A DNA stretch of 64,000 nucleotides, from contig QOQA01000001.1 in NCBI GenBank assembly GCA_003331875.1, positions 1-64,000 on the forward strand. Reading direction: 5' to 3'. Position 1 is the stretch's first letter. Each line of letters begins with the position of its first letter. Made by a program: the position numbers and the translations under genes. The notes beneath the pieces are model-generated. The model ran no database searches, was not told the DNA's origin, and worked only from the letters and a program-made list of their open reading frames with translations. The stretch comes from Cryomorphaceae bacterium. GTDB taxonomy: Bacteria; Bacteroidota; Bacteroidia; Flavobacteriales; Flavobacteriaceae. Shown here in pieces: positions 1-64,000 of this stretch.

Positions 1-1024
1 AAAAATCATCATTTAAACCTGTTGGAACAATTCCACTCAAAGCAGGATAACCAACATTTTGTCTTAAATATTTAATCATTTTTTTTCTATCTATTGCATG
101 ATTAATCGCTAACCTTAGGTATTTTTCACTTTCCAAAGAATTGTTTGTGTTAAATCCTAAGTATTCTGTGTTGAGGTAAGGTTTTTTAACAACATTTATA
201 TTGTCATAATCATTTTTAATTTTACCATCATTATCAAAAAGTAGCTCAATGATCGAATTTTCAGGTGAATTTATCATATCGAGATTACCTGACATAAACT
301 CCATAAATTCACTTTTTTTATCAGGAATAAAAGAGATTGCAATACCATCAAGGTATGGTAGTTTTTTTCCGTTCTTATCATTTTTAAAATAGTTATCGTT
401 TTTTCTTAAAACCAATTTTATGTTTTTATCCCATTTTTTAAAAATAAAAGGCCCAGTACCAATAGGAATCTTCTTTAACTGTTTATCCTCATTCCATGAT
501 TCAAAGGGTAGAACGGACGAATATTTCATTGTAAGTTTACCTAAAAAGCTATTTGATTTATTTTTTAATGAGATTTTTAACACGGTATCATTTATAGCTT
601 TAAATTCTCTCACATTTTTAAAAATCCACGATCCAGGTGATGCTAATTTTTTATCTAATATTCTATTGAAACTATTTACAAAATCTTTTGAAATTACTTT
701 TCGTGTTGAGTCTTTCCCAAAAATCTCAGATTTGTGAAAATAAATATTATCATTTAAAATGAAAGTATATTCATTTTTTTTATCATCAAAATACCATTCT
801 TTAGCGATATCAGCTTTAACCATTAGATTATTATCCAGTCTGACCAAACCATTATATAGTTGATTACATGGCCACATATTTCTTAATGTCGATGAAAAAG
901 CAGGATCTAAGGAACTGATATTAGAATATTCATTATACCTAATAATTTTAAGATTTTTTTCAGGTGGTTTGTTACAGGAAACTATAATAATTAATAAAAA
1001 AAGACTTTTAAAGATATATTTCAC
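1..1024 (-). CDS. Peptide ABC transporter substrate-binding lipoprotein, SBP_bac_5 family (partial, runs off left edge)
   Basis: Absent from the ORF track because it is truncated by the window edge and starts with GTG (1024-1022). Reading the minus strand gives a short lipoprotein signal (LFLLIIIVSC lipobox) and then a family 5 extracellular solute-binding protein. Recognisable landmarks are an N-terminal SLDPAF stretch, NQLYNGLVR, a central GTGPF block followed by a YF...LPYLDGI stretch, and YLGFNT. About 341 codons are visible and the C-terminus lies outside the window. The family delivers oligopeptides, dipeptides or nickel to a Dpp/Opp-type ABC permease; the ligand cannot be told from sequence. 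In Bacteroidota the protein would be anchored in an envelope membrane. It is divergent from mtaB across about 35 bp. A cognate-type permease begins at the opposite end of the window. Confidence 0.88.
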   Translation of the reverse strand, partial: MKYIFKSLFLLIIIVSCNKPPEKNLKIIRYNEYSNISSLDPAFSSTLRNMWPCNQLYNGLVRLDNNLMVKADIAKEWYFDDKKNEYTFILNDNIYFHKSEIFGKDSTRKVISKDFVNSFNRILDKKLASPGSWIFKNVREFKAINDTVLKISLKNKSNSFLGKLTMKYSSVLPFESWNEDKQLKKIPIGTGPFIFKKWDKNIKLVLRKNDNYFKNDKNGKKLPYLDGIAISFIPDKKSEFMEFMSGNLDMINSPENSIIELLFDNDGKIKNDYDNINVVKKPYLNTEYLGFNTNNSLESEKYLRLAINHAIDRKKMIKYLRQNVGYPALSGIVPTGLNDDF

Positions 1025-1040
1025 TTCCTCAATTTAAGTA

Positions 1041-1048
1041 TATATTTG
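1041..1048 (+). promoter_or_regulatory. Candidate -7 element (TATATTTG) for mtaB
   Basis: TATATTTG matches the Bacteroidota -7 consensus TAnnTTTG and ends 14 nt before the chosen mtaB ATG. I see no convincing TTG -33 element at the right distance, so this rests on one box. Confidence 0.45.
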
Positions 1049-1062
1049 CAATTCTTTTAATG

Positions 1063-2376
1063 ATGAAAGTCGCATTTAAAACACTAGGTTGTAAGTTGAA
1101 TTTTTCCGAAACATCAACCATATCTAGGGAATTTACCAAAAATGGATATGAAAAAGTTGATTTTGATAAAAAATCGGACATATATATAATTAACACTTGT
1201 TCAGTTACTCAAAATGCGGATAAAGAGTTTAAATATCTTGTAAATAAAACCAAGAAAAATAATCCTAATGCTTATGTTGTCGCTATAGGATGCTATGCCC
1301 AATTAAAACCTAAAGAAATATCATCAATTGATGGAGTTGATTTAGTTTTGGGAGCAGACAAAAAGTTTGATATTCTTAATTATTTAGAATTTGATAAAAA
1401 AATCAGCCAAAAATATCATTCTTGTGAAATATCTAATGTTGATAAATTCAAGCCTTCGTATTCTTTTGGTGACAGATCTAGATCATTTTTAAAAATTCAA
1501 GACGGTTGTGATTATCAATGTTCTTATTGTACAATACCTCTTGCAAGGGGAAAATCAAGAAGCCCATCTTTAAATAGTGTAATAGATAGTATTAAAGTAC
1601 TAATTGATAAAGGAGCTCAAGAGGTTGTTTTAACCGGAGTTAACATTGGAGATTATGGAATAACTAAAAATATAAATTCAAGGAAAAATAATTTTCCTGA
1701 TTTACTGAATCAAATAAGTAAAATAAATGACCTAAAAAGACTAAGAATATCATCGATCGAGCCAAACCTTTTGAATAATGATATTATTGATCTTGTTAGT
1801 GAGTGTGAAAAAATACTTCCTCATTTTCATATACCACTCCAAAGTGGGTCTGACAAAATATTGAAACTTATGAAAAGAAGATATTTGAGAAATATTTATG
1901 AAAAAAGATTTGATTACATAAAAAAAAGAATCCCAAATGCATGTATAGGTTCAGATGTAATTGTGGGATTTCCTGGTGAAGATGATCTAGAATTTAAAGA
2001 AACTTATGATTTTCTTAAATCAATTGATATTTCGTATTTACATGTCTTCTCATATTCAGAAAGATCAAATACCACATCTGTATTAATTAACAATAAGGTA
2101 TCAAAAAATTTAAAAAATAAAAGAAGTAAGTTATTAAGAGAATTGTCAAACTCAAAAAAGCTTAAGTTTTACAAAAAAAATATAAAAAATTATCACAATG
2201 TTCTTTTTGAAAAAGAAAATAAAAATGGATATATATATGGTTTTACAGAAAATTATGTTAGAGTAAAATCATTATGGTCAAATTCAAAACAGAATAAGAT
2301 ATTAAATTGTTATTTAGATGGTATCGACAGCGATTTTAATTGTGTGGCAGAAGAATTTGCTAAATCTAAAGTCTAA
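1063..2376 (+). CDS. mtaB: tRNA t6A37 methylthiotransferase MtaB
   Basis: Radical-SAM methylthiotransferase that converts t6A37 to ms2t6A37 in ANN-decoding tRNAs. The UPF0004 domain carries three conserved cysteines (in LGCKLN, NTCSV and IGCYAQ, near residues 10, 46 and 77). The radical-SAM motif CDYQCSYC lies near residue 150 and binds the catalytic 4Fe-4S cluster. A weak TRAM-like tail follows. Length (437 aa) is normal. The track starts one codon earlier at ATGATG; the second ATG gives the usual MKVAFKTLGCKLN start. The 3' end overlaps the convergent GNAT gene by 11 bp. MtaB is preferred over MiaB because of the N-terminal KTLGCKLN pattern. Confidence 0.93.
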   Translation: MKVAFKTLGCKLNFSETSTISREFTKNGYEKVDFDKKSDIYIINTCSVTQNADKEFKYLVNKTKKNNPNAYVVAIGCYAQLKPKEISSIDGVDLVLGADKKFDILNYLEFDKKISQKYHSCEISNVDKFKPSYSFGDRSRSFLKIQDGCDYQCSYCTIPLARGKSRSPSLNSVIDSIKVLIDKGAQEVVLTGVNIGDYGITKNINSRKNNFPDLLNQISKINDLKRLRISSIEPNLLNNDIIDLVSECEKILPHFHIPLQSGSDKILKLMKRRYLRNIYEKRFDYIKKRIPNACIGSDVIVGFPGEDDLEFKETYDFLKSIDISYLHVFSYSERSNTTSVLINNKVSKNLKNKRSKLLRELSNSKKLKFYKKNIKNYHNVLFEKENKNGYIYGFTENYVRVKSLWSNSKQNKILNCYLDGIDSDFNCVAEEFAKSKV

Positions 2377-2656
2377 CACCAACAGGCAAAAGGTCCATAT
2401 ACTCCCCGTTTTTTTTCAAAAAAACTTTTATCTCAGATGATGTTGGCATCATTCTTAGTTTCCTGTCCTTAATAAGTTCAAAAATTGAGAGTAAAAATTC
2501 TTCCTTAAAACTATCATCTGTATTTTCGGGAATTATAATTTTTGTCAAAAAGATTTTTCTTTCTTGTAAGGCATACTCAACTTTAGCTAGTTTACCATTT
2601 ATTTCAACTTCAAATTGACGCAAAAAGTTATTGTCATTAATTGAGATTACGCTCAT
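2366..2656 (-). CDS. Small GNAT-like N-acetyltransferase (Acetyltransf_CG type)
   Basis: A 96-aa single-domain protein resembling the short YjdJ-like GNAT group (PF14542 type). It has an FxxEINGKLAKVEY strand pair, an IFLTKIIIPE strand, and a C-terminal half that matches the family's RKLRMMPTSSEIKVFLKKNGEY region. The usual acetyl-CoA pyrophosphate loop (R/Q-x-x-G-x-G/A) is not visible; the loop reads NTDDSFKEE. Catalysis is therefore uncertain. Flavobacterial relatives with this composition often sit beside mtaB. Substrate unknown. It is transcribed divergently from the alpha/beta hydrolase and ends inside mtaB. Confidence 0.72.
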   Translation of the reverse strand: MSVISINDNNFLRQFEVEINGKLAKVEYALQERKIFLTKIIIPENTDDSFKEEFLLSIFELIKDRKLRMMPTSSEIKVFLKKNGEYMDLLPVGVRL

Positions 2657-2687
2657 AAAAGTTAGTTGTTAAGTTGTTTTGTTAATA

Positions 2688-2695
2688 CAAATATA
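2688..2695 (-). promoter_or_regulatory. Candidate -7 element (TATATTTG) for the GNAT gene
   Basis: The reverse complement reads TATATTTG, matching TAnnTTTG, and leaves about 31 nt to the ATG. No clear -33 TTG was found at 19-21 bp. Confidence 0.4.
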
Positions 2696-2718
2696 GTAAA
2701 ATTATAAAAAAACTATTT

Positions 2719-3405
2719 TTGTACATTATTAAGAATCAGTTAGATACATATAATGTTTTTTTAATGCCAGGAATGGCAGCAAACAGTAAAATTTTTGAAT
2801 TTATAAAACTTCCAAAAAATTTTAAGCTTCATTACTTGGAATGGTTTCAACCAAAAAAGTATGAGGACTTGAATTCATATGTTCGTAGGATATCAAATGA
2901 AATAAATGGTAAAAATATTGTATTAGTTGGTGTTTCTTTTGGTGGAATTATTGTTCAAGAACTATCCAAAATTATGATTATAAAAAAAGTAATTATTATA
3001 TCCAGTGTTAAATCCAGATACGAGTTGCCCCTGATGATGCAACTAAGTAAAAAAACAAAAGCTTACAAGTTCCTTCCTTTAAATTGGATTGATGATTTTG
3101 AGTCTTTAGTCACTTTCGTATTTGGACCTGTGATAAAAAAAAGAATTTCATTGTATAGAAAGTATCTATCTTTCAGAGATGAAAATTATTTAAAATGGGC
3201 TATTCACCAGATAGTAAATTGGGAACAAGAAATACCGTTAAAAAATACAATCCACATTCACGGATCCCACGATTTAGTTTTTCCATCAATTTATATTAAA
3301 AACGCAATTTTTGTAAAGGGAGGTAATCATGCTATGATTTTGAGAAAAGCTAACTGGTTTAATGAAAATCTTCCAAAATTAATCATTGATGACTCCGATG
3401 ATTAA
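2719..3405 (+). CDS. Alpha/beta hydrolase
   Basis: Alpha/beta-hydrolase fold protein of 228 aa. The oxyanion strand region is VFLMPGMA near residue 13-20. The nucleophile elbow GVSFGG places Ser near residue 73. Candidates for the acid and base are the Asp in GSHDLVFP and the His in GGNHAMI near the C-terminus, so the triad looks complete. The substrate cannot be inferred. The start is uncertain: the track uses TTG at 2719, and the first ATG (2764) would cut into the strand before the oxyanion hole, so an upstream start is needed. The TTG overlaps a -7-like TATTTTTG. The end overlaps the convergent TPR gene by 4 bp. Confidence 0.78.
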   Translation: MYIIKNQLDTYNVFLMPGMAANSKIFEFIKLPKNFKLHYLEWFQPKKYEDLNSYVRRISNEINGKNIVLVGVSFGGIIVQELSKIMIIKKVIIISSVKSRYELPLMMQLSKKTKAYKFLPLNWIDDFESLVTFVFGPVIKKRISLYRKYLSFRDENYLKWAIHQIVNWEQEIPLKNTIHIHGSHDLVFPSIYIKNAIFVKGGNHAMILRKANWFNENLPKLIIDDSDD

Positions 3406-3917
3406 ATTTTCTTCATTTGGGTTTGCATGATTTTTATTTGTTGAGTCATCATTCCGTGTTTATCTAATTTTTTTGCTTCATTAAGCAGCATAGTTGCTTC
3501 TCTTTTTCTTCTTTTTTGCATCAATATTCCAGCAAGACTCAACTTTGCCATTGCAATGTCATGATTCATATTGAGACCAAGCAATAGAGCCTTTTTAAAA
3601 AACTTCTCAGCCTGTGTTAAGTTTTTTTGGGAATAAATTATACCAAAAAGATAATTATAGTAACCATATTGTTTTTTGATTAAAGATTTTTCTGGATTTT
3701 TAATCATATTCAGATACTTTTCAGTACCCTCCAAATCTTGTTTTCTCATTCTTAAAAATGCTAAGATTAAAATTTCATTTTTGAAGTATAAAAGAATGAA
3801 AATCAGTGACAAAAAAATTAGAGCTATGCCGTTCCCAATATTATCATTCACAAATTGTGTAACACAAAGAACTATTGATAATAAAGCAAGGATTATTTTA
3901 AATAATTTATTGAACAT
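3402..3917 (-). CDS. Membrane-anchored TPR-like protein
   Basis: A 171-aa protein with two closely spaced hydrophobic segments at the N-terminus (about residues 7-22 and 29-47). A soluble C-terminal region follows, containing two TPR-like helical pairs around YYNYLFGIIYSQKNLTQAEKFFKKAL and AMAKLSLAGILMQKRRKREATMLLNEA. No catalytic motif is visible. It probably acts as a membrane-tethered scaffold; partners are unknown. It is divergent from rpmH and convergent with the hydrolase (4-bp overlap). The family name is not certain, though similar genes lie beside rpmH in Flavobacteria. Confidence 0.65.
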   Translation of the reverse strand: MFNKLFKIILALLSIVLCVTQFVNDNIGNGIALIFLSLIFILLYFKNEILILAFLRMRKQDLEGTEKYLNMIKNPEKSLIKKQYGYYNYLFGIIYSQKNLTQAEKFFKKALLLGLNMNHDIAMAKLSLAGILMQKRRKREATMLLNEAKKLDKHGMMTQQIKIMQTQMKKI

Positions 3918-3952
3918 TTATTATTGTTTCTTATGTAAAATTAAAAAAACTT

Positions 3953-3986
3953 TTGTTAATGAATTAATTTCATTTATGTATATTTG
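3953..3986 (+). promoter_or_regulatory. Promoter of rpmH (TTTTG-N23-TATATTTG)
   Basis: TATATTTG at 3979-3986 matches the Bacteroidota -7 box. TTG (3953-3955), inside a TTTTG run, sits 23 bp upstream as a -33 box, at the long end of the accepted spacing. The -7 box ends 16 nt before the rpmH ATG. Confidence 0.6.
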
Positions 3987-4002
3987 GCCAAATTTATTCT
4001 AG

Positions 4003-4161
4003 ATGAAAAGAACGTTTCAGCCGTCAAATAGAAAAAGAAAAAATAAGCACGGATTTAGAGAGAGAATGTCTACAGCTGAAGGACGTAAAGTGCTTTCAGC
4101 CAGAAGAAAAAAGGGCAGAAGGAAATTAACTGTCTCCAGTGAAATTAGACACAAAAAATAA
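4003..4161 (+). CDS. rpmH: 50S ribosomal protein L34
   Basis: This 52-aa ORF was missed by the track. It begins [20 protein letters not shown] and is rich in Arg and Lys, which is diagnostic of L34, a small 23S rRNA-binding protein of the large subunit. It has its own promoter and a strong terminator just downstream. The classical rpmH-rnpA-yidC order is absent. Here the next gene is carB, and yidD is far away near 49.2 kb. Confidence 0.97.
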
Positions 4162-4179
4162 GTTGAAAAAAAAGATTAC

Positions 4180-4218
4180 AAAAAGGGTGTTGTTTTTTAA
4201 AATAACACCCTTTTTTTT
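4180..4218 (+). terminator. Intrinsic terminator after rpmH
   Basis: A perfect inverted repeat, AAAAGGGTGTT / AACACCCTTTT, encloses a 12-nt loop and is followed by a run of eight T. It is the only textbook Rho-independent terminator I could find in the window. It separates rpmH from carB. Confidence 0.9.
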
Positions 4219-4237
4219 GATATATTGAAAAACGGTT

Positions 4238-7087
4238 ATGCCGCTAAGAAAAGACCTAAAAAGTATACTCATAATCGGATCAGGACCAATAATAATTGGT
4301 CAAGCATGCGAGTTTGATTATTCTGGTTCCCAAGCTCTTAGGTCATTGAAAGAGGATGGAATTGAAACGATTTTAATTAATTCAAATCCTGCCACTATAA
4401 TGACGGACCCTGTCATGGCTGATCATATTTATTTACTTCCTCTTAATACTAAATCAATTCGTAAAATTGTTCAGAAGCATAAAATTGATGCTGTTTTACC
4501 AACAATGGGTGGACAGACTGCTCTAAACTTGTGTATTGAAGCAGGTGAAAAAGGTATTTGGGATGAGTTCAATATTGAAATTATTGGTGTTGATATAGAT
4601 GCAATTCAAATAACAGAGGATAGAGAAAAATTTAGGTTATTGTTAGAAAAAATCAATATCCCTTATGCCCCTTCAGAAACTGCGACGTCCTTTCTAAAAG
4701 GAAAAGAAATTGCCCAAAAATTTGGATTTCCATTATGTGTAAGACCTTCTTTTACTTTAGGTGGTACTGGAGCCTCAATAGTCTATGAAAAAGAAAAGTT
4801 TGATACTCTACTGAACAGAGGACTTGAAGCTTCTCCAATACATGAAGTTATGATTGATAAAGCTTTAATTGGCTGGAAAGAATATGAATTGGAATTGCTA
4901 AGAGATAAAAATGATAATGTTGTGATAATTTGTACTATAGAAAATATGGACCCTATGGGTATTCACACAGGTGATTCAATAACAGTTGCACCAGCAATGA
5001 CACTTTCTGATACAACATATCAAAAAATGAGGGATATGGCCATTAAAATGATGAGAAGCATCGGTGATTTTGCTGGCGGTTGTAACGTTCAATTTGCTGT
5101 TAGTCCTGATGATAATGAGGATATAATTGCTATCGAAATTAATCCACGAGTGTCAAGGTCTTCTGCCCTTGCATCAAAAGCTACGGGATATCCCATCGCA
5201 AAAGTCGCAAGTAAACTTGCAATAGGTTATTCGTTAGATGAATTAGATAATCAAATAACAAAGTCAACCTCTGCATTATTTGAACCAACACTTGATTATG
5301 TCATTGTTAAAATTCCAAGATGGAATTTTGATAAGTTTGAAGGCTCAGAGAGAACTCTGGGATTGATGATGAAAGCGGTGGGGGAGGTGATGGCTATTGG
5401 AAGATCATTTCAAGAGGCTCTTCACAAGGCTACTCAGTCATTAGAAATAAAACGAAACGGTTTAGGAGCTGATGGAAAAGGATATAGAGATTACGAGACT
5501 ATAATGTCTAAGTTGAAGAATCCTTCTTGGGATCGGGTTTTTGTTATTTATGATGCAATTAAGGCTGGAATATCAATTAATAGAATTCATGAGATAACAA
5601 AGATTGATTTGTGGTTTTTAAATCAATATGAAGAATTATCAAATTTAGAGGACGAAATTTCTAAACACAACATTGGATCGTTGAATAAAGAACTTTTGCT
5701 TGAGGCAAAGCAAAAAGGATTTGCTGACCGTCAAATCGCACACATGTTAAAATGCCTTGAAAGTCAAGTTTACAAAAAAAGAGAAAGCTTAGGTGTTAAT
5801 AGAGTGTATAAGCTTGTTGATACGTGTGCAGCAGAGTTTAAAGCCGTGACACCCTATTACTATTCAACTTTTGAAGAAGAGGTTAGGGATAATAATGGTA
5901 ATCTTTATGTAGATAATGAAAGTAAATCAAGCAAAAAAAAGAAAATTATTGTTTTGGGCTCTGGTCCAAATAGAATAGGTCAAGGAATTGAATTTGACTA
6001 TTGCTGTGTTCATGGTGTACTTGCAGCTTCAGAGTGTGGTTATGAAACCATTATGATTAATTGTAACCCTGAAACAGTTTCAACTGATTTTGATGTTGCT
6101 GATAAACTTTATTTTGAGCCTGTGTTTTGGGAACATATTTATGATATAATTCAACATGAAAAGCCAGAGGGAGTTATCGTTCAACTTGGTGGTCAAACCG
6201 CACTTAAATTAGCTGAAAAGTTAGATAGATATGGTGTTAAAATAATTGGGACTACTTTTAAATCTTTAGATTTAGCTGAAGATAGGGGATCTTTTTCTGA
6301 ACTTCTTAAGAAAAATAATATTCCTTATCCTGAATTTGGAGTTGCTGAAACTGCTGAGCAAGCTTTGGAATTATCAGAAGGTTTAAATTTTCCAATCCTT
6401 GTCAGACCTTCCTATGTTCTTGGTGGACAAGGAATGAAAATTGTAATTAATAAAGAAGATTTAGAAAAACATGTTGTAGATCTTTTACAAAAAATCCCTA
6501 ATAATAAATTACTTCTAGATCATTATTTAGATGGTGCAATTGAGGCAGAAGCTGATGCAATCTGCGATGGTGAAAATGTTCAAATAATTGGAATTATGGA
6601 ACATATTGAGCCTTGTGGAATCCACTCTGGTGACTCAAACGCTACGCTTCCTCCATTTAATTTGGGGGATTTTGTTATGCAACAGATTAAAGATCACACA
6701 AAAAAAATAGCTTTGGCTTTGAAAACAATTGGATTAATTAATATTCAATTTGCTATTAAAGATGATATTGTTTACATAATTGAGGCAAATCCAAGAGCAT
6801 CTAGAACAGTGCCTTTTATTTCTAAAGCGTACAAACAACCTTATGTTAATTATGCTACCAAAATAATGTTAGGAAAAAATAAGATTACTGATTTTAAGTT
6901 TGAATCTAGATTGGATGGATTTGCTATAAAACAACCAGTTTTTTCTTTTGGTAAATTTCCTAATGTAAATAAAAATTTAGGTCCTGAAATGAAAAGTACC
7001 GGTGAAAGTATTTTATTCATTGATGATTTAAAGGACGATGATTTTTATGAAATTTATTCCAGGAGAAAAATGTATTTAACAAAATAA
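4238..7087 (+). CDS. carB: Carbamoyl-phosphate synthase large subunit, short form
   Basis: Forms carbamoyl phosphate from bicarbonate, ammonia (from CarA) and two ATP for pyrimidine and arginine synthesis. The two homologous synthetase halves are clear: ILIIGSGPIIIGQACEFDYSG opens the first (residue 10 on) and IIVLGSGPNRIGQGIEFDYCC opens the second (about residue 569). Each has an ATP-grasp region (VRPSFTLGGTGA; VRPSYVLGGQGM). At 949 aa it is about 120 residues shorter than the E. coli enzyme and ends right after the second half. The C-terminal MGS-like allosteric domain that binds UMP and ornithine is therefore missing, which I recall as usual in Flavobacteria. carA is not in the window. Confidence 0.96.
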   Translation: MPLRKDLKSILIIGSGPIIIGQACEFDYSGSQALRSLKEDGIETILINSNPATIMTDPVMADHIYLLPLNTKSIRKIVQKHKIDAVLPTMGGQTALNLCIEAGEKGIWDEFNIEIIGVDIDAIQITEDREKFRLLLEKINIPYAPSETATSFLKGKEIAQKFGFPLCVRPSFTLGGTGASIVYEKEKFDTLLNRGLEASPIHEVMIDKALIGWKEYELELLRDKNDNVVIICTIENMDPMGIHTGDSITVAPAMTLSDTTYQKMRDMAIKMMRSIGDFAGGCNVQFAVSPDDNEDIIAIEINPRVSRSSALASKATGYPIAKVASKLAIGYSLDELDNQITKSTSALFEPTLDYVIVKIPRWNFDKFEGSERTLGLMMKAVGEVMAIGRSFQEALHKATQSLEIKRNGLGADGKGYRDYETIMSKLKNPSWDRVFVIYDAIKAGISINRIHEITKIDLWFLNQYEELSNLEDEISKHNIGSLNKELLLEAKQKGFADRQIAHMLKCLESQVYKKRESLGVNRVYKLVDTCAAEFKAVTPYYYSTFEEEVRDNNGNLYVDNESKSSKKKKIIVLGSGPNRIGQGIEFDYCCVHGVLAASECGYETIMINCNPETVSTDFDVADKLYFEPVFWEHIYDIIQHEKPEGVIVQLGGQTALKLAEKLDRYGVKIIGTTFKSLDLAEDRGSFSELLKKNNIPYPEFGVAETAEQALELSEGLNFPILVRPSYVLGGQGMKIVINKEDLEKHVVDLLQKIPNNKLLLDHYLDGAIEAEADAICDGENVQIIGIMEHIEPCGIHSGDSNATLPPFNLGDFVMQQIKDHTKKIALALKTIGLINIQFAIKDDIVYIIEANPRASRTVPFISKAYKQPYVNYATKIMLGKNKITDFKFESRLDGFAIKQPVFSFGKFPNVNKNLGPEMKSTGESILFIDDLKDDDFYEIYSRRKMYLTK

Positions 7088-7090
7088 GAA

Positions 7091-8197
7091 TTGGAATTAA
7101 TAATTATCATATTTTTAGTCGCAATAATTTCAGTACTTACATTTTTTTTGTTTAAAAGCTCATACAATTCTAGTTCTGACAATTTAGTTCAATTAACAAA
7201 TACTATTTCAAATCAAATCCAAGATGTTAGAAAAGAAATTAATGAAAACTCTGATAAAAGTAGGTTAGAAATTGAATCAAAGTTAAAGACCATTAATAAA
7301 GAAATTTTGGATTTTCAAACTTCTTCTAGCTCATCATTACAAAAACAATTTGCTGAATCCTCAAAAATCATAAAAGATGTAACAACTGAACTTGCAAAAA
7401 TTAAAAATACAAATGAGCAGGTACTTAGCTTTGCTAATCAAATGAAATCTCTTGAAAAAATATTGAACAATCCAAAGCAACGTGGAATTTTTGGTGAAAT
7501 TCAATTGGAAAATTTATTATCTAATGTTCTGCCACCAAAAATTTTTAAAATGCAACATGCATTTAGTAATGGTGAGATTGTTGACGCAATAATTAAGGTT
7601 AATGATAAGATTATTCCTATTGATGCAAAATTTTCATTAGATAATTACAATAAAATGATTGAAAGTAATGATGAAAATGAAATAAAAGATTTGGAAAAAA
7701 AATTTAAATCTGATATAAAAGCTAGGATTGACGAAACCTCTAAATACATTAGACCTGAGGAGAAAACCCTAGACTATGCATACATGTTTATTCCTGCTGA
7801 TGGACTTTATCAAGATCTTTTGAATAGTAGGGTAGGAAGTTTAAAAATAAATTCTAGCGAACTTGTTTCATATGCATACTTAAAAAAAGTAATGATAGTA
7901 TCACCAATGAGTTTGTTTCCTATGCTTCAAATTACCATGAAAGCATTAAATAATCTAAAATTTGAGAAAGAGATTGAAAGTGTTATTAAAAATGTAAGGA
8001 ATTTATCTAATCATTTGTCGAGTTATCAAGTATACCACGACAAAATGGGTTCACAACTTAAAACTGTAGTGAATCATTATAATAAATCATCTCAAGAATT
8101 TAAAAAAATTGATAAAGATGTGACTAGAATTTCTGGCGGGAAAATAAATTTAAATTTGGATTCTGAAATAATCGAAAAGCCTAACTTGAGTGAATAG
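7091..8197 (+). CDS. rmuC: DNA recombination protein RmuC
   Basis: RmuC family, implicated in limiting recombination between inverted repeats, with a predicted nuclease-like core. An N-terminal membrane segment (residues 2-21) is followed by a coiled-coil stretch (about 25-125) and the RmuC core. The core contains RGIFGEIQLENLL, IPIDAKFSLDNY and YMFIPADGLYQDLL, the last two being family hallmarks. Length (368 aa) is typical. The start is TTG, 3 nt after carB's stop; no ATG fits, and translational coupling with carB is likely. The 3' end overlaps the convergent DUF6580 gene by 17 bp. Confidence 0.92.
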   Translation: MELIIIIFLVAIISVLTFFLFKSSYNSSSDNLVQLTNTISNQIQDVRKEINENSDKSRLEIESKLKTINKEILDFQTSSSSSLQKQFAESSKIIKDVTTELAKIKNTNEQVLSFANQMKSLEKILNNPKQRGIFGEIQLENLLSNVLPPKIFKMQHAFSNGEIVDAIIKVNDKIIPIDAKFSLDNYNKMIESNDENEIKDLEKKFKSDIKARIDETSKYIRPEEKTLDYAYMFIPADGLYQDLLNSRVGSLKINSSELVSYAYLKKVMIVSPMSLFPMLQITMKALNNLKFEKEIESVIKNVRNLSNHLSSYQVYHDKMGSQLKTVVNHYNKSSQEFKKIDKDVTRISGGKINLNLDSEIIEKPNLSE

Positions 8198-8672
8198 ACA
8201 TAACCTTTACTTTTAAACTATCATATATAAATTTGATTAGAAAAGAATAAATTAAATCACCCATGATTGTAAATCCAAAAAATGGTATTGCTACATAGTA
8301 ACAGGTAAGGAAACCATCAATTGTTTTTGGATATCCTAGAATCCAAACACCAAAGTTGGAAATTAAAAAAAAAATTAAGCTTGATAAAATAACGGAACTT
8401 AAGTTTATTTTTCCAATGTAATATCCTAACAAGCTTATTAATGCAAATGACATATATACAAATATGTTGATAGTATAAAATCCTAAAAATAAATCAGAAA
8501 TATATAGGCAAATTAGCGGTGTTAATGATGCTAAAAACTTGTTATCAAGCTTAGTAATTGAAAATAAAGCTATGGCAGTTATTGGCGTAAAATTAGGAGG
8601 ATGTGGTATTAACCTAGAAACGGTTGCAATAAATATTAATAAAAAAATAAATTTAGTTTTTCCTAATTTCAA
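8181..8672 (-). CDS. DUF6580 family putative transport protein
   Basis: A 163-aa polytopic membrane protein with about five hydrophobic segments. The N-terminal RLIPHPPNFTPITAIALF stretch is characteristic of the family. DUF6580 proteins resemble ECF-type substrate-binding (S) components, so vitamin or cofactor uptake is a reasonable guess, but nothing in the sequence fixes a ligand. The ATG overlaps the purB stop by 4 nt (ATGA), suggesting coupled translation. Confidence 0.75.
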   Translation of the reverse strand: MKLGKTKFIFLLIFIATVSRLIPHPPNFTPITAIALFSITKLDNKFLASLTPLICLYISDLFLGFYTINIFVYMSFALISLLGYYIGKINLSSVILSSLIFFLISNFGVWILGYPKTIDGFLTCYYVAIPFFGFTIMGDLIYSFLIKFIYDSLKVKVMSIHSS

Positions 8673-10030
8673 ATTCCTGTATAATTATTAGGTGTTATTT
8701 TTTTTAGCTCATCCTTTATATTATCATTTAGGTCTAGAGAATCAATGAATTTAACAAAAGTATCTTTATCAATTTTCTTATTATTTCTTGTAAGTTTCTT
8801 AAGTTCCTCGTAGGGGTTTGGGTAACCTTCTCTTCTCAAGATAGTTTGAATACCCTCTGAAATCACTATCCAATTTTTATTTAATTCCTCATTAATTTTC
8901 ACATCATTTACTAAGAGTTTATCAATACCTTTTATTGTAGACTTAATCCCAATAATTGAATGTGCTACAGGAACCCCAATATTTCTTAAAACTGTACTAT
9001 CTGTTAAATCTCTTTGAAGCCTTGATATTGGAAGTTTTGATGACAAATGATTAAATATTGAATTAGCTAACCCTAAATTACCCTCAGAATTTTCAAAATC
9101 AATAGGATTTACCTTGTGAGGCATTGCAGATGAACCTATTTCACCTTTTTTAATTTTTTGTTTAAAATAGTCCATTGAGATATACAACCACATATCTCGA
9201 TTAAAATCAATAATTATATTGTTAATTCTTTTTAAATTATCAAATAAGGCAGATATATTATCATAATGTTCAATTTGAGTAGTAGGGTATGATAACTTTA
9301 ATCCTAACCCATTTACAAAATCATTAGCAAAACTCTTCCACTTAATCTGAGGATATGCAAGATGATGAGCATTAAAATTTCCAGTAGCTCCACCAAATTT
9401 AGCAGAATATGGAATTTCCTTTAAAAATCTAATCTGTTCTAAAATTCTAGTAGAAAAAACACTAAATTCTTTACCGAGTTTTGTTGGAGACGCTGGTTGA
9501 CCATGTGTTTTGGCCAACATTGAGATATCTTTATATTTTTGAGATTTTTCTTCAATTTTCTTAACTAATATTTTAGCTATAGATAGGTAGCCTCTGTTGT
9601 TTTCTTCCTCACTTTCCAACTCTAAATAATCTTTCATTAGAAGAGGAATGGCAGTGTTATTAATATCTTGAGACGTTAATCCAAAATGAATAAATTCAGA
9701 AAATTTTTCAAATCCTAGCAATTTGAATTTGTTTTTTAAAAAATATTCAACAGCCTTGACATCGTGATTTGTGATTTTTTCAATTTTTTTAATATCCAAT
9801 GCATCTTTATCATCGAAGTCTTGATATAATTTTCTTAAAATATTATTGTTTTGTTTATTCCAACTGCTAAACTCTTTAATCTTTAACGTAGATAGAGAAA
9901 TAAAATATTCAATCTCAATTTTTATTCTGTACTTAATCAGTGCTTTTTCTGAGAAGAAATTAGACAGGACTTGGACTTTATCAAAATATCTTCCGTCAAT
10001 TGGTGAGATTGAATTAATTCTTTCGCTCAT
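8669..10030 (-). CDS. purB: Adenylosuccinate lyase
   Basis: Catalyses two beta-eliminations in purine synthesis: SAICAR to AICAR plus fumarate, and adenylosuccinate to AMP plus fumarate. The fumarase/aspartase-superfamily signature GSSAMPHKVNPIDFEN lies near residue 295 and contains the mobile-loop catalytic serine. The KTHGQPASPT block supplies the other conserved His. The N-terminus SPIDGRYFDKV is classical PurB. Length (453 aa) is normal. It leads a two-gene unit with DUF6580. Confidence 0.96.
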   Translation of the reverse strand: MSERINSISPIDGRYFDKVQVLSNFFSEKALIKYRIKIEIEYFISLSTLKIKEFSSWNKQNNNILRKLYQDFDDKDALDIKKIEKITNHDVKAVEYFLKNKFKLLGFEKFSEFIHFGLTSQDINNTAIPLLMKDYLELESEEENNRGYLSIAKILVKKIEEKSQKYKDISMLAKTHGQPASPTKLGKEFSVFSTRILEQIRFLKEIPYSAKFGGATGNFNAHHLAYPQIKWKSFANDFVNGLGLKLSYPTTQIEHYDNISALFDNLKRINNIIIDFNRDMWLYISMDYFKQKIKKGEIGSSAMPHKVNPIDFENSEGNLGLANSIFNHLSSKLPISRLQRDLTDSTVLRNIGVPVAHSIIGIKSTIKGIDKLLVNDVKINEELNKNWIVISEGIQTILRREGYPNPYEELKKLTRNNKKIDKDTFVKFIDSLDLNDNIKDELKKITPNNYTGI

Positions 10031-10037
10031 GATGATG

Positions 10038-10045
10038 CAAAGATA
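10038..10045 (-). promoter_or_regulatory. Candidate -7 element (TATCTTTG) for purB
   Basis: The reverse strand reads TATCTTTG, only 7 nt before the purB ATG, so the predicted transcript would be almost leaderless. No clear -33 box was found. Confidence 0.45.
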
Positions 10046-10065
10046 ATATATCTGAGAAAAGAAAT

Positions 10066-10827
10066 TTATTTTCTGTTAAGTAGTTTGAATTCTTCATAAC
10101 ATTGACTTACAGCTTGAAGAATCTGTAAGTCATTTGCAGATAAAATAAAACTTTCTGAATAACTGCAATTTCTAAGAATTTCATCAATATCAAATTTATC
10201 TATTTGCAGTAATTCTACTAATGTTTCTCGATCAAATTTTGTACTCAAAAGCTCTCTGATTTGATAATCTTCTTTCATCAATTTAAGCTTATTCATTTGC
10301 TTGGGTTTTTTTCCAAAGATATTATAGAGAAAATCAACAGGATTAAATATGGCAGCAAAAACTTTACTAATTGCGCCAGGACTACTAGAGCCTGCCTCGT
10401 ATCCTCTGCTTGGGAGTCCCGGTATGTTATATCGATATGTTTTACTTAGCGGGATATTTCGAGCATCAATTTCTAAGTAGCCAGTTAGTTGGTAGGGGCT
10501 GACAACCACTTCTTCCAATGCATATGCAAGTTCTGTTAATCTAATCCTTGATTTCTGAAATTTCATCAAGTCATTGGTAACTCGGATTTTTATAGACTTA
10601 AAACCTAAATATGAAAAGAATAAAGTATCATTAATATCAGCATTAATTTCAAACTCGCCTGATTTATTTGTTATTGTGCCTTCAACTTTATTTAAATTGA
10701 TTACGTGGACGTTCGATATTGGTTTAGAATCAGCATCATTCTCTACAATACCGATCACCAAATCTTGTGAGAATATAAAGCATGTTGTGCTCAAGAAAAT
10801 TATAATAAAAACATTTATTATCCTCAT
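10066..10827 (-). CDS. CarboxypepD_reg-like domain protein (exported)
   Basis: A 253-aa secreted protein. A Sec signal (about residues 1-20, ending IFSQ) is followed by a carboxypeptidase-regulatory-like beta-sandwich (residues 22-105) of the type found at the N-terminus of TonB-dependent receptors, with GTITNKSGEFEI and LFFSYLGFKS. A mostly helical region of unknown fold makes up the rest. There is no TonB receptor barrel. The role is probably envelope-related. It lies directly downstream of rdgB (9-nt gap) and was probably co-transcribed with it. Confidence 0.78.
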   Translation of the reverse strand: MRIINVFIIIFLSTTCFIFSQDLVIGIVENDADSKPISNVHVINLNKVEGTITNKSGEFEINADINDTLFFSYLGFKSIKIRVTNDLMKFQKSRIRLTELAYALEEVVVSPYQLTGYLEIDARNIPLSKTYRYNIPGLPSRGYEAGSSSPGAISKVFAAIFNPVDFLYNIFGKKPKQMNKLKLMKEDYQIRELLSTKFDRETLVELLQIDKFDIDEILRNCSYSESFILSANDLQILQAVSQCYEEFKLLNRK

Positions 10828-10836
10828 AAAATAAAC

Positions 10837-11421
10837 TTACAATAAATTATTTTCTTTTAAATAGTTGATCATTTTATTAATTGCAATTGATCTGTGGCTA
10901 ATTCTATTTTTTTCTTCTTGTTCCATTTCCCCAAATGTCATTAAATATCCGTTCGGTTGAAAAATTGAGTCATAACCAAAACCATTCTTTCCTTCTTTCT
11001 TCAGTGTAATTTTTCCATTTATTATGCCTTCAAAATTTAAGCATTTACCGTTATGAATCAATGAAATAATTGTCTTAAACCTTGCTTTTCTATCATTTTT
11101 ATTTTTTAGATTATTTAATACTAGCTCCATATTTTTTTCAGAATTTTTTTCTTTTCCTGAATACCTTGCTGAATGAACTCCTGGTTCACCATTTAATGAA
11201 TCAATTTCCAAGCCAGTGTCATCAGCAAAAACATTTTTACCTGTTCGATCATAAATAAATTTTGCTTTGAATATTGCATTTTTTTTAATTGTGTCTTCAT
11301 GTTCGGGAATTTCTTCATTTAAATTATAATCACTCAAATTATATAAAGTAATTTTATCACCTAAAAGTTTTTTAAACTCAATCAATTTATTTTGGTTGTG
11401 ACTGGCAATAATAAGTTCCAT
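10837..11421 (-). CDS. rdgB: Non-canonical purine NTP pyrophosphatase (RdgB/HAM1)
   Basis: Hydrolyses ITP, dITP and XTP to monophosphates, keeping deaminated purines out of DNA and RNA. Diagnostic segments are ASHNQNKLIEFKKLL at the N-terminus, FADDTGLEIDSLNGEPGVHSARY with the metal-binding Asp pair, FGYDSIFQPNG, and SHRSIA near the C-terminus. Length (194 aa) is typical. It is divergent from priA with 42 bp between. Confidence 0.95.
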   Translation of the reverse strand: MELIIASHNQNKLIEFKKLLGDKITLYNLSDYNLNEEIPEHEDTIKKNAIFKAKFIYDRTGKNVFADDTGLEIDSLNGEPGVHSARYSGKEKNSEKNMELVLNNLKNKNDRKARFKTIISLIHNGKCLNFEGIINGKITLKKEGKNGFGYDSIFQPNGYLMTFGEMEQEEKNRISHRSIAINKMINYLKENNLL

Positions 11422-11463
11422 AAATTCTATTAAATTGCTAAATTAACCAAAACAAAATATACG

Positions 11464-13863
11464 TTGTCAAATATACATACAGTTGAGGTTGTAATTCCAA
11501 TTCCATTGAGTCAAACATTTGACTATGCTGTATCTAAACTAGAATTTGATAAATTGGAACGAGGATCTAGAATAATTGTAAGTTTTGGACAAAAGAAATT
11601 ATATACAGCCGTCGTTATTCAAAAATTTATAAATAAACAATATGATTTTAATTTAAAGGAAATTGAGTTCATTGTAGATGATTCCCCATGTATTTCCATT
11701 GAACAAATTAATTTATTTAAATGGATTAGTGATTATTATTTGTGTCCAATTGGAAAAGTTTATCAAACTGCATTACCTAAAATGCTTTTAGTTAAAAGTG
11801 AAACTGTTATTAAAATATCGGAGGAAAAAAATAATTTTGAAATCTCTGATCAAGCTAACTTGATCTTAAAAAATATTAGCGAACAGATTGAGATTAGTTT
11901 AAAGGATATCATAAGAGTTTTTGGAAAAGAATCTATAAAATCTATCAATGAGTTGATTGAAAAAAATAAAATTGTTTTGAATGAAGAGGTGTTTGACTAT
12001 TACAAACCAATAATGAAAACTTATTTAAAAATTAATCAATCTCTCAATGCTTATGAATTAGCTAAAACACCACTTCAGAAAAAAATTATAGATCAATTTT
12101 TTTTATTTAAAGAAAATGAAATTAGTAAAAAAAGAATAATTAATAATCTTAATATATCAGACTCAGCTATTAAATCTCTGATAAAATCTAATGTATTAAC
12201 TAGCGTGAAAAAAAATATTTTAAGGACCCAAGAAATATCTAAAAAAACAAAAAATAAAATCAAATTATCAACGAATCAAAAAACTGCTTTTGAACAAATT
12301 GAAAAAGAAATTAGGAAAGACAAAGTAATTCTTTTTCATGGTGTCACATCCTCAGGTAAAACGGAAATTTATGTTGAGCATATTAAAAATCAAATGGCTA
12401 TTGGAAAGTCTGTCCTTTTTCTTGTTCCAGAAATAGCACTGACTACTCAGCTTGTGACAAGATTAAACTCATTTTTTGATCAAGAATTAATTGTTTATCA
12501 CTCATCTGTAAATCCACAAACTAGGTATGAAATTTGGAAAAAAATCCTAAATACTAACAAACCTTATCTTGTATTAGGAGCAAGGTCAGCAGTTTTTCTT
12601 CCCATAAAAAATAATGGTTTGATAATAGTTGATGAAGAACATGAAAATTCATATAAACAAACCCAAAAAGCACCATTTTATAACTCCAGAGATATTGCAG
12701 TTTATTTATCAAAAATTCATAATTGTTCAACAATATTAGGTTCAGCAACCCCAAGTTTAGAATCATATCACAATACGTTAACAAAAAAATATTCTATAGT
12801 TAATTTAAATGAAAGATTCGGAGGTTTTCAACCACCAGAAATTATCTTTTTTGATCATTCATCAGCAAAAAACTTATTTAATGATGAATTAATAAATCAA
12901 ATTAAATTAAGAATTGAAAATAATGAACAGGTCATAATTTTTAGAAATAGAAGAGGATACTCAACTTTTCTTCAATGTAGTGCATGCAATGAGGTTGAAG
13001 ATTGTCCAAATTGCGATATAAGTTTAACATATCATCTTAACTCTAATTCTTTAAGATGTCATTATTGTGGACATAATGAACCTTTGAGGAAAAATTGTTC
13101 AAGTTGTGGTCTTCCTGCACTAGAAAAAAGAGGAGTTGGCACACAACTCATTGAAGATGAGATTCAAAAACAATTCCCTAACACCAAAGTTGCCAGACTA
13201 GATTATGATTCAACTAGATCAAAAAAAAGTTTTAAATCATTAATTAAAGGTTTCGAGGAGAAAGAGTTTGATATCTTGATAGGTACCCAAATGGTAACAA
13301 AAGGTTTAGATTTTAGTAATGTTTCATTAGTTTGCGTAATTGAATCCGATTTTTTATTGAACTATCCAGATTTTAGGGCTAATGAGAAATATTTTCAAAT
13401 GATAAGACAGGTTTCCGGCAGAGCAGGTAGATCAAAATCACAAGGAAGTGTTTTAATACAAACAAAAAACATAAATCATAGCTTAAATAGAAAATTAAAA
13501 TTAAATGATGATTTAAATTTTTATAATAAGGAATTAGCACAAAGAAAAGAATTTAGTTACCCACCTTACATAAAATTGATCAAAATAAAATTTAGGTCAA
13601 AAAATCGAGAATTATTATACAATGGTTCTAATTGGTTTAGTGATGCTTTAAAAAATAATATAAAATCAAAGGTTTTGGGACCAGAATATCCACTTGTTTC
13701 AAGAATAAAAAATGAATTTTTGATGAACTTATTAATAAAAATAAAACCAGAGGAAAATCTGCTATCAATTAAAAAAATTATATCTACATTATTAAAAAAG
13801 TTTAACTCATACAAAGAGTTTAAATTAATTAAAATCAATGTTGATGTAGATCCATATAATTAA
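11464..13863 (+). CDS. priA: Primosomal protein N' (PriA helicase)
   Basis: Superfamily 2 3'-5' helicase that reloads the replisome at stalled forks. The 3' DNA-binding domain occupies about the first 100 residues. Walker A GVTSSGKTEIY is near residue 294, the DEEH box reads IIVDEEHENSYK, and eight zinc-binding cysteines appear as CSAC/CPNC/CHYC/CSSC between the helicase lobes. The late motif GTQMVTKGLDF and the QVSGRAGR motif are intact. Length is 799 aa. The start is TTG (11464), with no ATG near. No priB is present in the following rpsF operon. Confidence 0.96.
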   Translation: MSNIHTVEVVIPIPLSQTFDYAVSKLEFDKLERGSRIIVSFGQKKLYTAVVIQKFINKQYDFNLKEIEFIVDDSPCISIEQINLFKWISDYYLCPIGKVYQTALPKMLLVKSETVIKISEEKNNFEISDQANLILKNISEQIEISLKDIIRVFGKESIKSINELIEKNKIVLNEEVFDYYKPIMKTYLKINQSLNAYELAKTPLQKKIIDQFFLFKENEISKKRIINNLNISDSAIKSLIKSNVLTSVKKNILRTQEISKKTKNKIKLSTNQKTAFEQIEKEIRKDKVILFHGVTSSGKTEIYVEHIKNQMAIGKSVLFLVPEIALTTQLVTRLNSFFDQELIVYHSSVNPQTRYEIWKKILNTNKPYLVLGARSAVFLPIKNNGLIIVDEEHENSYKQTQKAPFYNSRDIAVYLSKIHNCSTILGSATPSLESYHNTLTKKYSIVNLNERFGGFQPPEIIFFDHSSAKNLFNDELINQIKLRIENNEQVIIFRNRRGYSTFLQCSACNEVEDCPNCDISLTYHLNSNSLRCHYCGHNEPLRKNCSSCGLPALEKRGVGTQLIEDEIQKQFPNTKVARLDYDSTRSKKSFKSLIKGFEEKEFDILIGTQMVTKGLDFSNVSLVCVIESDFLLNYPDFRANEKYFQMIRQVSGRAGRSKSQGSVLIQTKNINHSLNRKLKLNDDLNFYNKELAQRKEFSYPPYIKLIKIKFRSKNRELLYNGSNWFSDALKNNIKSKVLGPEYPLVSRIKNEFLMNLLIKIKPEENLLSIKKIISTLLKKFNSYKEFKLIKINVDVDPYN

Positions 13864-13877
13864 AATATAAAAATTTT

Positions 13878-13907
13878 TTGGAAGTCTTGATATAAACAGT
13901 ATTTTTG
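13878..13907 (+). promoter_or_regulatory. Promoter of rpsF-rpsR-rplI (TTTTTTG-N19-TATTTTTG)
   Basis: TTG at 13878-13880, the end of a T-rich TTTTTTG, is followed by exactly 19 bp and TATTTTTG (13900-13907). This is a full match to the Bacteroidota housekeeping promoter. The rpsF ATG starts 13 nt later. Confidence 0.8.
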
Positions 13908-13920
13908 CCGACATAAATTT

Positions 13921-14268
13921 ATGAACCACTACGAGTCAATATTAATACTAAATCCCGCTTTGTCTGAGGCTCAGGTTAAAGATGTGATTAAAAATTATCA
14001 TACTCTCTTAAATGATAGTGGTTCTAAAATTGTAGATACTGAAAATTGGGGTTTAAAAAAATTAGCTTATTCAATTCAGAATAAACTAAGTGGTTTTTAT
14101 GTTCTTATTGATTTTGAATACGACGGAGATTTAAATATCATCGATAATTATGAAACTGAGTTAAAAAGAGACGAAAGAATTATGAGATACTTAAATGTTA
14201 AACTCGATAAATATGCAACAGAATGGTCTGTTAAGAGGAGAAGCAGAATGAAAAAACAAAAAGTATAA
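13921..14268 (+). CDS. rpsF: 30S ribosomal protein S6
   Basis: S6 (115 aa) binds the central domain of 16S rRNA together with S18. It starts [20 protein letters not shown], contains the conserved [19 protein letters not shown] block and ends in a basic tail. It is first in an operon with rpsR (2-nt gap) and rplI, the common bacterial order but without the priB found in enterobacteria. Confidence 0.97.
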
Positions 14269-14270
14269 CC

Positions 14271-14558
14271 ATGGCAGATTTAAATGTAAATACTAATCAA
14301 GGTGAAATTAGATACCTAACACCGTTAGATATTTCGACTAAAAATAAAAAAAAATATTGTAGGTTTAAAAGACTTGGTATTAAGCATATCGATTATAAAG
14401 ATCCTGATTTCCTTCTAAAATTTATTAATGAACAAGGTAAAATACTACCTAGAAGATTAACTGGCACATCACTAAAATTCCAAAGAAAAATCTCTGTCGC
14501 AGTTAAAAGAGCAAGGCATCTTGCATTGCTTCCTTTCCAAGCTGATTTACTTAAATAA
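14271..14558 (+). CDS. rpsR: 30S ribosomal protein S18
   Basis: S18 (95 aa), partner of S6 on the 16S platform. The core reads [19 protein letters not shown], then [29 protein letters not shown], which is diagnostic. It carries one cysteine (KKYCRF) and not a zinc-binding set. It lies 2 nt after rpsF and 8 nt before rplI. Confidence 0.97.
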
Positions 14559-14566
14559 ATATTTAG

Positions 14567-15016
14567 ATGGAAATAATTTTAAAACAAGATGTTGAGAATT
14601 TAGGTTTCATTGATGATATCGTAAGCGTTAAGAATGGTTATGGAAGAAATTTTTTAATTCCTCAAGGAAAAGCCATCCTTGCTACAATCTCTGCTAAAAA
14701 AGCTTTGGATGAAAAATTAAAGCAATCAGCTAATAAAGATAAAGTTGCAATTGAGGAAGCTATTAAAGTTCAAAAAAAATTAGAAAAATTAGAATTAAGT
14801 ATTTATGCCAAAGTAATTGATTCCAATAAGTTATTCGGATCGGTTACAAGCTCAGATATTTCAAAACAACTTTCAGTTGAGGGTTTTGAAGTGGAAAAAA
14901 ACAAAATTATATTGTCTTCAAATATAAAGTCAATTGGGAAGTATTCTGCAAAAATAAGACTTCACAGAGCAGTTAGCTTTGAATTATCTTTTGAAGTTAT
15001 TTCAAAAGAAAAGTAA
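14567..15016 (+). CDS. rplI: 50S ribosomal protein L9
   Basis: L9 (149 aa) with the N-terminal 23S-binding domain EIILKQDVENLGFIDDIVSVKNGYGRNFLIP, a long lysine-rich connecting helix (about residues 40-75) and the C-terminal globular domain containing LFGSVTSSDIS. It is last in the S6-S18-L9 operon. No obvious terminator follows, only T-rich sequence before hisS. Confidence 0.97.
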   Translation: MEIILKQDVENLGFIDDIVSVKNGYGRNFLIPQGKAILATISAKKALDEKLKQSANKDKVAIEEAIKVQKKLEKLELSIYAKVIDSNKLFGSVTSSDISKQLSVEGFEVEKNKIILSSNIKSIGKYSAKIRLHRAVSFELSFEVISKEK

Positions 15017-15064
15017 TTCTTTTTATTTTTTTATTTTTTGTAAAAGAGTGATATTTGATGTATA

Positions 15065-16429
15065 ATGTCAGATAAATCTACCAATCCAAAAGGAACTAAA
15101 GATTATGGGCCTATTGAATTGCTTTCAAGAAGATTCATCATAAATACAATTCGAAATGTTTTTATTTCATTCGGCTATTCTGAAATAGAAACCCCATCGA
15201 TCGAGAAAAGACTTACACTTTATGAAAAATATGGTGAGGAAGGTGATAGGTTTATATTTAATATTATTAATAGTGGGGATAAAGTTAAAAAGGCTGATAT
15301 TAATGCACTATCCTCAGGAAAATTAAATCAATTTGTATCATCTATAAGTGAAAAGGGACTTAGATTCGATTTAACTGTTCCATTGGCAAGATTTGTTGCA
15401 CAACATTTCAATGAAATAAGTTTTCCGTTCAAAAGATTTCAAATTCAAAAAGTATGGAGGTCAGATAGGCCTCAAAGAGGTAGGTTACAAGAATTTACTC
15501 AATGTGATGCTGATGTAATTGGTTCTGATTCTTTATTTCTTGAATATGAAATGATTCAAATCTATTCTAAAATATTTAAAAAATTAGGTCTAAAAGACGT
15601 CATAATTAAAGTTAATCACCGTGAAATTTTAAATTCAATTGCTAACAAAATTGGTCTGATCGATAAGTTTAGTGAGTTTATAATTTTGGTTGATAAAAAA
15701 GATAAGATTGGAGTAGAAAAGTTGAGAGACCTGCTTAAAAAAGATTTAAATATTAAGGATAACCACTTAGATGATTTGTTTGAATTATTTGAATTTTCTG
15801 GAAAATTATCTGATTTTATAAAGAAAATTACAGATGAATTTACAGATTCAGGTTCAATTGATGCTATTGAGGAAATCAATCAATTTTATAATTTAATTGA
15901 AGGTTCAAATGATTTAGTTAAGGTTGAATTTGACTTATCCTTAGCTAGAGGATTAAATTATTACACTGGTTTAATCTTTGAAATCAGTTATCCTAATTCA
16001 TCATTAGGTTCACTGGGTGGAGGTGGAAGGTATTCAGATTTAACAAAATCTTTTGGAGTTGATAACTTACCAGGTATTGGTATATCATTTGGACTTGAAA
16101 GAATTCATTTACTAATGAATGAAAAAGATATTTTCCCACCACTTAAGGTTCCTTCAAGTGATATTTTAGTTGTGAATTTTGATATTAATTTTATTAACGA
16201 ACTCAAAGATATCATATGTTTTTTAAGGGATGAAGGCAGAAGTATATTTGTTTATCCTGATGCAATTAAAATTTCTAAGCAGTTTTCTTTTGCAAATAAG
16301 AATAACTTTCATTCAGTATTAATTTATGGTCAAGAAGAAAAAGATGATGGAGTAATCAAAATCAGATCAATGAATAATGGAAAGGAAAAGCTATTCAAAT
16401 TCAAAAAATTTATTTCTGAATTTTCTTAG
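15065..16429 (+). CDS. hisS: Histidine--tRNA ligase
   Basis: Class II synthetase charging tRNA-His. The N-terminal NPKGTKDY and the motif-2 region FQIQKVWRSDRPQRGRLQEFTQCD are characteristic of the Bacteroidota form. The histidine-A loop reads ARGLNYYTG, motif 3 contains GGGRYSDL and GIGISFGLERI, and a C-terminal anticodon-binding domain follows. Length is 454 aa. The gene ends 3 nt before the convergent tRNA-Met. Confidence 0.95.
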   Translation: MSDKSTNPKGTKDYGPIELLSRRFIINTIRNVFISFGYSEIETPSIEKRLTLYEKYGEEGDRFIFNIINSGDKVKKADINALSSGKLNQFVSSISEKGLRFDLTVPLARFVAQHFNEISFPFKRFQIQKVWRSDRPQRGRLQEFTQCDADVIGSDSLFLEYEMIQIYSKIFKKLGLKDVIIKVNHREILNSIANKIGLIDKFSEFIILVDKKDKIGVEKLRDLLKKDLNIKDNHLDDLFELFEFSGKLSDFIKKITDEFTDSGSIDAIEEINQFYNLIEGSNDLVKVEFDLSLARGLNYYTGLIFEISYPNSSLGSLGGGGRYSDLTKSFGVDNLPGIGISFGLERIHLLMNEKDIFPPLKVPSSDILVVNFDINFINELKDIICFLRDEGRSIFVYPDAIKISKQFSFANKNNFHSVLIYGQEEKDDGVIKIRSMNNGKEKLFKFKKFISEFS

Positions 16430-16432
16430 ATG

Positions 16433-16506
16433 TAGCGAGGGGGAGACTTGAACTCCCGACCTCCGGGTTATGAATCCGACGCTCTAACCGCCTGAGCTAC
16501 CTCGCC
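16433..16506 (-). tRNA. tRNA-Met (CAT), elongator-like
   Basis: The reverse strand folds into a complete 74-nt cloverleaf. The acceptor is GGCGAGG/CCTCGCT (G1-U72), the anticodon loop is TTCATAA with anticodon CAT, the T-arm is GGGAG-TTCAAGT-CTCCC and the discriminator is A. CCA is not encoded. The anticodon stem (TCGGA/CCCGG) has a U-G pair and an A31-C39 mismatch. It lacks the three consecutive G-C pairs of initiator tRNA, so this is elongator Met or, less likely, lysidine-modified Ile2. Confidence 0.9.
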
Positions 16507-16515
16507 AAAAGAGCT

Positions 16516-16546
16516 CAAATATAAAAACAATATGACTACAGTCAAA
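16516..16546 (-). promoter_or_regulatory. Promoter of tRNA-Met (TTTG-N19-TATATTTG)
   Basis: On the minus strand TTTG (16546-16543) is followed by 19 bp and TATATTTG (16523-16516), 9 nt before the mature tRNA 5' end. This is a perfect Bacteroidota promoter. Confidence 0.8.
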
Positions 16547-16554
16547 CACTGTTT

Positions 16555-16570
16555 AAAAAAAAAAAAAAAA
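16555..16570. repeat. Homopolymer run of 16 A
   Basis: Sixteen uninterrupted A (T on the minus strand) lie just upstream of the tRNA-Met promoter and about 40 bp before the START-like gene. It could act as an A-tract upstream element, or be a slippage or assembly-sensitive site. Confidence 0.85.
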
Positions 16571-16607
16571 TTGTTGATTTTGATTTATTAGTATTATATT
16601 GTCTCTG

Positions 16608-16991
16608 ATGTCAGAAAAAATAAAATATGAGTTAGAGTTTCCTATTCAAGCATCACCAAACATGCTTTATCAGTATATCTCATCAGCCTCAAATTTATCC
16701 GAATGGTTCGCCGATAATGTAAATTCAAGAGGTAAGGTTTTTTCTTTCTTTTGGGATGGATCTGAAGAAAAAGCTGAACTTATTTCATTTAAGAATAACA
16801 AGTATGTGAGGTTTAAATGGTTAGAAAATGAAGATGATTCTTTTTTTGAAATAAATATTGTTGTCGATGAACTTACTAAAGATGTTTCTTTAGTAATTTA
16901 TGATTTTGCTGATGAAGATGAAGTAGAGGAGGGAAAAATGTTATGGGAGAGTCAAATCTCTGATCTCAAGCAGGTCATTGGCTCTACTTAA
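16608..16991 (+). CDS. START-like / SRPBCC domain protein
   Basis: A 127-aa protein of the START/Bet v1-like fold (AHSA1-like). The pattern is an N-terminal strand KYELEFPIQASPNMLYQYIS, then LSEWFADNV, a central FFWDGSEEKAELISF strand pair and a long C-terminal amphipathic helix with LWESQISDLKQVIG. These folds bind hydrophobic ligands or co-chaperone partners; none can be assigned. The track starts at TTG 16599; the ATG at 16608 gives the conserved MSEKIKYELEFPI start. It is followed after 8 nt by the class IV aminotransferase, a pairing common in Flavobacteria. Confidence 0.78.
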   Translation: MSEKIKYELEFPIQASPNMLYQYISSASNLSEWFADNVNSRGKVFSFFWDGSEEKAELISFKNNKYVRFKWLENEDDSFFEINIVVDELTKDVSLVIYDFADEDEVEEGKMLWESQISDLKQVIGST

Positions 16992-16999
16992 TAAATTCA

Positions 17000-17824
17000 A
17001 TGATTAATTTTAACGGTCAACTCACAGAGCAATCACATCAAATTGAAAATAATAGAGGTTTTTTGTATGGTGACTTGGTATTTGAATCAATAAGAATAAT
17101 TGAAGGAAAAATATGTTTTTGGGAAGATCATTATTTTAGATTAATCTCATCAATGAGAATTTGTAGGATTGATATTCCTGATCATTTTACACCAGACTTT
17201 TTAGAAAGAAATATAATGAACTTACATAATGTCATTTCAAAAAATGGTTGTTCAAGAGTTCGTTTATCTGTTTACAGGAATTCAGCTGGTAAGTATAGGC
17301 CCGTCTCAAATGATTGTAAGTTCCTAATATCTTGTCAGAATTTAGAATCAAATAAATTTGTAATTATTCAAGAAGAATTTAAGGTTGATATATTTAAGGA
17401 TTACTACCTTGATAAACAATTAATTTCATCAATAAAAACAAATAATAAAATTATTAATGTAATCGCATCTATTTATGCAAAAGAAAATCTTTTACACAAT
17501 TGTATTCTTTTGAATAACGATAAAATGGTTTGTGAATTTATAAACGCCAATATATTTTTAATTAAAGATAATTGCATTATTACACCTGATTTGAAGTCTG
17601 GGTGTTTAAATGGTGTTATGCGAAAAAATATCATTAGAATTCTTAAAAAGAATAATATACAAATTGTTGAAAGGGATGTTAACACATATGAACTGAGTGA
17701 TGCTGATGAAATTTTTGGATGCAACTCAATCCAAGGTGTTTTCTCAATCACTAAATACAGAAAAAATGAATTAAAATTTGATTTGACAAAAAAAATATTA
17801 GACCTTTTGAATGCTTCTATTTAA
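17000..17824 (+). CDS. Class IV aminotransferase (PabC/IlvE-like)
   Basis: Fold-type IV PLP enzyme of 274 aa. The N-terminal NNRGFLYGDLVFESIRI block is characteristic, a Lys in SIKTNNKI is the likely Schiff-base residue, and CEFINANIFLIKDNCIITP with GVMRKNIIRIL forms the phosphate-cup region. This could be aminodeoxychorismate lyase, which supplies p-aminobenzoate for folate (folE and folP are elsewhere in the window), or a branched-chain/D-amino acid transaminase. Sequence alone does not separate these. The 3' end overlaps the convergent yqgE by 4 bp. Confidence 0.82.
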   Translation: MINFNGQLTEQSHQIENNRGFLYGDLVFESIRIIEGKICFWEDHYFRLISSMRICRIDIPDHFTPDFLERNIMNLHNVISKNGCSRVRLSVYRNSAGKYRPVSNDCKFLISCQNLESNKFVIIQEEFKVDIFKDYYLDKQLISSIKTNNKIINVIASIYAKENLLHNCILLNNDKMVCEFINANIFLIKDNCIITPDLKSGCLNGVMRKNIIRILKKNNIQIVERDVNTYELSDADEIFGCNSIQGVFSITKYRKNELKFDLTKKILDLLNASI

Positions 17825-18366
17825 TTATAATTGGGATTTTCTGGAGAATTTGCCCATAATTTATATTTCTCTCCAAAACTTATCAATTTATTTTTCCACA
17901 ATTCATCTTGAGTTTTAAATATATCATTAGAGTTATATTTTTTTAATACTAACCATGAATTTTCATCTAATTCCCTCTCAAGTTGCTCATGTTCCCAACC
18001 CGAATATCCTATAAAAAACTTAACATCATTAATTTCAACTTTATTCTGTCGAATTAGTTTGATTATTTCATTGAAATCTTTCCCCCAGTATATTTTATTC
18101 GTTATTTTTTCACTTCCTGTCACAAAACTATTTTTCTTATGAATAAAATGGATTGTATCAACACTTACAGGCCCACCATAATATATTTTGGCCTCAATAT
18201 CCTTATATTCATTGTCCAAATCACAAATTTTATAAGTTGATTTTTTATTTATAACAAATCCAATAGACCCTTCGCTATCATTTCTAGTAAGAAGAATTAC
18301 AGATCTGTTAAACTCAAGATCATTAACCAATGTATAATTGGATATTAATAAATTCCCCTTTTTCAA
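17821..18366 (-). CDS. YqgE/AlgH family protein
   Basis: UPF0301 family protein, 181 aa. Diagnostic segments are GNLLISNYTL with FNRSVILLTRNDSEGSIGFVINK near the N-terminus, then YYGGPVSVDTIHFIHKK, GYSGWEHEQLERELDENSWLV, and a C-terminal DELWKNKLISFGEKYKLWA. AlgH is linked to alginate regulation in Pseudomonas, but the biochemical role is unsettled. Its ATG overlaps the fmt stop by 4 nt, so the two are probably co-translated. Confidence 0.9.
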   Translation of the reverse strand: MKKGNLLISNYTLVNDLEFNRSVILLTRNDSEGSIGFVINKKSTYKICDLDNEYKDIEAKIYYGGPVSVDTIHFIHKKNSFVTGSEKITNKIYWGKDFNEIIKLIRQNKVEINDVKFFIGYSGWEHEQLERELDENSWLVLKKYNSNDIFKTQDELWKNKLISFGEKYKLWANSPENPNYN

Positions 18367-19295
18367 ATAAATAATATTTCTTTTCCTTGATTGCCATTTA
18401 CAAAATCACGACCACTTTGTTCTTTTTTACCTTCAACCTTAATTTTTAATACATTTATGACACCATTTTTAACTTGAATCATACAATCTTTCTTGTTTGG
18501 TAAAAGTGAGCCATTTGTATTAGTATAAATTAGTTTGGGAATAAATTCTGAGTCTATTATTTTAACCCTAATCCCATTTGACTTTATAATTGACCAGGCA
18601 CTAGGGTAAGGTGATAAACCCTTAATTAAATTTTTAATATTATTACCATTATCGTCCCATTTTATTCTTGTATTTTTTTTATCAAGCTTAGGTGCTTTTA
18701 AAAGTTCTGATTTAATTTTCGATTGAATTAGTGGTCTTAGTCCGCTTTCAATTGCTTTAATTGAATCCAAAATGAAAGTTGAACTGAGTTTTTTTAGTTT
18801 TTGGTACAGCACTTCGTATGTATCGTTTTCGTTGATATCAATCTCCTCTTGAATTATTATATCACCTGTATCAATACCATTGTTTATAAAAAAACTAGTA
18901 AGACCTGTTTTTTTTAATCCATAAATAATGGCCCAATTGATAGGCGCAGCACCCCTCAAATTAGGAAGAATTGATGCATGAATATTTATTGTGCCTATTT
19001 TTGGGATAGTCCAAATTTTTTCTGATAAAATTTTAAAAGCAACAACTACAAAAATATCTGCATTAAACCTCTTTAATTCATTAATAAAATCTTGATTATT
19101 TAAGGTCAAAGGCTGCAGAAACTCAATTCCATTCGAAACACAATAAGTTTTTACTGCACTTTTACCAATCTTTTGACCTCTACCCACTTTTTTATCTGGA
19201 ATTGTAACCACACATCGTAGATTATGGCTTGATTTATTAATAGAATGAAGACTATCTAAAGCAAAATCAGGTGTTCCCATAAAAATAATATTCAT
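18363..19295 (-). CDS. fmt: Methionyl-tRNA formyltransferase
   Basis: Transfers a formyl group from 10-formyl-THF to initiator Met-tRNA. The N-terminus MNIIFMGTPDFAL, the catalytic block INIHASILPNLRGAAPINWAI (Asn/His near 104-106) and GIDTGDIIIQEEI are intact. A C-terminal OB-like domain follows. Length (310 aa) is normal. It lies between yqgE (4-nt overlap) and the AAA ATPase (2-nt gap) in a three-gene minus-strand unit. Confidence 0.96.
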   Translation of the reverse strand: MNIIFMGTPDFALDSLHSINKSSHNLRCVVTIPDKKVGRGQKIGKSAVKTYCVSNGIEFLQPLTLNNQDFINELKRFNADIFVVVAFKILSEKIWTIPKIGTINIHASILPNLRGAAPINWAIIYGLKKTGLTSFFINNGIDTGDIIIQEEIDINENDTYEVLYQKLKKLSSTFILDSIKAIESGLRPLIQSKIKSELLKAPKLDKKNTRIKWDDNGNNIKNLIKGLSPYPSAWSIIKSNGIRVKIIDSEFIPKLIYTNTNGSLLPNKKDCMIQVKNGVINVLKIKVEGKKEQSGRDFVNGNQGKEILFI

Positions 19296-19297
19296 AA

Positions 19298-19828
19298 CTA
19301 AATCTTTAACTTTTCTAAAATAAACTCAACTCTATTTTTAATAGATTCATTTGGTAAACTTATTAAATCAATATTAAAATATTCATACGTTGAAATAATA
19401 CTCTTATTTATGATTTTACATTGATCAAAAGACTCTTCTCTTATTTCATCATTAACATAAATTTTTTCCCATGGATTAGCAATAAAGCAAAAATCATAAT
19501 TAATGCTACTTGAATTATCAATTAGTTTGTCAGGATATTTAATTCCCTTGTAGTGAAGATATGCTATCGAGTCAATGGGTCCTCTATCATAAAAAATAGT
19601 GTCTGATTTTATTTCTTTTTCATACTGATTAAATCTCAATTCAAATAATTTTTTTGTGAATTCTACAGGATTAAGGTCAAAATAGTTAATTATTCCTTGA
19701 TCTCGTTTTGATGATTTTAAATCTCTTACAATTTCTGGAAAACAGAAATAACCTCGATTTGATAGTTCTTTAACTATAGATGTTTTTCCAGTTCCAGGTC
19801 CGCCAGTTATTAAAATTTTATTAGACAT
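19298..19828 (-). CDS. P-loop ATPase, AAA_28 type
   Basis: Small nucleotide-binding protein of 176 aa with Walker A ITGGPGTGKTSIV at residues 6-18, the FPEIVRDL motif, and a Walker-B-like IFYDRGPIDSIAYL near residue 100. The layout matches AAA_28, the NadR-kinase/Ttd14-like group whose members act as small-molecule kinases or regulatory NTPases. No substrate can be assigned. It precedes fmt by 2 nt, and its 5' end is divergent from the DUF493 gene. Confidence 0.8.
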   Translation of the reverse strand: MSNKILITGGPGTGKTSIVKELSNRGYFCFPEIVRDLKSSKRDQGIINYFDLNPVEFTKKLFELRFNQYEKEIKSDTIFYDRGPIDSIAYLHYKGIKYPDKLIDNSSSINYDFCFIANPWEKIYVNDEIREESFDQCKIINKSIISTYEYFNIDLISLPNESIKNRVEFILEKLKI

Positions 19829-19870
19829 TGATGATAAAATTTTTATAAAAATAAAACTATAATTTGTTAG

Positions 19871-19878
19871 TATATTTG
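19871..19878 (+). promoter_or_regulatory. Candidate -7 element (TATATTTG) for DUF493-DUF4290-murA
   Basis: TATATTTG ends only 4 nt before the GTG start of the DUF493 gene. If used, transcription would begin at or next to the start codon (leaderless). No -33 TTG at normal spacing. Confidence 0.45.
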
Positions 19879-19882
19879 AATT

Positions 19883-20167
19883 GTGACAAAATCCTCAGAA
19901 ATTTTTTATAAAGAACTAAAAGAAAGACTTGATGAATGTCATACTTGGCCAACAAATTATCTATTTAAATTTATAGTTGAAAATACAAAAGAGAAGAGAA
20001 GTGAACTTAAATCTTTTTTTGATTCTAACACATTATCCTTAAAAGAGAGAATATCTTCAAATTCAAAATATGTTTCTTTTACAATTAGTGTTAAAGTTCC
20101 ATCAGCAGATAACGTAATTAAAATATATAAAGCCGTTTCTAAAATAGAGGGAATAATATCTCTTTAG
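19883..20167 (+). CDS. DUF493 family protein (YbeD-like)
   Basis: A 94-aa alpha/beta protein of the DUF493/UPF0250 family with the family's TWPTNYLFKFIV segment and the C-terminal VKVPSADNVIKIYKAVSKIEGI. In enterobacteria YbeD sits near lipoate genes and has an ACT/regulatory-like ferredoxin fold; function remains unassigned. The start is GTG (19883). It is 27 nt upstream of DUF4290-murA on the same strand. Confidence 0.85.
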   Translation: MTKSSEIFYKELKERLDECHTWPTNYLFKFIVENTKEKRSELKSFFDSNTLSLKERISSNSKYVSFTISVKVPSADNVIKIYKAVSKIEGIISL

Positions 20168-20194
20168 TAAAAAAAATCTATTATTTTTGAGGGA

Positions 20195-20833
20195 ATGATT
20201 GATTCCTTAGAGTACAACAGTGAAAGAGTTAATTTGATTATCCCCGAGTATGGAAGACATATTCAAAAAATGGTTAATCAAGCAGTCGAATGTAAGAACA
20301 AGTCTGAAAGAAACGATATGGCAAAGGCCATTATTGGAGTAATGGGTAACTTAAATCCTCACTTAAGAGATGTTGCTGATTTTCAGCATAAACTTTGGGA
20401 TCAACTCTTCATAATGTCTGAGTTCAAGCTTGATGCAGATTCACCTTTTAACAAACCAGAGAAAGAGTTACTAGAGGAGAAACCACAAAAGTTAAATTAT
20501 CCTCAAAATTATCCAAAGTATAGATTTTATGGAAATAATATAAAAAAGATGGTTGATGTGGCAACTAATTGGGAAGAGGGTGAGCTAAAGGAGAAATTGA
20601 TTTATGTCATAGCAAATCATATGAAAAAATGCTTTTTAACTTGGAACAAAGATACAGTTGAAGATAAAGTAATTTTTCAGCACTTATTAGAGTTGTCTAA
20701 CGGAAAAATCCAACTAGATGATAACTCAAAACCATTAACGCAATCAAAGGATTTGATTATAATGTCCAATAAAAGATTTACAAAGTCATCAAAAAAGGGT
20801 AAAAAACCTTATCGAAATTATAAAAGGAAGTAA
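20195..20833 (+). CDS. DUF4290 domain protein
   Basis: A 212-aa Bacteroidota-specific protein. The conserved N-terminal region reads LIIPEYGRHIQKMVNQAV, followed by MGNLNPHLRDVADFQHKLWDQLFIMS, and the protein ends in a very basic tail (SKKGKKPYRNYKRK). It is soluble, with no signal or membrane segment. It shares one nucleotide with the murA start (TAATG), so expression is coupled to peptidoglycan synthesis. This DUF4290-murA pairing is conserved across Bacteroidota. Biochemical role unknown; the basic tail suggests nucleic-acid or membrane-surface contact. Confidence 0.88.
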   Translation: MIDSLEYNSERVNLIIPEYGRHIQKMVNQAVECKNKSERNDMAKAIIGVMGNLNPHLRDVADFQHKLWDQLFIMSEFKLDADSPFNKPEKELLEEKPQKLNYPQNYPKYRFYGNNIKKMVDVATNWEEGELKEKLIYVIANHMKKCFLTWNKDTVEDKVIFQHLLELSNGKIQLDDNSKPLTQSKDLIIMSNKRFTKSSKKGKKPYRNYKRK

Positions 20834-22143
20834 TGAGCTCTTTTGAGGTAATTGGTGGAAAAAAATTATCCGGCACCATTCATCCACAGGGCGCCAAAAA
20901 TGAAGCCTTACAAATTATTTGCGCTGTTTTATTATCAAATGAAAGGATAATAATAAGAAATGTTCCAGATATAATTGATGTAAACAAACTTATTGATTTA
21001 TTAAAATCACTCGGCGTCAAGGTAAAGAAAACCTCAAAAGGCACTTTTGAATTTCAATCAAATGATATTAATTTAAATTATTTGAATTCTGAGGATTTTG
21101 AATTAAAAGGAAAAAGTTTGAGAGGTTCAATAATGATTGTTGGACCATTATTGGCAAGATTTGGTATAGCATCAATTCCCAGGCCAGGAGGAGATAAAAT
21201 TGGTCGAAGAAGACTAGATACTCATTTTGAAAACTTGATCAAATTAGGCGGTAATTTCACATACGATAAGGAAAATAAGAAATATAAAATTGAGAGCAAT
21301 AGATTAAAGGGTTGTAAAATTTTGTTGGACCAACCCTCTGTTACAGGAACAGCTAACATTATTATGTCATCAGTGCTTGCTGATGGAGAAACCACTATAT
21401 ATAATGCCGCATGCGAGCCATATATTCAACAATTGTGTTCAATGTTGAATTCAATGGGAGCTTCAATTAGTGGTATTGGATCTAATTTATTATATATAAA
21501 AGGTGTAGATAAACTTGGAGGTTGTTCACATACTATCCAGCCAGATATTATAGAAATTGGAAGTTGGATTGGATTGGCAGCATTGACAAGAAGTGAATTA
21601 ACTATTAAGAATGTTAATATTGAATCATTAGAACAAATACTTTCAGTTTTTTCAAAAATAGGAGTAAAACATAGCATAAATGGAAATGATATAACAATTC
21701 CAGCTCATAAAAATGGCTATCAAATTCAAAATAATATTGATGGTAGTATACTTACTATTTCAGATGGTCCATGGCCACTCTTCTCCCCTGATTTAATAAG
21801 TATAATTCTTGTAGTTGCTACTCAAGCTAGAGGAAGTGTTTTGATTCATCAAAAAATGTTTGAAAGTCGCTTGTTTTTCGTGGATAAATTAATTGACATG
21901 GGCGCTAAAATTATACTATGTGATCCCCATAGAGCTGTTGTTATTGGTCATAATTTTAAGTCAAGATTAAAAGCTACTAAAATGTCATCACCAGACATTA
22001 GGGCTGGAATATCTTTATTAATTGCAGCTTTATCTGCAAAGGGTACCAGTGTTATTAATAATATTGAGCAAATTGATAGGGGATATGAGATGATTGATGA
22101 TAGACTATCTTCAATAGGAGCAAAGATCAAACGAATTATTTAA
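20833..22143 (+). CDS. murA: UDP-N-acetylglucosamine 1-carboxyvinyltransferase (MurA, Asp-type)
   Basis: First committed step of peptidoglycan synthesis, adding enolpyruvate from PEP to UDP-GlcNAc. It has the EPSP-synthase-like two-domain fold (436 aa), GAKNEALQIICAVLLSNE at the N-terminus, and the catalytic loop at about residue 117. That loop reads PRPGGDKIGRRRLDTH where E. coli has the Cys115 loop, so Asp replaces the cysteine alkylated by fosfomycin. This substitution is known in other lineages to give intrinsic fosfomycin resistance. It is translationally coupled to DUF4290. The 3' end overlaps the convergent DUF2805 gene by 8 bp. Confidence 0.96.
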   Translation: MSSFEVIGGKKLSGTIHPQGAKNEALQIICAVLLSNERIIIRNVPDIIDVNKLIDLLKSLGVKVKKTSKGTFEFQSNDINLNYLNSEDFELKGKSLRGSIMIVGPLLARFGIASIPRPGGDKIGRRRLDTHFENLIKLGGNFTYDKENKKYKIESNRLKGCKILLDQPSVTGTANIIMSSVLADGETTIYNAACEPYIQQLCSMLNSMGASISGIGSNLLYIKGVDKLGGCSHTIQPDIIEIGSWIGLAALTRSELTIKNVNIESLEQILSVFSKIGVKHSINGNDITIPAHKNGYQIQNNIDGSILTISDGPWPLFSPDLISIILVVATQARGSVLIHQKMFESRLFFVDKLIDMGAKIILCDPHRAVVIGHNFKSRLKATKMSSPDIRAGISLLIAALSAKGTSVINNIEQIDRGYEMIDDRLSSIGAKIKRII

Positions 22144-22405
22144 ACTTATTATTAGAAATATTTCTCTGTCTACTACATTTAAATCTTAAAAACTCCAACC
22201 CCTTTTTTTCACGTACTTTTTGATGTTTTGTATATCTTCCACTAACTCTTTTTCTCCAAAGCTTAAAGCTCGATTGTTTCAAATTTTTCCTCATGATTTT
22301 TATGACTTCACTCTCATCAATTCCAAATTGATTTTTAATGGCATCGAAAGTTGTCCTGTCCTCCCATGCCATTTCAATAATTCGATCAGTCTTGCGAATA
22401 TCCAT
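22136..22405 (-). CDS. DUF2805 / TIGR03643 family protein
   Basis: A small basic protein (89 aa) matching the TIGR03643/DUF2805 pattern: RIIEMAWEDRTTFDAIKNQFGIDESEVIKIMR followed by FKLWRKRVSGRYTKHQK. The N-terminal half looks like a helix-turn-helix, so DNA binding is plausible. Members commonly lie beside cryptochrome/photolyase genes, as here. The start codon shares one nucleotide with the stop of the cryptochrome gene (position 22405). It could be a light-repair regulator, but that is inference from position. Confidence 0.82.
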   Translation of the reverse strand: MDIRKTDRIIEMAWEDRTTFDAIKNQFGIDESEVIKIMRKNLKQSSFKLWRKRVSGRYTKHQKVREKKGLEFLRFKCSRQRNISNNKFK

Positions 22406-23874
22406 TAACTAATTGTTTTAAGATAATTATGAGAAGTAAGAGTAATGCTTTCTTTTTTTTCAGTCTTCATTCTATCATATGTACTTACAAGCATTCGCAT
22501 TCTTGGATTTGTTAAAAAAAAATCTCTTTGCTTGTTAATGAAATTCCAAAAAAGAGAGTCCCAAATAGGACACCAATCACCTTTTTTATAATTACTCATT
22601 TTTAACACATAGCTACTCCCACTGATGTATGGTTTTGTTGACATTAATCCACCATCAGCAAATTGACTCATTCCATAGACATTTGGCACCATTACCCAAT
22701 CATAAGAGTCAATAAATAGTTCCATGAACCATCTGTATACGTAATTAGGATCAAATTCACACAAAAGCATAAAATTCCCAATAATCATCAATCTTTCAAT
22801 GTGATTAGCATAGCCTGATTTATTTATTTTTAAAATTGTATCATCAACAGGTTCTATCCCAGTGGTTCCGTCATAAAATGATGCAGGTATTTTTCTTTTA
22901 AACCCCCAAAAGTTTCTTGTTCTTTCATCACTTCCTTTAGCAATGTAAACACCTCTGATAAACTCTCTCCATCCAATTATTTGTCTTACAAAGCCTTCAC
23001 AAGAATTTAATCTAATATTATGTCTTTTATAAAATTCAACTGATTTAATCATGATTAGTTTTGGATCTATTAATCCTGAATTAATAATGGGAGATAATAG
23101 ACTGTGATTTAAAACAGATTTTTCTTTGACAACAGCATCTTCGTAGGGTCCAAAATCATCATACCTTTCCACTAAAAAAGACTCAAACCAATCATCTGCA
23201 GTTTTAAAATCATATGGATAAATTTTTGAAGAATTTACTTCACCATAATTACTTTCAAAATAATCATCAATATATTTTTTTGCAGATTCAAAATCACTGT
23301 TTTTCTTTACATAATTTACAACTGGTGGATCTTTATCTTTGGGATACTTTTCTCTATTTAAGTCATCATATGTCCATTTTCCTCCTTCAGGATTTCCATC
23401 CACCATTAAAAGGTCAAATTTTGATCTTTGAGATTTATAAAAGCTTGTTTGAAAAAACTTTTTTTTATCAGATCTAAAAAACGAATCAAGTTCAAATTTC
23501 TTAGTTATAAACAATTGATTCTCGTAAATATTAATTTTTACATTATTTTTTGAACATACACTAACAATTCTTTTTTCTAACCAATTATCTTCAGGATCAT
23601 AGATATTTATTGATGTGATAGATTTTTTTTTCTCTAGAAATACTCTAATATCAGAAATGTCATCATAACTATTTATGTACTCTGTATCAATATTTTTTGA
23701 CCTTAAAAAACTTTCATATTTTTTCATGGACATTCTATGAAAGAGTATTTTTTGTTTGTGAAAATTAAAATGATTAAAAAAAAGAAATTCTTCAATTAAG
23801 AAAGTTTTTTTTGAATTATTGATAAATTCACCTTCTCTAAACAGTTGATTTGGAAAAATAATGTTTACCTCCAT
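22405..23874 (-). CDS. Cryptochrome/photolyase-related protein (DPRP/FeS-BCP-like)
   Basis: A 489-aa member of the deoxyribodipyrimidine photolyase-related (PF04244) group, which includes bacterial (6-4) photolyases such as Agrobacterium PhrB. The N-terminal antenna-type domain starts VNIIFPNQLF. The FAD region contains FVRQIIGWREFIRG, HIERLMIIGNFMLL and VMVPNVYGMSQFADGG. In PhrB four cysteines hold a 4Fe-4S cluster. Here the segment after KMSN is shortened to YKKGDWCPIW, keeping one cysteine, and the earlier cysteine position before HIERLM is also not Cys, so the cluster is probably absent. DNA repair versus photosensory role is open. Confidence 0.88.
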   Translation of the reverse strand: MEVNIIFPNQLFREGEFINNSKKTFLIEEFLFFNHFNFHKQKILFHRMSMKKYESFLRSKNIDTEYINSYDDISDIRVFLEKKKSITSINIYDPEDNWLEKRIVSVCSKNNVKINIYENQLFITKKFELDSFFRSDKKKFFQTSFYKSQRSKFDLLMVDGNPEGGKWTYDDLNREKYPKDKDPPVVNYVKKNSDFESAKKYIDDYFESNYGEVNSSKIYPYDFKTADDWFESFLVERYDDFGPYEDAVVKEKSVLNHSLLSPIINSGLIDPKLIMIKSVEFYKRHNIRLNSCEGFVRQIIGWREFIRGVYIAKGSDERTRNFWGFKRKIPASFYDGTTGIEPVDDTILKINKSGYANHIERLMIIGNFMLLCEFDPNYVYRWFMELFIDSYDWVMVPNVYGMSQFADGGLMSTKPYISGSSYVLKMSNYKKGDWCPIWDSLFWNFINKQRDFFLTNPRMRMLVSTYDRMKTEKKESITLTSHNYLKTIS

Positions 23875-23876
23875 TT

Positions 23877-25163
23877 CTAACTTACAGCTTCTTTATACGT
23901 TTCTAAGCACCTCTGTCTTGCAAATTTATGGTCAACAATTGGTTCTTCCTTATAATCACTTGGAAGCCATTTTTTAATGTAAGTACCCAGTTTGTCAAAT
24001 TTTTTCTGTTGCTCATATGGATTGAATATTCTAAAATAGGGTGCCGCATCAACACCACATCCAGCAACCCATTGCCAATTCCCAACATTACTAGATTGTT
24101 CATAGTCGAATAACATATCTGAAAAATACTTCTCTCCCAATCTCCAATCAATAAGAAGATGTTTACATAGAAAACTAGCTACAATCATTCTGACTCTATT
24201 ATGCATAAAACCGGTTGAATTTAGCTCATTCATTCCTGCATCTACTATTGGATATCCTGTTTTACCTTCACACCAAAGCTTAAATTCTTCCATATTATTC
24301 CTCCACTTAACTCTCTCATATTTTTCTTTGAATGATATTTTGGTTGTTTTAGGAAAGTGCCAAAGTATTTGCATAAAAAACTCTCGCCAAATTAATTCTT
24401 TCAAAAAGGTTTTGTCAAAAGCTTTATCAGACTGTTTAACCGCCTTCCTTATACTTATATTACCAAATCTAAGAAATACTCCAATTTTAGAGGTATTATC
24501 TAGATAAGGGAAGTTTCTTGTTTCACTGTATTCTTCAATTATTTGTTTGGTAAAACGGAGTTTAGGTGAACTAATAGTATCGTTGCTAAAATTTAATTTA
24601 ACATCATCATGTTCAAAAAAGTCCCTGTCAGTTAAGTTATTTAATAAGTCTTCCGATTTATATTCTTTAACTTTTTCTTTTAAAAACTTTTCCATCCATT
24701 TTCTAGAATATGGTGTATAAACCACGTATGGTTTTCCATCATTCTTAGTAACTTCATCTTGTTCAAAAATCACTTGATCTTTAAAGCCTTTAAAACTTAT
24801 AGAATTCTCTAAGAATAAATTATTTATGGAGTCATCTCTTTTTGTAGCATAAGGCTCATAATCTTTGTTGTAATAAACTGCAGAAATTTTTTTTATTTTT
24901 ATTAATGACTTAAATATTTCTAGAGGTTTTCCCTTGAAAGTGAATATTTTTTTATTTATTTTTTTCAGCTCTAAATTCAATTTTTCTATTGAACGGAAGA
25001 TGTGTTTTAGACGATGATCATTTGTCTTAATCTTATCAATGATGTCACTATCATAAATGAATATTGGTATAACTGAATTAGATTCATTTAATGCTTTATA
25101 AAGAGCGTGGTTATCATCCAGTCTAAGATCTCTTCTAAACCAAAAAATTACTGAATTTCCCAA
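23877..25163 (-). CDS. phrB: Deoxyribodipyrimidine photolyase
   Basis: FAD-dependent photolyase that splits UV-induced pyrimidine dimers using blue light. The N-terminal antenna domain starts VIFWFRRDLRLDDNHAL. The FAD domain holds FLRFGNISIR, ELIWREFFMQILWHFP, GYPIVDAGMNELNSTGFMHNR and a C-terminal GNWQWVAGCGVDAAPYFRIFNP, all standard for CPD photolyases. The track starts at ATG 25199, inside the SDR gene. A TTG at 25163, just after the SDR stop, gives MGNSVIFWFRRDLR and is preferred, but not proven. It is third in the five-gene light cluster. Confidence 0.93.
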   Translation of the reverse strand: MGNSVIFWFRRDLRLDDNHALYKALNESNSVIPIFIYDSDIIDKIKTNDHRLKHIFRSIEKLNLELKKINKKIFTFKGKPLEIFKSLIKIKKISAVYYNKDYEPYATKRDDSINNLFLENSISFKGFKDQVIFEQDEVTKNDGKPYVVYTPYSRKWMEKFLKEKVKEYKSEDLLNNLTDRDFFEHDDVKLNFSNDTISSPKLRFTKQIIEEYSETRNFPYLDNTSKIGVFLRFGNISIRKAVKQSDKAFDKTFLKELIWREFFMQILWHFPKTTKISFKEKYERVKWRNNMEEFKLWCEGKTGYPIVDAGMNELNSTGFMHNRVRMIVASFLCKHLLIDWRLGEKYFSDMLFDYEQSSNVGNWQWVAGCGVDAAPYFRIFNPYEQQKKFDKLGTYIKKWLPSDYKEEPIVDHKFARQRCLETYKEAVS

Positions 25164-25164
25164 T

Positions 25165-25854
25165 TTAAGATAGGGTGGAGGTTCCGCCATCAACTCCAAT
25201 AACTTGTCCAGTCATCCAGCTAGATTTTTCTGATAAAAGAAAATTTATTGTTTCTGCAATATCAGTAGAGTTACCAACCCTTTTTAAGGGGTGCTTCTGA
25301 GCAGATTTTTCAATTTTCAAATCATTATTAAGAAATCGATTGGCAAGTGGTGTATCCACAATTGATGGGGCCACAGCATTTACCCTTATTTTGGGTGCAT
25401 ATTCTGCAGCAAGAGATTTAGTCAACCCTTCTATAGCTCCCTTTGAAGCTGAAACACTTGAGTGAAATGGCATACCTCTTTGGACAGCAACAGTGCTCAT
25501 TAAAACTATACTGCTGTAATTTGATGCCATAAGCTTGGGCATCACTGTTTTTAAAACTTTGATCAATGAAATTAAATTAATTTCTAAATCTTGTTTAAAT
25601 GCCTCTATAGAAAGGCCTTTAAAAGGTCTTAAGTTTATGCTTCCAGGAAGGTATACAAATCCATGTATTTCATCAGGGATTAACGAGTTGTCAAACTCAT
25701 CATTTAATGCATCAAATTTTATAAAATTAATATTTTCTGATTGCAGTTGATCATTAGTTCTACATGCAACATACACATTAAAATCTTTGTTTAGTATTTT
25801 GACTAATGGTAGTCCAATTCCATAAGAACCACCAATCATTAGTATATTTTTCAT
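25165..25854 (-). CDS. SDR-family protein lacking the catalytic tyrosine
   Basis: Rossmann-fold short-chain dehydrogenase/reductase relative, 229 aa. The nucleotide-binding loop GGSYGIGLPL is at residue 8 on, and VLMSTVAVQRG supplies the conserved Ser strand. The YxxxK motif reads V-S-A-S-K within FHSSVSASKGAIEGL: the Lys is present but the Tyr is Val. The C-terminus VIGVDGGTSTLS is standard. It is therefore either an atypical reductase or a binding protein. Similar photolyase-linked SDRs in Bacteroidota have, as far as I recall, the same gap. It overlaps the SRPBCC gene by 4 nt. Confidence 0.85.
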   Translation of the reverse strand: MKNILMIGGSYGIGLPLVKILNKDFNVYVACRTNDQLQSENINFIKFDALNDEFDNSLIPDEIHGFVYLPGSINLRPFKGLSIEAFKQDLEINLISLIKVLKTVMPKLMASNYSSIVLMSTVAVQRGMPFHSSVSASKGAIEGLTKSLAAEYAPKIRVNAVAPSIVDTPLANRFLNNDLKIEKSAQKHPLKRVGNSTDIAETINFLLSEKSSWMTGQVIGVDGGTSTLS

Positions 25855-26315
25855 CTTAATTCTCCAAATAATTCGTTTAACTTATTACCTCTGTATTCAA
25901 AAATACGGCCAAGTTTTTTTTTGACTATTAATGAATTCACAATGTAACCTATAATTCCTAAAGGAATTTTGTAGTGAATTACGTCTTCCATCTCAATTCC
26001 ACCATCAATTTCTTTAATAAAATGTTTATGATGCCAAAGAGAGTATGGACCAAACCTTTGCTCATCAACAAAATATTTTTTGTCAGAGACGTGAGTAATT
26101 TCAGTAACCCATTTAAGAGGAACTTTAAACAATGGAGTTACAGTATATTGAATTATTTGACCTGGATATATTTTTTTGTAATCACAATCAATTATATTAA
26201 AATTCATTTCATCCGGAGTTATCTCTTTTAAATTTTTAGGGTCTGATAGGAAATCCCAAGCAGTTTGAACTGTAATTGGGAGCTTTTGTTTGGTGTGAAG
26301 TTTAAAAATTTTCAT
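25851..26315 (-). CDS. SRPBCC family ligand-binding protein
   Basis: Bet v1/START-like protein of 154 aa. KLPITVQTAWDFLSDPKNLKEITPDEMNF is the typical N-terminus, followed by VTPLFKVPLKWVTEITHV, GPYSLWHHKHF and a C-terminal helix. It probably binds a hydrophobic small molecule. It is first in the photolyase cluster, and its stop overlaps the SDR start (ATGA). The track start (ATG 26345) would run into the divergent DUF2911 gene; ATG 26315 gives MKIFKLHTKQKLPI and is chosen. Confidence 0.82.
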   Translation of the reverse strand: MKIFKLHTKQKLPITVQTAWDFLSDPKNLKEITPDEMNFNIIDCDYKKIYPGQIIQYTVTPLFKVPLKWVTEITHVSDKKYFVDEQRFGPYSLWHHKHFIKEIDGGIEMEDVIHYKIPLGIIGYIVNSLIVKKKLGRIFEYRGNKLNELFGELR

Positions 26316-26339
26316 AATATTGAAACATAAACAAAAGTC

Positions 26340-27185
26340 ATGCAAAAATTATTTATTTTATTGTCAATATTTTTAAGCTCTCCTATATTAAATGCACAAC
26401 TCAAATCACCAGTTGCTAGCCCAAGAGCTAACTTGAGCCAGGATATAGGATTGGTCAATATAAGTGTGGATTATTCAAGACCTTCAAAGAAGGGAAGGAC
26501 CATTTTTGGAAATTTGGTCCCATACAACAAAATTTGGAGAACAGGAGCCAATCAAGCTACAACATTTAGTGTTTCGGATGACATTAAAATAAATAATCAA
26601 CTTGTACCAAAAGGTGAATATCATATTTATTCAGTTCCTAGAGAAAAAAGACTTGATTTAATCATATACAATCAAACTGACAATTGGGGTTCCTTAAAAG
26701 AATTTGATGAAAGTCTGATAGTTGCAAGAGTTGTTTCAGATTTTATTGAATTACCATTTTCTGTTGAAACATTCGAGATATCTTTTGATAACATTAGTAA
26801 TAATGGATCAACTATAAATATTATTTGGGATAATAAATTGGCTATTTACTATCTTGATGCTCTCACAAAGGAGAAAATGATTGCAAACATTCAAAGTGTT
26901 TTAATAAAAAATCCAAAGCCAAGTGACTATCAGAAAGCCGCTGTTTACTACTACGAAGAGGATTTAGATAAAGAAAAAGCTTTCGAATGGATTAACAAGG
27001 CTTTTGAGAGTTATAAAGATCCTAAATATTGGCAACTAAGAGTAAAAGCCTTAATATATAACTACTATGGTAAGAAGAAAGAAGCTTTAAAAATTGCAAA
27101 ACAAGGATTAAAACAAGCTGAAAAATCAGGTGTTCCAGATGGATTAAATGCTATGAGCCTATTGGTTGATAGGCTTTCTAAATAG
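26340..27185 (+). CDS. DUF2911 domain protein (exported)
   Basis: A 281-aa secreted protein. The signal peptide (about residues 1-19, ending LNAQ) is followed by a DUF2911 domain with SPRANLSQDIGLVNISVDYSRPSKKGRTIFG and IWRTGANQATTFSVSDDI. The C-terminal 100 residues form TPR-like helices around AVYYYEEDLDKEKAFEWINKA. Found widely in Bacteroidota and probably periplasmic; function unknown. The 3' end overlaps the convergent symporter gene by 27 bp, the longest such overlap in the window. Confidence 0.88.
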   Translation: MQKLFILLSIFLSSPILNAQLKSPVASPRANLSQDIGLVNISVDYSRPSKKGRTIFGNLVPYNKIWRTGANQATTFSVSDDIKINNQLVPKGEYHIYSVPREKRLDLIIYNQTDNWGSLKEFDESLIVARVVSDFIELPFSVETFEISFDNISNNGSTINIIWDNKLAIYYLDALTKEKMIANIQSVLIKNPKPSDYQKAAVYYYEEDLDKEKAFEWINKAFESYKDPKYWQLRVKALIYNYYGKKKEALKIAKQGLKQAEKSGVPDGLNAMSLLVDRLSK

Positions 27186-28829
27186 TGTTTGACGGAAAAG
27201 TATTGATAAAATTATGGTATTGATAGCACCAATAAAATTTAACCATAGATAACCAATATCCAAATTAAAATAAACGATAAAAATTATTGCTTGTGAAATG
27301 CAAGCTGCATAAAAAATAGAATTTCCACCAATTTTCTTAAAAAAGAAAGCTACTAGAAATATACCAAGAACAGTACCGTAGAATATTGAACCAATGATGT
27401 TTACAAGTTGAATCAAATTTTCAAATAATGTCCCAAAACTCGCAAAACTTATTGCTATTAATCCCCAAATCAAAGTAAAAAGTTTTGATGCCATCAAATA
27501 ATGATATTCACTTTTAATTTTTTTATGATTTCTCTTATAGAGGTCAATTGTGGTTGTTGCAGCTAATGCGTTAATTTCTGAAGCTGTTGATGACATTGCC
27601 GCACAGATTATAACAGCAATTAAAAGGCCAATAATTCCTCTTGGGAGATTATTTAGTATGTAGTGAAGGAAAACATAATCTTTATCTAAAACTTCAATAT
27701 TTGGATTATCATTTTCAATTTCCTTATAAATTTTATTTTTTATTTTCTTCTCTTCATTTTGGATTCTGATAATTTTGTTTTTATCAAGCCTTGAGCTCAA
27801 GATGTAATTATCTAAAAGATCTTTTTTTTTGTCCTGTATTATTGAAAACTCATCAAGTAAAATATCATAGTTTTTGTTATTCGATTCCTCAATATAATTT
27901 ACCACTTGTGGGTTAAAATTTACAGGAGCTGAGTTAAATTCATAAAAAATAAATACCATTACACCTAGTAATAGGATAAAAAATTGCATAGGAATTTTAA
28001 AAATTCCATTAAAAATTAATCCTTGTCTTATTTCTTTAATTGATTTACCTGATATATATCTTTGGACCTGACTTTGATCTGTTCCAAAATATGAAAGGGC
28101 CAAGAACAAACCACCTGTTATACCACTCCAAAATGTATATCTACTCTCATAATTAAAAGAAAAGTCCAAAATGTTTAATTTGTTACTAACACGTGAATAA
28201 TTCAAAAACTTATTTAATGTAAAGTTCTCAGGATAGCTTTCTATTAATAAGAAAAAAACAAAAAATAAACCTAAGAATATTACAAACATTTGTTGTTTTT
28301 GAGTAACATTCACTGCCTTTGTACCGCCTGTTATTGTATATATTATAACAAGAAAACCTATAATCAGGTTTAGTATTTTTATATCTATATTTAGTAAGGT
28401 AGAGAGTATTATTGATGGGGCAAAAATTGTTATGCCTGCTGCAAGCCCCCTCTGTATTAAAAATAATATTGCACCTAAAACTCTTGTTTTTTTATCAAAT
28501 CTTTTTTCTAAAAATTCATAAGCCGTGTAAACCTTCAATCTGTGGTATAGAGGCACAAAAAATATACATATGATGATCATTGCCAAGGGAAGTCCAAAAT
28601 AGAACTGAATAAAACCCATACCATCATTGTACGCTTGTCCCGGAGTAGATAAAAAAGTAATTGCACTTGCTTGGGTTGCCATAACTGATAAACCAATAGT
28701 AAACCAGCCTGTTGAGTTATTCGCTTTTAAAAATGATTTAATATTACTGTTTTTCCTAGTTCTATAAGAACCATAAAAAACAATTATTAGTAAAGTTGTG
28801 ATTAAAACTGCCCAGTCTATTATTTCCAT
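27159..28829 (-). CDS. Sodium:solute symporter (SSS family)
   Basis: A 556-aa Na+-coupled transporter of the SSS/SLC5 family with about 13 membrane segments. Landmarks are FTIGLSVMATQASAITFLSTPGQAYNDG, VYTAYEFLEKRF, ITGGTKAVNVT and AMSSTASEINALAATTTIDLYKR. A charged, coiled-coil-like insert of roughly 90 residues (about 295-385) lies between two membrane segments; related flavobacterial symporters carry a comparable one. The substrate cannot be assigned. It starts 2 nt after a 27-aa membrane ORF and follows kdsC in the same unit. Confidence 0.9.
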   Translation of the reverse strand: MEIIDWAVLITTLLIIVFYGSYRTRKNSNIKSFLKANNSTGWFTIGLSVMATQASAITFLSTPGQAYNDGMGFIQFYFGLPLAMIIICIFFVPLYHRLKVYTAYEFLEKRFDKKTRVLGAILFLIQRGLAAGITIFAPSIILSTLLNIDIKILNLIIGFLVIIYTITGGTKAVNVTQKQQMFVIFLGLFFVFFLLIESYPENFTLNKFLNYSRVSNKLNILDFSFNYESRYTFWSGITGGLFLALSYFGTDQSQVQRYISGKSIKEIRQGLIFNGIFKIPMQFFILLLGVMVFIFYEFNSAPVNFNPQVVNYIEESNNKNYDILLDEFSIIQDKKKDLLDNYILSSRLDKNKIIRIQNEEKKIKNKIYKEIENDNPNIEVLDKDYVFLHYILNNLPRGIIGLLIAVIICAAMSSTASEINALAATTTIDLYKRNHKKIKSEYHYLMASKLFTLIWGLIAISFASFGTLFENLIQLVNIIGSIFYGTVLGIFLVAFFFKKIGGNSIFYAACISQAIIFIVYFNLDIGYLWLNFIGAINTIILSILFRQTLFRKPINQ

Positions 28830-28831
28830 AA

Positions 28832-28915
28832 TTAAACTAGAAATAAAAAAAATAAAACATATAGGATGTTAAGCATAATTAAAACTGAATATTCCCTCTT
28901 CCAGTCAAACATCAT
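28832..28915 (-). CDS. Putative 27-aa single-pass membrane peptide
   Basis: Too short for the ORF track. The minus strand encodes MMFDWKREYSVLIMLNILYV..., a charged N-terminus then one hydrophobic helix ending in LFFLFLV. Its ATG overlaps the kdsC stop as ATGA, and its TAA lies 2 nt before the symporter ATG, so it exactly fills the space between two co-directional genes. That fit argues for a translated ORF and not chance. No homologue is recalled. It may be a small accessory subunit of the symporter. Confidence 0.6.
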   Translation of the reverse strand: MMFDWKREYSVLIMLNILYVLFFLFLV

Positions 28916-29433
28916 ATATTTTTTTGATTATTTTTTATTTTCCAATCACCATTTATTCTTAAAACTTGTTCAATTACATCCCTTACACATCCATCTCCAC
29001 CATTTTTAATAGAAATGTAATCAGCAACTTCTTTAACCTCAGGACATGCATCAGATGGGCATGAAGAAAGACCAACTTCTTTTAGAATATTAATATCGGG
29101 CAGGTCGTCACCCATGAAAAGTGTTTCGTTGATATTCAAATTATTTTCTGATAAAAAATTATCAAAAACTTTTTTCTTATCATCAACACCTAAAAAAATA
29201 TTTTTAACCCCCAGTTTTGACAATCTTTTTCTTACACCCTCGTTATTTCCACCACTTATTACACAAAAGTTATATCCTATGTCAGTTGCAAATTTTACAG
29301 CAATACCATCCTTGGTATTGAATACTCTCATTTCATTGCCATCAGAATCAACAATTATTGATCCATCCGTAAAAACCCCGTCAACATCGAGAATAAAGTT
29401 TTTAATTTTGTGTAATTTTTTCTTATAAATCAT
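28912..29433 (-). CDS. kdsC: KdsC-type HAD phosphatase
   Basis: HAD-superfamily subclass IIIA enzyme (173 aa), most likely 3-deoxy-D-manno-octulosonate 8-phosphate phosphatase for the LPS inner core. The nucleophile motif DVDGVFTDGS is at residues 16-25, the second motif is CVISGGNNEGV, and FMGDDLPDINIL holds the distal acidic residues. No cap domain is visible, as expected for the KdsC tetramer. It overlaps the upstream DUF2520 gene by 11 bp and the downstream 27-aa ORF by 4 nt. Confidence 0.9.
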   Translation of the reverse strand: MIYKKKLHKIKNFILDVDGVFTDGSIIVDSDGNEMRVFNTKDGIAVKFATDIGYNFCVISGGNNEGVRKRLSKLGVKNIFLGVDDKKKVFDNFLSENNLNINETLFMGDDLPDINILKEVGLSSCPSDACPEVKEVADYISIKNGGDGCVRDVIEQVLRINGDWKIKNNQKNI

Positions 29434-30178
29434 TTTTTTTTATGCTTTCAGTGATGATTTTATACAAATTTAGGTATTTAGAATTTTCTAGTATTCTTTC
29501 ATGCTTTTTTATTGTCTTTACATCATTTCTAATTGCAGGTCCAGTTTGAGATTCTTTTGATTTATTCTCTTTAAATTTTTGAATTGTCTGATTAGAAATT
29601 GGAATAAAAAAATCTTTATTGAGATTAAATTTATTTATGATTTCATCAGTGATAGAAAGTAAATGATTTGTAAAGTTATTTGCAAACGTAGCTGCAAGAT
29701 GGTAATATAGCCTATCTTTTGAATGAATAACTTTACATGTAGTATTCAATAGCTCACATAATTTCTTTAATTTATCTAAATTTTTTTTTGTATTCGCCTC
29801 AATTAAGACAGGAACGTCCGTAAAGTTTAATTTATTATGAAAATTGAAGGTTTGAAGAGGATAAAAAACACCATAATTTTTATGATTTGATAAAATATTA
29901 ATATTTATTGTTCCTGATGAATGTAAAACCATACCACCGTTTACATTTATTTTTTTGCTAATTTCTTTGATTGAATCATCATTACATAATATAAAATAAA
30001 AATCAGCCTTTCTAAGATTTTCAATTTTGTCTGTGAATTTAATTTTTTCATTGAATAAATTAGTATTTTTTTTTTGTCTAGAATAAATCTCGATTATTCG
30101 AAAATTCTCATTGTTTGAAAATACTTTAGATAGATTATATGATAATTTTCCCGAAGCGATTAATGAAATTGTAATCAT
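29423..30178 (-). CDS. Rossmann-like and DUF2520 domain protein
   Basis: A 251-aa protein with an N-terminal Rossmann-like domain (ISLIASGKLSYNLSKVF, FYFILCNDDSIKEI) and a C-terminal helical DUF2520 domain (YYHLAATFANNFTNHLL, TGPAIRNDVKTIKKHERIL). Overall it resembles ketopantoate or 6-phosphogluconate dehydrogenases, so an NAD(P)-dependent dehydrogenase is plausible. The dinucleotide loop is degenerate (SGKLSYN and not GxGxxG). It is paired with kdsC, as in many Bacteroidota. Confidence 0.85.
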   Translation of the reverse strand: MITISLIASGKLSYNLSKVFSNNENFRIIEIYSRQKKNTNLFNEKIKFTDKIENLRKADFYFILCNDDSIKEISKKINVNGGMVLHSSGTININILSNHKNYGVFYPLQTFNFHNKLNFTDVPVLIEANTKKNLDKLKKLCELLNTTCKVIHSKDRLYYHLAATFANNFTNHLLSITDEIINKFNLNKDFFIPISNQTIQKFKENKSKESQTGPAIRNDVKTIKKHERILENSKYLNLYKIITESIKKNDL

Positions 30179-30220
30179 AATTAATGTTTAAATTACGATA
30201 AATGATTTGAATGTTTTTAT

Positions 30221-30228
30221 TAGGTTTG
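30221..30228 (+). promoter_or_regulatory. Candidate -7 element (TAGGTTTG) for ndk
   Basis: TAGGTTTG matches TAnnTTTG and ends 11 nt before the chosen ndk ATG. It lies inside the track's longer ORF, supporting the downstream start. No well-spaced -33 box. Confidence 0.4.
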
Positions 30229-30239
30229 CAAAAAAAATT

Positions 30240-30641
30240 ATGGACGATAAAACTTTTATGATGATTAAGCCTGATGCAGTTGAAAGAGGGCTCATTGGTA
30301 AAATATTAGGTGACATTACAGATGCTGGCTTTCAAATTATTGAACTAAAAATGGTTAAACTTAGTTTATCTGATGCTAAAAGATTTTACAAAGTTCATAA
30401 GGACAGACCCTTTTTTGAAGATTTGACGAATTACATGAGCAGAAGCTCCATAGTTGCTGCAGTTTTATTGAAAGAAAATGCAGTAAATGATTTCAGAAAA
30501 CTTATTGGAAGCACAGACCCAAATGATGCAGAGGAGGGAACAATTAGAAAAAAATACGCAATATCAAAAGGTGAAAATTCTGTTCATGGATCAGATAGCA
30601 ATGAGAACGCTGAGATTGAATCAAATTTTCATTTTTCATAA
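30240..30641 (+). CDS. ndk: Nucleoside diphosphate kinase
   Basis: Transfers the gamma-phosphate from NTPs to NDPs through a phospho-histidine. It starts [21 protein letters not shown], has [16 protein letters not shown] and ends with the active-site block [20 protein letters not shown], where the His is the phospho-carrier. At 133 aa it is a few residues shorter than usual: the C-terminal extension after the FHF strand is missing. The track's extra 11 N-terminal residues are not family-like, so ATG 30240 is chosen. It ends 2 nt before the convergent DUF721 gene. Confidence 0.95.
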
Positions 30642-30643
30642 AC

Positions 30644-30937
30644 CTACAATAGAACTATTTTTTCAACAATATCTTTTTCTAATTCGGAATTAATTAATTC
30701 AATAATTTTCTTTTTCGAATAAGAAATTTCTTCCTTTAGCATAGGATTGCTAACTCTAATAAATAAAGTATTTTTTTTTAGATAAATATCTTTTGTGTAT
30801 TTCGATAGTTGATTTCCAGCGGTCTTTTTCCAAGCAATACCAATTTTTGAATTTACAACACCTTGATTAATTTGTTTTTGATTGAAAAAACTATTTAGAA
30901 CTTCTTTAATGCTACTTGTTTCATTAATTCTTTTCAT
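30644..30937 (-). CDS. DUF721 (DciA-like) protein
   Basis: A 97-aa DUF721 protein. The pattern SIKEVLNSFFNQ, IGIAWKKTAGNQLSKYTKDIYLKKNTLFIRVSNPMLKEEISYSKKKII is a good match. DUF721 contains DciA, the ancestral loader or partner of the replicative helicase DnaB, in bacteria without DnaC/DnaI. dnaB is at 43.5 kb. It lies downstream of recF with a 4-nt overlap, a common arrangement. A DciA role is inferred from family and context. Confidence 0.85.
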   Translation of the reverse strand: MKRINETSSIKEVLNSFFNQKQINQGVVNSKIGIAWKKTAGNQLSKYTKDIYLKKNTLFIRVSNPMLKEEISYSKKKIIELINSELEKDIVEKIVLL

Positions 30938-32022
30938 ATTTCAAAAATCTTAGATGAGTTTTTTAAGCTACTTAAAACTTTTTCAATTCTTATTTTATCT
31001 GTATCAGATATAAATAGTTGACCAAATTCTGATGAATTTACTAAGTCAACAATATTCTTTACTCTTTCAATATCAAGTTTGTCAAATATGTCATCCATCA
31101 AAAGAATGGGTGAGATATAATTATTATTTTTTAAAAACTCAAATTCAGCAAACCTTAAAGAAATGAGAAAAGATTTTTGTTGACCTTGACTCCCAAACCT
31201 TTTAATTGAACTATTACTAATCTTAAATATTAAATCATCTTTATGAATTCCACAAGAAGTGAATTGTAAAGTCATATCTTTTTGAAAAGACTTTTTTAAT
31301 AAGTCAGCTATTCCGTTGTCATTTAGGTCACTTTTATAACTTAAAGTTACTTTTTCATTTTTACCTGAAATTTTATTGTATTTATCAATCACTATAGGCA
31401 TAAATTCATTTATAAATTTTTTTCTGCATTCATGAATTGGTTTGGAGAGTTTAATTATTTGATCATCATATATTAAAATACTATCCATATCAACTTTAGC
31501 TGATTTGTTAAAATATTTTAAAATTTTATTTCTTTGTTTTATTAATTTTCCATGGGTTATTATATTATGCAGATATGTTTTGTTATAAGTTGATATTATA
31601 CTGTCCATGAATTTTCTTCTTTCAAAACTTCCTTCGATAATTAAATTTGTATCGTAAGGAGAAATTAATACAACGGGAATTAACCCAAAATGATTAGAAA
31701 GTTTTTTATAAACTTTTTCATTTCTTTTTAAAACCTTAGTTTCATTTCTCTTCAAACTGCAAGTTATATTTTCCTCTTTTCCATTAACTAAGAATATACC
31801 GTCCAAAAGCATAAACTCTGAATCATGATTTATGTTGTTTTCATTAGAGACTGAAAAAGAACTCTTTCCAATTGCCAAGTGATATATTGAGTCTAATATA
31901 TTTGTTTTACCAACTCCATTATTTCCAATAAAACAATTGATTTTACTATCAAAATTGAATGTTTTATCTAATATGTTTTTATAGTTTAAAATGGAAATTT
32001 TATTTAATAGTAAACTAGACAT
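30934..32022 (-). CDS. recF: DNA replication/repair protein RecF
   Basis: SMC-like ATPase that helps load RecA at single-strand gaps. Walker A GNNGVGKT is at residues 33-40, the ABC signature region reads RFGSQGQQKSFLISLRFAEF and Walker B is ILLMDDIFDKLD. Length (362 aa) is typical. It is transcribed divergently from the TPR-ribH pair and is followed by DUF721. Confidence 0.95.
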   Translation of the reverse strand: MSSLLLNKISILNYKNILDKTFNFDSKINCFIGNNGVGKTNILDSIYHLAIGKSSFSVSNENNINHDSEFMLLDGIFLVNGKEENITCSLKRNETKVLKRNEKVYKKLSNHFGLIPVVLISPYDTNLIIEGSFERRKFMDSIISTYNKTYLHNIITHGKLIKQRNKILKYFNKSAKVDMDSILIYDDQIIKLSKPIHECRKKFINEFMPIVIDKYNKISGKNEKVTLSYKSDLNDNGIADLLKKSFQKDMTLQFTSCGIHKDDLIFKISNSSIKRFGSQGQQKSFLISLRFAEFEFLKNNNYISPILLMDDIFDKLDIERVKNIVDLVNSSEFGQLFISDTDKIRIEKVLSSLKNSSKIFEI

Positions 32023-32092
32023 TAGATTTATTTACATCTGCAAATTATATAAAATAATTAACTAATTATCATGCATGATTTAAATAAAATTA

Positions 32093-32100
32093 TATTTTTG
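32093..32100 (+). promoter_or_regulatory. Candidate -7 element (TATTTTTG) for the TPR-ribH unit
   Basis: TATTTTTG ends 8 nt before the ATG of the TPR gene, again giving a very short leader. No -33 TTG at standard distance. Confidence 0.4.
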
Positions 32101-32108
32101 CCATTCGC

Positions 32109-32855
32109 ATGTCAACATATAAAAAGAAATCAAATAAAATAAGAAAAAGTAGAGTTTCTAATGAAAATAGCTCCACAAAAAAGGTATTTGAAACTCTTGA
32201 TACAAGTGCAAGTAAATCTGAACTTTTTATTAGTAATTATCAAAATTACTTAATTTATGGTGTTACTGTTTTGGTAGTAATATTTGCTCTTTATTTTTCT
32301 TATGATAAATTTGTTGTACAGCCAAAAATTGATGAATCCAATGTTGAAATCTTCACTGCTCAAAAATATTTTGATTTAGCCTTAAATTCAACTTCCAACA
32401 AAGATTCGTTATATAATCTATCATTAAATGGTGCTGATGGAAAATTTGGTTTTTTAGATATAATTGAGAATTATTCTGGGACACCTGCCTCAAATATTTC
32501 ATATTATTCATCTGGCATGGCCTATTATCATCTGAAAAAATATGATTTGGCTATTGAATATTTAGGTAAATTTTCATCCAATGATGATGTTTTAAATTCA
32601 TTATCTCTTACAACCATTGGTGACTCCTTTACTCAACTCAATCAATTTGAAGATGCACTCAGTTATTATCAAAAAGCCTTAAAATCTTCATCTAATAGTT
32701 TTACAAGCCCGATTATTTTACTTAAGGCTGGGGATGTTTCTATGAAAATTGGTAATAAGAAAAAAGCGTTAAGTTTTTTCAATACTATCAAAACTGATTT
32801 TCCAAAATCTGCTGAGGCAGATCTAATTGATATTAAAATAGAGCAGGCAAAATAA
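32109..32855 (+). CDS. TPR protein, YfgM/BamD-like, membrane-anchored
   Basis: A 248-aa protein. A basic cytoplasmic N-terminus (about 55 residues) is followed by one membrane helix (LIYGVTVLVVIFALYFSY, near 55-72). A periplasmic region then carries tetratricopeptide helices, seen in YYSSGMAYYHLKKYDLAIEYLGKF and GDSFTQLNQFEDALSYYQKAL. The layout matches YfgM, an ancillary chaperone-like protein of the Sec translocon, but this cannot be confirmed from sequence. The stop and the ribH ATG share one base (TAATG). Confidence 0.82.
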   Translation: MSTYKKKSNKIRKSRVSNENSSTKKVFETLDTSASKSELFISNYQNYLIYGVTVLVVIFALYFSYDKFVVQPKIDESNVEIFTAQKYFDLALNSTSNKDSLYNLSLNGADGKFGFLDIIENYSGTPASNISYYSSGMAYYHLKKYDLAIEYLGKFSSNDDVLNSLSLTTIGDSFTQLNQFEDALSYYQKALKSSSNSFTSPIILLKAGDVSMKIGNKKKALSFFNTIKTDFPKSAEADLIDIKIEQAK

Positions 32856-33325
32856 TGTCAACCAAGAAAAGGTCTAATATAGATTTAGATTCACTTATGA
32901 TTGCTAAAGAAAAGAAGTTTGCAATTGTTCATTCTGAATGGAATATTGAAATAGTCAACAGATTACTCAATGGTGCCTTTGAATTCTTTTCATCTATCGG
33001 ATTAGAAAAAGATAAAATTTCAATTTGTTCAGTTCCGGGAAGCTTTGAACTTATATATGGGTGCAAGAAAATGTGTTATGAGAATAAATATGATGCAATC
33101 ATTGCTATTGGTAGTGTTATAAGGGGTGAAACAAAACACTTTGATTTTATCTGTAACTCTGTTTTTAATGGAATCAAGGATTTAAATCTAACATCTGAAT
33201 GTCCTGTAATAGCATGTATCTTAACAGATAATAATATTGAACAGTCTCTTGAAAGAAGTGGGGGTAATTTAGGTAATAAGGGTTATGATTGTGCAGCTGC
33301 AGCGGCTAAAATGACTCTTATTTAA
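32855..33325 (+). CDS. ribH: 6,7-dimethyl-8-ribityllumazine synthase
   Basis: Penultimate step of riboflavin synthesis, condensing 5-amino-6-ribitylaminouracil with dihydroxybutanone phosphate. VPGSFEL and AIGSVIRGETKHFDFIC are the family signatures; the His of KHFD is catalytic. Length is 156 aa. It is coupled to the upstream TPR gene, and its end overlaps the convergent crtZ by 8 bp. Flavin supply is relevant to the photolyases nearby, but there is no direct link. Confidence 0.96.
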   Translation: MSTKKRSNIDLDSLMIAKEKKFAIVHSEWNIEIVNRLLNGAFEFFSSIGLEKDKISICSVPGSFELIYGCKKMCYENKYDAIIAIGSVIRGETKHFDFICNSVFNGIKDLNLTSECPVIACILTDNNIEQSLERSGGNLGNKGYDCAAAAAKMTLI

Positions 33326-33764
33326 AATACTTAAATGGAACAAAGAGCATTCCGAAGCATTCTCCTCCTCCTTTTTTAATATTTTTATGATGCATTTTGT
33401 GGGCTCTTCTAATACCTTTTGCATACCAGTTATTTGCATTCCTAAATAGCTTAAATCTTCTATGAATAAATATATCGTGAACTATGAAGTAAGTCAATCC
33501 GTAAAGAAAAATACCAATTGCTATAGGTAATCCATATACAAAGCCAAGTTCAGACCAAGATATAACAAATGCCATGCTGATCACAGCGTAAAAAATAAAG
33601 AAAAAATCATTTCTTTCAAACCATGAATCATGATCCTTAACGTGATGGTCTTTGTGTACACTCCACAGAAATCCATGCATAATATACTTATGACTGAACC
33701 AAGCCATAAACTCCATAAAACAAAATGTTCCAATTAATGATAATATCCAAAGAAATGTTTCCAT
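33318..33764 (-). CDS. crtZ: Beta-carotene hydroxylase CrtZ
   Basis: Di-iron membrane hydroxylase of the fatty-acid hydroxylase superfamily that 3-hydroxylates beta-ionone rings, giving zeaxanthin from beta-carotene. The four histidine clusters are all visible: HKYIMH, HKDHH, HDIFIHRR and HKMHH. There are about four hydrophobic segments in 148 aa. The crtB stop overlaps its ATG by one base. It is last in the crtI-crtB-crtZ unit. No lycopene cyclase gene follows. Confidence 0.93.
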   Translation of the reverse strand: METFLWILSLIGTFCFMEFMAWFSHKYIMHGFLWSVHKDHHVKDHDSWFERNDFFFIFYAVISMAFVISWSELGFVYGLPIAIGIFLYGLTYFIVHDIFIHRRFKLFRNANNWYAKGIRRAHKMHHKNIKKGGGECFGMLFVPFKYFK

Positions 33765-34603
33765 TATAAAATATTTAATCTATATCTAACATATGAGCGT
33801 GCTAATACATCAACTTTTTGATAATTAGGAACTCTAACTCTTTTATTTTTTATTACAGATGACGATGCTTTATCTAACTTTTTTAATAATCTTTTATAAT
33901 ATTTATATGCTGCATAAACCCCAAACTTTGAATTATTTGGAAGCATATATATGCCCTTTAAAGCTAAGGAAAAATCTTCCTTTATCTCGTTCAATATTTT
34001 TTTCTTTTCCTGATCATCAAATGAGTTATTTACAAGATTGGGAAAATAGGTTCTTTTTAATTCTTTTAAATCAGCTTTGTAATCTCTTAAAAAATTGACT
34101 TTTTGAAAAGCCGAGCCTAAGGATATAGCATAAGGTTTAAGTTTTTCATACTTATTGTTATCACCATTTACAAAAACTTTTAAACACATCAACCCAACTA
34201 CATCTGCTGAACCATATATATAATTCTTGTAATCCTCATATGAGGAGTATTCTTTTTTTTCAAGATCAAGTCGCATGCTACTCAAAAATGAATCAACTAA
34301 GTGTTTGTCAATATTATGTTTTTTGACAGTTTTTTGAAAAGAATTTAGGATAGGGTTTAAACTTATATTATAATTTAATGAATATTCAAGTTCATCTATG
34401 AATCTGTTTAGAAGCGTTTCTTTGTCGTAATTGTGAAATGTATCAACAATTTCATCAGCAAATCTTACAAAACCGTAAATATTATAAATGTCTTCTCTGA
34501 TGTTTTTTGATAACATCCTTGTAGCTAAACTAAAAGAGGTACTGTACGTTTTAGTGACATTTCTAGAACAATCGGCAGATACTTTATCAAATAATTCCTT
34601 CAT
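33764..34603 (-). CDS. crtB: Phytoene synthase
   Basis: Head-to-head condensation of two geranylgeranyl diphosphates to phytoene. The first aspartate-rich motif lies in YGFVRFADEIVDTFHNYD and the second in FQKVNFLRDYKADL. SFSLATRMLS near the N-terminus is also typical. Length is 279 aa. Its start overlaps the end of crtI by 17 bp, showing tight coupling. Confidence 0.94.
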   Translation of the reverse strand: MKELFDKVSADCSRNVTKTYSTSFSLATRMLSKNIREDIYNIYGFVRFADEIVDTFHNYDKETLLNRFIDELEYSLNYNISLNPILNSFQKTVKKHNIDKHLVDSFLSSMRLDLEKKEYSSYEDYKNYIYGSADVVGLMCLKVFVNGDNNKYEKLKPYAISLGSAFQKVNFLRDYKADLKELKRTYFPNLVNNSFDDQEKKKILNEIKEDFSLALKGIYMLPNNSKFGVYAAYKYYKRLLKKLDKASSSVIKNKRVRVPNYQKVDVLARSYVRYRLNIL

Positions 34604-36056
34604 TTTTTATAATATTAGCTACAAGTTTTCCAGAAACAATTGCTGGTGGAACTCCCGGCCCAGGCACTGTAAGCTGACCACTAAAATACAATTTTTTTAC
34701 TTTTTTGCTTTTTAACTTAGGTCTTAAGAAAGCCGTTTGTAAAAGTGTATTTGCCAGACCATATGCATTACCACCAAAAGAATTATAATCATCTTTAAAA
34801 TCTTTTATACAATATGACCTTTTAAAGTCAATAAAATCTCTAATTTTTTGATTCGTCAATTTTTCCATTCTATCTAATACCATATCAAAATATCTTTCTC
34901 TTATTTCGTCTGTATCGCTTAGGTTAGTTGCAATTGGTATCAAAATAAAGCAGTTTTCATGACCTTTTGGGGCTGTATGATTAAAAGTCTTTGATGTTAA
35001 GTTGACATAAAATAATGGGTTTTCAGGCCAAGACGGATTAGAATAAATCTCATCGGAGTGTTTTTCAAAACTTGTATCAAAAAATAAGTTATGATGATTT
35101 AAATTTTTTAATCTTTTTTTTATTCCAATATAAAATAACAGAGAGGAAGGAGACCAAACTCTATTATCCCAATAACTTTCTGGGTACTGTCTATATTCTT
35201 TGTCAATTAAGCTTTCAGTATGAGCATAATCAGCTCCTGAAACAAGAAAGTCACACTTCAATTCCTCATCATTTACAGTAATGCTTTTTACTGTCCCAGA
35301 ATCAATATTTATTTTATTTACTGTGGAATTATTATAAAAATTAACGCCTTGCTCTTTTGCAATTGATAACATAGATTCTACTACATCATAAAATCCGTTT
35401 TTAGGTTGCCATGTTCCTAATCCAAAATCTGCATAGTTCATGAAATTGTAAAAAGCGGGGGTGTTATTTGGCTTGGCTCCCAAAAACAAAACTGGAAACT
35501 TTAAAATTGACCGCAACATTTCATTTTTAAAAATGCTATTAACTTGTTTGTTTATGTTAGTTAAAAATAATTTGAATTTTAAAATTGTTCTAAAATTTAT
35601 TAATTCAAGTATCGAAAAACCTGGCATCTTATATAGCATGTCTTTGACAGCTAATTCATAATTATCTTTAGCCTCTTTTAAAAATTTTTCTAACTTATTT
35701 CCACTTCCCTTTTCAATATTTTCAAAGGTTTCTATAATTTTATTTACATCGGAGCTAATTGATACAGATTGGTTGTTTTTAAAAAAGACCTTGTATCCAG
35801 GGTCTAATTTCTTTATGTCATAAAGGTCAATTGATTTTTTATCAAAATCATTAAAAAATCTTTCAAAAACATCAGGCATCCAATACCAACTCGGACCCAT
35901 ATCAAATGTATATCCATTTGTTTTAAACTGTCTAGCTCGTCCTCCAAAACTGTCATTTTTTTCAAAGACTGAAACATCAAATCCATATTTTGCAAGATAA
36001 CACGCTGCTGAAAGGGAGGAAAACCCAGAACCAATTATAAAGACTTTTTTTTTCAA
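34587..36056 (-). CDS. crtI: Phytoene desaturase
   Basis: FAD-dependent CrtI-type desaturase converting phytoene toward lycopene. The dinucleotide fold is VFIIGSGFSSLSAACYLAKYGFDVSVFEKN, with FDMGPSWYWMPDVF in the substrate region and a C-terminal LYFSGQLTVPGPGVPPAIVSGKLVANII. The track start (36092) extends into the tRNA-Leu gene and must be wrong. TTG at 36056 gives MKKKVFIIGSG (489 aa). It lies 9 nt from the 3' end of tRNA-Leu with no room for a promoter, so the gene is probably transcribed through the tRNAs. Confidence 0.93.
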   Translation of the reverse strand: MKKKVFIIGSGFSSLSAACYLAKYGFDVSVFEKNDSFGGRARQFKTNGYTFDMGPSWYWMPDVFERFFNDFDKKSIDLYDIKKLDPGYKVFFKNNQSVSISSDVNKIIETFENIEKGSGNKLEKFLKEAKDNYELAVKDMLYKMPGFSILELINFRTILKFKLFLTNINKQVNSIFKNEMLRSILKFPVLFLGAKPNNTPAFYNFMNYADFGLGTWQPKNGFYDVVESMLSIAKEQGVNFYNNSTVNKINIDSGTVKSITVNDEELKCDFLVSGADYAHTESLIDKEYRQYPESYWDNRVWSPSSLLFYIGIKKRLKNLNHHNLFFDTSFEKHSDEIYSNPSWPENPLFYVNLTSKTFNHTAPKGHENCFILIPIATNLSDTDEIRERYFDMVLDRMEKLTNQKIRDFIDFKRSYCIKDFKDDYNSFGGNAYGLANTLLQTAFLRPKLKSKKVKKLYFSGQLTVPGPGVPPAIVSGKLVANIIKNEGII

Positions 36057-36065
36057 AATATATAG

Positions 36066-36149
36066 TGCGCACGAGAGGACTCGAACCTCCAAGGGATATT
36101 TCCCACTAGGCCCTCAACCTAGCGCGTCTACCAGTTCCGCCACGTGCGC
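36066..36149 (-). tRNA. tRNA-Leu (GAG)
   Basis: An 84-nt class II tRNA on the minus strand: acceptor GCGCACG/CGTGCGC, anticodon stem CTAGG/CCTAG, loop TTGAGGG giving anticodon GAG, a long variable arm (TGGGAAATATCCCT), T-arm GGAGG-TTCGAGT-CCTCT and discriminator A. CCA is not encoded. It lies between tRNA-Lys (8-nt gap) and crtI. Confidence 0.95.
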
Positions 36150-36157
36150 TAGAATTG

Positions 36158-36230
36158 TGACCTGGCTGGGGCTCGAACCCAGGACCCTCTCCTTAAAAGG
36201 GAGATGCTCTACCAACTGAGCTACCAGGTC
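36158..36230 (-). tRNA. tRNA-Lys (TTT)
   Basis: A 73-nt cloverleaf on the minus strand: acceptor GACCTGG/CCAGGTC, anticodon stem TCTCC/GGAGA, loop CTTTTAA with anticodon TTT, T-arm CTGGG-TTCGAGC-CCCAG and discriminator A. It is first in the tRNA-Lys, tRNA-Leu, crtI-crtB-crtZ string. Confidence 0.96.
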
Positions 36231-36245
36231 TGATTTTAACGTTTG

Positions 36246-36277
36246 CAAATATAGGACCAATAATACCATTTTTCAAA
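36246..36277 (-). promoter_or_regulatory. Promoter of tRNA-Lys/tRNA-Leu and probably crtIBZ (TTTG-N20-TATATTTG)
   Basis: On the minus strand TTTG (36277-36274) is followed by 20 bp and TATATTTG (36253-36246), 15 nt before the tRNA-Lys 5' end. It is a full consensus match and the only promoter-like site upstream of crtI. Confidence 0.78.
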
Positions 36278-36289
36278 CATAATTTCTTT

Positions 36290-36297
36290 TAAATTTG
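36290..36297 (+). promoter_or_regulatory. Candidate -7 element (TAAATTTG) for aroK
   Basis: TAAATTTG overlaps the track's TTG start (36295) and ends 6 nt before the in-frame ATG 36304, favouring the ATG. No -33 box was found. Confidence 0.38.
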
Positions 36298-36303
36298 TCA
36301 TGG

Positions 36304-36864
36304 ATGTATCAAGATATTTCAAAAAAAATAAATCAACCCATTATTTTATTAGGCTATATGGGCTCTGGTAAAACAAGTATAGGAAAAAAAATATCCAAAA
36401 TCCTCAAAATTAAATTCCATGATCTTGATAAATTGATAGAAAATAAATTTAATAAAACTTTAAATAAGATTTTCCTTGATCAAGGTGAAATAAACTTTAG
36501 AAAAGAAGAAAGAGCTTTACTTGAAAATATTTTAAATAAAAAAAAGATTTTCGTTTTATCATTGGGTGGGGGTACACCTTGTTATTTTGATAATATTGAT
36601 TTTATACTTAAAAAAACAGATTTAACTATATTTTTAAAACCGGAAATTAAACAACTATCAAAAAAGTTATTTAAGAAAAAATCTAAGCGCCCAATTATAA
36701 AAGATGTTAAAACAGAAAAAAAAATGATTGAATTTGTTTCAAAACATATGATGGAAAGAATTCATTATTACAATAAGGCTAAATATCATATTATTTATGA
36801 CTTAAATGATAAAATGGAAGCTTGTAACAAAATAATAGACTTACTAAACAAGAACTGCTCTTAG
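36304..36864 (+). CDS. aroK: Shikimate kinase
   Basis: Phosphorylates shikimate at the 3-hydroxyl in the chorismate pathway. Walker A LLGYMGSGKTSIG is near residue 18, FHDLDKLIE holds the shikimate-binding Asp, FRKEERALL the binding Arg, and LSLGGGTPCY is the Walker-B-like Gly-rich loop. The lid Arg lies in the KSKRPII stretch. ATG 36304 is preferred over TTG 36295. The 3' end overlaps the convergent phosphoribosyltransferase gene by 21 bp. Confidence 0.94.
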   Translation: MYQDISKKINQPIILLGYMGSGKTSIGKKISKILKIKFHDLDKLIENKFNKTLNKIFLDQGEINFRKEERALLENILNKKKIFVLSLGGGTPCYFDNIDFILKKTDLTIFLKPEIKQLSKKLFKKKSKRPIIKDVKTEKKMIEFVSKHMMERIHYYNKAKYHIIYDLNDKMEACNKIIDLLNKNCS

Positions 36865-37323
36865 TTTTTTATTCTCATAAAGAACTTTTACAGTATCCTC
36901 AAAGTTAGTCGATAGGGAAACTCCTTTTATATCTACATTTACCGGGAATTTTTTATGATCTCTATCGATTAAAACAATAGTCTTAATATTTAAAAATCCA
37001 ATATTAAAAAAGTAGTTTACACATTTAAATAGTGTTTTACCAGTGTTTAAAACATCATCAATTAAAAATATTAAACAATCATTGGAAAATTTATGATCAA
37101 ATTTAATTTTTTTATCATCATTTTTTTTTCCAATTTTTATTGGATAAAGTTTTACCTTTTTTTTTGAAAAGAATTTTATTTGTTTTTCTATAATTTCTGC
37201 AATTTCAAAACCTTTCTCTCTTACACCAACAAGGACTATCTTTTCTGATGTATCAGTTTCCTCAACAATTTGACAAGCAAGTCTGTTGCATATTCTTAAA
37301 ATTTTATCATTCTCTAATATCAT
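36844..37323 (-). CDS. Phosphoribosyltransferase-family protein (PyrR-like)
   Basis: A 159-aa type I PRTase. The PRPP-binding loop reads LIFLIDDVLNTGKTLFKCV near residue 85-100, and an N-terminal IVLVGVREKGFEIAEII matches PyrR and hypoxanthine PRTases. Flavobacterial relatives are annotated as phosphoribosyltransferase or bifunctional PyrR. Whether it has uracil PRTase or RNA-attenuation activity is not evident. No PyrR-type attenuator was seen at carB. It is divergent from the FKBP lipoprotein and convergent with aroK. Confidence 0.82.
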   Translation of the reverse strand: MILENDKILRICNRLACQIVEETDTSEKIVLVGVREKGFEIAEIIEKQIKFFSKKKVKLYPIKIGKKNDDKKIKFDHKFSNDCLIFLIDDVLNTGKTLFKCVNYFFNIGFLNIKTIVLIDRDHKKFPVNVDIKGVSLSTNFEDTVKVLYENKKLRAVLV

Positions 37324-37380
37324 AAACAGTATTAATGATTATCAACAAAAATATCAAGAAAATTGTATCTTGCGTTCGAT

Positions 37381-38292
37381 TTGAGAAATAAATTTACTTT
37401 GCAAATTATAAAATATTTTTCCCTGATTACAATTTTGATTTTTTGTTTTACATCATGTAAAAAAGATGATGATAACACTACAAATGCAATTCCGGCTAAT
37501 GATTATACAGATCAGCACATACTTGAAAATGATTCTATAATAGATTTTATGCAAAATCATTTTTATAATTATGATGATTTCTCTAATCTTAGCCCAAGTG
37601 AAGGACCTGAATTTATTATTGATTCAATTAGTGGTGATAACTCAGATAAAACCCCAATATATGATCAGGTCTCAAGTTTCCAAATAAATGTTAAAGATTC
37701 TGATGGTAATTTGTTTCCACACACTGCATATTATGTGATTTTGAGAGAGGGAGTTGGTGAGAACCCCACTGTTGCAGACTCAGTTTATGTTAGGTATAAA
37801 GGTATATTGTTGAACAGAGTCGTATTTGATCAAAGAAAAATTCCAATTTGGATCCAAGCAAAAAATGTTGTCCGTGGTTTTCAAGAATTTGTTCCGCTAT
37901 TAAAAAAGGGGAACATTAACATAAATAGTGATGGTACTTATGACTTTACAAACTTTGGAATAGGTTTCATAATTATGCCATCTGGACTTGGATATTATAA
38001 CGGAGGGACTGTAAGTATACCATCTTACTCTCCTCTAATATTTCAGGTAGAAATGATGACATTAAATAGAACAGATCATGACAATGACACTGTTCTTACA
38101 ATTTATGAGGATCTTGATGGAGATAGTAATTTTGACAATGATGATACAGATTCTGATACCATTCCAAATTATCGTGATGCAGATGATGATGGGGATGGCG
38201 TATTAACTAAAGATGAGTATGATATGGATGGTGACGGAGTGGCTGATGATACTGATGGTGATGGAATACCTGATTATTTAGATAATGAATAG
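37381..38292 (+). CDS. FKBP-type peptidyl-prolyl isomerase lipoprotein with thrombospondin-3-like tail
   Basis: Lipoprotein (lipobox region ILIFCFTSC) of about 303 aa. The middle (roughly residues 95-225) resembles an FKBP domain: ADSVYVRYKGILLNRVVFDQ, VVRGFQEFVPLLKKG, FIIMPSGLGYY, and SPLIFQVEMMTLN. The last 70 residues are a run of Asp-rich calcium-binding repeats such as DMDGDGVADDTDGDGIPDY. The probable role is periplasmic or surface folding assistance, with the tail stabilised by calcium. The start is ambiguous: TTG 37381 gives a clean basic-hydrophobic signal; the track's TTG 37363 adds six residues. Confidence 0.84.
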   Translation: MRNKFTLQIIKYFSLITILIFCFTSCKKDDDNTTNAIPANDYTDQHILENDSIIDFMQNHFYNYDDFSNLSPSEGPEFIIDSISGDNSDKTPIYDQVSSFQINVKDSDGNLFPHTAYYVILREGVGENPTVADSVYVRYKGILLNRVVFDQRKIPIWIQAKNVVRGFQEFVPLLKKGNININSDGTYDFTNFGIGFIIMPSGLGYYNGGTVSIPSYSPLIFQVEMMTLNRTDHDNDTVLTIYEDLDGDSNFDNDDTDSDTIPNYRDADDDGDGVLTKDEYDMDGDGVADDTDGDGIPDYLDNE

Positions 38293-38293
38293 T

Positions 38294-39247
38294 CTATTTT
38301 CTCTTTAAAACCTTATTACATTTTTCAATAATCGATTCTGTTGACAGTCCATACTTTTTCATTAAATCAGATGGTTTTCCAGATTCTCCAAATTCATCAT
38401 TTACGCCAACAAATTCCATAGGTACTAATTTGTTTCTAACAATTAATGATGCAATAGATTCTCCCAGTCCACCTATAGTATTATGTTCCTCTGCACATAC
38501 AACACAGCCTGTTTTGTCTAAAGATTTTAATATGATCTCTTCATCTAACGGTTTAATAGTATGAATATTGATAACTTCTGACGAAATCCCTTTCTTTTTT
38601 AAAAAATCTGCAGACTCAATTGCGTGCCAAACAAGATGGCCAGTACATATAATTGTGACTTCATTGCCTTCAACAAGTTTAATTCCTTTACCAATTTCAA
38701 ATTTTTGATTTTCGGGTATAAAATTTGGTACTTTTGGTCTTCCAAATCGAAGGTAAACAGGGCCATGATATTTAGATATTTCAATTGTTGCTGCTTTTGT
38801 TTGATTAAAATCACATGGGTTTATTACAACCATTCCTGGAAGCATTTTCATCAACCCAATATCTTCTAATATTTGGTGTGTTGCACCATCCTCACCTAAT
38901 GTTATACCTGCATGAGATGCACATATCTTAACATTTTTATCGGAGTATGCAACAGATTGTCTAATTTGATCATAAACCCTTCCTGTCGAGAAATTAGCAA
39001 AGGTACCAGTATATGGAATTTTTTCACCAATTGTCATCCCTGCCGCGATTCCAATCATATTTGCTTCTGCTATACCAATTTGAAAAAATCTTTCAGGAAA
39101 TTTATTTTTAAAATCATTCATTTTCAGTGAACCTGTCAAATCAGCACACAAAGCAACAATATTTTTATTTTTGGATGCTGCCTCAACTAAACCAACTCCA
39201 AATCCAGATCTTGTATCATTATTTCCGAAATTTTTAAATCCAAACAT
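38294..39247 (-). CDS. Transketolase, C-terminal subunit
   Basis: The PYR and C-terminal half of a split transketolase (317 aa). DTRSGFGVGLVEAASKNKNIVALCADL opens the pyrimidine-binding domain, FQIGIAEANMIGIAAGM holds the catalytic Glu, CASHAGITLGEDGATHQ follows, and the C-domain contains VVCAEEHNTIGGLGE. It works with the N-terminal subunit, whose gene ends immediately upstream (adjacent, 39248). Splitting into two genes is frequent in Bacteroidota and archaea. Confidence 0.93.
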   Translation of the reverse strand: MFGFKNFGNNDTRSGFGVGLVEAASKNKNIVALCADLTGSLKMNDFKNKFPERFFQIGIAEANMIGIAAGMTIGEKIPYTGTFANFSTGRVYDQIRQSVAYSDKNVKICASHAGITLGEDGATHQILEDIGLMKMLPGMVVINPCDFNQTKAATIEISKYHGPVYLRFGRPKVPNFIPENQKFEIGKGIKLVEGNEVTIICTGHLVWHAIESADFLKKKGISSEVINIHTIKPLDEEIILKSLDKTGCVVCAEEHNTIGGLGESIASLIVRNKLVPMEFVGVNDEFGESGKPSDLMKKYGLSTESIIEKCNKVLKRK

Positions 39248-40084
39248 TTAATAATCATTTAGTGTTTCTGGATTTTGATCCAAAGCAATCTCCAGTTCCT
39301 CGTCATTGGGAGCAACCCCATGCCACTTGTGGGTCCCCATCATATAATCCACTCCATTACCCATAATAGTTTTCATAATTATAACAACAGGTTTACCATT
39401 AAAACAATTTTCTTTTGCTGTTTGTATGGCTTTTCTAACATCATCTAAATTATTTCCATCATCCAAATTAATAGTAAACCAACCAAAACTTTGAAATTTT
39501 GATTCAATATTACCTAAGTCTAAAACGTCTTTTAAGTCACCATCGATTTGTTTATTATTGTTATCTATAGTACATATCAAATTATCAACTTTATTTGCAG
39601 CTGCATACATTATGGCTTCCCAATTTTGTCCTTCTTGCAATTCGCCATCACCATGTAAGCTGTATACTATATTTTTATCTCTATTCATTTTTTTCGACAG
39701 AGCAGCACCAATAGCCACAGATAGGCCTTGCCCTAAAGAACCACTGGCAATTCTTACTCCAGGAAGTCCTTCGTGCGTTGTCGGATGGCCCTGAAGCCTA
39801 GAGTTTATTTTTCTAAAAGTTGATAATTCTTCTACAGGAAAGTATCCGGCTCTTGCTAATACACTGTAAAATACTGGGGAAATATGACCATTTGATAAGA
39901 AAAAAAGGTCCTCATCATAACCATTCATATTGAACTTTTTTTTTCTTTTCATAATATCAAAAAATAAAACAACAAAAAACTCTGTACATCCTAGTGATCC
40001 ACCTGGGTGTCCAGAATTATTGGCATGAACCATTCTTACAATATCCCTTCTTACTTGAAAAACTAACTTTTGAATACCAGTCAT
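39248..40084 (-). CDS. Transketolase, N-terminal (PP) subunit
   Basis: Thiamine-diphosphate-binding half of the split enzyme (278 aa). ANNSGHPGGSLGCTEFFVVLFF, LSNGHISPVFYSVL, GSLGQGLSVAIGAAL and the ThDP motif HGDGELQEGQNWEAIMYAAANKVDNLICTIDNN are intact. Together with the downstream gene it transfers two-carbon ketol units in the non-oxidative pentose phosphate pathway. The two genes are directly adjacent and surely co-transcribed. Confidence 0.94.
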   Translation of the reverse strand: MTGIQKLVFQVRRDIVRMVHANNSGHPGGSLGCTEFFVVLFFDIMKRKKKFNMNGYDEDLFFLSNGHISPVFYSVLARAGYFPVEELSTFRKINSRLQGHPTTHEGLPGVRIASGSLGQGLSVAIGAALSKKMNRDKNIVYSLHGDGELQEGQNWEAIMYAAANKVDNLICTIDNNNKQIDGDLKDVLDLGNIESKFQSFGWFTINLDDGNNLDDVRKAIQTAKENCFNGKPVVIIMKTIMGNGVDYMMGTHKWHGVAPNDEELEIALDQNPETLNDY

Positions 40085-40144
40085 GAAATGAAATTATTGA
40101 TTTATAATTTAATAAATGTAAATCTTAATCAAACTTATTAACTT

Positions 40145-40171
40145 TTGTGATATTATATATTAATATATTTG
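40145..40171 (+). promoter_or_regulatory. Promoter candidate for tgt-lptG (TTTTG-N16-TATATTTG)
   Basis: TATATTTG (40164-40171) ends 4 nt before the GTG start of tgt, so the transcript would be nearly leaderless. A TTG (40145-40147) sits 16 bp upstream, slightly short of the usual spacing. Confidence 0.5.
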
Positions 40172-40175
40172 AAAA

Positions 40176-41306
40176 GTGCATTTCAAAATTATAAAAAAAG
40201 ATATAAAAACCAGAGCAAGAATTGGTGAAATCACACTCAATGGTAGAAAATTTGAAACACCAATTTTTATGCCCGTTGCTACTTCAGCTGCTATAAAAGG
40301 TTTGCATACTAAAGATTTAGTTGAGTCATCCAATGCTGAAATAATATTGGCAAATACATATCACCTTTACTTACGACCAGGTGATCAAATAATAAAAAAT
40401 TCTGGAGGAATTCATGATTTTATGTCATGGGATAAACTTGTTTTAACAGATAGTGGTGGGTATCAAGTTTACTCACTCTCAAATAATAGAAAAATCAAGG
40501 AGGATGGAGTGAAATTTAAGTCACATATTGATGGATCTTACCATTTTTTTAGCCCGGAGAAAGCAATCCAGATCCAAAAGAATATTGGTGCTGATATAAT
40601 TATGGCTTTTGATGAATGTACACCATACCCTTGCACAAAAGATTATGCTAGAAAATCAATGAATCTAACACACAGGTGGCTAAAAAGATGTATTAGCGAA
40701 TTTGAAAATATAGAAAAGAATAGATCAAAAGAGCAGTTTTTATTTCCTATTGTTCAGGGTAGCATTTACGGAGATTTAAGAAGCGAGTCTGCAGAATTTA
40801 TTTCATCAATGGATTTGTCTGGAAATGCAATTGGTGGTCTTTCCGTTGGTGAGCCTCACGATTTAATGTATGAAATGTGTGAAATAGTTTGTGATAAACT
40901 TCCTGAATATAAACCAAGATATTTGATGGGGGTAGGGACACCAACTAATATTTTAGAAAATATATCTTTAGGGGTGGATATGTTTGATTGTGTAATGCCT
41001 ACTAGGAATGCAAGAAATGGTATGCTTTTTACATCCGAAGGGAAAATTAATATTAAAAATGAAAAATGGAAAAAAGATTTTTCTCAAATAGACCCAAATG
41101 GATCAACCTTCGTGGATAGCAAATATTCAAAAGCATATTTAAGACACCTTTTTTCAATTAATGAAAATTTAGGAAAACAAATTGCAACAATTCATAACTT
41201 AGGTTTTTACAGTTGGATTATAAAAAAAACAAAAGAGAAAATTTTAGAAGGTAATTTTGAAAATTGGAAAAAATCAATGGTTAAAAAATTAGACAATAAA
41301 TTATAA
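40176..41306 (+). CDS. tgt: tRNA-guanine transglycosylase lacking the zinc cysteines
   Basis: Exchanges guanine-34 in GUN anticodons for a queuine precursor. The catalytic Asp lies in VLTDSGGYQVYSL (about residue 90) and the nucleophile region is MFDCVMPTRNARNG. In E. coli Tgt a C-x-C-x2-C-His zinc site follows; here that stretch reads IDPNGSTFVDSKYSKAYLRHL, with no cysteines, although the His of ATIHNL remains. I recall Bacteroidota Tgt sharing this loss. Length is 376 aa with a GTG start. The stop overlaps the lptG ATG by one base. Confidence 0.93.
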   Translation: MHFKIIKKDIKTRARIGEITLNGRKFETPIFMPVATSAAIKGLHTKDLVESSNAEIILANTYHLYLRPGDQIIKNSGGIHDFMSWDKLVLTDSGGYQVYSLSNNRKIKEDGVKFKSHIDGSYHFFSPEKAIQIQKNIGADIIMAFDECTPYPCTKDYARKSMNLTHRWLKRCISEFENIEKNRSKEQFLFPIVQGSIYGDLRSESAEFISSMDLSGNAIGGLSVGEPHDLMYEMCEIVCDKLPEYKPRYLMGVGTPTNILENISLGVDMFDCVMPTRNARNGMLFTSEGKINIKNEKWKKDFSQIDPNGSTFVDSKYSKAYLRHLFSINENLGKQIATIHNLGFYSWIIKKTKEKILEGNFENWKKSMVKKLDNKL

Positions 41307-42382
41307 TGAGGATACTTGATAGATATATAATTAAGCAATTTATTTTGTCATTTCTATTTATGTTTCTTCTCTTTATTCCAATCGGGATTTTAGTTGATGT
41401 ATCGGAGAAAATTGATAAGTACAAAGAGCATGATTTGGGTTTTTATGAAGTTTTCAATTACTATTTAGATTTCATTTGGTATTATGGGTATTTTTTATTT
41501 CCAATTTTTGTTTTTTTGGCTGTAATTTGGTTTACATCTAAATTATCATCTAATTCAGAAGTAATAGCAATTTTAAGTTCTGGAGTTTCTTTAAAGAGAT
41601 ATTTACAACCCTTTATTGTTACATCGATTTTTATTGCGCTCATTTCAGTTTTTTCAGGAATGTTTATTATACCAGAAAAAAATAAAAGCTTTACGATTTT
41701 TCAGAACAAGTATTTAAGTAAAAAAAATAAAAACAATGCTCTTCAAGCTGTTTACAAACAAATATCTGATAATGAATACCTTTATGTAAGTTCATACAAT
41801 AAAACTAGAAATCAGGCTTATAATTTTTCGATTGAAAAGTTCAATGGTAACGAATTACAAGAAAAAATTCTTGCTAGAAATATCAGATGGATTGAAAAAG
41901 ATAGTCTATTTAGACTAACAGATTACTTCAAAAGGACCTTCAAAGATAAATCTGAAAAAATTGAAAGTAAAAGGATCTTTGACACAATTATGAACTTAAC
42001 TATGTCAGACTTTGAGATTGTAAATTACCAAGCCAAAACATTAAATTTTTTTGAATTAAATAGATTTATTAAAAGTGAGAAAAAAAGTGGCTCTCCATTA
42101 CTATACAGTCACATATTAGAGAAAAATAAAAGGTTTACAATTCCTATTTCTGTAATAATATTGACAGTATTGGCTGTAGCAGTATCATCCTTTAAAAAAA
42201 GAGGTGGTATTGGTTCAAATTTAGCATTTGGAATTACACTTGCTTTTATTTTTATTTTTTTTGATAAGTTCTTTTCAGTTTTAGTGACTGAATCAAATTT
42301 AAACCCTCATCTTGGAGCATGGTTACCAAATTTAATTTTTGCATTTGTCACTGCATATATTGTTAAATTATCACTAAAATAA
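41306..42382 (+). CDS. lptG: LptF/LptG family permease
   Basis: Permease subunit of the LPS export bridge LptB2FG, which lifts lipopolysaccharide from the inner membrane to LptC. Three N-terminal membrane helices (residues about 12-125) are followed by a large periplasmic beta region (about 130-270) and three C-terminal helices. The N-terminus RILDRYIIKQFILSFLFMFLLFI is typical. LptG is preferred over LptF from the overall pattern, but the assignment is soft. It is coupled to tgt. Confidence 0.88.
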   Translation: MRILDRYIIKQFILSFLFMFLLFIPIGILVDVSEKIDKYKEHDLGFYEVFNYYLDFIWYYGYFLFPIFVFLAVIWFTSKLSSNSEVIAILSSGVSLKRYLQPFIVTSIFIALISVFSGMFIIPEKNKSFTIFQNKYLSKKNKNNALQAVYKQISDNEYLYVSSYNKTRNQAYNFSIEKFNGNELQEKILARNIRWIEKDSLFRLTDYFKRTFKDKSEKIESKRIFDTIMNLTMSDFEIVNYQAKTLNFFELNRFIKSEKKSGSPLLYSHILEKNKRFTIPISVIILTVLAVAVSSFKKRGGIGSNLAFGITLAFIFIFFDKFFSVLVTESNLNPHLGAWLPNLIFAFVTAYIVKLSLK

Positions 42383-42406
42383 AGTTTCTTAATGTATATT
42401 TATCCC

Positions 42407-43360
42407 ATGGATTATCTTGATTTTGAATTGCCTTTGAAAGAGTTGAATGATCAGTTGGAAAATTGTAAAAAATTAGGATTAGAGGGAAATATTGATGTAA
42501 AAGATACACTGAAAGAAATAAAATCAAAACTTGTAATAAAAAAGAAAGAAATTTACGGATCATTGACACCTTGGCAAAGAGTTCAGTTATCTAGACATCC
42601 ATCAAGGCCTTACACACTTGATTATTTAGCTAACATGACAAATAATAATTTTTTAGAATTACATGGAGATAGAAATATTGCTGATGATAAGGCAATGGTT
42701 GGTGGTCTTGGAAAATTAGATAATCAAACCTTTATGTTCATTGGTCAACAAAAAGGAAATAATATTAAAAGTAGACAGTATAGAAATTTTGGAATGGCCA
42801 ATCCAGAAGGTTATAGAAAGGCAATGAGATTGATGAAGTTAGCTGAAAAATTTTCATTACCGATAGTAACCCTGATTGATACCCCTGGTGCTTACCCTGG
42901 CATTGAGGCTGAAGAAAAAGGACAAGCAGAGGCAATAGCAAGAAATTTGTACGAAATGTTTAAAATAAAGACCCAAATCATTGTTGTTGTTATTGGTGAA
43001 GGTGCATCTGGTGGTGCTTTAGGAATAGGGGTTGGTGATAAAATAATGATGTTGGAAAATACTTGGTATTCTGTTATCTCTCCAGAATCTTGCTCATCTA
43101 TTTTATGGAGAAGTTGGGATCATAAAGAGCAGGCAGCAGAGGCATTAAAGTTAACTCCCGATGATATGAAAAAAAATAAGTTAATTGATAAAATCGTAAA
43201 AGAACCAATTGGTGGTGCACATCAGAATCCTGAAAAAATCTATATTTCTTTAAAAAAAGAAATAATTAGTACATACAGAGACCTAAAAAAACGAAGCATT
43301 TCTTCATTATTAAAGAATAGAATGTCAAGGTTTACTCAAATTGGAGTATTCAGTGAATAA
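42407..43360 (+). CDS. accA: Acetyl-CoA carboxylase carboxyltransferase subunit alpha
   Basis: Alpha half of the carboxyltransferase that makes malonyl-CoA for fatty-acid synthesis. It starts [19 protein letters not shown], has [25 protein letters not shown], then the crotonase-like core with [18 protein letters not shown] and [20 protein letters not shown]. The track begins five codons earlier; ATG 42407 matches the family start. Length is 317 aa. accD is not in the window. Confidence 0.96.
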
Positions 43361-43462
43361 TTTTCTGTTATCAACAATTTGCCAATAATTATTAACAAAT
43401 ACTGTTTGTTTGTTTTAGCTTAAATTTTAAGTTATCATTTTTAATTTCTCTATGTTAGTAAA

Positions 43463-44980
43463 GTGAAAAGAGTTTCAAATATCAATGTCGATCAGTATGG
43501 TGAAAAGGCTTCTGTTTTTTCTTTACAGAAAGGCAAGCTACCACCACAGGCAGTGGATCTAGAAGAAGTTGTTTTGGGGGCTATGATGATTGATAAAAAA
43601 GGTGTGGACGAGGTAATTGATATATTACAACCAGAGGCCTTTTATAAAGAAAGTCACCAATTAATCTTCAATGCTATTATCAGTCTATTTGAAAAACAAG
43701 AGCCTATTGATATAAAGACTGTTTCTTTCCAGTTAAAAAAAGATGGAAATTTAAACTCAGTAGGAGGAGACTACTATCTAATCGAATTATCACAAAAGGT
43801 ATCATCATCAGCCCATATAGAGTTTCATTCTAGAATTATTTTGCAAAAATTTATCCAAAGAAAGCTTATTTCTATTTCAAACGATATTATTGAAGAATCA
43901 TATGATGAAACATCTGATGTTTTTGATTTATTGGATAAAGCTGAATCTAAAATTTATGATATTTCCCAACGAAATTTGAAAAAAAATACTCAATCTGCAG
44001 AAGATTTAGTGTTAGCAGCAAAGAAAAAAATTGAAGAAATTTCTAAAAAAGAGGGCTTAAGTGGCATAGCTTCTGGATTTGGAGAAATTGATAGACTAAC
44101 ATCAGGTTGGCAGCCAAGTGATTTAATTATTGTTGCAGCTAGACCAGGTATGGGTAAAACTGCATTTACATTATCAATGGCAAGAAATATCTCAGTTGAA
44201 AACAATATGCCTGTAGCCTTTTTCTCTTTAGAAATGTCTGCAATTCAGTTAATAACGCGATTAATATCTTCTGAAACTGGTCTTAATTCAGAAAAACTAA
44301 GAACTGGTAAATTAGAAAAGTTTGAGTGGGAATTATTAAATGTAAAAGTTACAAATCTCGAGAACGCTCCATTGTATATAGATGATACTCCATCATTATC
44401 AATTTTTGAATTGAGAGCAAAAGCTAGAAGGTTATCTTCTCAGTTCGGTATTAAACTTATTGTTGTGGATTATCTACAACTTATGACTTTAGGATCCAGT
44501 CAGAAATCTGGTAATAGAGAGCAAGAAATTTCTACAATTTCAAGAAATTTAAAGGCTTTGGCTAAAGAACTTGATATTCCAATTATTGCTCTCTCACAGT
44601 TGTCACGTGCTGTTGAATTAAGGGGTGGTACCAAAAGACCTATATTATCTGATTTAAGAGAATCAGGTGCCATTGAACAGGATGCTGATATCGTTTCTTT
44701 CTTATATCGTCCTGAATATTATAAAATTGATGAATGGGATGATGAGGAACGGTCACCAGCGCTTGGCCAAGCAGAATTCATAGTTGCAAAACACAGAAAT
44801 GGTGGTCTCAGTTCAATAAAGCTTAAATTTATTAACTCACTTGGAAAATTTGAAAACTTATCTTCTTTTGAAAATCCTTTTGAATATCAATCTAAAATTA
44901 ATACTGATAAAAAAGTAAATCCTGATCAAGCCTTTGAAAGTGGATCATACAGATCAGAGGAGGAGGATGACTTATTTTAA
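43463..44980 (+). CDS. dnaB: Replicative DNA helicase DnaB
   Basis: Hexameric fork helicase, 505 aa. The N-terminal primase-interacting domain contains [29 protein letters not shown]. The RecA-like core has Walker [18 protein letters not shown] (about residue 231 on), Walker [11 protein letters not shown] and [32 protein letters not shown]. The start is GTG at 43463; no ATG is better placed. About 100 bp upstream holds no clear promoter match. There is no intein. It overlaps the convergent rplT by 9 bp. The likely loader is the DciA-like DUF721 protein. Confidence 0.96.
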
Positions 44981-45316
44981 GCTTTTAACTAATTTGGAAA
45001 AATTTTCAGAATCATTCATTGCCATATCAGCAAGAACTTTTCTGTTAAGATCTATTTTATTTTCCTTTAATTTATGCATTAATTCAGAGTAAGATAGTCC
45101 GTTTTGTCTTGCAGCCGCATTAATCCTTAAAATCCATAATGCTCTAAAGCTTCTTTTTTTGTTTCTTCTGTCTCTGTAGGCATAGGATAAGCCTTTCTCG
45201 ACAGCATTTTTTGCAACTGTATAAACATTTTTTCTTCTTCCAAAGTATCCTTTAGCTTCTTTAAGAATTTTTTTTCTTTTTTTTCTGGATGCAACTGAGT
45301 TTACCGATCTTGCCAT
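44972..45316 (-). CDS. rplT: 50S ribosomal protein L20
   Basis: L20 (114 aa), an early 23S rRNA-binding assembly protein. [42 protein letters not shown] and [29 protein letters not shown] are diagnostic. It is last in the thrS-infC-rpmI-rplT run, 63 bp after rpmI. Confidence 0.98.
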
Positions 45317-45379
45317 AATTTATTTTTTAACTGAGGTGTTTTGATAAAACTTATACCTTTTGTTTGGTTAAACTATTTA

Positions 45380-45577
45380 CTATTTAAGCCTGAGTTGTTT
45401 TTTTATGCTGTTTAAATCACTATCGCTAACTAAACCATCGTGAGTAAGTTTTAATTTCCTCTTTTTTGATTTCTTTGTTAAAATATGATTTTTGAATGCA
45501 TGTTTCCTTTTAATCTTGCCAGTTCCGGTTACTTTGAACCTCTTTTTGGCACTAGATTTGGTTTTCATCTTACTCAT
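45380..45577 (-). CDS. rpmI: 50S ribosomal protein L35
   Basis: L35 (65 aa), with the hallmark [42 protein letters not shown]. It lies 3 nt after infC and upstream of rplT, the conserved IF3-L35-L20 operon order. Confidence 0.98.
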
Positions 45578-45580
45578 TGA

Positions 45581-46147
45581 CTATTTTTTTACTTTTTTTG
45601 GGCTCACAAACATAATCATTTTTTTTCCTTCTAGCACAGGTAATTGTTCAACTTTTCCATACTCCTCTAACTCTTGGGCTAATTTTAGTAATAAAATTTG
45701 CCCTTGTTCCTTGAAGATGATTGATCTACCCTTAAAAAAAACAAATGCTTTAAGTTTTGCACCATCTTCAAGAAATTTTATAGCATGTTTTTTCTTAAAT
45801 TCATAATCATGAATATCTGTTTGCGGACCAAATCTTATTTCTTTAACAATAACCTTTTGAGTCTTTGCTTTTAGATACTTCTCCCTCTTCCTTTGATCAT
45901 ACAAGAATTTTTTGTAATCTAAAGCTTTACATACAGGGGGGACTGCTTTTGGAGAAATTTCTACTAAGTCAGTTTCAAGATTTTTGGCGATTGATAAGGC
46001 TTCGTTTATAGAATAAACCCCAATATCAACATTGTCTCCAACCAGTCTAACCTCTTTAGATGTAATCTCACTATTAATTTTGTGAGGATTTTTTTTGATT
46101 ATTCTACCGGGTCTTCTCCCTCTTTTTCTTCTTAGTGCTATGGCTAT
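45581..46147 (-). CDS. infC: Translation initiation factor IF-3 (non-canonical ATA start)
   Basis: The track shows only the last 107 residues, starting at an internal TTG. Reading upstream on the minus strand stays open and family-like: [67 protein letters not shown], all typical of the IF-3 N-domain and linker. No ATG, GTG or TTG fits; the start is probably ATA at 46147 or 46141. The first overlaps the thrS stop (TAATA). IF-3 genes are known for rare AUU/AUA/AUC starts that let IF-3 repress its own translation. Length about 188 aa. Confidence 0.93.
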
Positions 46148-48093
46148 TAGTTTAGGTTAGTTTTATGTGATTTTTTCACTATGCTTGAAATATAATCTGA
46201 AAGATTGTCAAGCTTTATACCACCAACAATATTCCCTCCTCTTAACCTGATTGTAACTTCAGAATTTTCAATTTCTTTATCTCCAATTATACCCATTATG
46301 TGAGTTTTTTTCTTTTCTGCCTCTAAAATTTTCTTTCCTACAGTTTCATTCCTAAAATCGACAGATGCGCGAATTTCGTCTTTTTCTAATAAATTCAAAA
46401 CTTTTTGGGTGTAATTTTGATGTTTTTCACCGACTGCTATTAATAAAATTTGATTAGTTGCTAACCAAAGTGGAAACACACCAGCTGTGTGTTCAATCAG
46501 TATTGCTATAAATCTTTCCAGGCTACCAAAAGGTGCTCTATGAATCATAACCGGTCTTTCATTTTGATTGTTTTTATTCTTAAAACTAAGATCAAATCTT
46601 TCTGGTAAATTGTAATCAACTTGAATAGTTCCTAACTGCCATTCTCTGTTAAGTGCATCTTTTACCATAAAGTCAAGTTTTGGACCATAAAATGCTGCTT
46701 CACCATATTCAGTTCTATAATCAAGATTTCTTGATTTAGTAGCTTCTAGAATAGCATTTTCAGCAAGATTCCAAACTTCATCAGAACCAATATATTTGTC
46801 CATATTTTTATTATCTCTAAGAGATATTTGAGCCGTAAAATCTTTAAATCCAAGAGACTTAAACACATACAAAACAAGGTCAATCACTTTTATAAATTCG
46901 TCTAAAAGTTGATCTTGAGTACAGAAAATATGAGCATCATCCTGTGTGAAACCTCTTACTCTTGTAAGTCCATGTAATTCACCACTTTGTTCATAGCGGT
47001 ATACTGTACCAAACTCAGCATACCTGACAGGTAAATCTCTGTAACTCCATTTTCTAGAGTTAAATATTTCACAATGATGAGGACAATTCATAGGTTTAAG
47101 TAAAAATTCTTCATCTTCTTTTGGTGTTTTTATTGGTGAAAATGTACTTTCACCATATTTATCATAGTGTCCAGATTGTTCGTAAAGTTTTCTATTGCCT
47201 ATATGTGGTGTTATAACCATATCATATCCAGCTTTTTTTTGTGCAGTTTTTAAAAAATCCTCCAGCCTTGATCTAAGTTCTGTACCCTCAGGAAGCCATA
47301 GAGGAAGACCCAAACCTACATTTTCTGAAAAAGTAAATAAGCCCAATTGTTTTCCTAAAACTCTATGATCTCTTTTTTTTGCCTCCTCAATTAATTCAAT
47401 ATATTCTTTAAGTAATTTTTCTTTCGGAAAGCTTATCCCGTATATTCTTGTTAATTGTTTATTATTTTCATCACCTCTCCAATATGCACCAGCGATATTT
47501 AATAATTTTACACTTTTAATAAATTTTGTCGAGGGAATATGACCACCTTTACATAAATCAGTAAAGTCAGCATGATCACAAAAGGTTATTTTTTCACCAT
47601 CAAGCCCTTGAATTAATTCACACTTATACTTGTTTTGCTGTCCTTTATAATATTCTAAAGCTTCTATATTTGAAACTTCTCTCATTTTGAAAAAATGATC
47701 TTTCCTTGCTTCTTCAATCATCTTAGTTTCAATCTTTGTAAAATCATTTTCTGAGAAGGTTGAGTTTTGAAAATCTACATCATAATAAAAACCATTTTCA
47801 ATTGCAGGACCAATAGTCAGTTTTGAGTCAGGGTATAAATTTAGAATTACTTGGGCTAGGAGGTGTGCAGTTGAGTGCCAAAATGCCATTTTACCCTCTT
47901 GATCTTCCCATTTAAAAAACTTTATGTTACCATCTTTAAAAAGTTGTGTTCTTACTTCAACAATTTCCCCATTGTATTCTACGCTTAAAATTTCTCTTGC
48001 AAGTGCTGGACTAATTTTTTCAGCAATTTCATATGGTGTTATTCCATCATAATACTTTATTTCGTTGCCATCTGGGAACCTTACTTTAATCAT
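46147..48093 (-). CDS. thrS: Threonine--tRNA ligase
   Basis: Class II synthetase, 648 aa. The N-terminal TGS domain ([23 protein letters not shown]) is followed by an editing domain with [10 protein letters not shown] and [10 protein letters not shown], and a catalytic core with the zinc ligands in [13 protein letters not shown] and [10 protein letters not shown]. The C-terminal anticodon-binding domain ends in IRLRGGN. The start overlaps DUF6095 by 8 bp and the stop overlaps the infC ATA start. No T-box or other leader is visible, since it lies inside a long run of genes. Confidence 0.96.
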
Positions 48094-48325
48094 TCCTTAA
48101 ATTATTATTTTCATCCTCAATTAAGCTTTTTACAATTTTCATTATTCCTGTATAGAGTAAATATACTGCCATTAAGCAAAAAATCGTACCTAAAATTAAA
48201 ACAAAATAATAAAATTCATGATCCTTATTTTTGAAGGCTGAAAAAACAACTGTTGGACCCAAAAACATCAAAAAAAGACAACTGATAAGCCGATTAAAAC
48301 CTTTAGATATATTATTTTTTTTCAA
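48086..48325 (-). CDS. DUF6095 family small membrane protein
   Basis: A 79-aa protein with two membrane helices (about residues 12-32 and 38-62), a basic N-terminus (KKNNISKGFNRL) and an acidic tail. It matches the DUF6095 pattern of Flavobacteria, including LFLMFLGPTVVF. Function unknown. It overlaps lgt by 4 nt and thrS by 8 nt, so its translation is coupled to both. Confidence 0.75.
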   Translation of the reverse strand: MKKNNISKGFNRLISCLFLMFLGPTVVFSAFKNKDHEFYYFVLILGTIFCLMAVYLLYTGIMKIVKSLIEDENNNLRND

Positions 48326-49149
48326 ATTTTATTAAAATTACTTCTCATCAAAAGGACTAGACCAATAATCATAAATGGAATACTTAACCATTGGCCAGTG
48401 GAAAGTATACCGAGGTAGTTTTCAAGCCCACCCTGGCTTTCTTTAACATATTCAACGATAAACCTTACTCCAAATAAAAACATCAGAAAAAAGCCGAAAA
48501 AGAATCCCTTTTTTTCAACTAATTTTGTTTTTTGGTAAAGTGTATACAGAATAATAAAGAGAATCAAATATCCAAAGGATTCATAAAGCTGTGCAGGATG
48601 CCGAGGTAAATTTTCTGATCTATTTAGAAAAATTACACCAAATTCAGAACCTGTATAATTTCCCACAATTTCAGAATTGAAAAAATTACCAATTCTAACT
48701 AACATACCTCCTAAAGCAACAACAATAACCAACCTATCAAAAATCCATAATACAGACTCATATTTATATTTTATTTTATATATCACTATTGACAAAATAA
48801 TACCTATTGTTGCACCGTGACTTGATAATCCTCTATAACCAACAAAATTCCAGCCATTTTCATCAATCTTTATGGGTAAAAAAATCTCTAATAGATTATT
48901 CTGGAAATAGTTCCAATTGTAAAAAAAAACTTCACCAAGTCTCGCTCCGATTAGAGTTCCAAGAACCATATGTACAAGAAATGGGTCAAGAAGCTTGAGA
49001 TCTTTTTTTTCTTTAACATAGATTTTTTCCATTAGTTTATAACCAAAGAAAAAAGCAAGTAAAAACATTAAACTATACCAATATATTGTTATTGGTCCAA
49101 TGCTAACTAGGGATTCACTTAGATCATGTTTAAAAATTAATTTGTCCAT
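48322..49149 (-). CDS. lgt: Prolipoprotein diacylglyceryl transferase
   Basis: Inner-membrane enzyme that attaches diacylglycerol from phosphatidylglycerol to the lipobox cysteine, the first step of lipoprotein maturation. Seven hydrophobic segments are visible in 275 aa. The Lgt signature appears as GGMLVRIGNFFNSEIVGNYTGSEFGVIF, preceded by YRGLSSHGATIG, and RHPAQLYESFGYL follows. Several lipoproteins in this window would be its substrates. Confidence 0.95.
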   Translation of the reverse strand: MDKLIFKHDLSESLVSIGPITIYWYSLMFLLAFFFGYKLMEKIYVKEKKDLKLLDPFLVHMVLGTLIGARLGEVFFYNWNYFQNNLLEIFLPIKIDENGWNFVGYRGLSSHGATIGIILSIVIYKIKYKYESVLWIFDRLVIVVALGGMLVRIGNFFNSEIVGNYTGSEFGVIFLNRSENLPRHPAQLYESFGYLILFIILYTLYQKTKLVEKKGFFFGFFLMFLFGVRFIVEYVKESQGGLENYLGILSTGQWLSIPFMIIGLVLLMRSNFNKI

Positions 49150-49167
49150 ATACTCAAATATAGTTTA

Positions 49168-49392
49168 TTAAGGGACAGGATCGCAGCCACAACTTTTATT
49201 CCAAGGATTACACTTTAAAATTCTAATAATACTTAAAAAAGACCCCTTAATTGGCCCATATTTGCTTAGGGCTTTGATTGCGTAATTTGAGCAGGTTGGA
49301 GAGAACCTACAATTAGAGCCTAAATATGGTGAAATTAGTATTTGGTAAAACCTTATTAGTTTGATCAGAGGAAAAACCAAAAACCTATTCAT
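49168..49392 (-). CDS. yidD: Membrane protein insertion efficiency factor YidD
   Basis: A 74-aa UPF0161 protein. [35 protein letters not shown] is diagnostic, with the family's cysteine-rich pattern ending [14 protein letters not shown]. It aids YidC-mediated membrane insertion. It usually sits in rpmH-rnpA-yidD-yidC; here it lies directly after cysS (adjacent), 18 nt before lgt and far from rpmH. Confidence 0.95.
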
Positions 49393-50838
49393 TTAATTAT
49401 CTTCAACTTTAATTCCAAGTGAATTTAATTTATCCCTTATTAGATCAGAAATTTGATAGTTTTTTATCTTTCTACTAAAATCTCTAATATCAATTAATGC
49501 CTCAACAAGTTTATCTTTACTTAGATCTTTTCTTTCAATATTTTTATGATTTGAAAAGCCAAGAATATCAAAGAGAAAAACCTTCATATAATTCCTTAAA
49601 TTATCAATTCCTTTCTTTGAAATAAATTCTTTTTCTTTTTTTATATCATCAATAAGTTTTGATAACTCAAACAAATGAGAAATTAATTTTGGTGAATTAA
49701 AATCATCCAACATAGAATCATAACATTTGTCAATTATAGATTCATATTTATCGCTGTCATTTTCTGAGGGTTTTAAAATATCAATATCATAAAAACTTTG
49801 CATTAATTTATTGTACCCTTTTTCAGAGGCTAGTAAAGATTCATTTGATAAATCTAACGTGTTTCTATAATGAGCCTGATACATTAAAAATTTAACCACC
49901 ATAGGATCATACCCTTTTTCAATCATATCACTTTTTCCAGAAAAGAGATTTTCAGGAAGTATAAAGTTTTCAGTAGACTTGGACATTTTTCTTCCATTCA
50001 AGGTTAACATGTTTGTATGAACCCAGTAATTTGCTGGATTTTCGTTGTATACAGCTTCAGATTGTGCTATTTCACAATCATGGTGCGGAAACTTTAAATC
50101 CATTCCTCCTCCATGTATATCAAATTTTTTACCCAAATATTTATGACTCATAGCTGAGCACTCAATATGCCAACCAGGAAAGCCATAACCCCAAGGAGAT
50201 TTCCATTTCATAATATGAGATGAACTTGCTTTTTTCCAAAGAGCAAAATCTTGAGGATTCTTTTTTTCATCTGATCCAAAAAGCTCACGGGATTCATTGA
50301 TAATATCATCCAAATTTCTGTTACTTAACTTTCCATACTTATATTTTTTTGTGAAGTTCAATAAATCAAAATACACAGATCCATTTTTTTCATATGCATA
50401 ACCGTTATCTATTATCATTTCAATCATTTCAATTTGTTCAATTATGTGTCCAGTAGCTGTAGGTTCAATGTTGGGAGATAATAAATTAAATTTAAGCAGT
50501 ACTTCTCTAAAGTCATTAGTATACTTTTGAACAACCTCCATAGGTTCAAGTTTTTCGATCTTTGCTCTCTTAAGAATTTTATCCTCATCCTCACTCTCCT
50601 CCAGATGCCCCACGTCAGTTATATTCCTAACATATCTAACATCATGACCGATATGTTTTAGAAACCTTACTATTAAATCAAATGAAATGAATGTTCTGCA
50701 ATTTCCAAGGTGAACTTTGTTGTATACAGTCGGTCCACATACATAAATTCCAACTTTTGATGGGTTTATGGTTTTAAAATCTTCTTTTTTTGATGATAAA
50801 GAGTTATATATTTTTAAACTTTTATTAGAGATTGACAT
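49393..50838 (-). CDS. cysS: Cysteine--tRNA ligase
   Basis: Class I synthetase, 481 aa. [16 protein letters not shown] contains a zinc cysteine and the HIGH-type motif (HLGN). HIECSAMS and [11 protein letters not shown] complete the zinc site, and [11 protein letters not shown] is the KMSKS loop. The C-terminal DALR-type helical region is present. It starts 5 nt after folE and abuts yidD, so it is part of a long run. Confidence 0.96.
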
Positions 50839-50843
50839 CCACT

Positions 50844-51515
50844 TTAACTATCGTTACGAATATAATCTAAAAATTCTCTTTTTATTAGTTTGTCTTTGAA
50901 TTTTCCTCCAAACTCACCTGTAACTGTGCTGCAATCTATATGTCTAATTCCTCTTGAGTTTACACACATGTGTTTAGCATCAATAACACATGCAACATCT
51001 TCAGTGTTTAAAAACTCTTGTAACTTTCTAACAACTTGAATGTTTAATCTTTCTTGGACTTGAGGTCTTCTTGCATAATAGTCAACAATTCTATTCATTT
51101 TCGAAAGTCCTATTACGTTTCCGTTAGAAAAGTAAGCAACATGTGCTTTTCCATAGATTGGTAATAAATGATGTTCGCAAGTTGAGAAGACTGTAATATT
51201 CTTTTCAACCAACATCTCCTCGTACTTGTATTTATTATCAAATGTTGATCCTTTAGGCAAGTTTTTTGGGTTTAGACCACCAAATAGTTCTTTCACGTAA
51301 GCCTTTGCTACTCTTAGAGGAGTTCCTTTGAGACTATCATCTGTCATATCCATTCCAAGAGTATGAAGAATTTCACCGACATTCTTTTGAATTATATTAA
51401 TTTTTTCATCATCACTTAGTTGAAAAGCATCTTCGCGCAGTGGAGTTTCAATTAAGTAATTTTTATGATCTGAATCAATTAATTCTAGATCTTCAAGAAA
51501 TTTATTGTATTTCAT
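50844..51515 (-). CDS. folE: GTP cyclohydrolase I
   Basis: Converts GTP to 7,8-dihydroneopterin triphosphate, the first step to folate and other pterins. Zinc ligands are visible in FSTCEHHLLPIYGKAHVAY (Cys113, His116) and in KHMCVNSRGIR. VIGLSKMNRIVDYYARRPQVQERLN is the standard substrate loop. Length is 223 aa. folP is at 62 kb. Confidence 0.96.
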   Translation of the reverse strand: MKYNKFLEDLELIDSDHKNYLIETPLREDAFQLSDDEKINIIQKNVGEILHTLGMDMTDDSLKGTPLRVAKAYVKELFGGLNPKNLPKGSTFDNKYKYEEMLVEKNITVFSTCEHHLLPIYGKAHVAYFSNGNVIGLSKMNRIVDYYARRPQVQERLNIQVVRKLQEFLNTEDVACVIDAKHMCVNSRGIRHIDCSTVTGEFGGKFKDKLIKREFLDYIRNDS

Positions 51516-51531
51516 ATTATTATTAAGTTTG

Positions 51532-51539
51532 CAAAGATA
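51532..51539 (-). promoter_or_regulatory. Candidate -7 element (TATCTTTG) for folE-cysS
   Basis: Minus-strand TATCTTTG sits 16 nt before the folE ATG in the 34-bp gap after the outer-membrane protein gene. It could start an internal transcript within the long minus-strand run. Confidence 0.42.
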
Positions 51540-51549
51540 AAAAATTGAT

Positions 51550-53037
51550 TTAGAAGATAATATTATAAGTTAGAGTTGTTCTAAAATTATTGTTTTCGAT
51601 TGAAGCTTTTTCTATGAATCCAGTATCAAATAACTGATAATTGTATTTTTTATTAATCATCTGCAATCCTAAATCAAGAGTTGAGGATTCGAAATCATAA
51701 CCTAAACCAAATGACTTGGAGGATAAGTAATCACCAGATATTTTGTAAGGACTTTTTAGTTTTTTAATACCTGCTCTAATACTAAAACTCTTTAGACGAA
51801 GTTCTGACCCAATTGAGTAATCTAAGGTGTTTTTTAAATTATCATTTATACTACTATTTAAAATCCTGTAAGAATCACCAAAATCACTTTTGAAATTACC
51901 ATTTTGATAGTTGTTCGATTGTATATCAATACTAACTATAAACATGTTTGCAAAAATATTACTTGCACTAAATATAACTTTTGATGGAGATTTAAACTTG
52001 TATTCATAAATGTTTGTTATATCAGGGTCAACTATATCAACATATTCATTTCCATTTAGATCAATTGAATTTGTTTCTAATGATTGTGCCAGTTCTTCTT
52101 CAAGATTAAAACTTGTAGGTGAATTATAACTTATACCCAATCTAAATGATTGGAGTTTGTAAATCATTCCTACTTGAAATGAAAAACCTTTTCCTCGTGT
52201 TATTAGTTCGTTACGAAAGTCGATCAATGTTATTGCAGAGTCATTGTCAAAGTTGTCCTCTGTATGCCTAAAACTTTTTTTACTATATAGCTCATATATG
52301 TTGAAGTTCATTCCCAAGTAAATATTTTCACCATATTGAGCTGATAAATTTATAGTTGATTTATTTTTAGTTCCTTTACTGTAATATGAATTATAAATAT
52401 CAAGACCGTCATTGTATTTGGCAATTGAATAAAATAAGTTGTTTTGATTGTCGTAATCCAAGAGATATGATTGAAACCCTAGGAAAGCTTGTTGTGAGGA
52501 GTATCCATAGTTTTGTCCAAGCCATCTGTAAACTCCATTAACAGTTTCATTAGATCCAACAGAAATGTCATTTACGTTATAACCAATTGAATTATTAATA
52601 AAGAATTGATCAACAGATATATTAGATCTTCCGGATATTTGTTGATCAAAATTGTAATCGTTCGTATTTTGATTATTTACACCAAAAGAAAATTTTTTAA
52701 ACTTACCCTCACCATAATTCTTGAAGACATATACTATACCGCCTTGAAAATTAAAATAATTTGAACTTGCAGAATTAGAACTGTTAGAAAAACTTGACTT
52801 AATATCTTTACTGTCAGTATTTAATGAAAACCCCATTCTTGATAACTCGAAAACACTACTAGATGAAGGATTGATTGAAATTGCAGATAAGTTTCCACCA
52901 AGTGATCCAAATGCTCCGCTCATGGCGGAAAATCTAGCGTTTCCGTTATCATTTTCAAATGTCAAAGAAATCGCATCGTCAATGTTTTGACAGTTTATGA
53001 ATACACAAAAAAATAACAAAAAAATTCTGTAAAACAT
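51550..53037 (-). CDS. Outer-membrane transport protein, OmpP1/FadL/TodX-like
   Basis: A 495-aa beta-barrel protein. A signal peptide (about 1-17) is followed by NGNARFSAMSGAFGSLGGNLSAISINPSSSSVF, the flavobacterial form of the FadL N-terminal hatch region that binds hydrophobic ligands. The rest alternates polar and aromatic residues as expected for strands and ends in a terminal strand (TTLTYNIIF). It could pass fatty acids or other hydrophobic compounds, but the ligand is not evident. It follows the Tyr/Ser-rich lipoprotein gene by 2 nt. Confidence 0.82.
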   Translation of the reverse strand: MFYRIFLLFFCVFINCQNIDDAISLTFENDNGNARFSAMSGAFGSLGGNLSAISINPSSSSVFELSRMGFSLNTDSKDIKSSFSNSSNSASSNYFNFQGGIVYVFKNYGEGKFKKFSFGVNNQNTNDYNFDQQISGRSNISVDQFFINNSIGYNVNDISVGSNETVNGVYRWLGQNYGYSSQQAFLGFQSYLLDYDNQNNLFYSIAKYNDGLDIYNSYYSKGTKNKSTINLSAQYGENIYLGMNFNIYELYSKKSFRHTEDNFDNDSAITLIDFRNELITRGKGFSFQVGMIYKLQSFRLGISYNSPTSFNLEEELAQSLETNSIDLNGNEYVDIVDPDITNIYEYKFKSPSKVIFSASNIFANMFIVSIDIQSNNYQNGNFKSDFGDSYRILNSSINDNLKNTLDYSIGSELRLKSFSIRAGIKKLKSPYKISGDYLSSKSFGLGYDFESSTLDLGLQMINKKYNYQLFDTGFIEKASIENNNFRTTLTYNIIF

Positions 53038-53039
53038 GT

Positions 53040-54194
53040 TTAATATCTAATCCCACCAGATCTAGACGAGCTTGATGAAGATCTCCCACTATTTGTAGAA
53101 ACCCTACCTGACGAAGATGAACTGTAATTGAATGATCTTCCGCCCATTGAGGAAGAAGAACTTGAACTTCTTGAGGATGATGATGGATTTACCCAATTAG
53201 AACTTGAACTTGATCTGGATGATGCATTTCTAGATAAATTTGAATTACCATTTCTTCCACTTAACCCCCATGAGGATCTAGGGTTCGAATATGGATCATT
53301 GTAGTATCTTTTAGAAGTGGAGAGGGTAGATGAGCTTTTACTGCTTTGATTTGATATAACTCCTTTATTGATATAATTTCTCAAGTTTCTTGACCCATTC
53401 ATATTTGATGATCGAGGATCAAGATATGTTCTTGCATTTGAATTTGAACTAGAACCAGAATCTCCTATATTGTTTATAACTTCTCTTGTTTTATTGTAGT
53501 TTCTAACTCTCTCACTATCTGTATCTGGATCATTGGAAGTACTACTGCGCCCGTTAGAGTAGACAACTACGTTGGATGAGCTGCCCCTTCTGCCACGGTT
53601 GTAAGAAACATTCGTATTATTTCTATAATTATCGTGGATATCATATCCATATAGATTGTTATACAAACCTCTGCGTCCCCACCTCCAGTAAGGGCTGTAA
53701 TATGGAGAATAATAACCGAAACTCATGTAAGGATACCAACCTCCATATGAATATCGAAAAAAATAAGGATTTACAGCAAAAGGGTAGTGGTATCTGTAAA
53801 ATGGGTCATAATATGAAAAATATGCACTGTAAAAACGGCTTCTGTAATTAAATCCTCTATAGTCAAGTACGTAATCAACACTTGATGGTATATCGCCCCA
53901 GCTCGGGTTATTATCTGAATAAACTATATCATCAGAACTCATGAGATAAGAATCAAAATTTAATGAATCACTTTCCAATAAATTGAGATTATACTTACTT
54001 GACTCATCGCTAAAATAATTTTTAAAATAATTAGATTTAGGCTTGAGGGTTTCTTTACTAGACTCATTTCTAGCATATATACCATCAGAGGAAACTAAAG
54101 ATGATGAGTCAAATGATCCACATGATACTAAAACGATTAAAATAAATATTACTGATAAATATTTAAAATTTATATATAATTTTTTATTTTTCAA
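53040..54194 (-). CDS. Low-complexity Tyr/Ser/Arg-rich lipoprotein
   Basis: Not assignable to a characterised family. A clean lipoprotein signal (FILIVLVSCGS) is followed by an acidic Ser-rich stretch. An aromatic block of about 75 residues dominated by Tyr, Phe, Trp and Pro comes next (YPYMSFGYYSPYYSPYWRWG). The Ser/Asn/Arg-rich tail has many SSSS and RSS runs and ends SGGIRY. There is no enzyme motif. It is probably a surface or envelope structural protein, perhaps adhesive. The track starts at TTG 54233; TTG 54194 gives MKNKKLYINFKYLSV, a better signal. It precedes the FadL-like gene by 2 nt. Confidence 0.72.
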   Translation of the reverse strand: MKNKKLYINFKYLSVIFILIVLVSCGSFDSSSLVSSDGIYARNESSKETLKPKSNYFKNYFSDESSKYNLNLLESDSLNFDSYLMSSDDIVYSDNNPSWGDIPSSVDYVLDYRGFNYRSRFYSAYFSYYDPFYRYHYPFAVNPYFFRYSYGGWYPYMSFGYYSPYYSPYWRWGRRGLYNNLYGYDIHDNYRNNTNVSYNRGRRGSSSNVVVYSNGRSSTSNDPDTDSERVRNYNKTREVINNIGDSGSSSNSNARTYLDPRSSNMNGSRNLRNYINKGVISNQSSKSSSTLSTSKRYYNDPYSNPRSSWGLSGRNGNSNLSRNASSRSSSSSNWVNPSSSSRSSSSSSSMGGRSFNYSSSSSGRVSTNSGRSSSSSSRSGGIRY

Positions 54195-54251
54195 GGGTAG
54201 GTTTGAATTATATTTACATAAATATAAGTACAAATTTTATGCCACGAAAAT

Positions 54252-55724
54252 ATGTCTAAAAAATTAACAAAAAGAAGCGAAGATTATTCAAAATGGTATA
54301 ATGAAATTGTTTCAATGGCAGAACTTGCAGAAATATCTGCAGTCAGAGGTTGCATGGTTATAAAACCATATGGATATGCTATCTGGGAAAAAATCCAAAA
54401 CGAATTAGATACAAGATTTAAGGACACAGGTCATGAAAACGCTTATTTCCCTCTTTTTGTTCCTAAAAGTCTGTTTGAAGCAGAGGAAAAGAACGCGGAA
54501 GGTTTTGCTAAAGAATGTGCAGTTGTTACTCATTACAGACTAAAAAATGATCCAAAAAAAAAGGGGAAGTTAATGGTTGACGAAGAATCTAAGCTGGAGG
54601 AAGAATTGATTGTAAGACCAACAAGCGAAGCTATAATCTGGAATACCTATAAAAATTGGATTCAGTCATACAGAGATCTTCCCATAAAAATTAATCAGTG
54701 GGCAAATGTGGTTCGATGGGAGATGAGAACTCGTCTTTTTTTAAGGACCGCTGAGTTTTTATGGCAGGAAGGCCATACTGCTCACTCCACAAAAGAAGAA
54801 GCCGTTCAAGAAACCAAACTAATAAACAATTTATATAAATCTTTTGTTGAAGATTTTATGTCTATTTCAGTAATCACTGGAACTAAATCCGAATCCGAGA
54901 AATTTGCTGGTGCTGAAGAAACATATTGTATAGAAGCTTTAATGCAAGATGGAAAGGCATTGCAAGCAGGTACATCACATTTTTTAGGACAAAATTTTGC
55001 AAAAGCATTCGATGTGAAATTTTCTAATGATGAAGGTAATTTGGATTATGTGTGGGCATCATCCTGGGGTGTTTCGACAAGATTAATGGGAGCATTAATT
55101 ATGTCCCATGGGGATGATAATGGTCTTGTCCTTCCTCCAAAGTTGTCGCCATATCAAGTGATTATTGTTCCTGTTTTTAAAAATTCTAATGAACTAAATT
55201 TAATAAACGATTATTTAAATAATTTAAAAAATCAGTTTAAAAAGCTAGGAATTGATTACAAAATAGATGAAAGAGATAATATTACACCGGGAAAGAAATT
55301 TAATGAATATGAAATTAAAGGTGTTCCAGTGAGATTATGTGTTGGACGAAGAGATATTGAAAATAAAACCATTGAATTATTTAGAAGAGATGAAATGAAA
55401 AAGTCATTAATTTCAATTGATGAAGCTCCTAATAACATCAATAAATTATTGTTAGAAATTCAAGAAAATCTATTAAAAAAATCTAAACTTTTTCTTAAGA
55501 ATAATACAAAAATCGCAAATAATTATACTGATTTTAAATCCATGATACAATCGGGTGGATTTGTTTTAGCCCACTGGGACGGTTCTGAGGTAACTGAACA
55601 AAAAATTAAAAAGGAAACCAAAGCAACAATAAGGTGTATTGATGATTCATTTGTTGATGAAGGAATGTGTATAATATCCGGTAGAAAATCAAAACAACTA
55701 GTTTATTTTGCAAAAGCCTATTAA
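54252..55724 (+). CDS. proS: Proline--tRNA ligase (ProS type 3)
   Basis: Class II synthetase of the short archaeal/eukaryotic-like type, without the bacterial INS editing insertion (490 aa). [39 protein letters not shown] opens it. RPTSEAIIW is the proline-binding block, and motif 2 reads [26 protein letters not shown]. It ends in the typical C-terminal domain. Upstream is the divergent lipoprotein gene. Confidence 0.96.
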
Positions 55725-55740
55725 TTTAAGTTATAAATTT

Positions 55741-55770
55741 TTGCTTGTTTATCATCTTTATATAAATTTG
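55741..55770 (+). promoter_or_regulatory. Promoter of tRNA-Glu and probably rpsT (TTG-N19-TAAATTTG)
   Basis: TTG (55741-55743), the end of a TTTTTG run, is followed by 19 bp and TAAATTTG (55763-55770), 13 nt before tRNA-Glu. Full consensus. No second promoter is visible before rpsT. Confidence 0.8.
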
Positions 55771-55783
55771 CACGGTAAATTTT

Positions 55784-55855
55784 GGCCCGTTCGTCTATCG
55801 GCTAGGACGCCAGGTTTTCATCCTGGTAAGAGGGGTTCGATTCCCCTACGGGCTA
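55784..55855 (+). tRNA. tRNA-Glu (TTC)
   Basis: A 72-nt cloverleaf: acceptor GGCCCGT/ACGGGCT, anticodon stem CCAGG/CCTGG, loop TTTTCAT giving anticodon TTC, T-arm AGGGG-TTCGATT-CCCCT and discriminator A. CCA is not encoded. rpsT starts 15 nt downstream. Confidence 0.96.
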
Positions 55856-55870
55856 CTTTTAAATTAGAAT

Positions 55871-56119
55871 ATGGCAAATCATAAATCAGCAATAAAGAGA
55901 ATAAGACAAACAGAAACCGCTAGGCTAAGAAATAAACTTCAACATAAAACTGCTAGAAACGCAATTAAGAAGTTAAAAGAGTCTTCTAAAAAAGATGCAA
56001 AAAAAATACTTCCTAGTGTTTTATCAATGCTTGATAAATTAGTTAAGAATAATATTATTCATAAAAATAAATCTGCAAATCTTAAATCTCAAATGTCAAA
56101 ACACGTTAATAAACTGTAG
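55871..56119 (+). CDS. rpsT: 30S ribosomal protein S20
   Basis: S20 (82 aa), a helical bundle that binds 16S rRNA. MANHKSAIKRIRQTETARLRNKLQHKTARNAIKKL is diagnostic and the protein ends in SANLKSQMSKHVNKL. It follows tRNA-Glu by 15 nt without an obvious promoter of its own. The stop codon abuts the rho stop on the other strand (no spacer). Confidence 0.97.
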   Translation: MANHKSAIKRIRQTETARLRNKLQHKTARNAIKKLKESSKKDAKKILPSVLSMLDKLVKNNIIHKNKSANLKSQMSKHVNKL

Positions 56120-57466
56120 TTAGGAATTCATAGAAATTAGAAATTCCTCATTGTTTAATGTTTTTTTGATTTTATCACTTATAAACTCCATTGCCTCAAC
56201 AGGGTTCATATCTGCAAGGTATTTTCTCATAATCCACATTCTTTGAATAGTGTTTTCATCTAGTAATAGGTCATCTCTTCGAGTACTAGATGAGACAAGA
56301 TCAATTGCAGGAAATATTCTTCTATTTGAGATTCTTCTATCAAGTTGCAGCTCCATATTTCCAGTTCCTTTAAATTCTTCAAAAATCACTTCGTCCATTT
56401 TTGATCCCGTTTCAGTAAGTGCGGTGGCAATAATTGAGAGTGATCCTCCTCCCTCAATATTTCTTGCTGCCCCAAAAAATCTTTTTGGTTTATGAAGAGC
56501 ATTAGCATCAACTCCACCACTCAATATTTTTCCAGATGCAGGTTGAACAGTATTGTAAGCTCTTGCTAGCCTTGTTATAGAATCCAATAGTATAACAACG
56601 TCATGACCACATTCAACTAATCTTTTGGCTTTTGACAAAACAATATTAGCAACTCTAACATGTCTGTCAGCAGGTTCATCAAATGTAGAAGCAACAACCT
56701 CTCCCTTAACGTTTCTTTGCATGTCAGTTACCTCTTCAGGCCTTTCATCGATAAGAAGAATAATTTGATAGACCTCTGGGTGATTAGCTGCAATTGCATT
56801 TGCAACATCCTTTAGAAGCATTGTCTTACCTGTTTTGGGTTGCGAAACAATCATTCCCCTTTGACCTTTACCAATTGGACAAAAAATATCCATTATGCGA
56901 GTTGAAATACTACTTGATTTATCAGCAAGATTAAACTTTTCATCAGGAAACAAAGGTGTTAAATGTTGAAAAGAGACTCTATCTCTAACTACTTTAGGGT
57001 CTAAACCATTGATTTTACTAACCTTAATCAGCGGGAAATATTTTTCTCCGTCTTTGGGAGGCCTAACTTGACCAAGTACGGTATCACCAGTTTTTAATCC
57101 AAAAAGTCTTACTTGTGATTGAGACACATAAATATCATCAGGCGAACTTAAGTAATTATAATCTGAAGATCTTAAAAATCCATAACCCTCTTGCATAATG
57201 TCTAACACTCCCTCTGATTCAATTATCCCATCAAACTCAAAGTCAGGTGCTTTATATCTGTTACGATTATCTTTGTTGTGACTTTTCTCTTCCACCTTTA
57301 TTGGTTGTTTTTTTTCTCTATCATTTTTTTTTGTTTTGTCTAAATGATTATCAATAATTTTTTCAATTATTTCATTTTTTTTTCCAGATGAATCTATACC
57401 GAGTTTATTAGCAATTTCGATAATTTCTGAAATCTTTTTTTTGGTTAAATCTTTTAATTCTAACAT
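56120..57466 (-). CDS. rho: Transcription termination factor Rho (short form)
   Basis: Hexameric RNA-dependent ATPase that ends transcription, 448 aa. An N-terminal SAP-like Rho_N helix pair ([21 protein letters not shown]) is followed by a short lysine-rich linker (about residues 48-75). The RNA-binding CSD has [22 protein letters not shown]. The motor has Walker [13 protein letters not shown], Walker [16 protein letters not shown] and the Q/R loops ([20 protein letters not shown]). I recall most flavobacterial Rho proteins having a much longer disordered N-terminal insert. It is probably important here, as intrinsic terminators are scarce. Confidence 0.95.
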
Positions 57467-57571
57467 AATTTGGTAAAAATTGAAGTAAGTATTCTCTCGA
57501 GGTTTTTGAGAACATGGTAAATATACAACCTTTTTTTAATTATCTTAAAATTATCTAAATTTAATGTTGCA

Positions 57572-57940
57572 ATGTTTAGGGTTCAGTCACTTTATTTATT
57601 AATCTCATCAGTCATTAATTTTGTTTTGATGGTATTTATAAATTACTATGACTTCCAAGATAATCTTATGGATATTTATAGGGTAGTGGCAGCAGGCTCA
57701 GGAATTTTTCTTTTATTTTTAATTTTTTTGTATAAGAACAAAAACTTACAACTTAAAATGATGAAAATCTTTAATGTTGTATATGTGATATTTGGGTTTT
57801 ACATTGCTTTTTTCATTGATCTTGATTATTCATCATTTTTTGTTTTTGGACTTTTATCGGCGTGTATTTTTTGTTCATTAGCTACAAAATATATCAAGAA
57901 AGATATTGAACTTATAAATTCTGCAGACAGGTTAAGATAA
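57572..57940 (+). CDS. DUF4293 family membrane protein
   Basis: A 122-aa protein with four hydrophobic helices (about residues 5-24, 36-55, 64-82, 87-104). The N-terminus MFRVQSLYLLISSVINFVLM and the C-terminal LINSADRLR match DUF4293, a Bacteroidota family commonly next to rho, as here. It is somewhat shorter than relatives. Function unknown. The 3' end overlaps the phosphoesterase gene by 9 bp. Confidence 0.83.
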   Translation: MFRVQSLYLLISSVINFVLMVFINYYDFQDNLMDIYRVVAAGSGIFLLFLIFLYKNKNLQLKMMKIFNVVYVIFGFYIAFFIDLDYSSFFVFGLLSACIFCSLATKYIKKDIELINSADRLR

Positions 57941-58438
57941 TTTCCCTCTTTCCCCTAATTCAATTATTTCCATATCACTTAGTCCACTCTTACTTATTTT
58001 AAATCTTATCATTGTTCTTTTTCTGTGAAATCCATGCTTACCGGCAGCACCCGGATTAATAACTGTTAATTGATTTTTTTTATCATATTCAACCTTTAGA
58101 AGATGTGAGTGACCATAAATAAGTATTTGAGGTTTTTCATCACTTATTAATTTTTTTACTTTTTTATTGTAGTTTGGACATTTACCTGCTATATGAGTAA
58201 TTAAAAATTTATGGTTTTCAATATTAATTATTTCATTTTCTTTTAAAGTCGATCTTATTTGGTGATCATCGATATTTCCATAAACACCTATAAAAAAAGT
58301 ATATTTTTTAATCGTGTCAATTATATCTTCACTTCCCAAATCACCAGCATGGATTGTTATATCAGAACCTTTCACATATTTTAGAATGGTATCATCTAAA
58401 TAACTGTGTGTATCAGAAACAAGTAAAATTTTTTTCAA
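57932..58438 (-). CDS. YfcE/MJ0936-type metallophosphoesterase
   Basis: Calcineurin-like phosphodiesterase, 168 aa. The metal-binding motifs are in order: LLVSDTHSY (DxH), IHAGDLGS (GDxxx), GVYGNIDDHQ (GNxD), LITHIAGKC and IYGHSHLLKVE (GHxH), then NPGAAGKHG. It is probably a phosphodiesterase acting on small nucleotide-type substrates; the natural substrate is unknown. It is divergent from truA with a short gap. Confidence 0.92.
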   Translation of the reverse strand: MKKILLVSDTHSYLDDTILKYVKGSDITIHAGDLGSEDIIDTIKKYTFFIGVYGNIDDHQIRSTLKENEIINIENHKFLITHIAGKCPNYNKKVKKLISDEKPQILIYGHSHLLKVEYDKKNQLTVINPGAAGKHGFHRKRTMIRFKISKSGLSDMEIIELGERGKLS

Positions 58439-58486
58439 ATCAAATATTATTTTATACTTGTGTGTATATTACAAAAAAAAATATTA

Positions 58487-59230
58487 TTGAGATATTTTAT
58501 TAGAATTTCTTTTTTAGGAAAAAAATATTGTGGTTGGCAGATTCAACCTGGTCAAATTTCTGTTCAAGAAACAATTGAGAAATGTATTGGTAATTTAATA
58601 AAAGAAAAAATAAATATTGTTGGTGCTGGAAGAACTGACGCAGGTGTTCATGCTACTAGCATGTATGCACATTTTGATACAATAAATACCATCCAAATAA
58701 AAGATTTTATAAAAAAGATTAATCTTTACTTACCTGTGGATATTTCAGTTATTGATTTAGTTAATGTAAAAGAAAAATCACATGCAAGATTTGATGCAAC
58801 TAGTAGAACTTATAAGTATTTCATAACAAAAAATAAGGACCCCTTTAAGATCGATCAATCTTTTTTGTGTAAGTATGACTTGGATTTAAAGCTCATGAAA
58901 AAAGCTGCAAAAATACTTTTAAAATTTGATGATTTTGAATCCTTCTCAAAATCAAAAACAGACGTAAAAACATTTATTTGTAAAGTAAATTATGCTGAAT
59001 TTACTCAAGATAAAGAAATGATTATTTTTGAGATTAATGCAAATAGGTTTTTAAGGAATATGGTTAGAGCAATTGTTGGTACATTAATTGAAGTTGGAAG
59101 GAAAAAGATTTCAGTAAAAGACTTTGAGGAAATTATATTAAAAAAAAATAGATCATCCGCTGGTTTTTCAGCCCCAGCGAAAGGTTTGTTTTTGACTGAT
59201 ATTAGTTATAATTGGGGTAAAATAAAATAG
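58487..59230 (+). CDS. truA: tRNA pseudouridine synthase A
   Basis: Makes pseudouridine at positions 38-40 of tRNA anticodon arms. The catalytic Asp is in GAGRTDAGVHATSMYAHFD, followed by RFDATSRTYKYFI, and the C-terminal half contains FLRNMVRAIVGTLIEVG. The track's GTG start (58460) adds nine residues unlike the family; TTG 58487 gives the usual MRYFIRISFLGKKYCGWQ (247 aa). The stop abuts the ABC exporter start. Confidence 0.94.
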   Translation: MRYFIRISFLGKKYCGWQIQPGQISVQETIEKCIGNLIKEKINIVGAGRTDAGVHATSMYAHFDTINTIQIKDFIKKINLYLPVDISVIDLVNVKEKSHARFDATSRTYKYFITKNKDPFKIDQSFLCKYDLDLKLMKKAAKILLKFDDFESFSKSKTDVKTFICKVNYAEFTQDKEMIIFEINANRFLRNMVRAIVGTLIEVGRKKISVKDFEEIILKKNRSSAGFSAPAKGLFLTDISYNWGKIK

Positions 59231-60997
59231 ATGAAAAAAAACTTTAACGTAAAACTATTTTATAGATTGTTAGGTTTTACAAAACCATATAAACTAAACT
59301 TTATTTTTGTTACTTTTTCTGCAATAATTATTTCCTTTTTTTCAATATTAAATCAGTATTTTTTAAAAATTGCAGTTGATGAATATATTACACCAAAAGA
59401 CTATTTAGGATTAATAAATATCATTATTTTAATGATTGCTATTCTATGTTTTCAAGTAATATTCCAATTTCTTTTTATATTTTTTACAAATCTACTAGGT
59501 CAGAAGGTCGTGTTTGATTTGAGAACAAAGCTTTTTAGGACTATTATAAATTTTAAAATGTCGTATTATGACAAGTCCTCTGTTGGAAGACTAGTTACTA
59601 GAACAGTTAGTGATATGGAAACAATTGCAAGTATTTTCAGCCAGGGATTATTTATGATTTTCGCAGATTTAATATTGATGTTTTCGGTACTCACTGTTAT
59701 GATTGTTCTAAGTCTTGAACTTTCTTTAATAATTTTGGTTATTTTGCCCTTTGTTATGTTTGCAACAAGGCTTTTTCAAAGAGCCATGAAAGTTGCTTTC
59801 AATGAAGTTAGAAGTGAGGTTGCAAATTTAAATTCTTTTGTTCAGGAAAGATTATCAGGAATTAAAGAGATTCAAATCTTTAATAGACAAAAAATTGAAA
59901 GTAAAAACTTTGAAAAAATCAATGAACGTCATAAAAAGGCATGGCTAAAAACTGTTTGGTATAACTCTATTTTTTTTCCAATAGCTGAAATCTCAATTTC
60001 TATCAGTGTTGGATTAATTGTTTGGTATGCTGGAAATAATATTATAAAACTAGATAATTTTGTCAGTTTAGGTACAATATTTTTATTTATTCAACTTTCC
60101 CAGATGCTCTTTAGACCTTTGAGACAAATTGCAGATAAGTTCAATACACTTCAAATGGGAATGGTAGCTGCTAAACGTGTTTTTGAAATTGTAGACTCCA
60201 ATTACTACATACCTGACAATGGTAATTCCAATTTAAAAGATCTCGATGGTGATATAATATTTGAAAATGTAAATTTTTCTTACACTAGAAATAATAATGT
60301 TCTAAATAATATTAACCTAACTATAAAAAAAGGTGAAAAAATTGCAATTGTTGGTGCTACAGGATCTGGAAAATCAACCATTGTTAAATTAATTATGAGA
60401 CTTTATGATATAGAGGAAGGAGAAATTAAGATTAACAAAAAAAATATTAAGAATTTTAAACTAAGTGACTTACGTTCATCAATCTCCTTGGTAAATCAGG
60501 ATATTTTTTTGTTTGCTGACACAATCTTGAAAAACATTACTCTTTTCAACAAAAATGTGTCGAAAAAAGATGTCGAGAAAGCTGCTCAAAAAATTGGGGT
60601 TTTAAATTTTATAAATAAACTTCCTGGTGGCTTTAATTATGATGTGAAAGAAAGAGGGGTTATGCTTTCTGAAGGTCAGAGACAAATAATATCATTCCTT
60701 AGGGCTTATGTTTCCAAACCAAACATATTAATTTTAGATGAAGCAACTTCATCAATTGATTCAAAAACTGAAGAATTAATTCAATTTGCTACAAATAAGA
60801 TTATTCAAAATAAAACATCAATAATAATAGCCCACAGACTTTCAACTATAATTAGCGCAGATAAGATTGTCGTTATGAAGAGCGGAAAAATAATGGAGAT
60901 GGGTTCTCATCGTGATCTAATTAGCAATAATGGATATTACAAAAAATTATATGAAAGTCAATTTGAAAAAAAAGAGTTATTCGCTGAGATCTTCTGA
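59231..60997 (+). CDS. ABC exporter, fused permease and ATPase (MsbA-like)
   Basis: A 588-aa half-transporter. Six membrane helices (about residues 20-310) are followed by a nucleotide-binding domain with Walker A VGATGSGKSTIVK, Q-loop NQDIFLF, signature LSEGQRQ (Glu in place of the second Gly of LSGGQ) and Walker B ILILDEATSSID. The H-loop is IAHRLST. It may flip lipid A-core or other lipids like MsbA, or export drugs or peptides; context does not decide. It is directly downstream of truA. The 3' end overlaps the convergent cdaA by 21 bp. Confidence 0.9.
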   Translation: MKKNFNVKLFYRLLGFTKPYKLNFIFVTFSAIIISFFSILNQYFLKIAVDEYITPKDYLGLINIIILMIAILCFQVIFQFLFIFFTNLLGQKVVFDLRTKLFRTIINFKMSYYDKSSVGRLVTRTVSDMETIASIFSQGLFMIFADLILMFSVLTVMIVLSLELSLIILVILPFVMFATRLFQRAMKVAFNEVRSEVANLNSFVQERLSGIKEIQIFNRQKIESKNFEKINERHKKAWLKTVWYNSIFFPIAEISISISVGLIVWYAGNNIIKLDNFVSLGTIFLFIQLSQMLFRPLRQIADKFNTLQMGMVAAKRVFEIVDSNYYIPDNGNSNLKDLDGDIIFENVNFSYTRNNNVLNNINLTIKKGEKIAIVGATGSGKSTIVKLIMRLYDIEEGEIKINKKNIKNFKLSDLRSSISLVNQDIFLFADTILKNITLFNKNVSKKDVEKAAQKIGVLNFINKLPGGFNYDVKERGVMLSEGQRQIISFLRAYVSKPNILILDEATSSIDSKTEELIQFATNKIIQNKTSIIIAHRLSTIISADKIVVMKSGKIMEMGSHRDLISNNGYYKKLYESQFEKKELFAEIF

Positions 60998-61768
60998 TAA
61001 TAAATTTTTTAAACTTTTGTCATCATTAAACTCATAAAAGTCTCCGTTTTTTATATAGGATATTTTTCCTTTTTCCTCCGAAATTACAACACAAACCGCA
61101 TCCGATTCCTCAGAGATTCCAATTGCAGCCTTGTGTCTCAGTCCATATGATTTATTAATTTTTTTATTTTTTGACACTGGTAATGTAACTCTAGATGAAA
61201 CAATTAAGTTTCCCACAATAATAACAGCACCATCGTGAAGGGGACTATTCTTATGAAAAATACTTTCAATAATTGGAAGTGAAAGTTCTGCGTTTATTTT
61301 ATCTCCATCTTCTTTAATAAAATCTAAATTATTATTTCTTTCAAAAACAAAAATAGCACCTGTTTTTGTTTTTTTGAGTTTGTTACAGGCAAAGATAAAT
61401 TCATCAATGTTTAGTTTTGCCTGTTCTTTACTTATCTTAAAAAACAAGCTAAACTTTTTCCATAAAGATTTATTGTTTGCAATTCTTGATGAGCCTAAAA
61501 GGAGTAAAAATTTTCTTATTTCTTGTTGAAACACAATAATTACAGCAAATACACCAACGCCAATAAATCCACCAAGGATGCTACTTAAAATATTCATATT
61601 CAAAACATCTGTAATCCACCAGACTATGTAGATGATAACAAATCCTCTAAAAACAATGATTGCTGCTGTACCACGAACAAGTTTATACGCATAGTACAAC
61701 ATAACTACAACCAATATTATATCGATTATTGGTAAGATTGTGGATTTTATTAAATCAATTATTTCCAA
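60977..61768 (-). CDS. cdaA: Diadenylate cyclase CdaA
   Basis: Makes cyclic di-AMP from two ATP. Three N-terminal membrane helices (about residues 12-80, with VVMLYYAYKLVRGTAAIIVFRGF) precede the DAC domain. That domain has FHKNSPLHDGAVIIVGN (the DGA motif) and YGLRHKAAIGISEESDA. The second motif is normally RHR; here it is RHK. Length is 263 aa. It follows folP on the minus strand (22-nt gap), a pairing common in Bacteroidota. Signal targets are not in the window. Confidence 0.93.
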   Translation of the reverse strand: MEIIDLIKSTILPIIDIILVVVMLYYAYKLVRGTAAIIVFRGFVIIYIVWWITDVLNMNILSSILGGFIGVGVFAVIIVFQQEIRKFLLLLGSSRIANNKSLWKKFSLFFKISKEQAKLNIDEFIFACNKLKKTKTGAIFVFERNNNLDFIKEDGDKINAELSLPIIESIFHKNSPLHDGAVIIVGNLIVSSRVTLPVSKNKKINKSYGLRHKAAIGISEESDAVCVVISEEKGKISYIKNGDFYEFNDDKSLKNLLSEDLSE

Positions 61769-61790
61769 TATTATATAAAATTAACCAAAA

Positions 61791-62618
61791 TCATGAAGAT
61801 TTTATTTTTTCATGAAGTATAATACACTCTTTAGCTTCTTTTACATCATGAACCCTTAATATGTTTACGTTTTTTTCTAAAAAATACATATTTAAAGCCG
61901 TTGTCCCATTTAGAGAATTTTTTTTATCAACATCTAGTTGTTTTGTTATAAAAGATTTCCTTGATACTCCCACAAGTATAGGAAGATCGAGTAGCTTAAA
62001 ATTTTCAATTTTTTTCATAATTGTGTAATTATGATCTAAAGTTTTACCAAAACCAAACCCAGGGTCGATAATGATATCAATAATCCCTTTTTCTCGGGCT
62101 AATAAAATTCTTTTTGCAAAAAAAATTAAAAGCTCTTTTATCAGGCTCTCATATTCTGGATTAATTTGCATGGTTTGGGGAGTACCTTTCATATGCATCA
62201 TTATATATGGACAATTAAATTCTGCAACAACATCCAAAATTTTTTCATCTATACAACCCGCACTTATATCATTTATTACATCTACACCAATATCTAAACA
62301 ATTCCTTGCGACCTCCGACCTAAATGTATCCACCGATAATATAAGCTTAGGGTAATTTTTTCTTACAAATTTAATTACTGGGATAATCCTATCTGTTTCC
62401 TCATTAATACTAATTTCTTTAGCACCTGGTCTTGAACTGTAACCCCCGACGTCAAGAATATCAATTCCATCTTCAATCATTTTTTTAACATGATCATCAA
62501 CTTTTTTCTCTGTATTGTACAATCCTCCGTCAAAAAATGAATCTGGAGTTACATTTAAAATACCCATTATTTTAGGTTTCTTTAAATCAAGTAAGTTTCC
62601 TTTGATATTAATCTCCAA
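61791..62618 (-). CDS. folP: Dihydropteroate synthase
   Basis: Joins p-aminobenzoate to dihydropterin pyrophosphate; the sulfonamide target. The TIM-barrel markers are intact: MGILNVTPDSFFDGG, LDVGGYSSRPGA, SVDTFRSEVA, VINDISAG, MHMKGTPQTMQ and DPGFGFGKTLDHNY. Length is 275 aa. It is divergent from the DUF1599 gene across 54 bp containing a 10-bp palindrome. Confidence 0.96.
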   Translation of the reverse strand: MEINIKGNLLDLKKPKIMGILNVTPDSFFDGGLYNTEKKVDDHVKKMIEDGIDILDVGGYSSRPGAKEISINEETDRIIPVIKFVRKNYPKLILSVDTFRSEVARNCLDIGVDVINDISAGCIDEKILDVVAEFNCPYIMMHMKGTPQTMQINPEYESLIKELLIFFAKRILLAREKGIIDIIIDPGFGFGKTLDHNYTIMKKIENFKLLDLPILVGVSRKSFITKQLDVDKKNSLNGTTALNMYFLEKNVNILRVHDVKEAKECIILHEKIKSS

Positions 62619-62651
62619 ATCAGAATGTATAATTAGATTATTTTTTCGAAA

Positions 62652-62661
62652 TTTACGTAAA
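62652..62661. repeat. 10-bp palindrome TTTACGTAAA between folP and DUF1599
   Basis: A perfect inverted repeat in the 54-bp divergent intergenic space. It could be an operator half-site pair, but short AT-rich palindromes are frequent in such DNA. Confidence 0.3.
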
Positions 62662-62672
62662 AATTAGATTCA

Positions 62673-63215
62673 TTGTCAAACACACTTACTTACTTTGATA
62701 ACATAATCGAAAAATGCAAAAATATTTTCATTTCAAAGATGCACGATTATGGTTCAGCATGGAGAATTTTAAGATTATCATCACTGACAGATCAAATCTA
62801 CATAAAGGCTCAAAGAATTAGGGGTATTCAAATTAATAAAACATCAAAAATTGATGAAGGGCAGGAAATAGAGTTTGTTGGATTGATTAATTATTCTATC
62901 ATGTGTTTGATACAGATAGATAAGGGAATTTCTGATGAACCCGATTTTGATTTAGATACTGCATTGTTTGAGTATGAAAAACAAAAGAAATTAGTAAAAG
63001 ACCTATTGTCAAAAAAAAACCATGACTACGGTGAGGCTTGGAAAGAGATGAGGGTTACTTCTTTAACAGATCTTATCATTCAAAAAATTTTCAGAATCAA
63101 ACAAATTGAAGACAATGAAGGAAAGACCTTAATAAGTGAGGGAATTGATGCAAATTATCATGACATAATTAATTATTCTGTTTTTGCTTTGATTCATCTA
63201 AAATATTTTAAATGA
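62673..63215 (+). CDS. DUF1599 domain protein with internal duplication
   Basis: A 180-aa protein made of two copies of one motif: MHDYGSAWRILRLSSLTDQIYIKAQRIRGIQ (about residues 23-53) and NHDYGEAWKEMRVTSLTDLIIQKIFRIKQIE (about 115-145). Each is followed by a helical INYS stretch. DUF1599 is also described as nucleotide-modification-associated domain 1 in phage contexts, but it is common in Bacteroidota chromosomes beside folP; biochemical role unknown. The start is TTG. Its stop overlaps the ATG of the peptide permease (ATGA). Confidence 0.85.
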   Translation: MSNTLTYFDNIIEKCKNIFISKMHDYGSAWRILRLSSLTDQIYIKAQRIRGIQINKTSKIDEGQEIEFVGLINYSIMCLIQIDKGISDEPDFDLDTALFEYEKQKKLVKDLLSKKNHDYGEAWKEMRVTSLTDLIIQKIFRIKQIEDNEGKTLISEGIDANYHDIINYSVFALIHLKYFK

Positions 63216-64000
63216 AAATTTTAAATATTTTTTTTACTCTTTTAGGCGTCATAACAGTAATTTTTTTTCTATTTCAAGTTCTACCCGCTGACCCAGCAAG
63301 AATGATGATGGGGCAAAATGAGGATGAGAAGCAACTAAATGTTATAAACTCAAAATATGGTTTTGATAAACCTGTATTATATCAATATTTTTTTTATTTA
63401 AACGATATATCACCCATATCAATTCATTCAATGGACTATTCTGATATTAATTTTTTATCAGCCGATAAGTATTCTTATATGAATATTTTACAAAGTGATA
63501 ATTATGCTTTGGTTTTAAAATTCCCATATTTTAGAGAGTCATATCAGCGCCGAGGAGAGAAAGTTTCGAGTATTATTGCTAATACATTTCCTAACACTGT
63601 AATTTTAGCACTATCATCAATAATTTTTGCAACAATTTTTGGATTACTATTGGGTATTTATTGCGCATTGTTTAAAGACTCTGTTTCAGATAACCTAATA
63701 CAGTTTTTTAGTACTATTGGTATAAGTGTTCCCTCTTTTTTAAGTGCAATAATTTTTGCTTGGATATTTGGCTATGTTTTAAACGATCTGACTAATTTAA
63801 ACATGACTGGAAGCTTGTATGAACTAAGTGACTCAGGGGAGTATTATGAATTGAAACTTAAAAACCTGATATTACCCTCACTAGTACTTGGTATTAGACC
63901 GATTTCAATAATAAGTATGTTAATGAGAAACTCTATGATACAAACATTAAATCAGAATTATATTTTGACGGCATATTCAAAAGGGTTGTCTAAATATAAA
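63212..64000 (+). CDS. Peptide ABC transporter permease, DppB/OppB type (partial, runs off right edge)
   Basis: Not in the track because it is cut by the window edge. ATG 63212 overlaps the DUF1599 stop (ATGA). The visible 263 residues start with a membrane helix and the family's FQVLPADPARMMMGQNE block. A periplasmic stretch containing KYGFDKPVLYQY follows, then NTFPNTVILALSSIIFATIFGLLLGIYCALFKD, SVPSFLSAIIFAW and ILPSLVLGIRPISIISMLMRNSMIQ, which leads into the EAA loop. This is a BPD_transp_1 permease of the dipeptide/oligopeptide/nickel group. The interval between the periplasmic stretch and helix 2 is longer than in E. coli DppB. Confidence 0.9.
   Translation, partial: MKILNIFFTLLGVITVIFFLFQVLPADPARMMMGQNEDEKQLNVINSKYGFDKPVLYQYFFYLNDISPISIHSMDYSDINFLSADKYSYMNILQSDNYALVLKFPYFRESYQRRGEKVSSIIANTFPNTVILALSSIIFATIFGLLLGIYCALFKDSVSDNLIQFFSTIGISVPSFLSAIIFAWIFGYVLNDLTNLNMTGSLYELSDSGEYYELKLKNLILPSLVLGIRPISIISMLMRNSMIQTLNQNYILTAYSKGLSKYK

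Follow-up and report, generated by a model that had tools for sequence, protein, structure and literature searches.

In the window, by which we mean the whole stretch of 64,000 nucleotides that was analysed, a 26-aa open reading frame (ORF) lies directly upstream of a symporter gene of the SSS family. Our comparison of genomes indicates that it probably encodes a one-helix accessory subunit of that symporter, which it would bind and affect. The small gene stands beside the symporter in nearly every member of the phylum that has this transporter, and its product is therefore very probably a part or a helper of it.

Reading frame and start codon

Positions 28915..28832 of the minus strand translate as MMFDWKREYSVLIMLNILYVLFFLFLV followed by a stop, a 27-mer when counted from the first ATG. 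The original prediction had described a 27-aa ORF that starts in an ATGA overlap with the kdsC stop and ends 2 nt before the symporter ATG. Both junctions can be read directly in the sequence: the TGA stop of kdsC is overlapped by the first ATG of the ORF (28915-28913), and two bases separate the TAA of the ORF, which ends at 28832, from the ATG of the symporter at 28829. The frame exists as described, but its length had to be revised. The ORF opens with two adjacent ATGs, and only the second stays ATG among relatives, some of which have TTG ahead of it while others begin there through a TAATG or TGATG overlap. Met2 (28912) has an A at position -3, which promotes initiation in F. johnsoniae and is favoured in Flavobacterium (PMC6847099). 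Since relatives keep only the second ATG, the conserved start is, on this comparison, Met2 at 28912, and the product has 26 aa (Table 1).

Table 1. Coordinates of the small gene and its neighbours in the window
Feature	Position	Strand	Basis
Conserved small membrane protein gene, 26 aa from Met2: MFDWKREYSVLIMLNILYVLFFLFLV	28832..28912	-	Starts of relatives; A at -3
Upstream alternative start (Met1), an ATG that overlaps the stop of kdsC; not kept as ATG in relatives	28913..28915	-	
SSS-family solute:sodium symporter, 556 aa, the gene tracked by the small ORF	27159..28829	-	PF00474, TIGR00813
kdsC-type HAD phosphatase, adjoining the small ORF in the window genus only	28912..29433	-	TIGR01670

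A DUF2520 protein is also encoded among the neighbours of the ORF in the window. At its 3' end the symporter gene meets a convergent gene for a DUF2911 protein (PF11138; 26340-27185, plus strand), and positions 27159-27185 are common to the two reading frames.

Conservation and coding pattern

Close relatives were compared for a conserved ORF as against its loss or frameshift, in 19 genomes of the window genus with kdsC adjacent to the symporter (the window genome included). A short ORF of 24-29 aa is present in 19/19 of these intact junctions, inside a spacer of 81-91 nt, with the consensus M.NWKKEYSIVLLLNLIYLIIFLLIM, and the peptide is retained across the genus although the length of the spacer and the frame relative to kdsC vary. 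In nearly all pairs within the genus pS is higher than pN, typically by a factor of 2-5, and between representatives of the genus clusters second codon positions account for 1-2 of about 17-31 differences.

Changes in the small ORF fall mainly at third codon positions: the differences at the three positions in close pairs are 124/51/397, with mean entropies of 1.02/0.51/1.55 bits. When the Flavobacteriaceae set is aligned on the tryptophan, W0, Y4, V7, L8, N11, Y14, F18 and M/T22 are invariant or near-invariant; W0, Y4 and N11 served to select or anchor rows and are thus partly selected, whereas V7, L8, Y14 and F18 did not. Conservation is periodic at 100-110 degrees, as in a helix (permutation p = 0.0012; p = 0.04 in the rest of the phylum), and the invariant residues fall on one helix face. 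A short, AT-rich frame in a short intergenic spacer might arise by chance, but such an origin is vanishingly improbable here: the conservation tests refute it, with the sequence, the position and the coding pattern all conserved across the phylum. Judged by these patterns of change, the small ORF is under real coding selection and is not a chance fit.

Distribution and co-occurrence with the symporter

Searched with the A1 profile, the window genome gives the small ORF at E = 4e-14; in 60 relatives every match at E < 1e-3 sits directly upstream of the symporter orthologue. We then counted both genes in a family sample of 151 genomes, one per genus, with a threshold of E <= 1e-4 for the small ORF. 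The symporter is present in 143/151 and the small ORF, by profile, in 134. Seven of the nine symporter genomes negative by profile carry a divergent copy in the same place, read by eye (for example MKKNKISKIYFGLVLTQIAYWSLFYLFMKYYN and MKRSTYFILIFLNLLYWIGFYQFMITYS), which brings the ORF to 141/143 symporter genomes; no copy was found in G297 and G375, which have the symporter. Among the genomes of this sample that lack the symporter, the ORF was found in 0/8 (Fisher p 4e-9 on the profile counts, a statistic that ignores shared ancestry). All but one of the profile matches (133/134) are no more than 130 nt away from the match to the symporter. The remaining one lies at 376 nt, at locus L318 of genome G314, where other sequence intervenes between the two genes.

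The phylum sample comprised 198 genomes, searched at E <= 1e-90 for the symporter and E <= 0.01 for the small ORF. The symporter matched in 81 genomes and the small ORF in 78, the matches of the latter in G219 being off-target. Both genes occur in 76 genomes, the symporter only in 5, the small ORF only in 1 and neither in 116; the ORF is thus found in 76/81 symporter genomes versus 1/117 without an intact symporter (Fisher p 2e-47, again ignoring shared ancestry). Three genomes of this sample (G170, G193, G201) have the symporter without a recognisable small ORF, and in two others with the symporter (G219, G224) it is absent or doubtful. Because these five and the two family-sample genomes have the symporter without a clear copy, the small ORF is not strictly indispensable. 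The sole genome with the small ORF only is G085, where a broken symporter remnant follows. At this locus (L209, 1-1461) a PIG-L deacetylase gene and an intact small ORF precede a decaying symporter, of which an N-terminal helix and a C-terminal remnant persist in different frames.

The same picture holds at symporter loci of named genera (Flavobacterium, Polaribacter, Maribacter, Zobellia, Tenacibaculum, Aquimarina and others), 80/80 of which carry the small ORF, 79 by profile and one (L269) by eye. Paralogous SSS symporters of the same genomes, at 25-37% identity, have no small ORF, and no symporter homologue was found among plasmid records. On these genome comparisons, adjacency and co-occurrence with one symporter orthologue group are near-strict across the phylum.

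Upstream neighbours and unlinked copies

The gene upstream of the small ORF differs by lineage and may be kdsC, Maf, a PIG-L deacetylase or WbqC. PIG-L precedes the ORF in most lineages, and in family members the ORF follows the C-terminal end of a ~830-aa PIG-L deacetylase; Maf is found there in G026 and mostly WbqC in family f36. In G030 and G036, kdsC lies ~6 kb away. In the searched genomes of the window genus, several of which are incomplete assemblies, no frame for a PIG-L of the 830-aa type was found; despite this absence, the genus keeps the ORF and the symporter wherever assemblies cover the locus. The ~830-aa PIG-L with a conserved C-terminal extension commonly precedes the symporter in other families as well (e.g. 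L054, L093, L217), and this neighbour might be a clue to the symporter substrate, possibly a deacetylated amino sugar.

The small protein could instead serve the upstream gene or its pathway (PIG-L deacetylase, kdsC, Maf or WbqC), its link with the symporter then reflecting shared operons. The frequency of PIG-L in that position would fit this explanation, as would unlinked copies of the ORF that stay beside WbqC (see below). We nevertheless consider it highly unlikely: the ORF keeps its place by the symporter even as the upstream gene changes by lineage, the window genus lost the 830-aa PIG-L and kept both ORF and symporter, and sampled genomes without the symporter also lack the ORF, except for G085 with its broken symporter. 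Taken singly, kdsC was rejected as the partner, as the ORF stays with the symporter where kdsC lies elsewhere, and so was PIG-L, given the loss of its gene in the window genus.

These results also bear on the remaining claims of the original prediction. It had taken the precise fit of the ORF between its neighbours as an argument for selection; selection on the ORF is borne out, as its conservation extends well outside the genus with mainly synonymous changes, but the tight fit beside kdsC is a side-effect of the loss of intervening genes in the window lineage, kdsC lying ~6 kb off elsewhere. Its suggestion of a role as a symporter subunit gains support, since it is the symporter, rather than kdsC, that the ORF accompanies, and SSS paralogues lack it; that role would involve physical binding.

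In four genomes (G084, G096, G112, G157) the small ORF is intact and shares a strand with the symporter, at a distance of ~15 kb (loci L213, L211, L212 and L210, respectively). In these unlinked copies it remains behind WbqC; locus L211, which was read in its entirety, has WbqC on one side of the ORF and the convergent gene of a PF00939 sodium/sulphate-type transporter on the other. The four copies differ mostly at third positions (e.g. 1/1/8 between L210 and L211). That they are intact points to a product that acts in trans, whereas their persistence behind WbqC leaves room for another partner.

The unlinked copies are also relevant to the idea that the ORF is a leader whose translation brings ribosomes to the symporter start, the peptide itself being inert. 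It has been proposed that short leader genes increase translation through reinitiation, and a peak in the distances is reported for Bacteroidetes too (PMC4833913); the spacing at our loci is commonly that close, a 4-nt ATGA overlap or 1-3 nt. However, it is loose in several cases (42-88 nt in L130, L138, L147 and L151, and 376 nt in G314), and an ORF intact ~15 kb off in four genomes is unexpected for a purely cis-acting leader. Moreover, coupling needs no strong conservation of amino acids, yet W, Y, N, Y and F are invariant on one face and second-position changes are few, and the Rfam search gave no match at the site that would point to an RNA element. Coupling alone leaves the conservation of the peptide unexplained and is insufficient, so that we regard an inert leader as unlikely; translational coupling may well exist in addition to a subunit role.

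Family and structure searches

The small ORF matched no Pfam or NCBIfam model at curated cut-offs, a sequence search of the PDB gave only chance matches (E 0.4), and the site had no match in Rfam. The symporter is assigned by PF00474 (139 bits, cut-off 22.8) and TIGR00813 (227 bits, cut-off 184). Its model has the SSS fold, with SiaT 5nva as the best Foldseek match (E 1e-18), and the nearest solved structures are SiaT (5nva/5nv9), NIS, SMCT1 and SGLT. No natural fusion of the ORF with the symporter was found among the phylum matches, whose open frames are <= 172 aa bar one weak off-target match. AlphaFold was run on stop-read-through fusions where ORF and symporter share a frame, a design whose short linker would bias placement; the small protein was predicted as one helix (pLDDT about 51-70), with no reliable docking on the symporter.

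Proposed role and significance

We propose that the small gene and the symporter would be translated from one operon, the former yielding a 26-residue protein predicted to span the inner membrane once. From its Lys/Arg-rich N-terminus and the positive-inside rule, an N-in, C-out orientation is predicted: the N-terminus, which also bears Trp and Tyr, would be in the cytoplasm and the C-terminus toward the periplasm. The conserved face (W5, Y9, L12/I13, N16, Y19 and F23 in the numbering of the 27-mer) may pack against the neighbouring SSS symporter, and the small protein would thereby stabilise, help assemble or modulate it as a dedicated accessory subunit.

If this is true, a whole unannotated protein family is present in a large share of Bacteroidota, common cultured genera included, and a bacterial SSS symporter gains a one-helix partner. 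A description of this family was not found in the literature that we searched, and an earlier one may exist elsewhere; in a 2021 review of prokaryotic SSS transporters the words 'subunit' and 'accessory' are both absent. More generally, a short overlooked ORF can be validated by comparative genomics alone.

Comparison with known small partners

Small subunits of bacterial SSS transporters include DUF4212 (TIGR03647), YjcH (DUF485) with ActP, and YhdT with PanF. The ORF described here resembles them in being a small membrane protein gene immediately upstream of an SSS symporter. However, these subunits are longer and have two or more helices, unlike our one-helix ORF. TIGR03647 is absent from the NCBIfam matches of the small ORF at E <= 1, DUF4212 and the other families of SSS small subunits are absent among the Pfam matches listed (best 25 of 37), and the symporter is not of the TIGR03648 large-subunit type (55 bits versus a cut-off of 320.75).

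KdpF, CcmD and CydX are very small single-helix proteins that pack on large membrane proteins and modulate them. Another is AcrZ, which packs against AcrB and modulates it (PMC7267776). Our pair differs from AcrZ-AcrB in the class of transporter and by the lack of a sequence match and, unlike AcrZ, the small gene adjoins its presumed partner, in a pairing that is phylum-wide.

A further parallel may be MAP17 (PDZK1IP1), which binds TM13 of SGLT2, is essential for uptake by SGLT2 and promotes the expression of this transporter at the surface (PMC10203128). As in MAP17 with SGLT2 or SGLT1 (human SLC5, that is, the SSS family), a small single helix stands beside a transporter of the same family, a partnership that we infer in our case. 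Homology is absent, the best match to PF15807 (E = 0.099, in 1/72 members) being not significant. MAP17 has a long cytoplasmic tail with a PDZ-binding motif, which the bacterial small protein lacks, and its orientation is opposite to the N-in predicted for the latter. Resemblance to MAP17 or AcrZ is therefore functional analogy at most, and not homology. We suggest, tentatively, that this one-helix family of 26-50 aa might be an activity-determining, dedicated subunit of a Bacteroidota SSS symporter, an independently evolved counterpart of MAP17-SGLT2; in that case, single-helix subunits would have been acquired at least twice by SSS transporters. The reason for which SGLT2 requires MAP17 is still under debate, and a genetically tractable Flavobacterium pair with a partner of 26-36 aa would make such questions testable.
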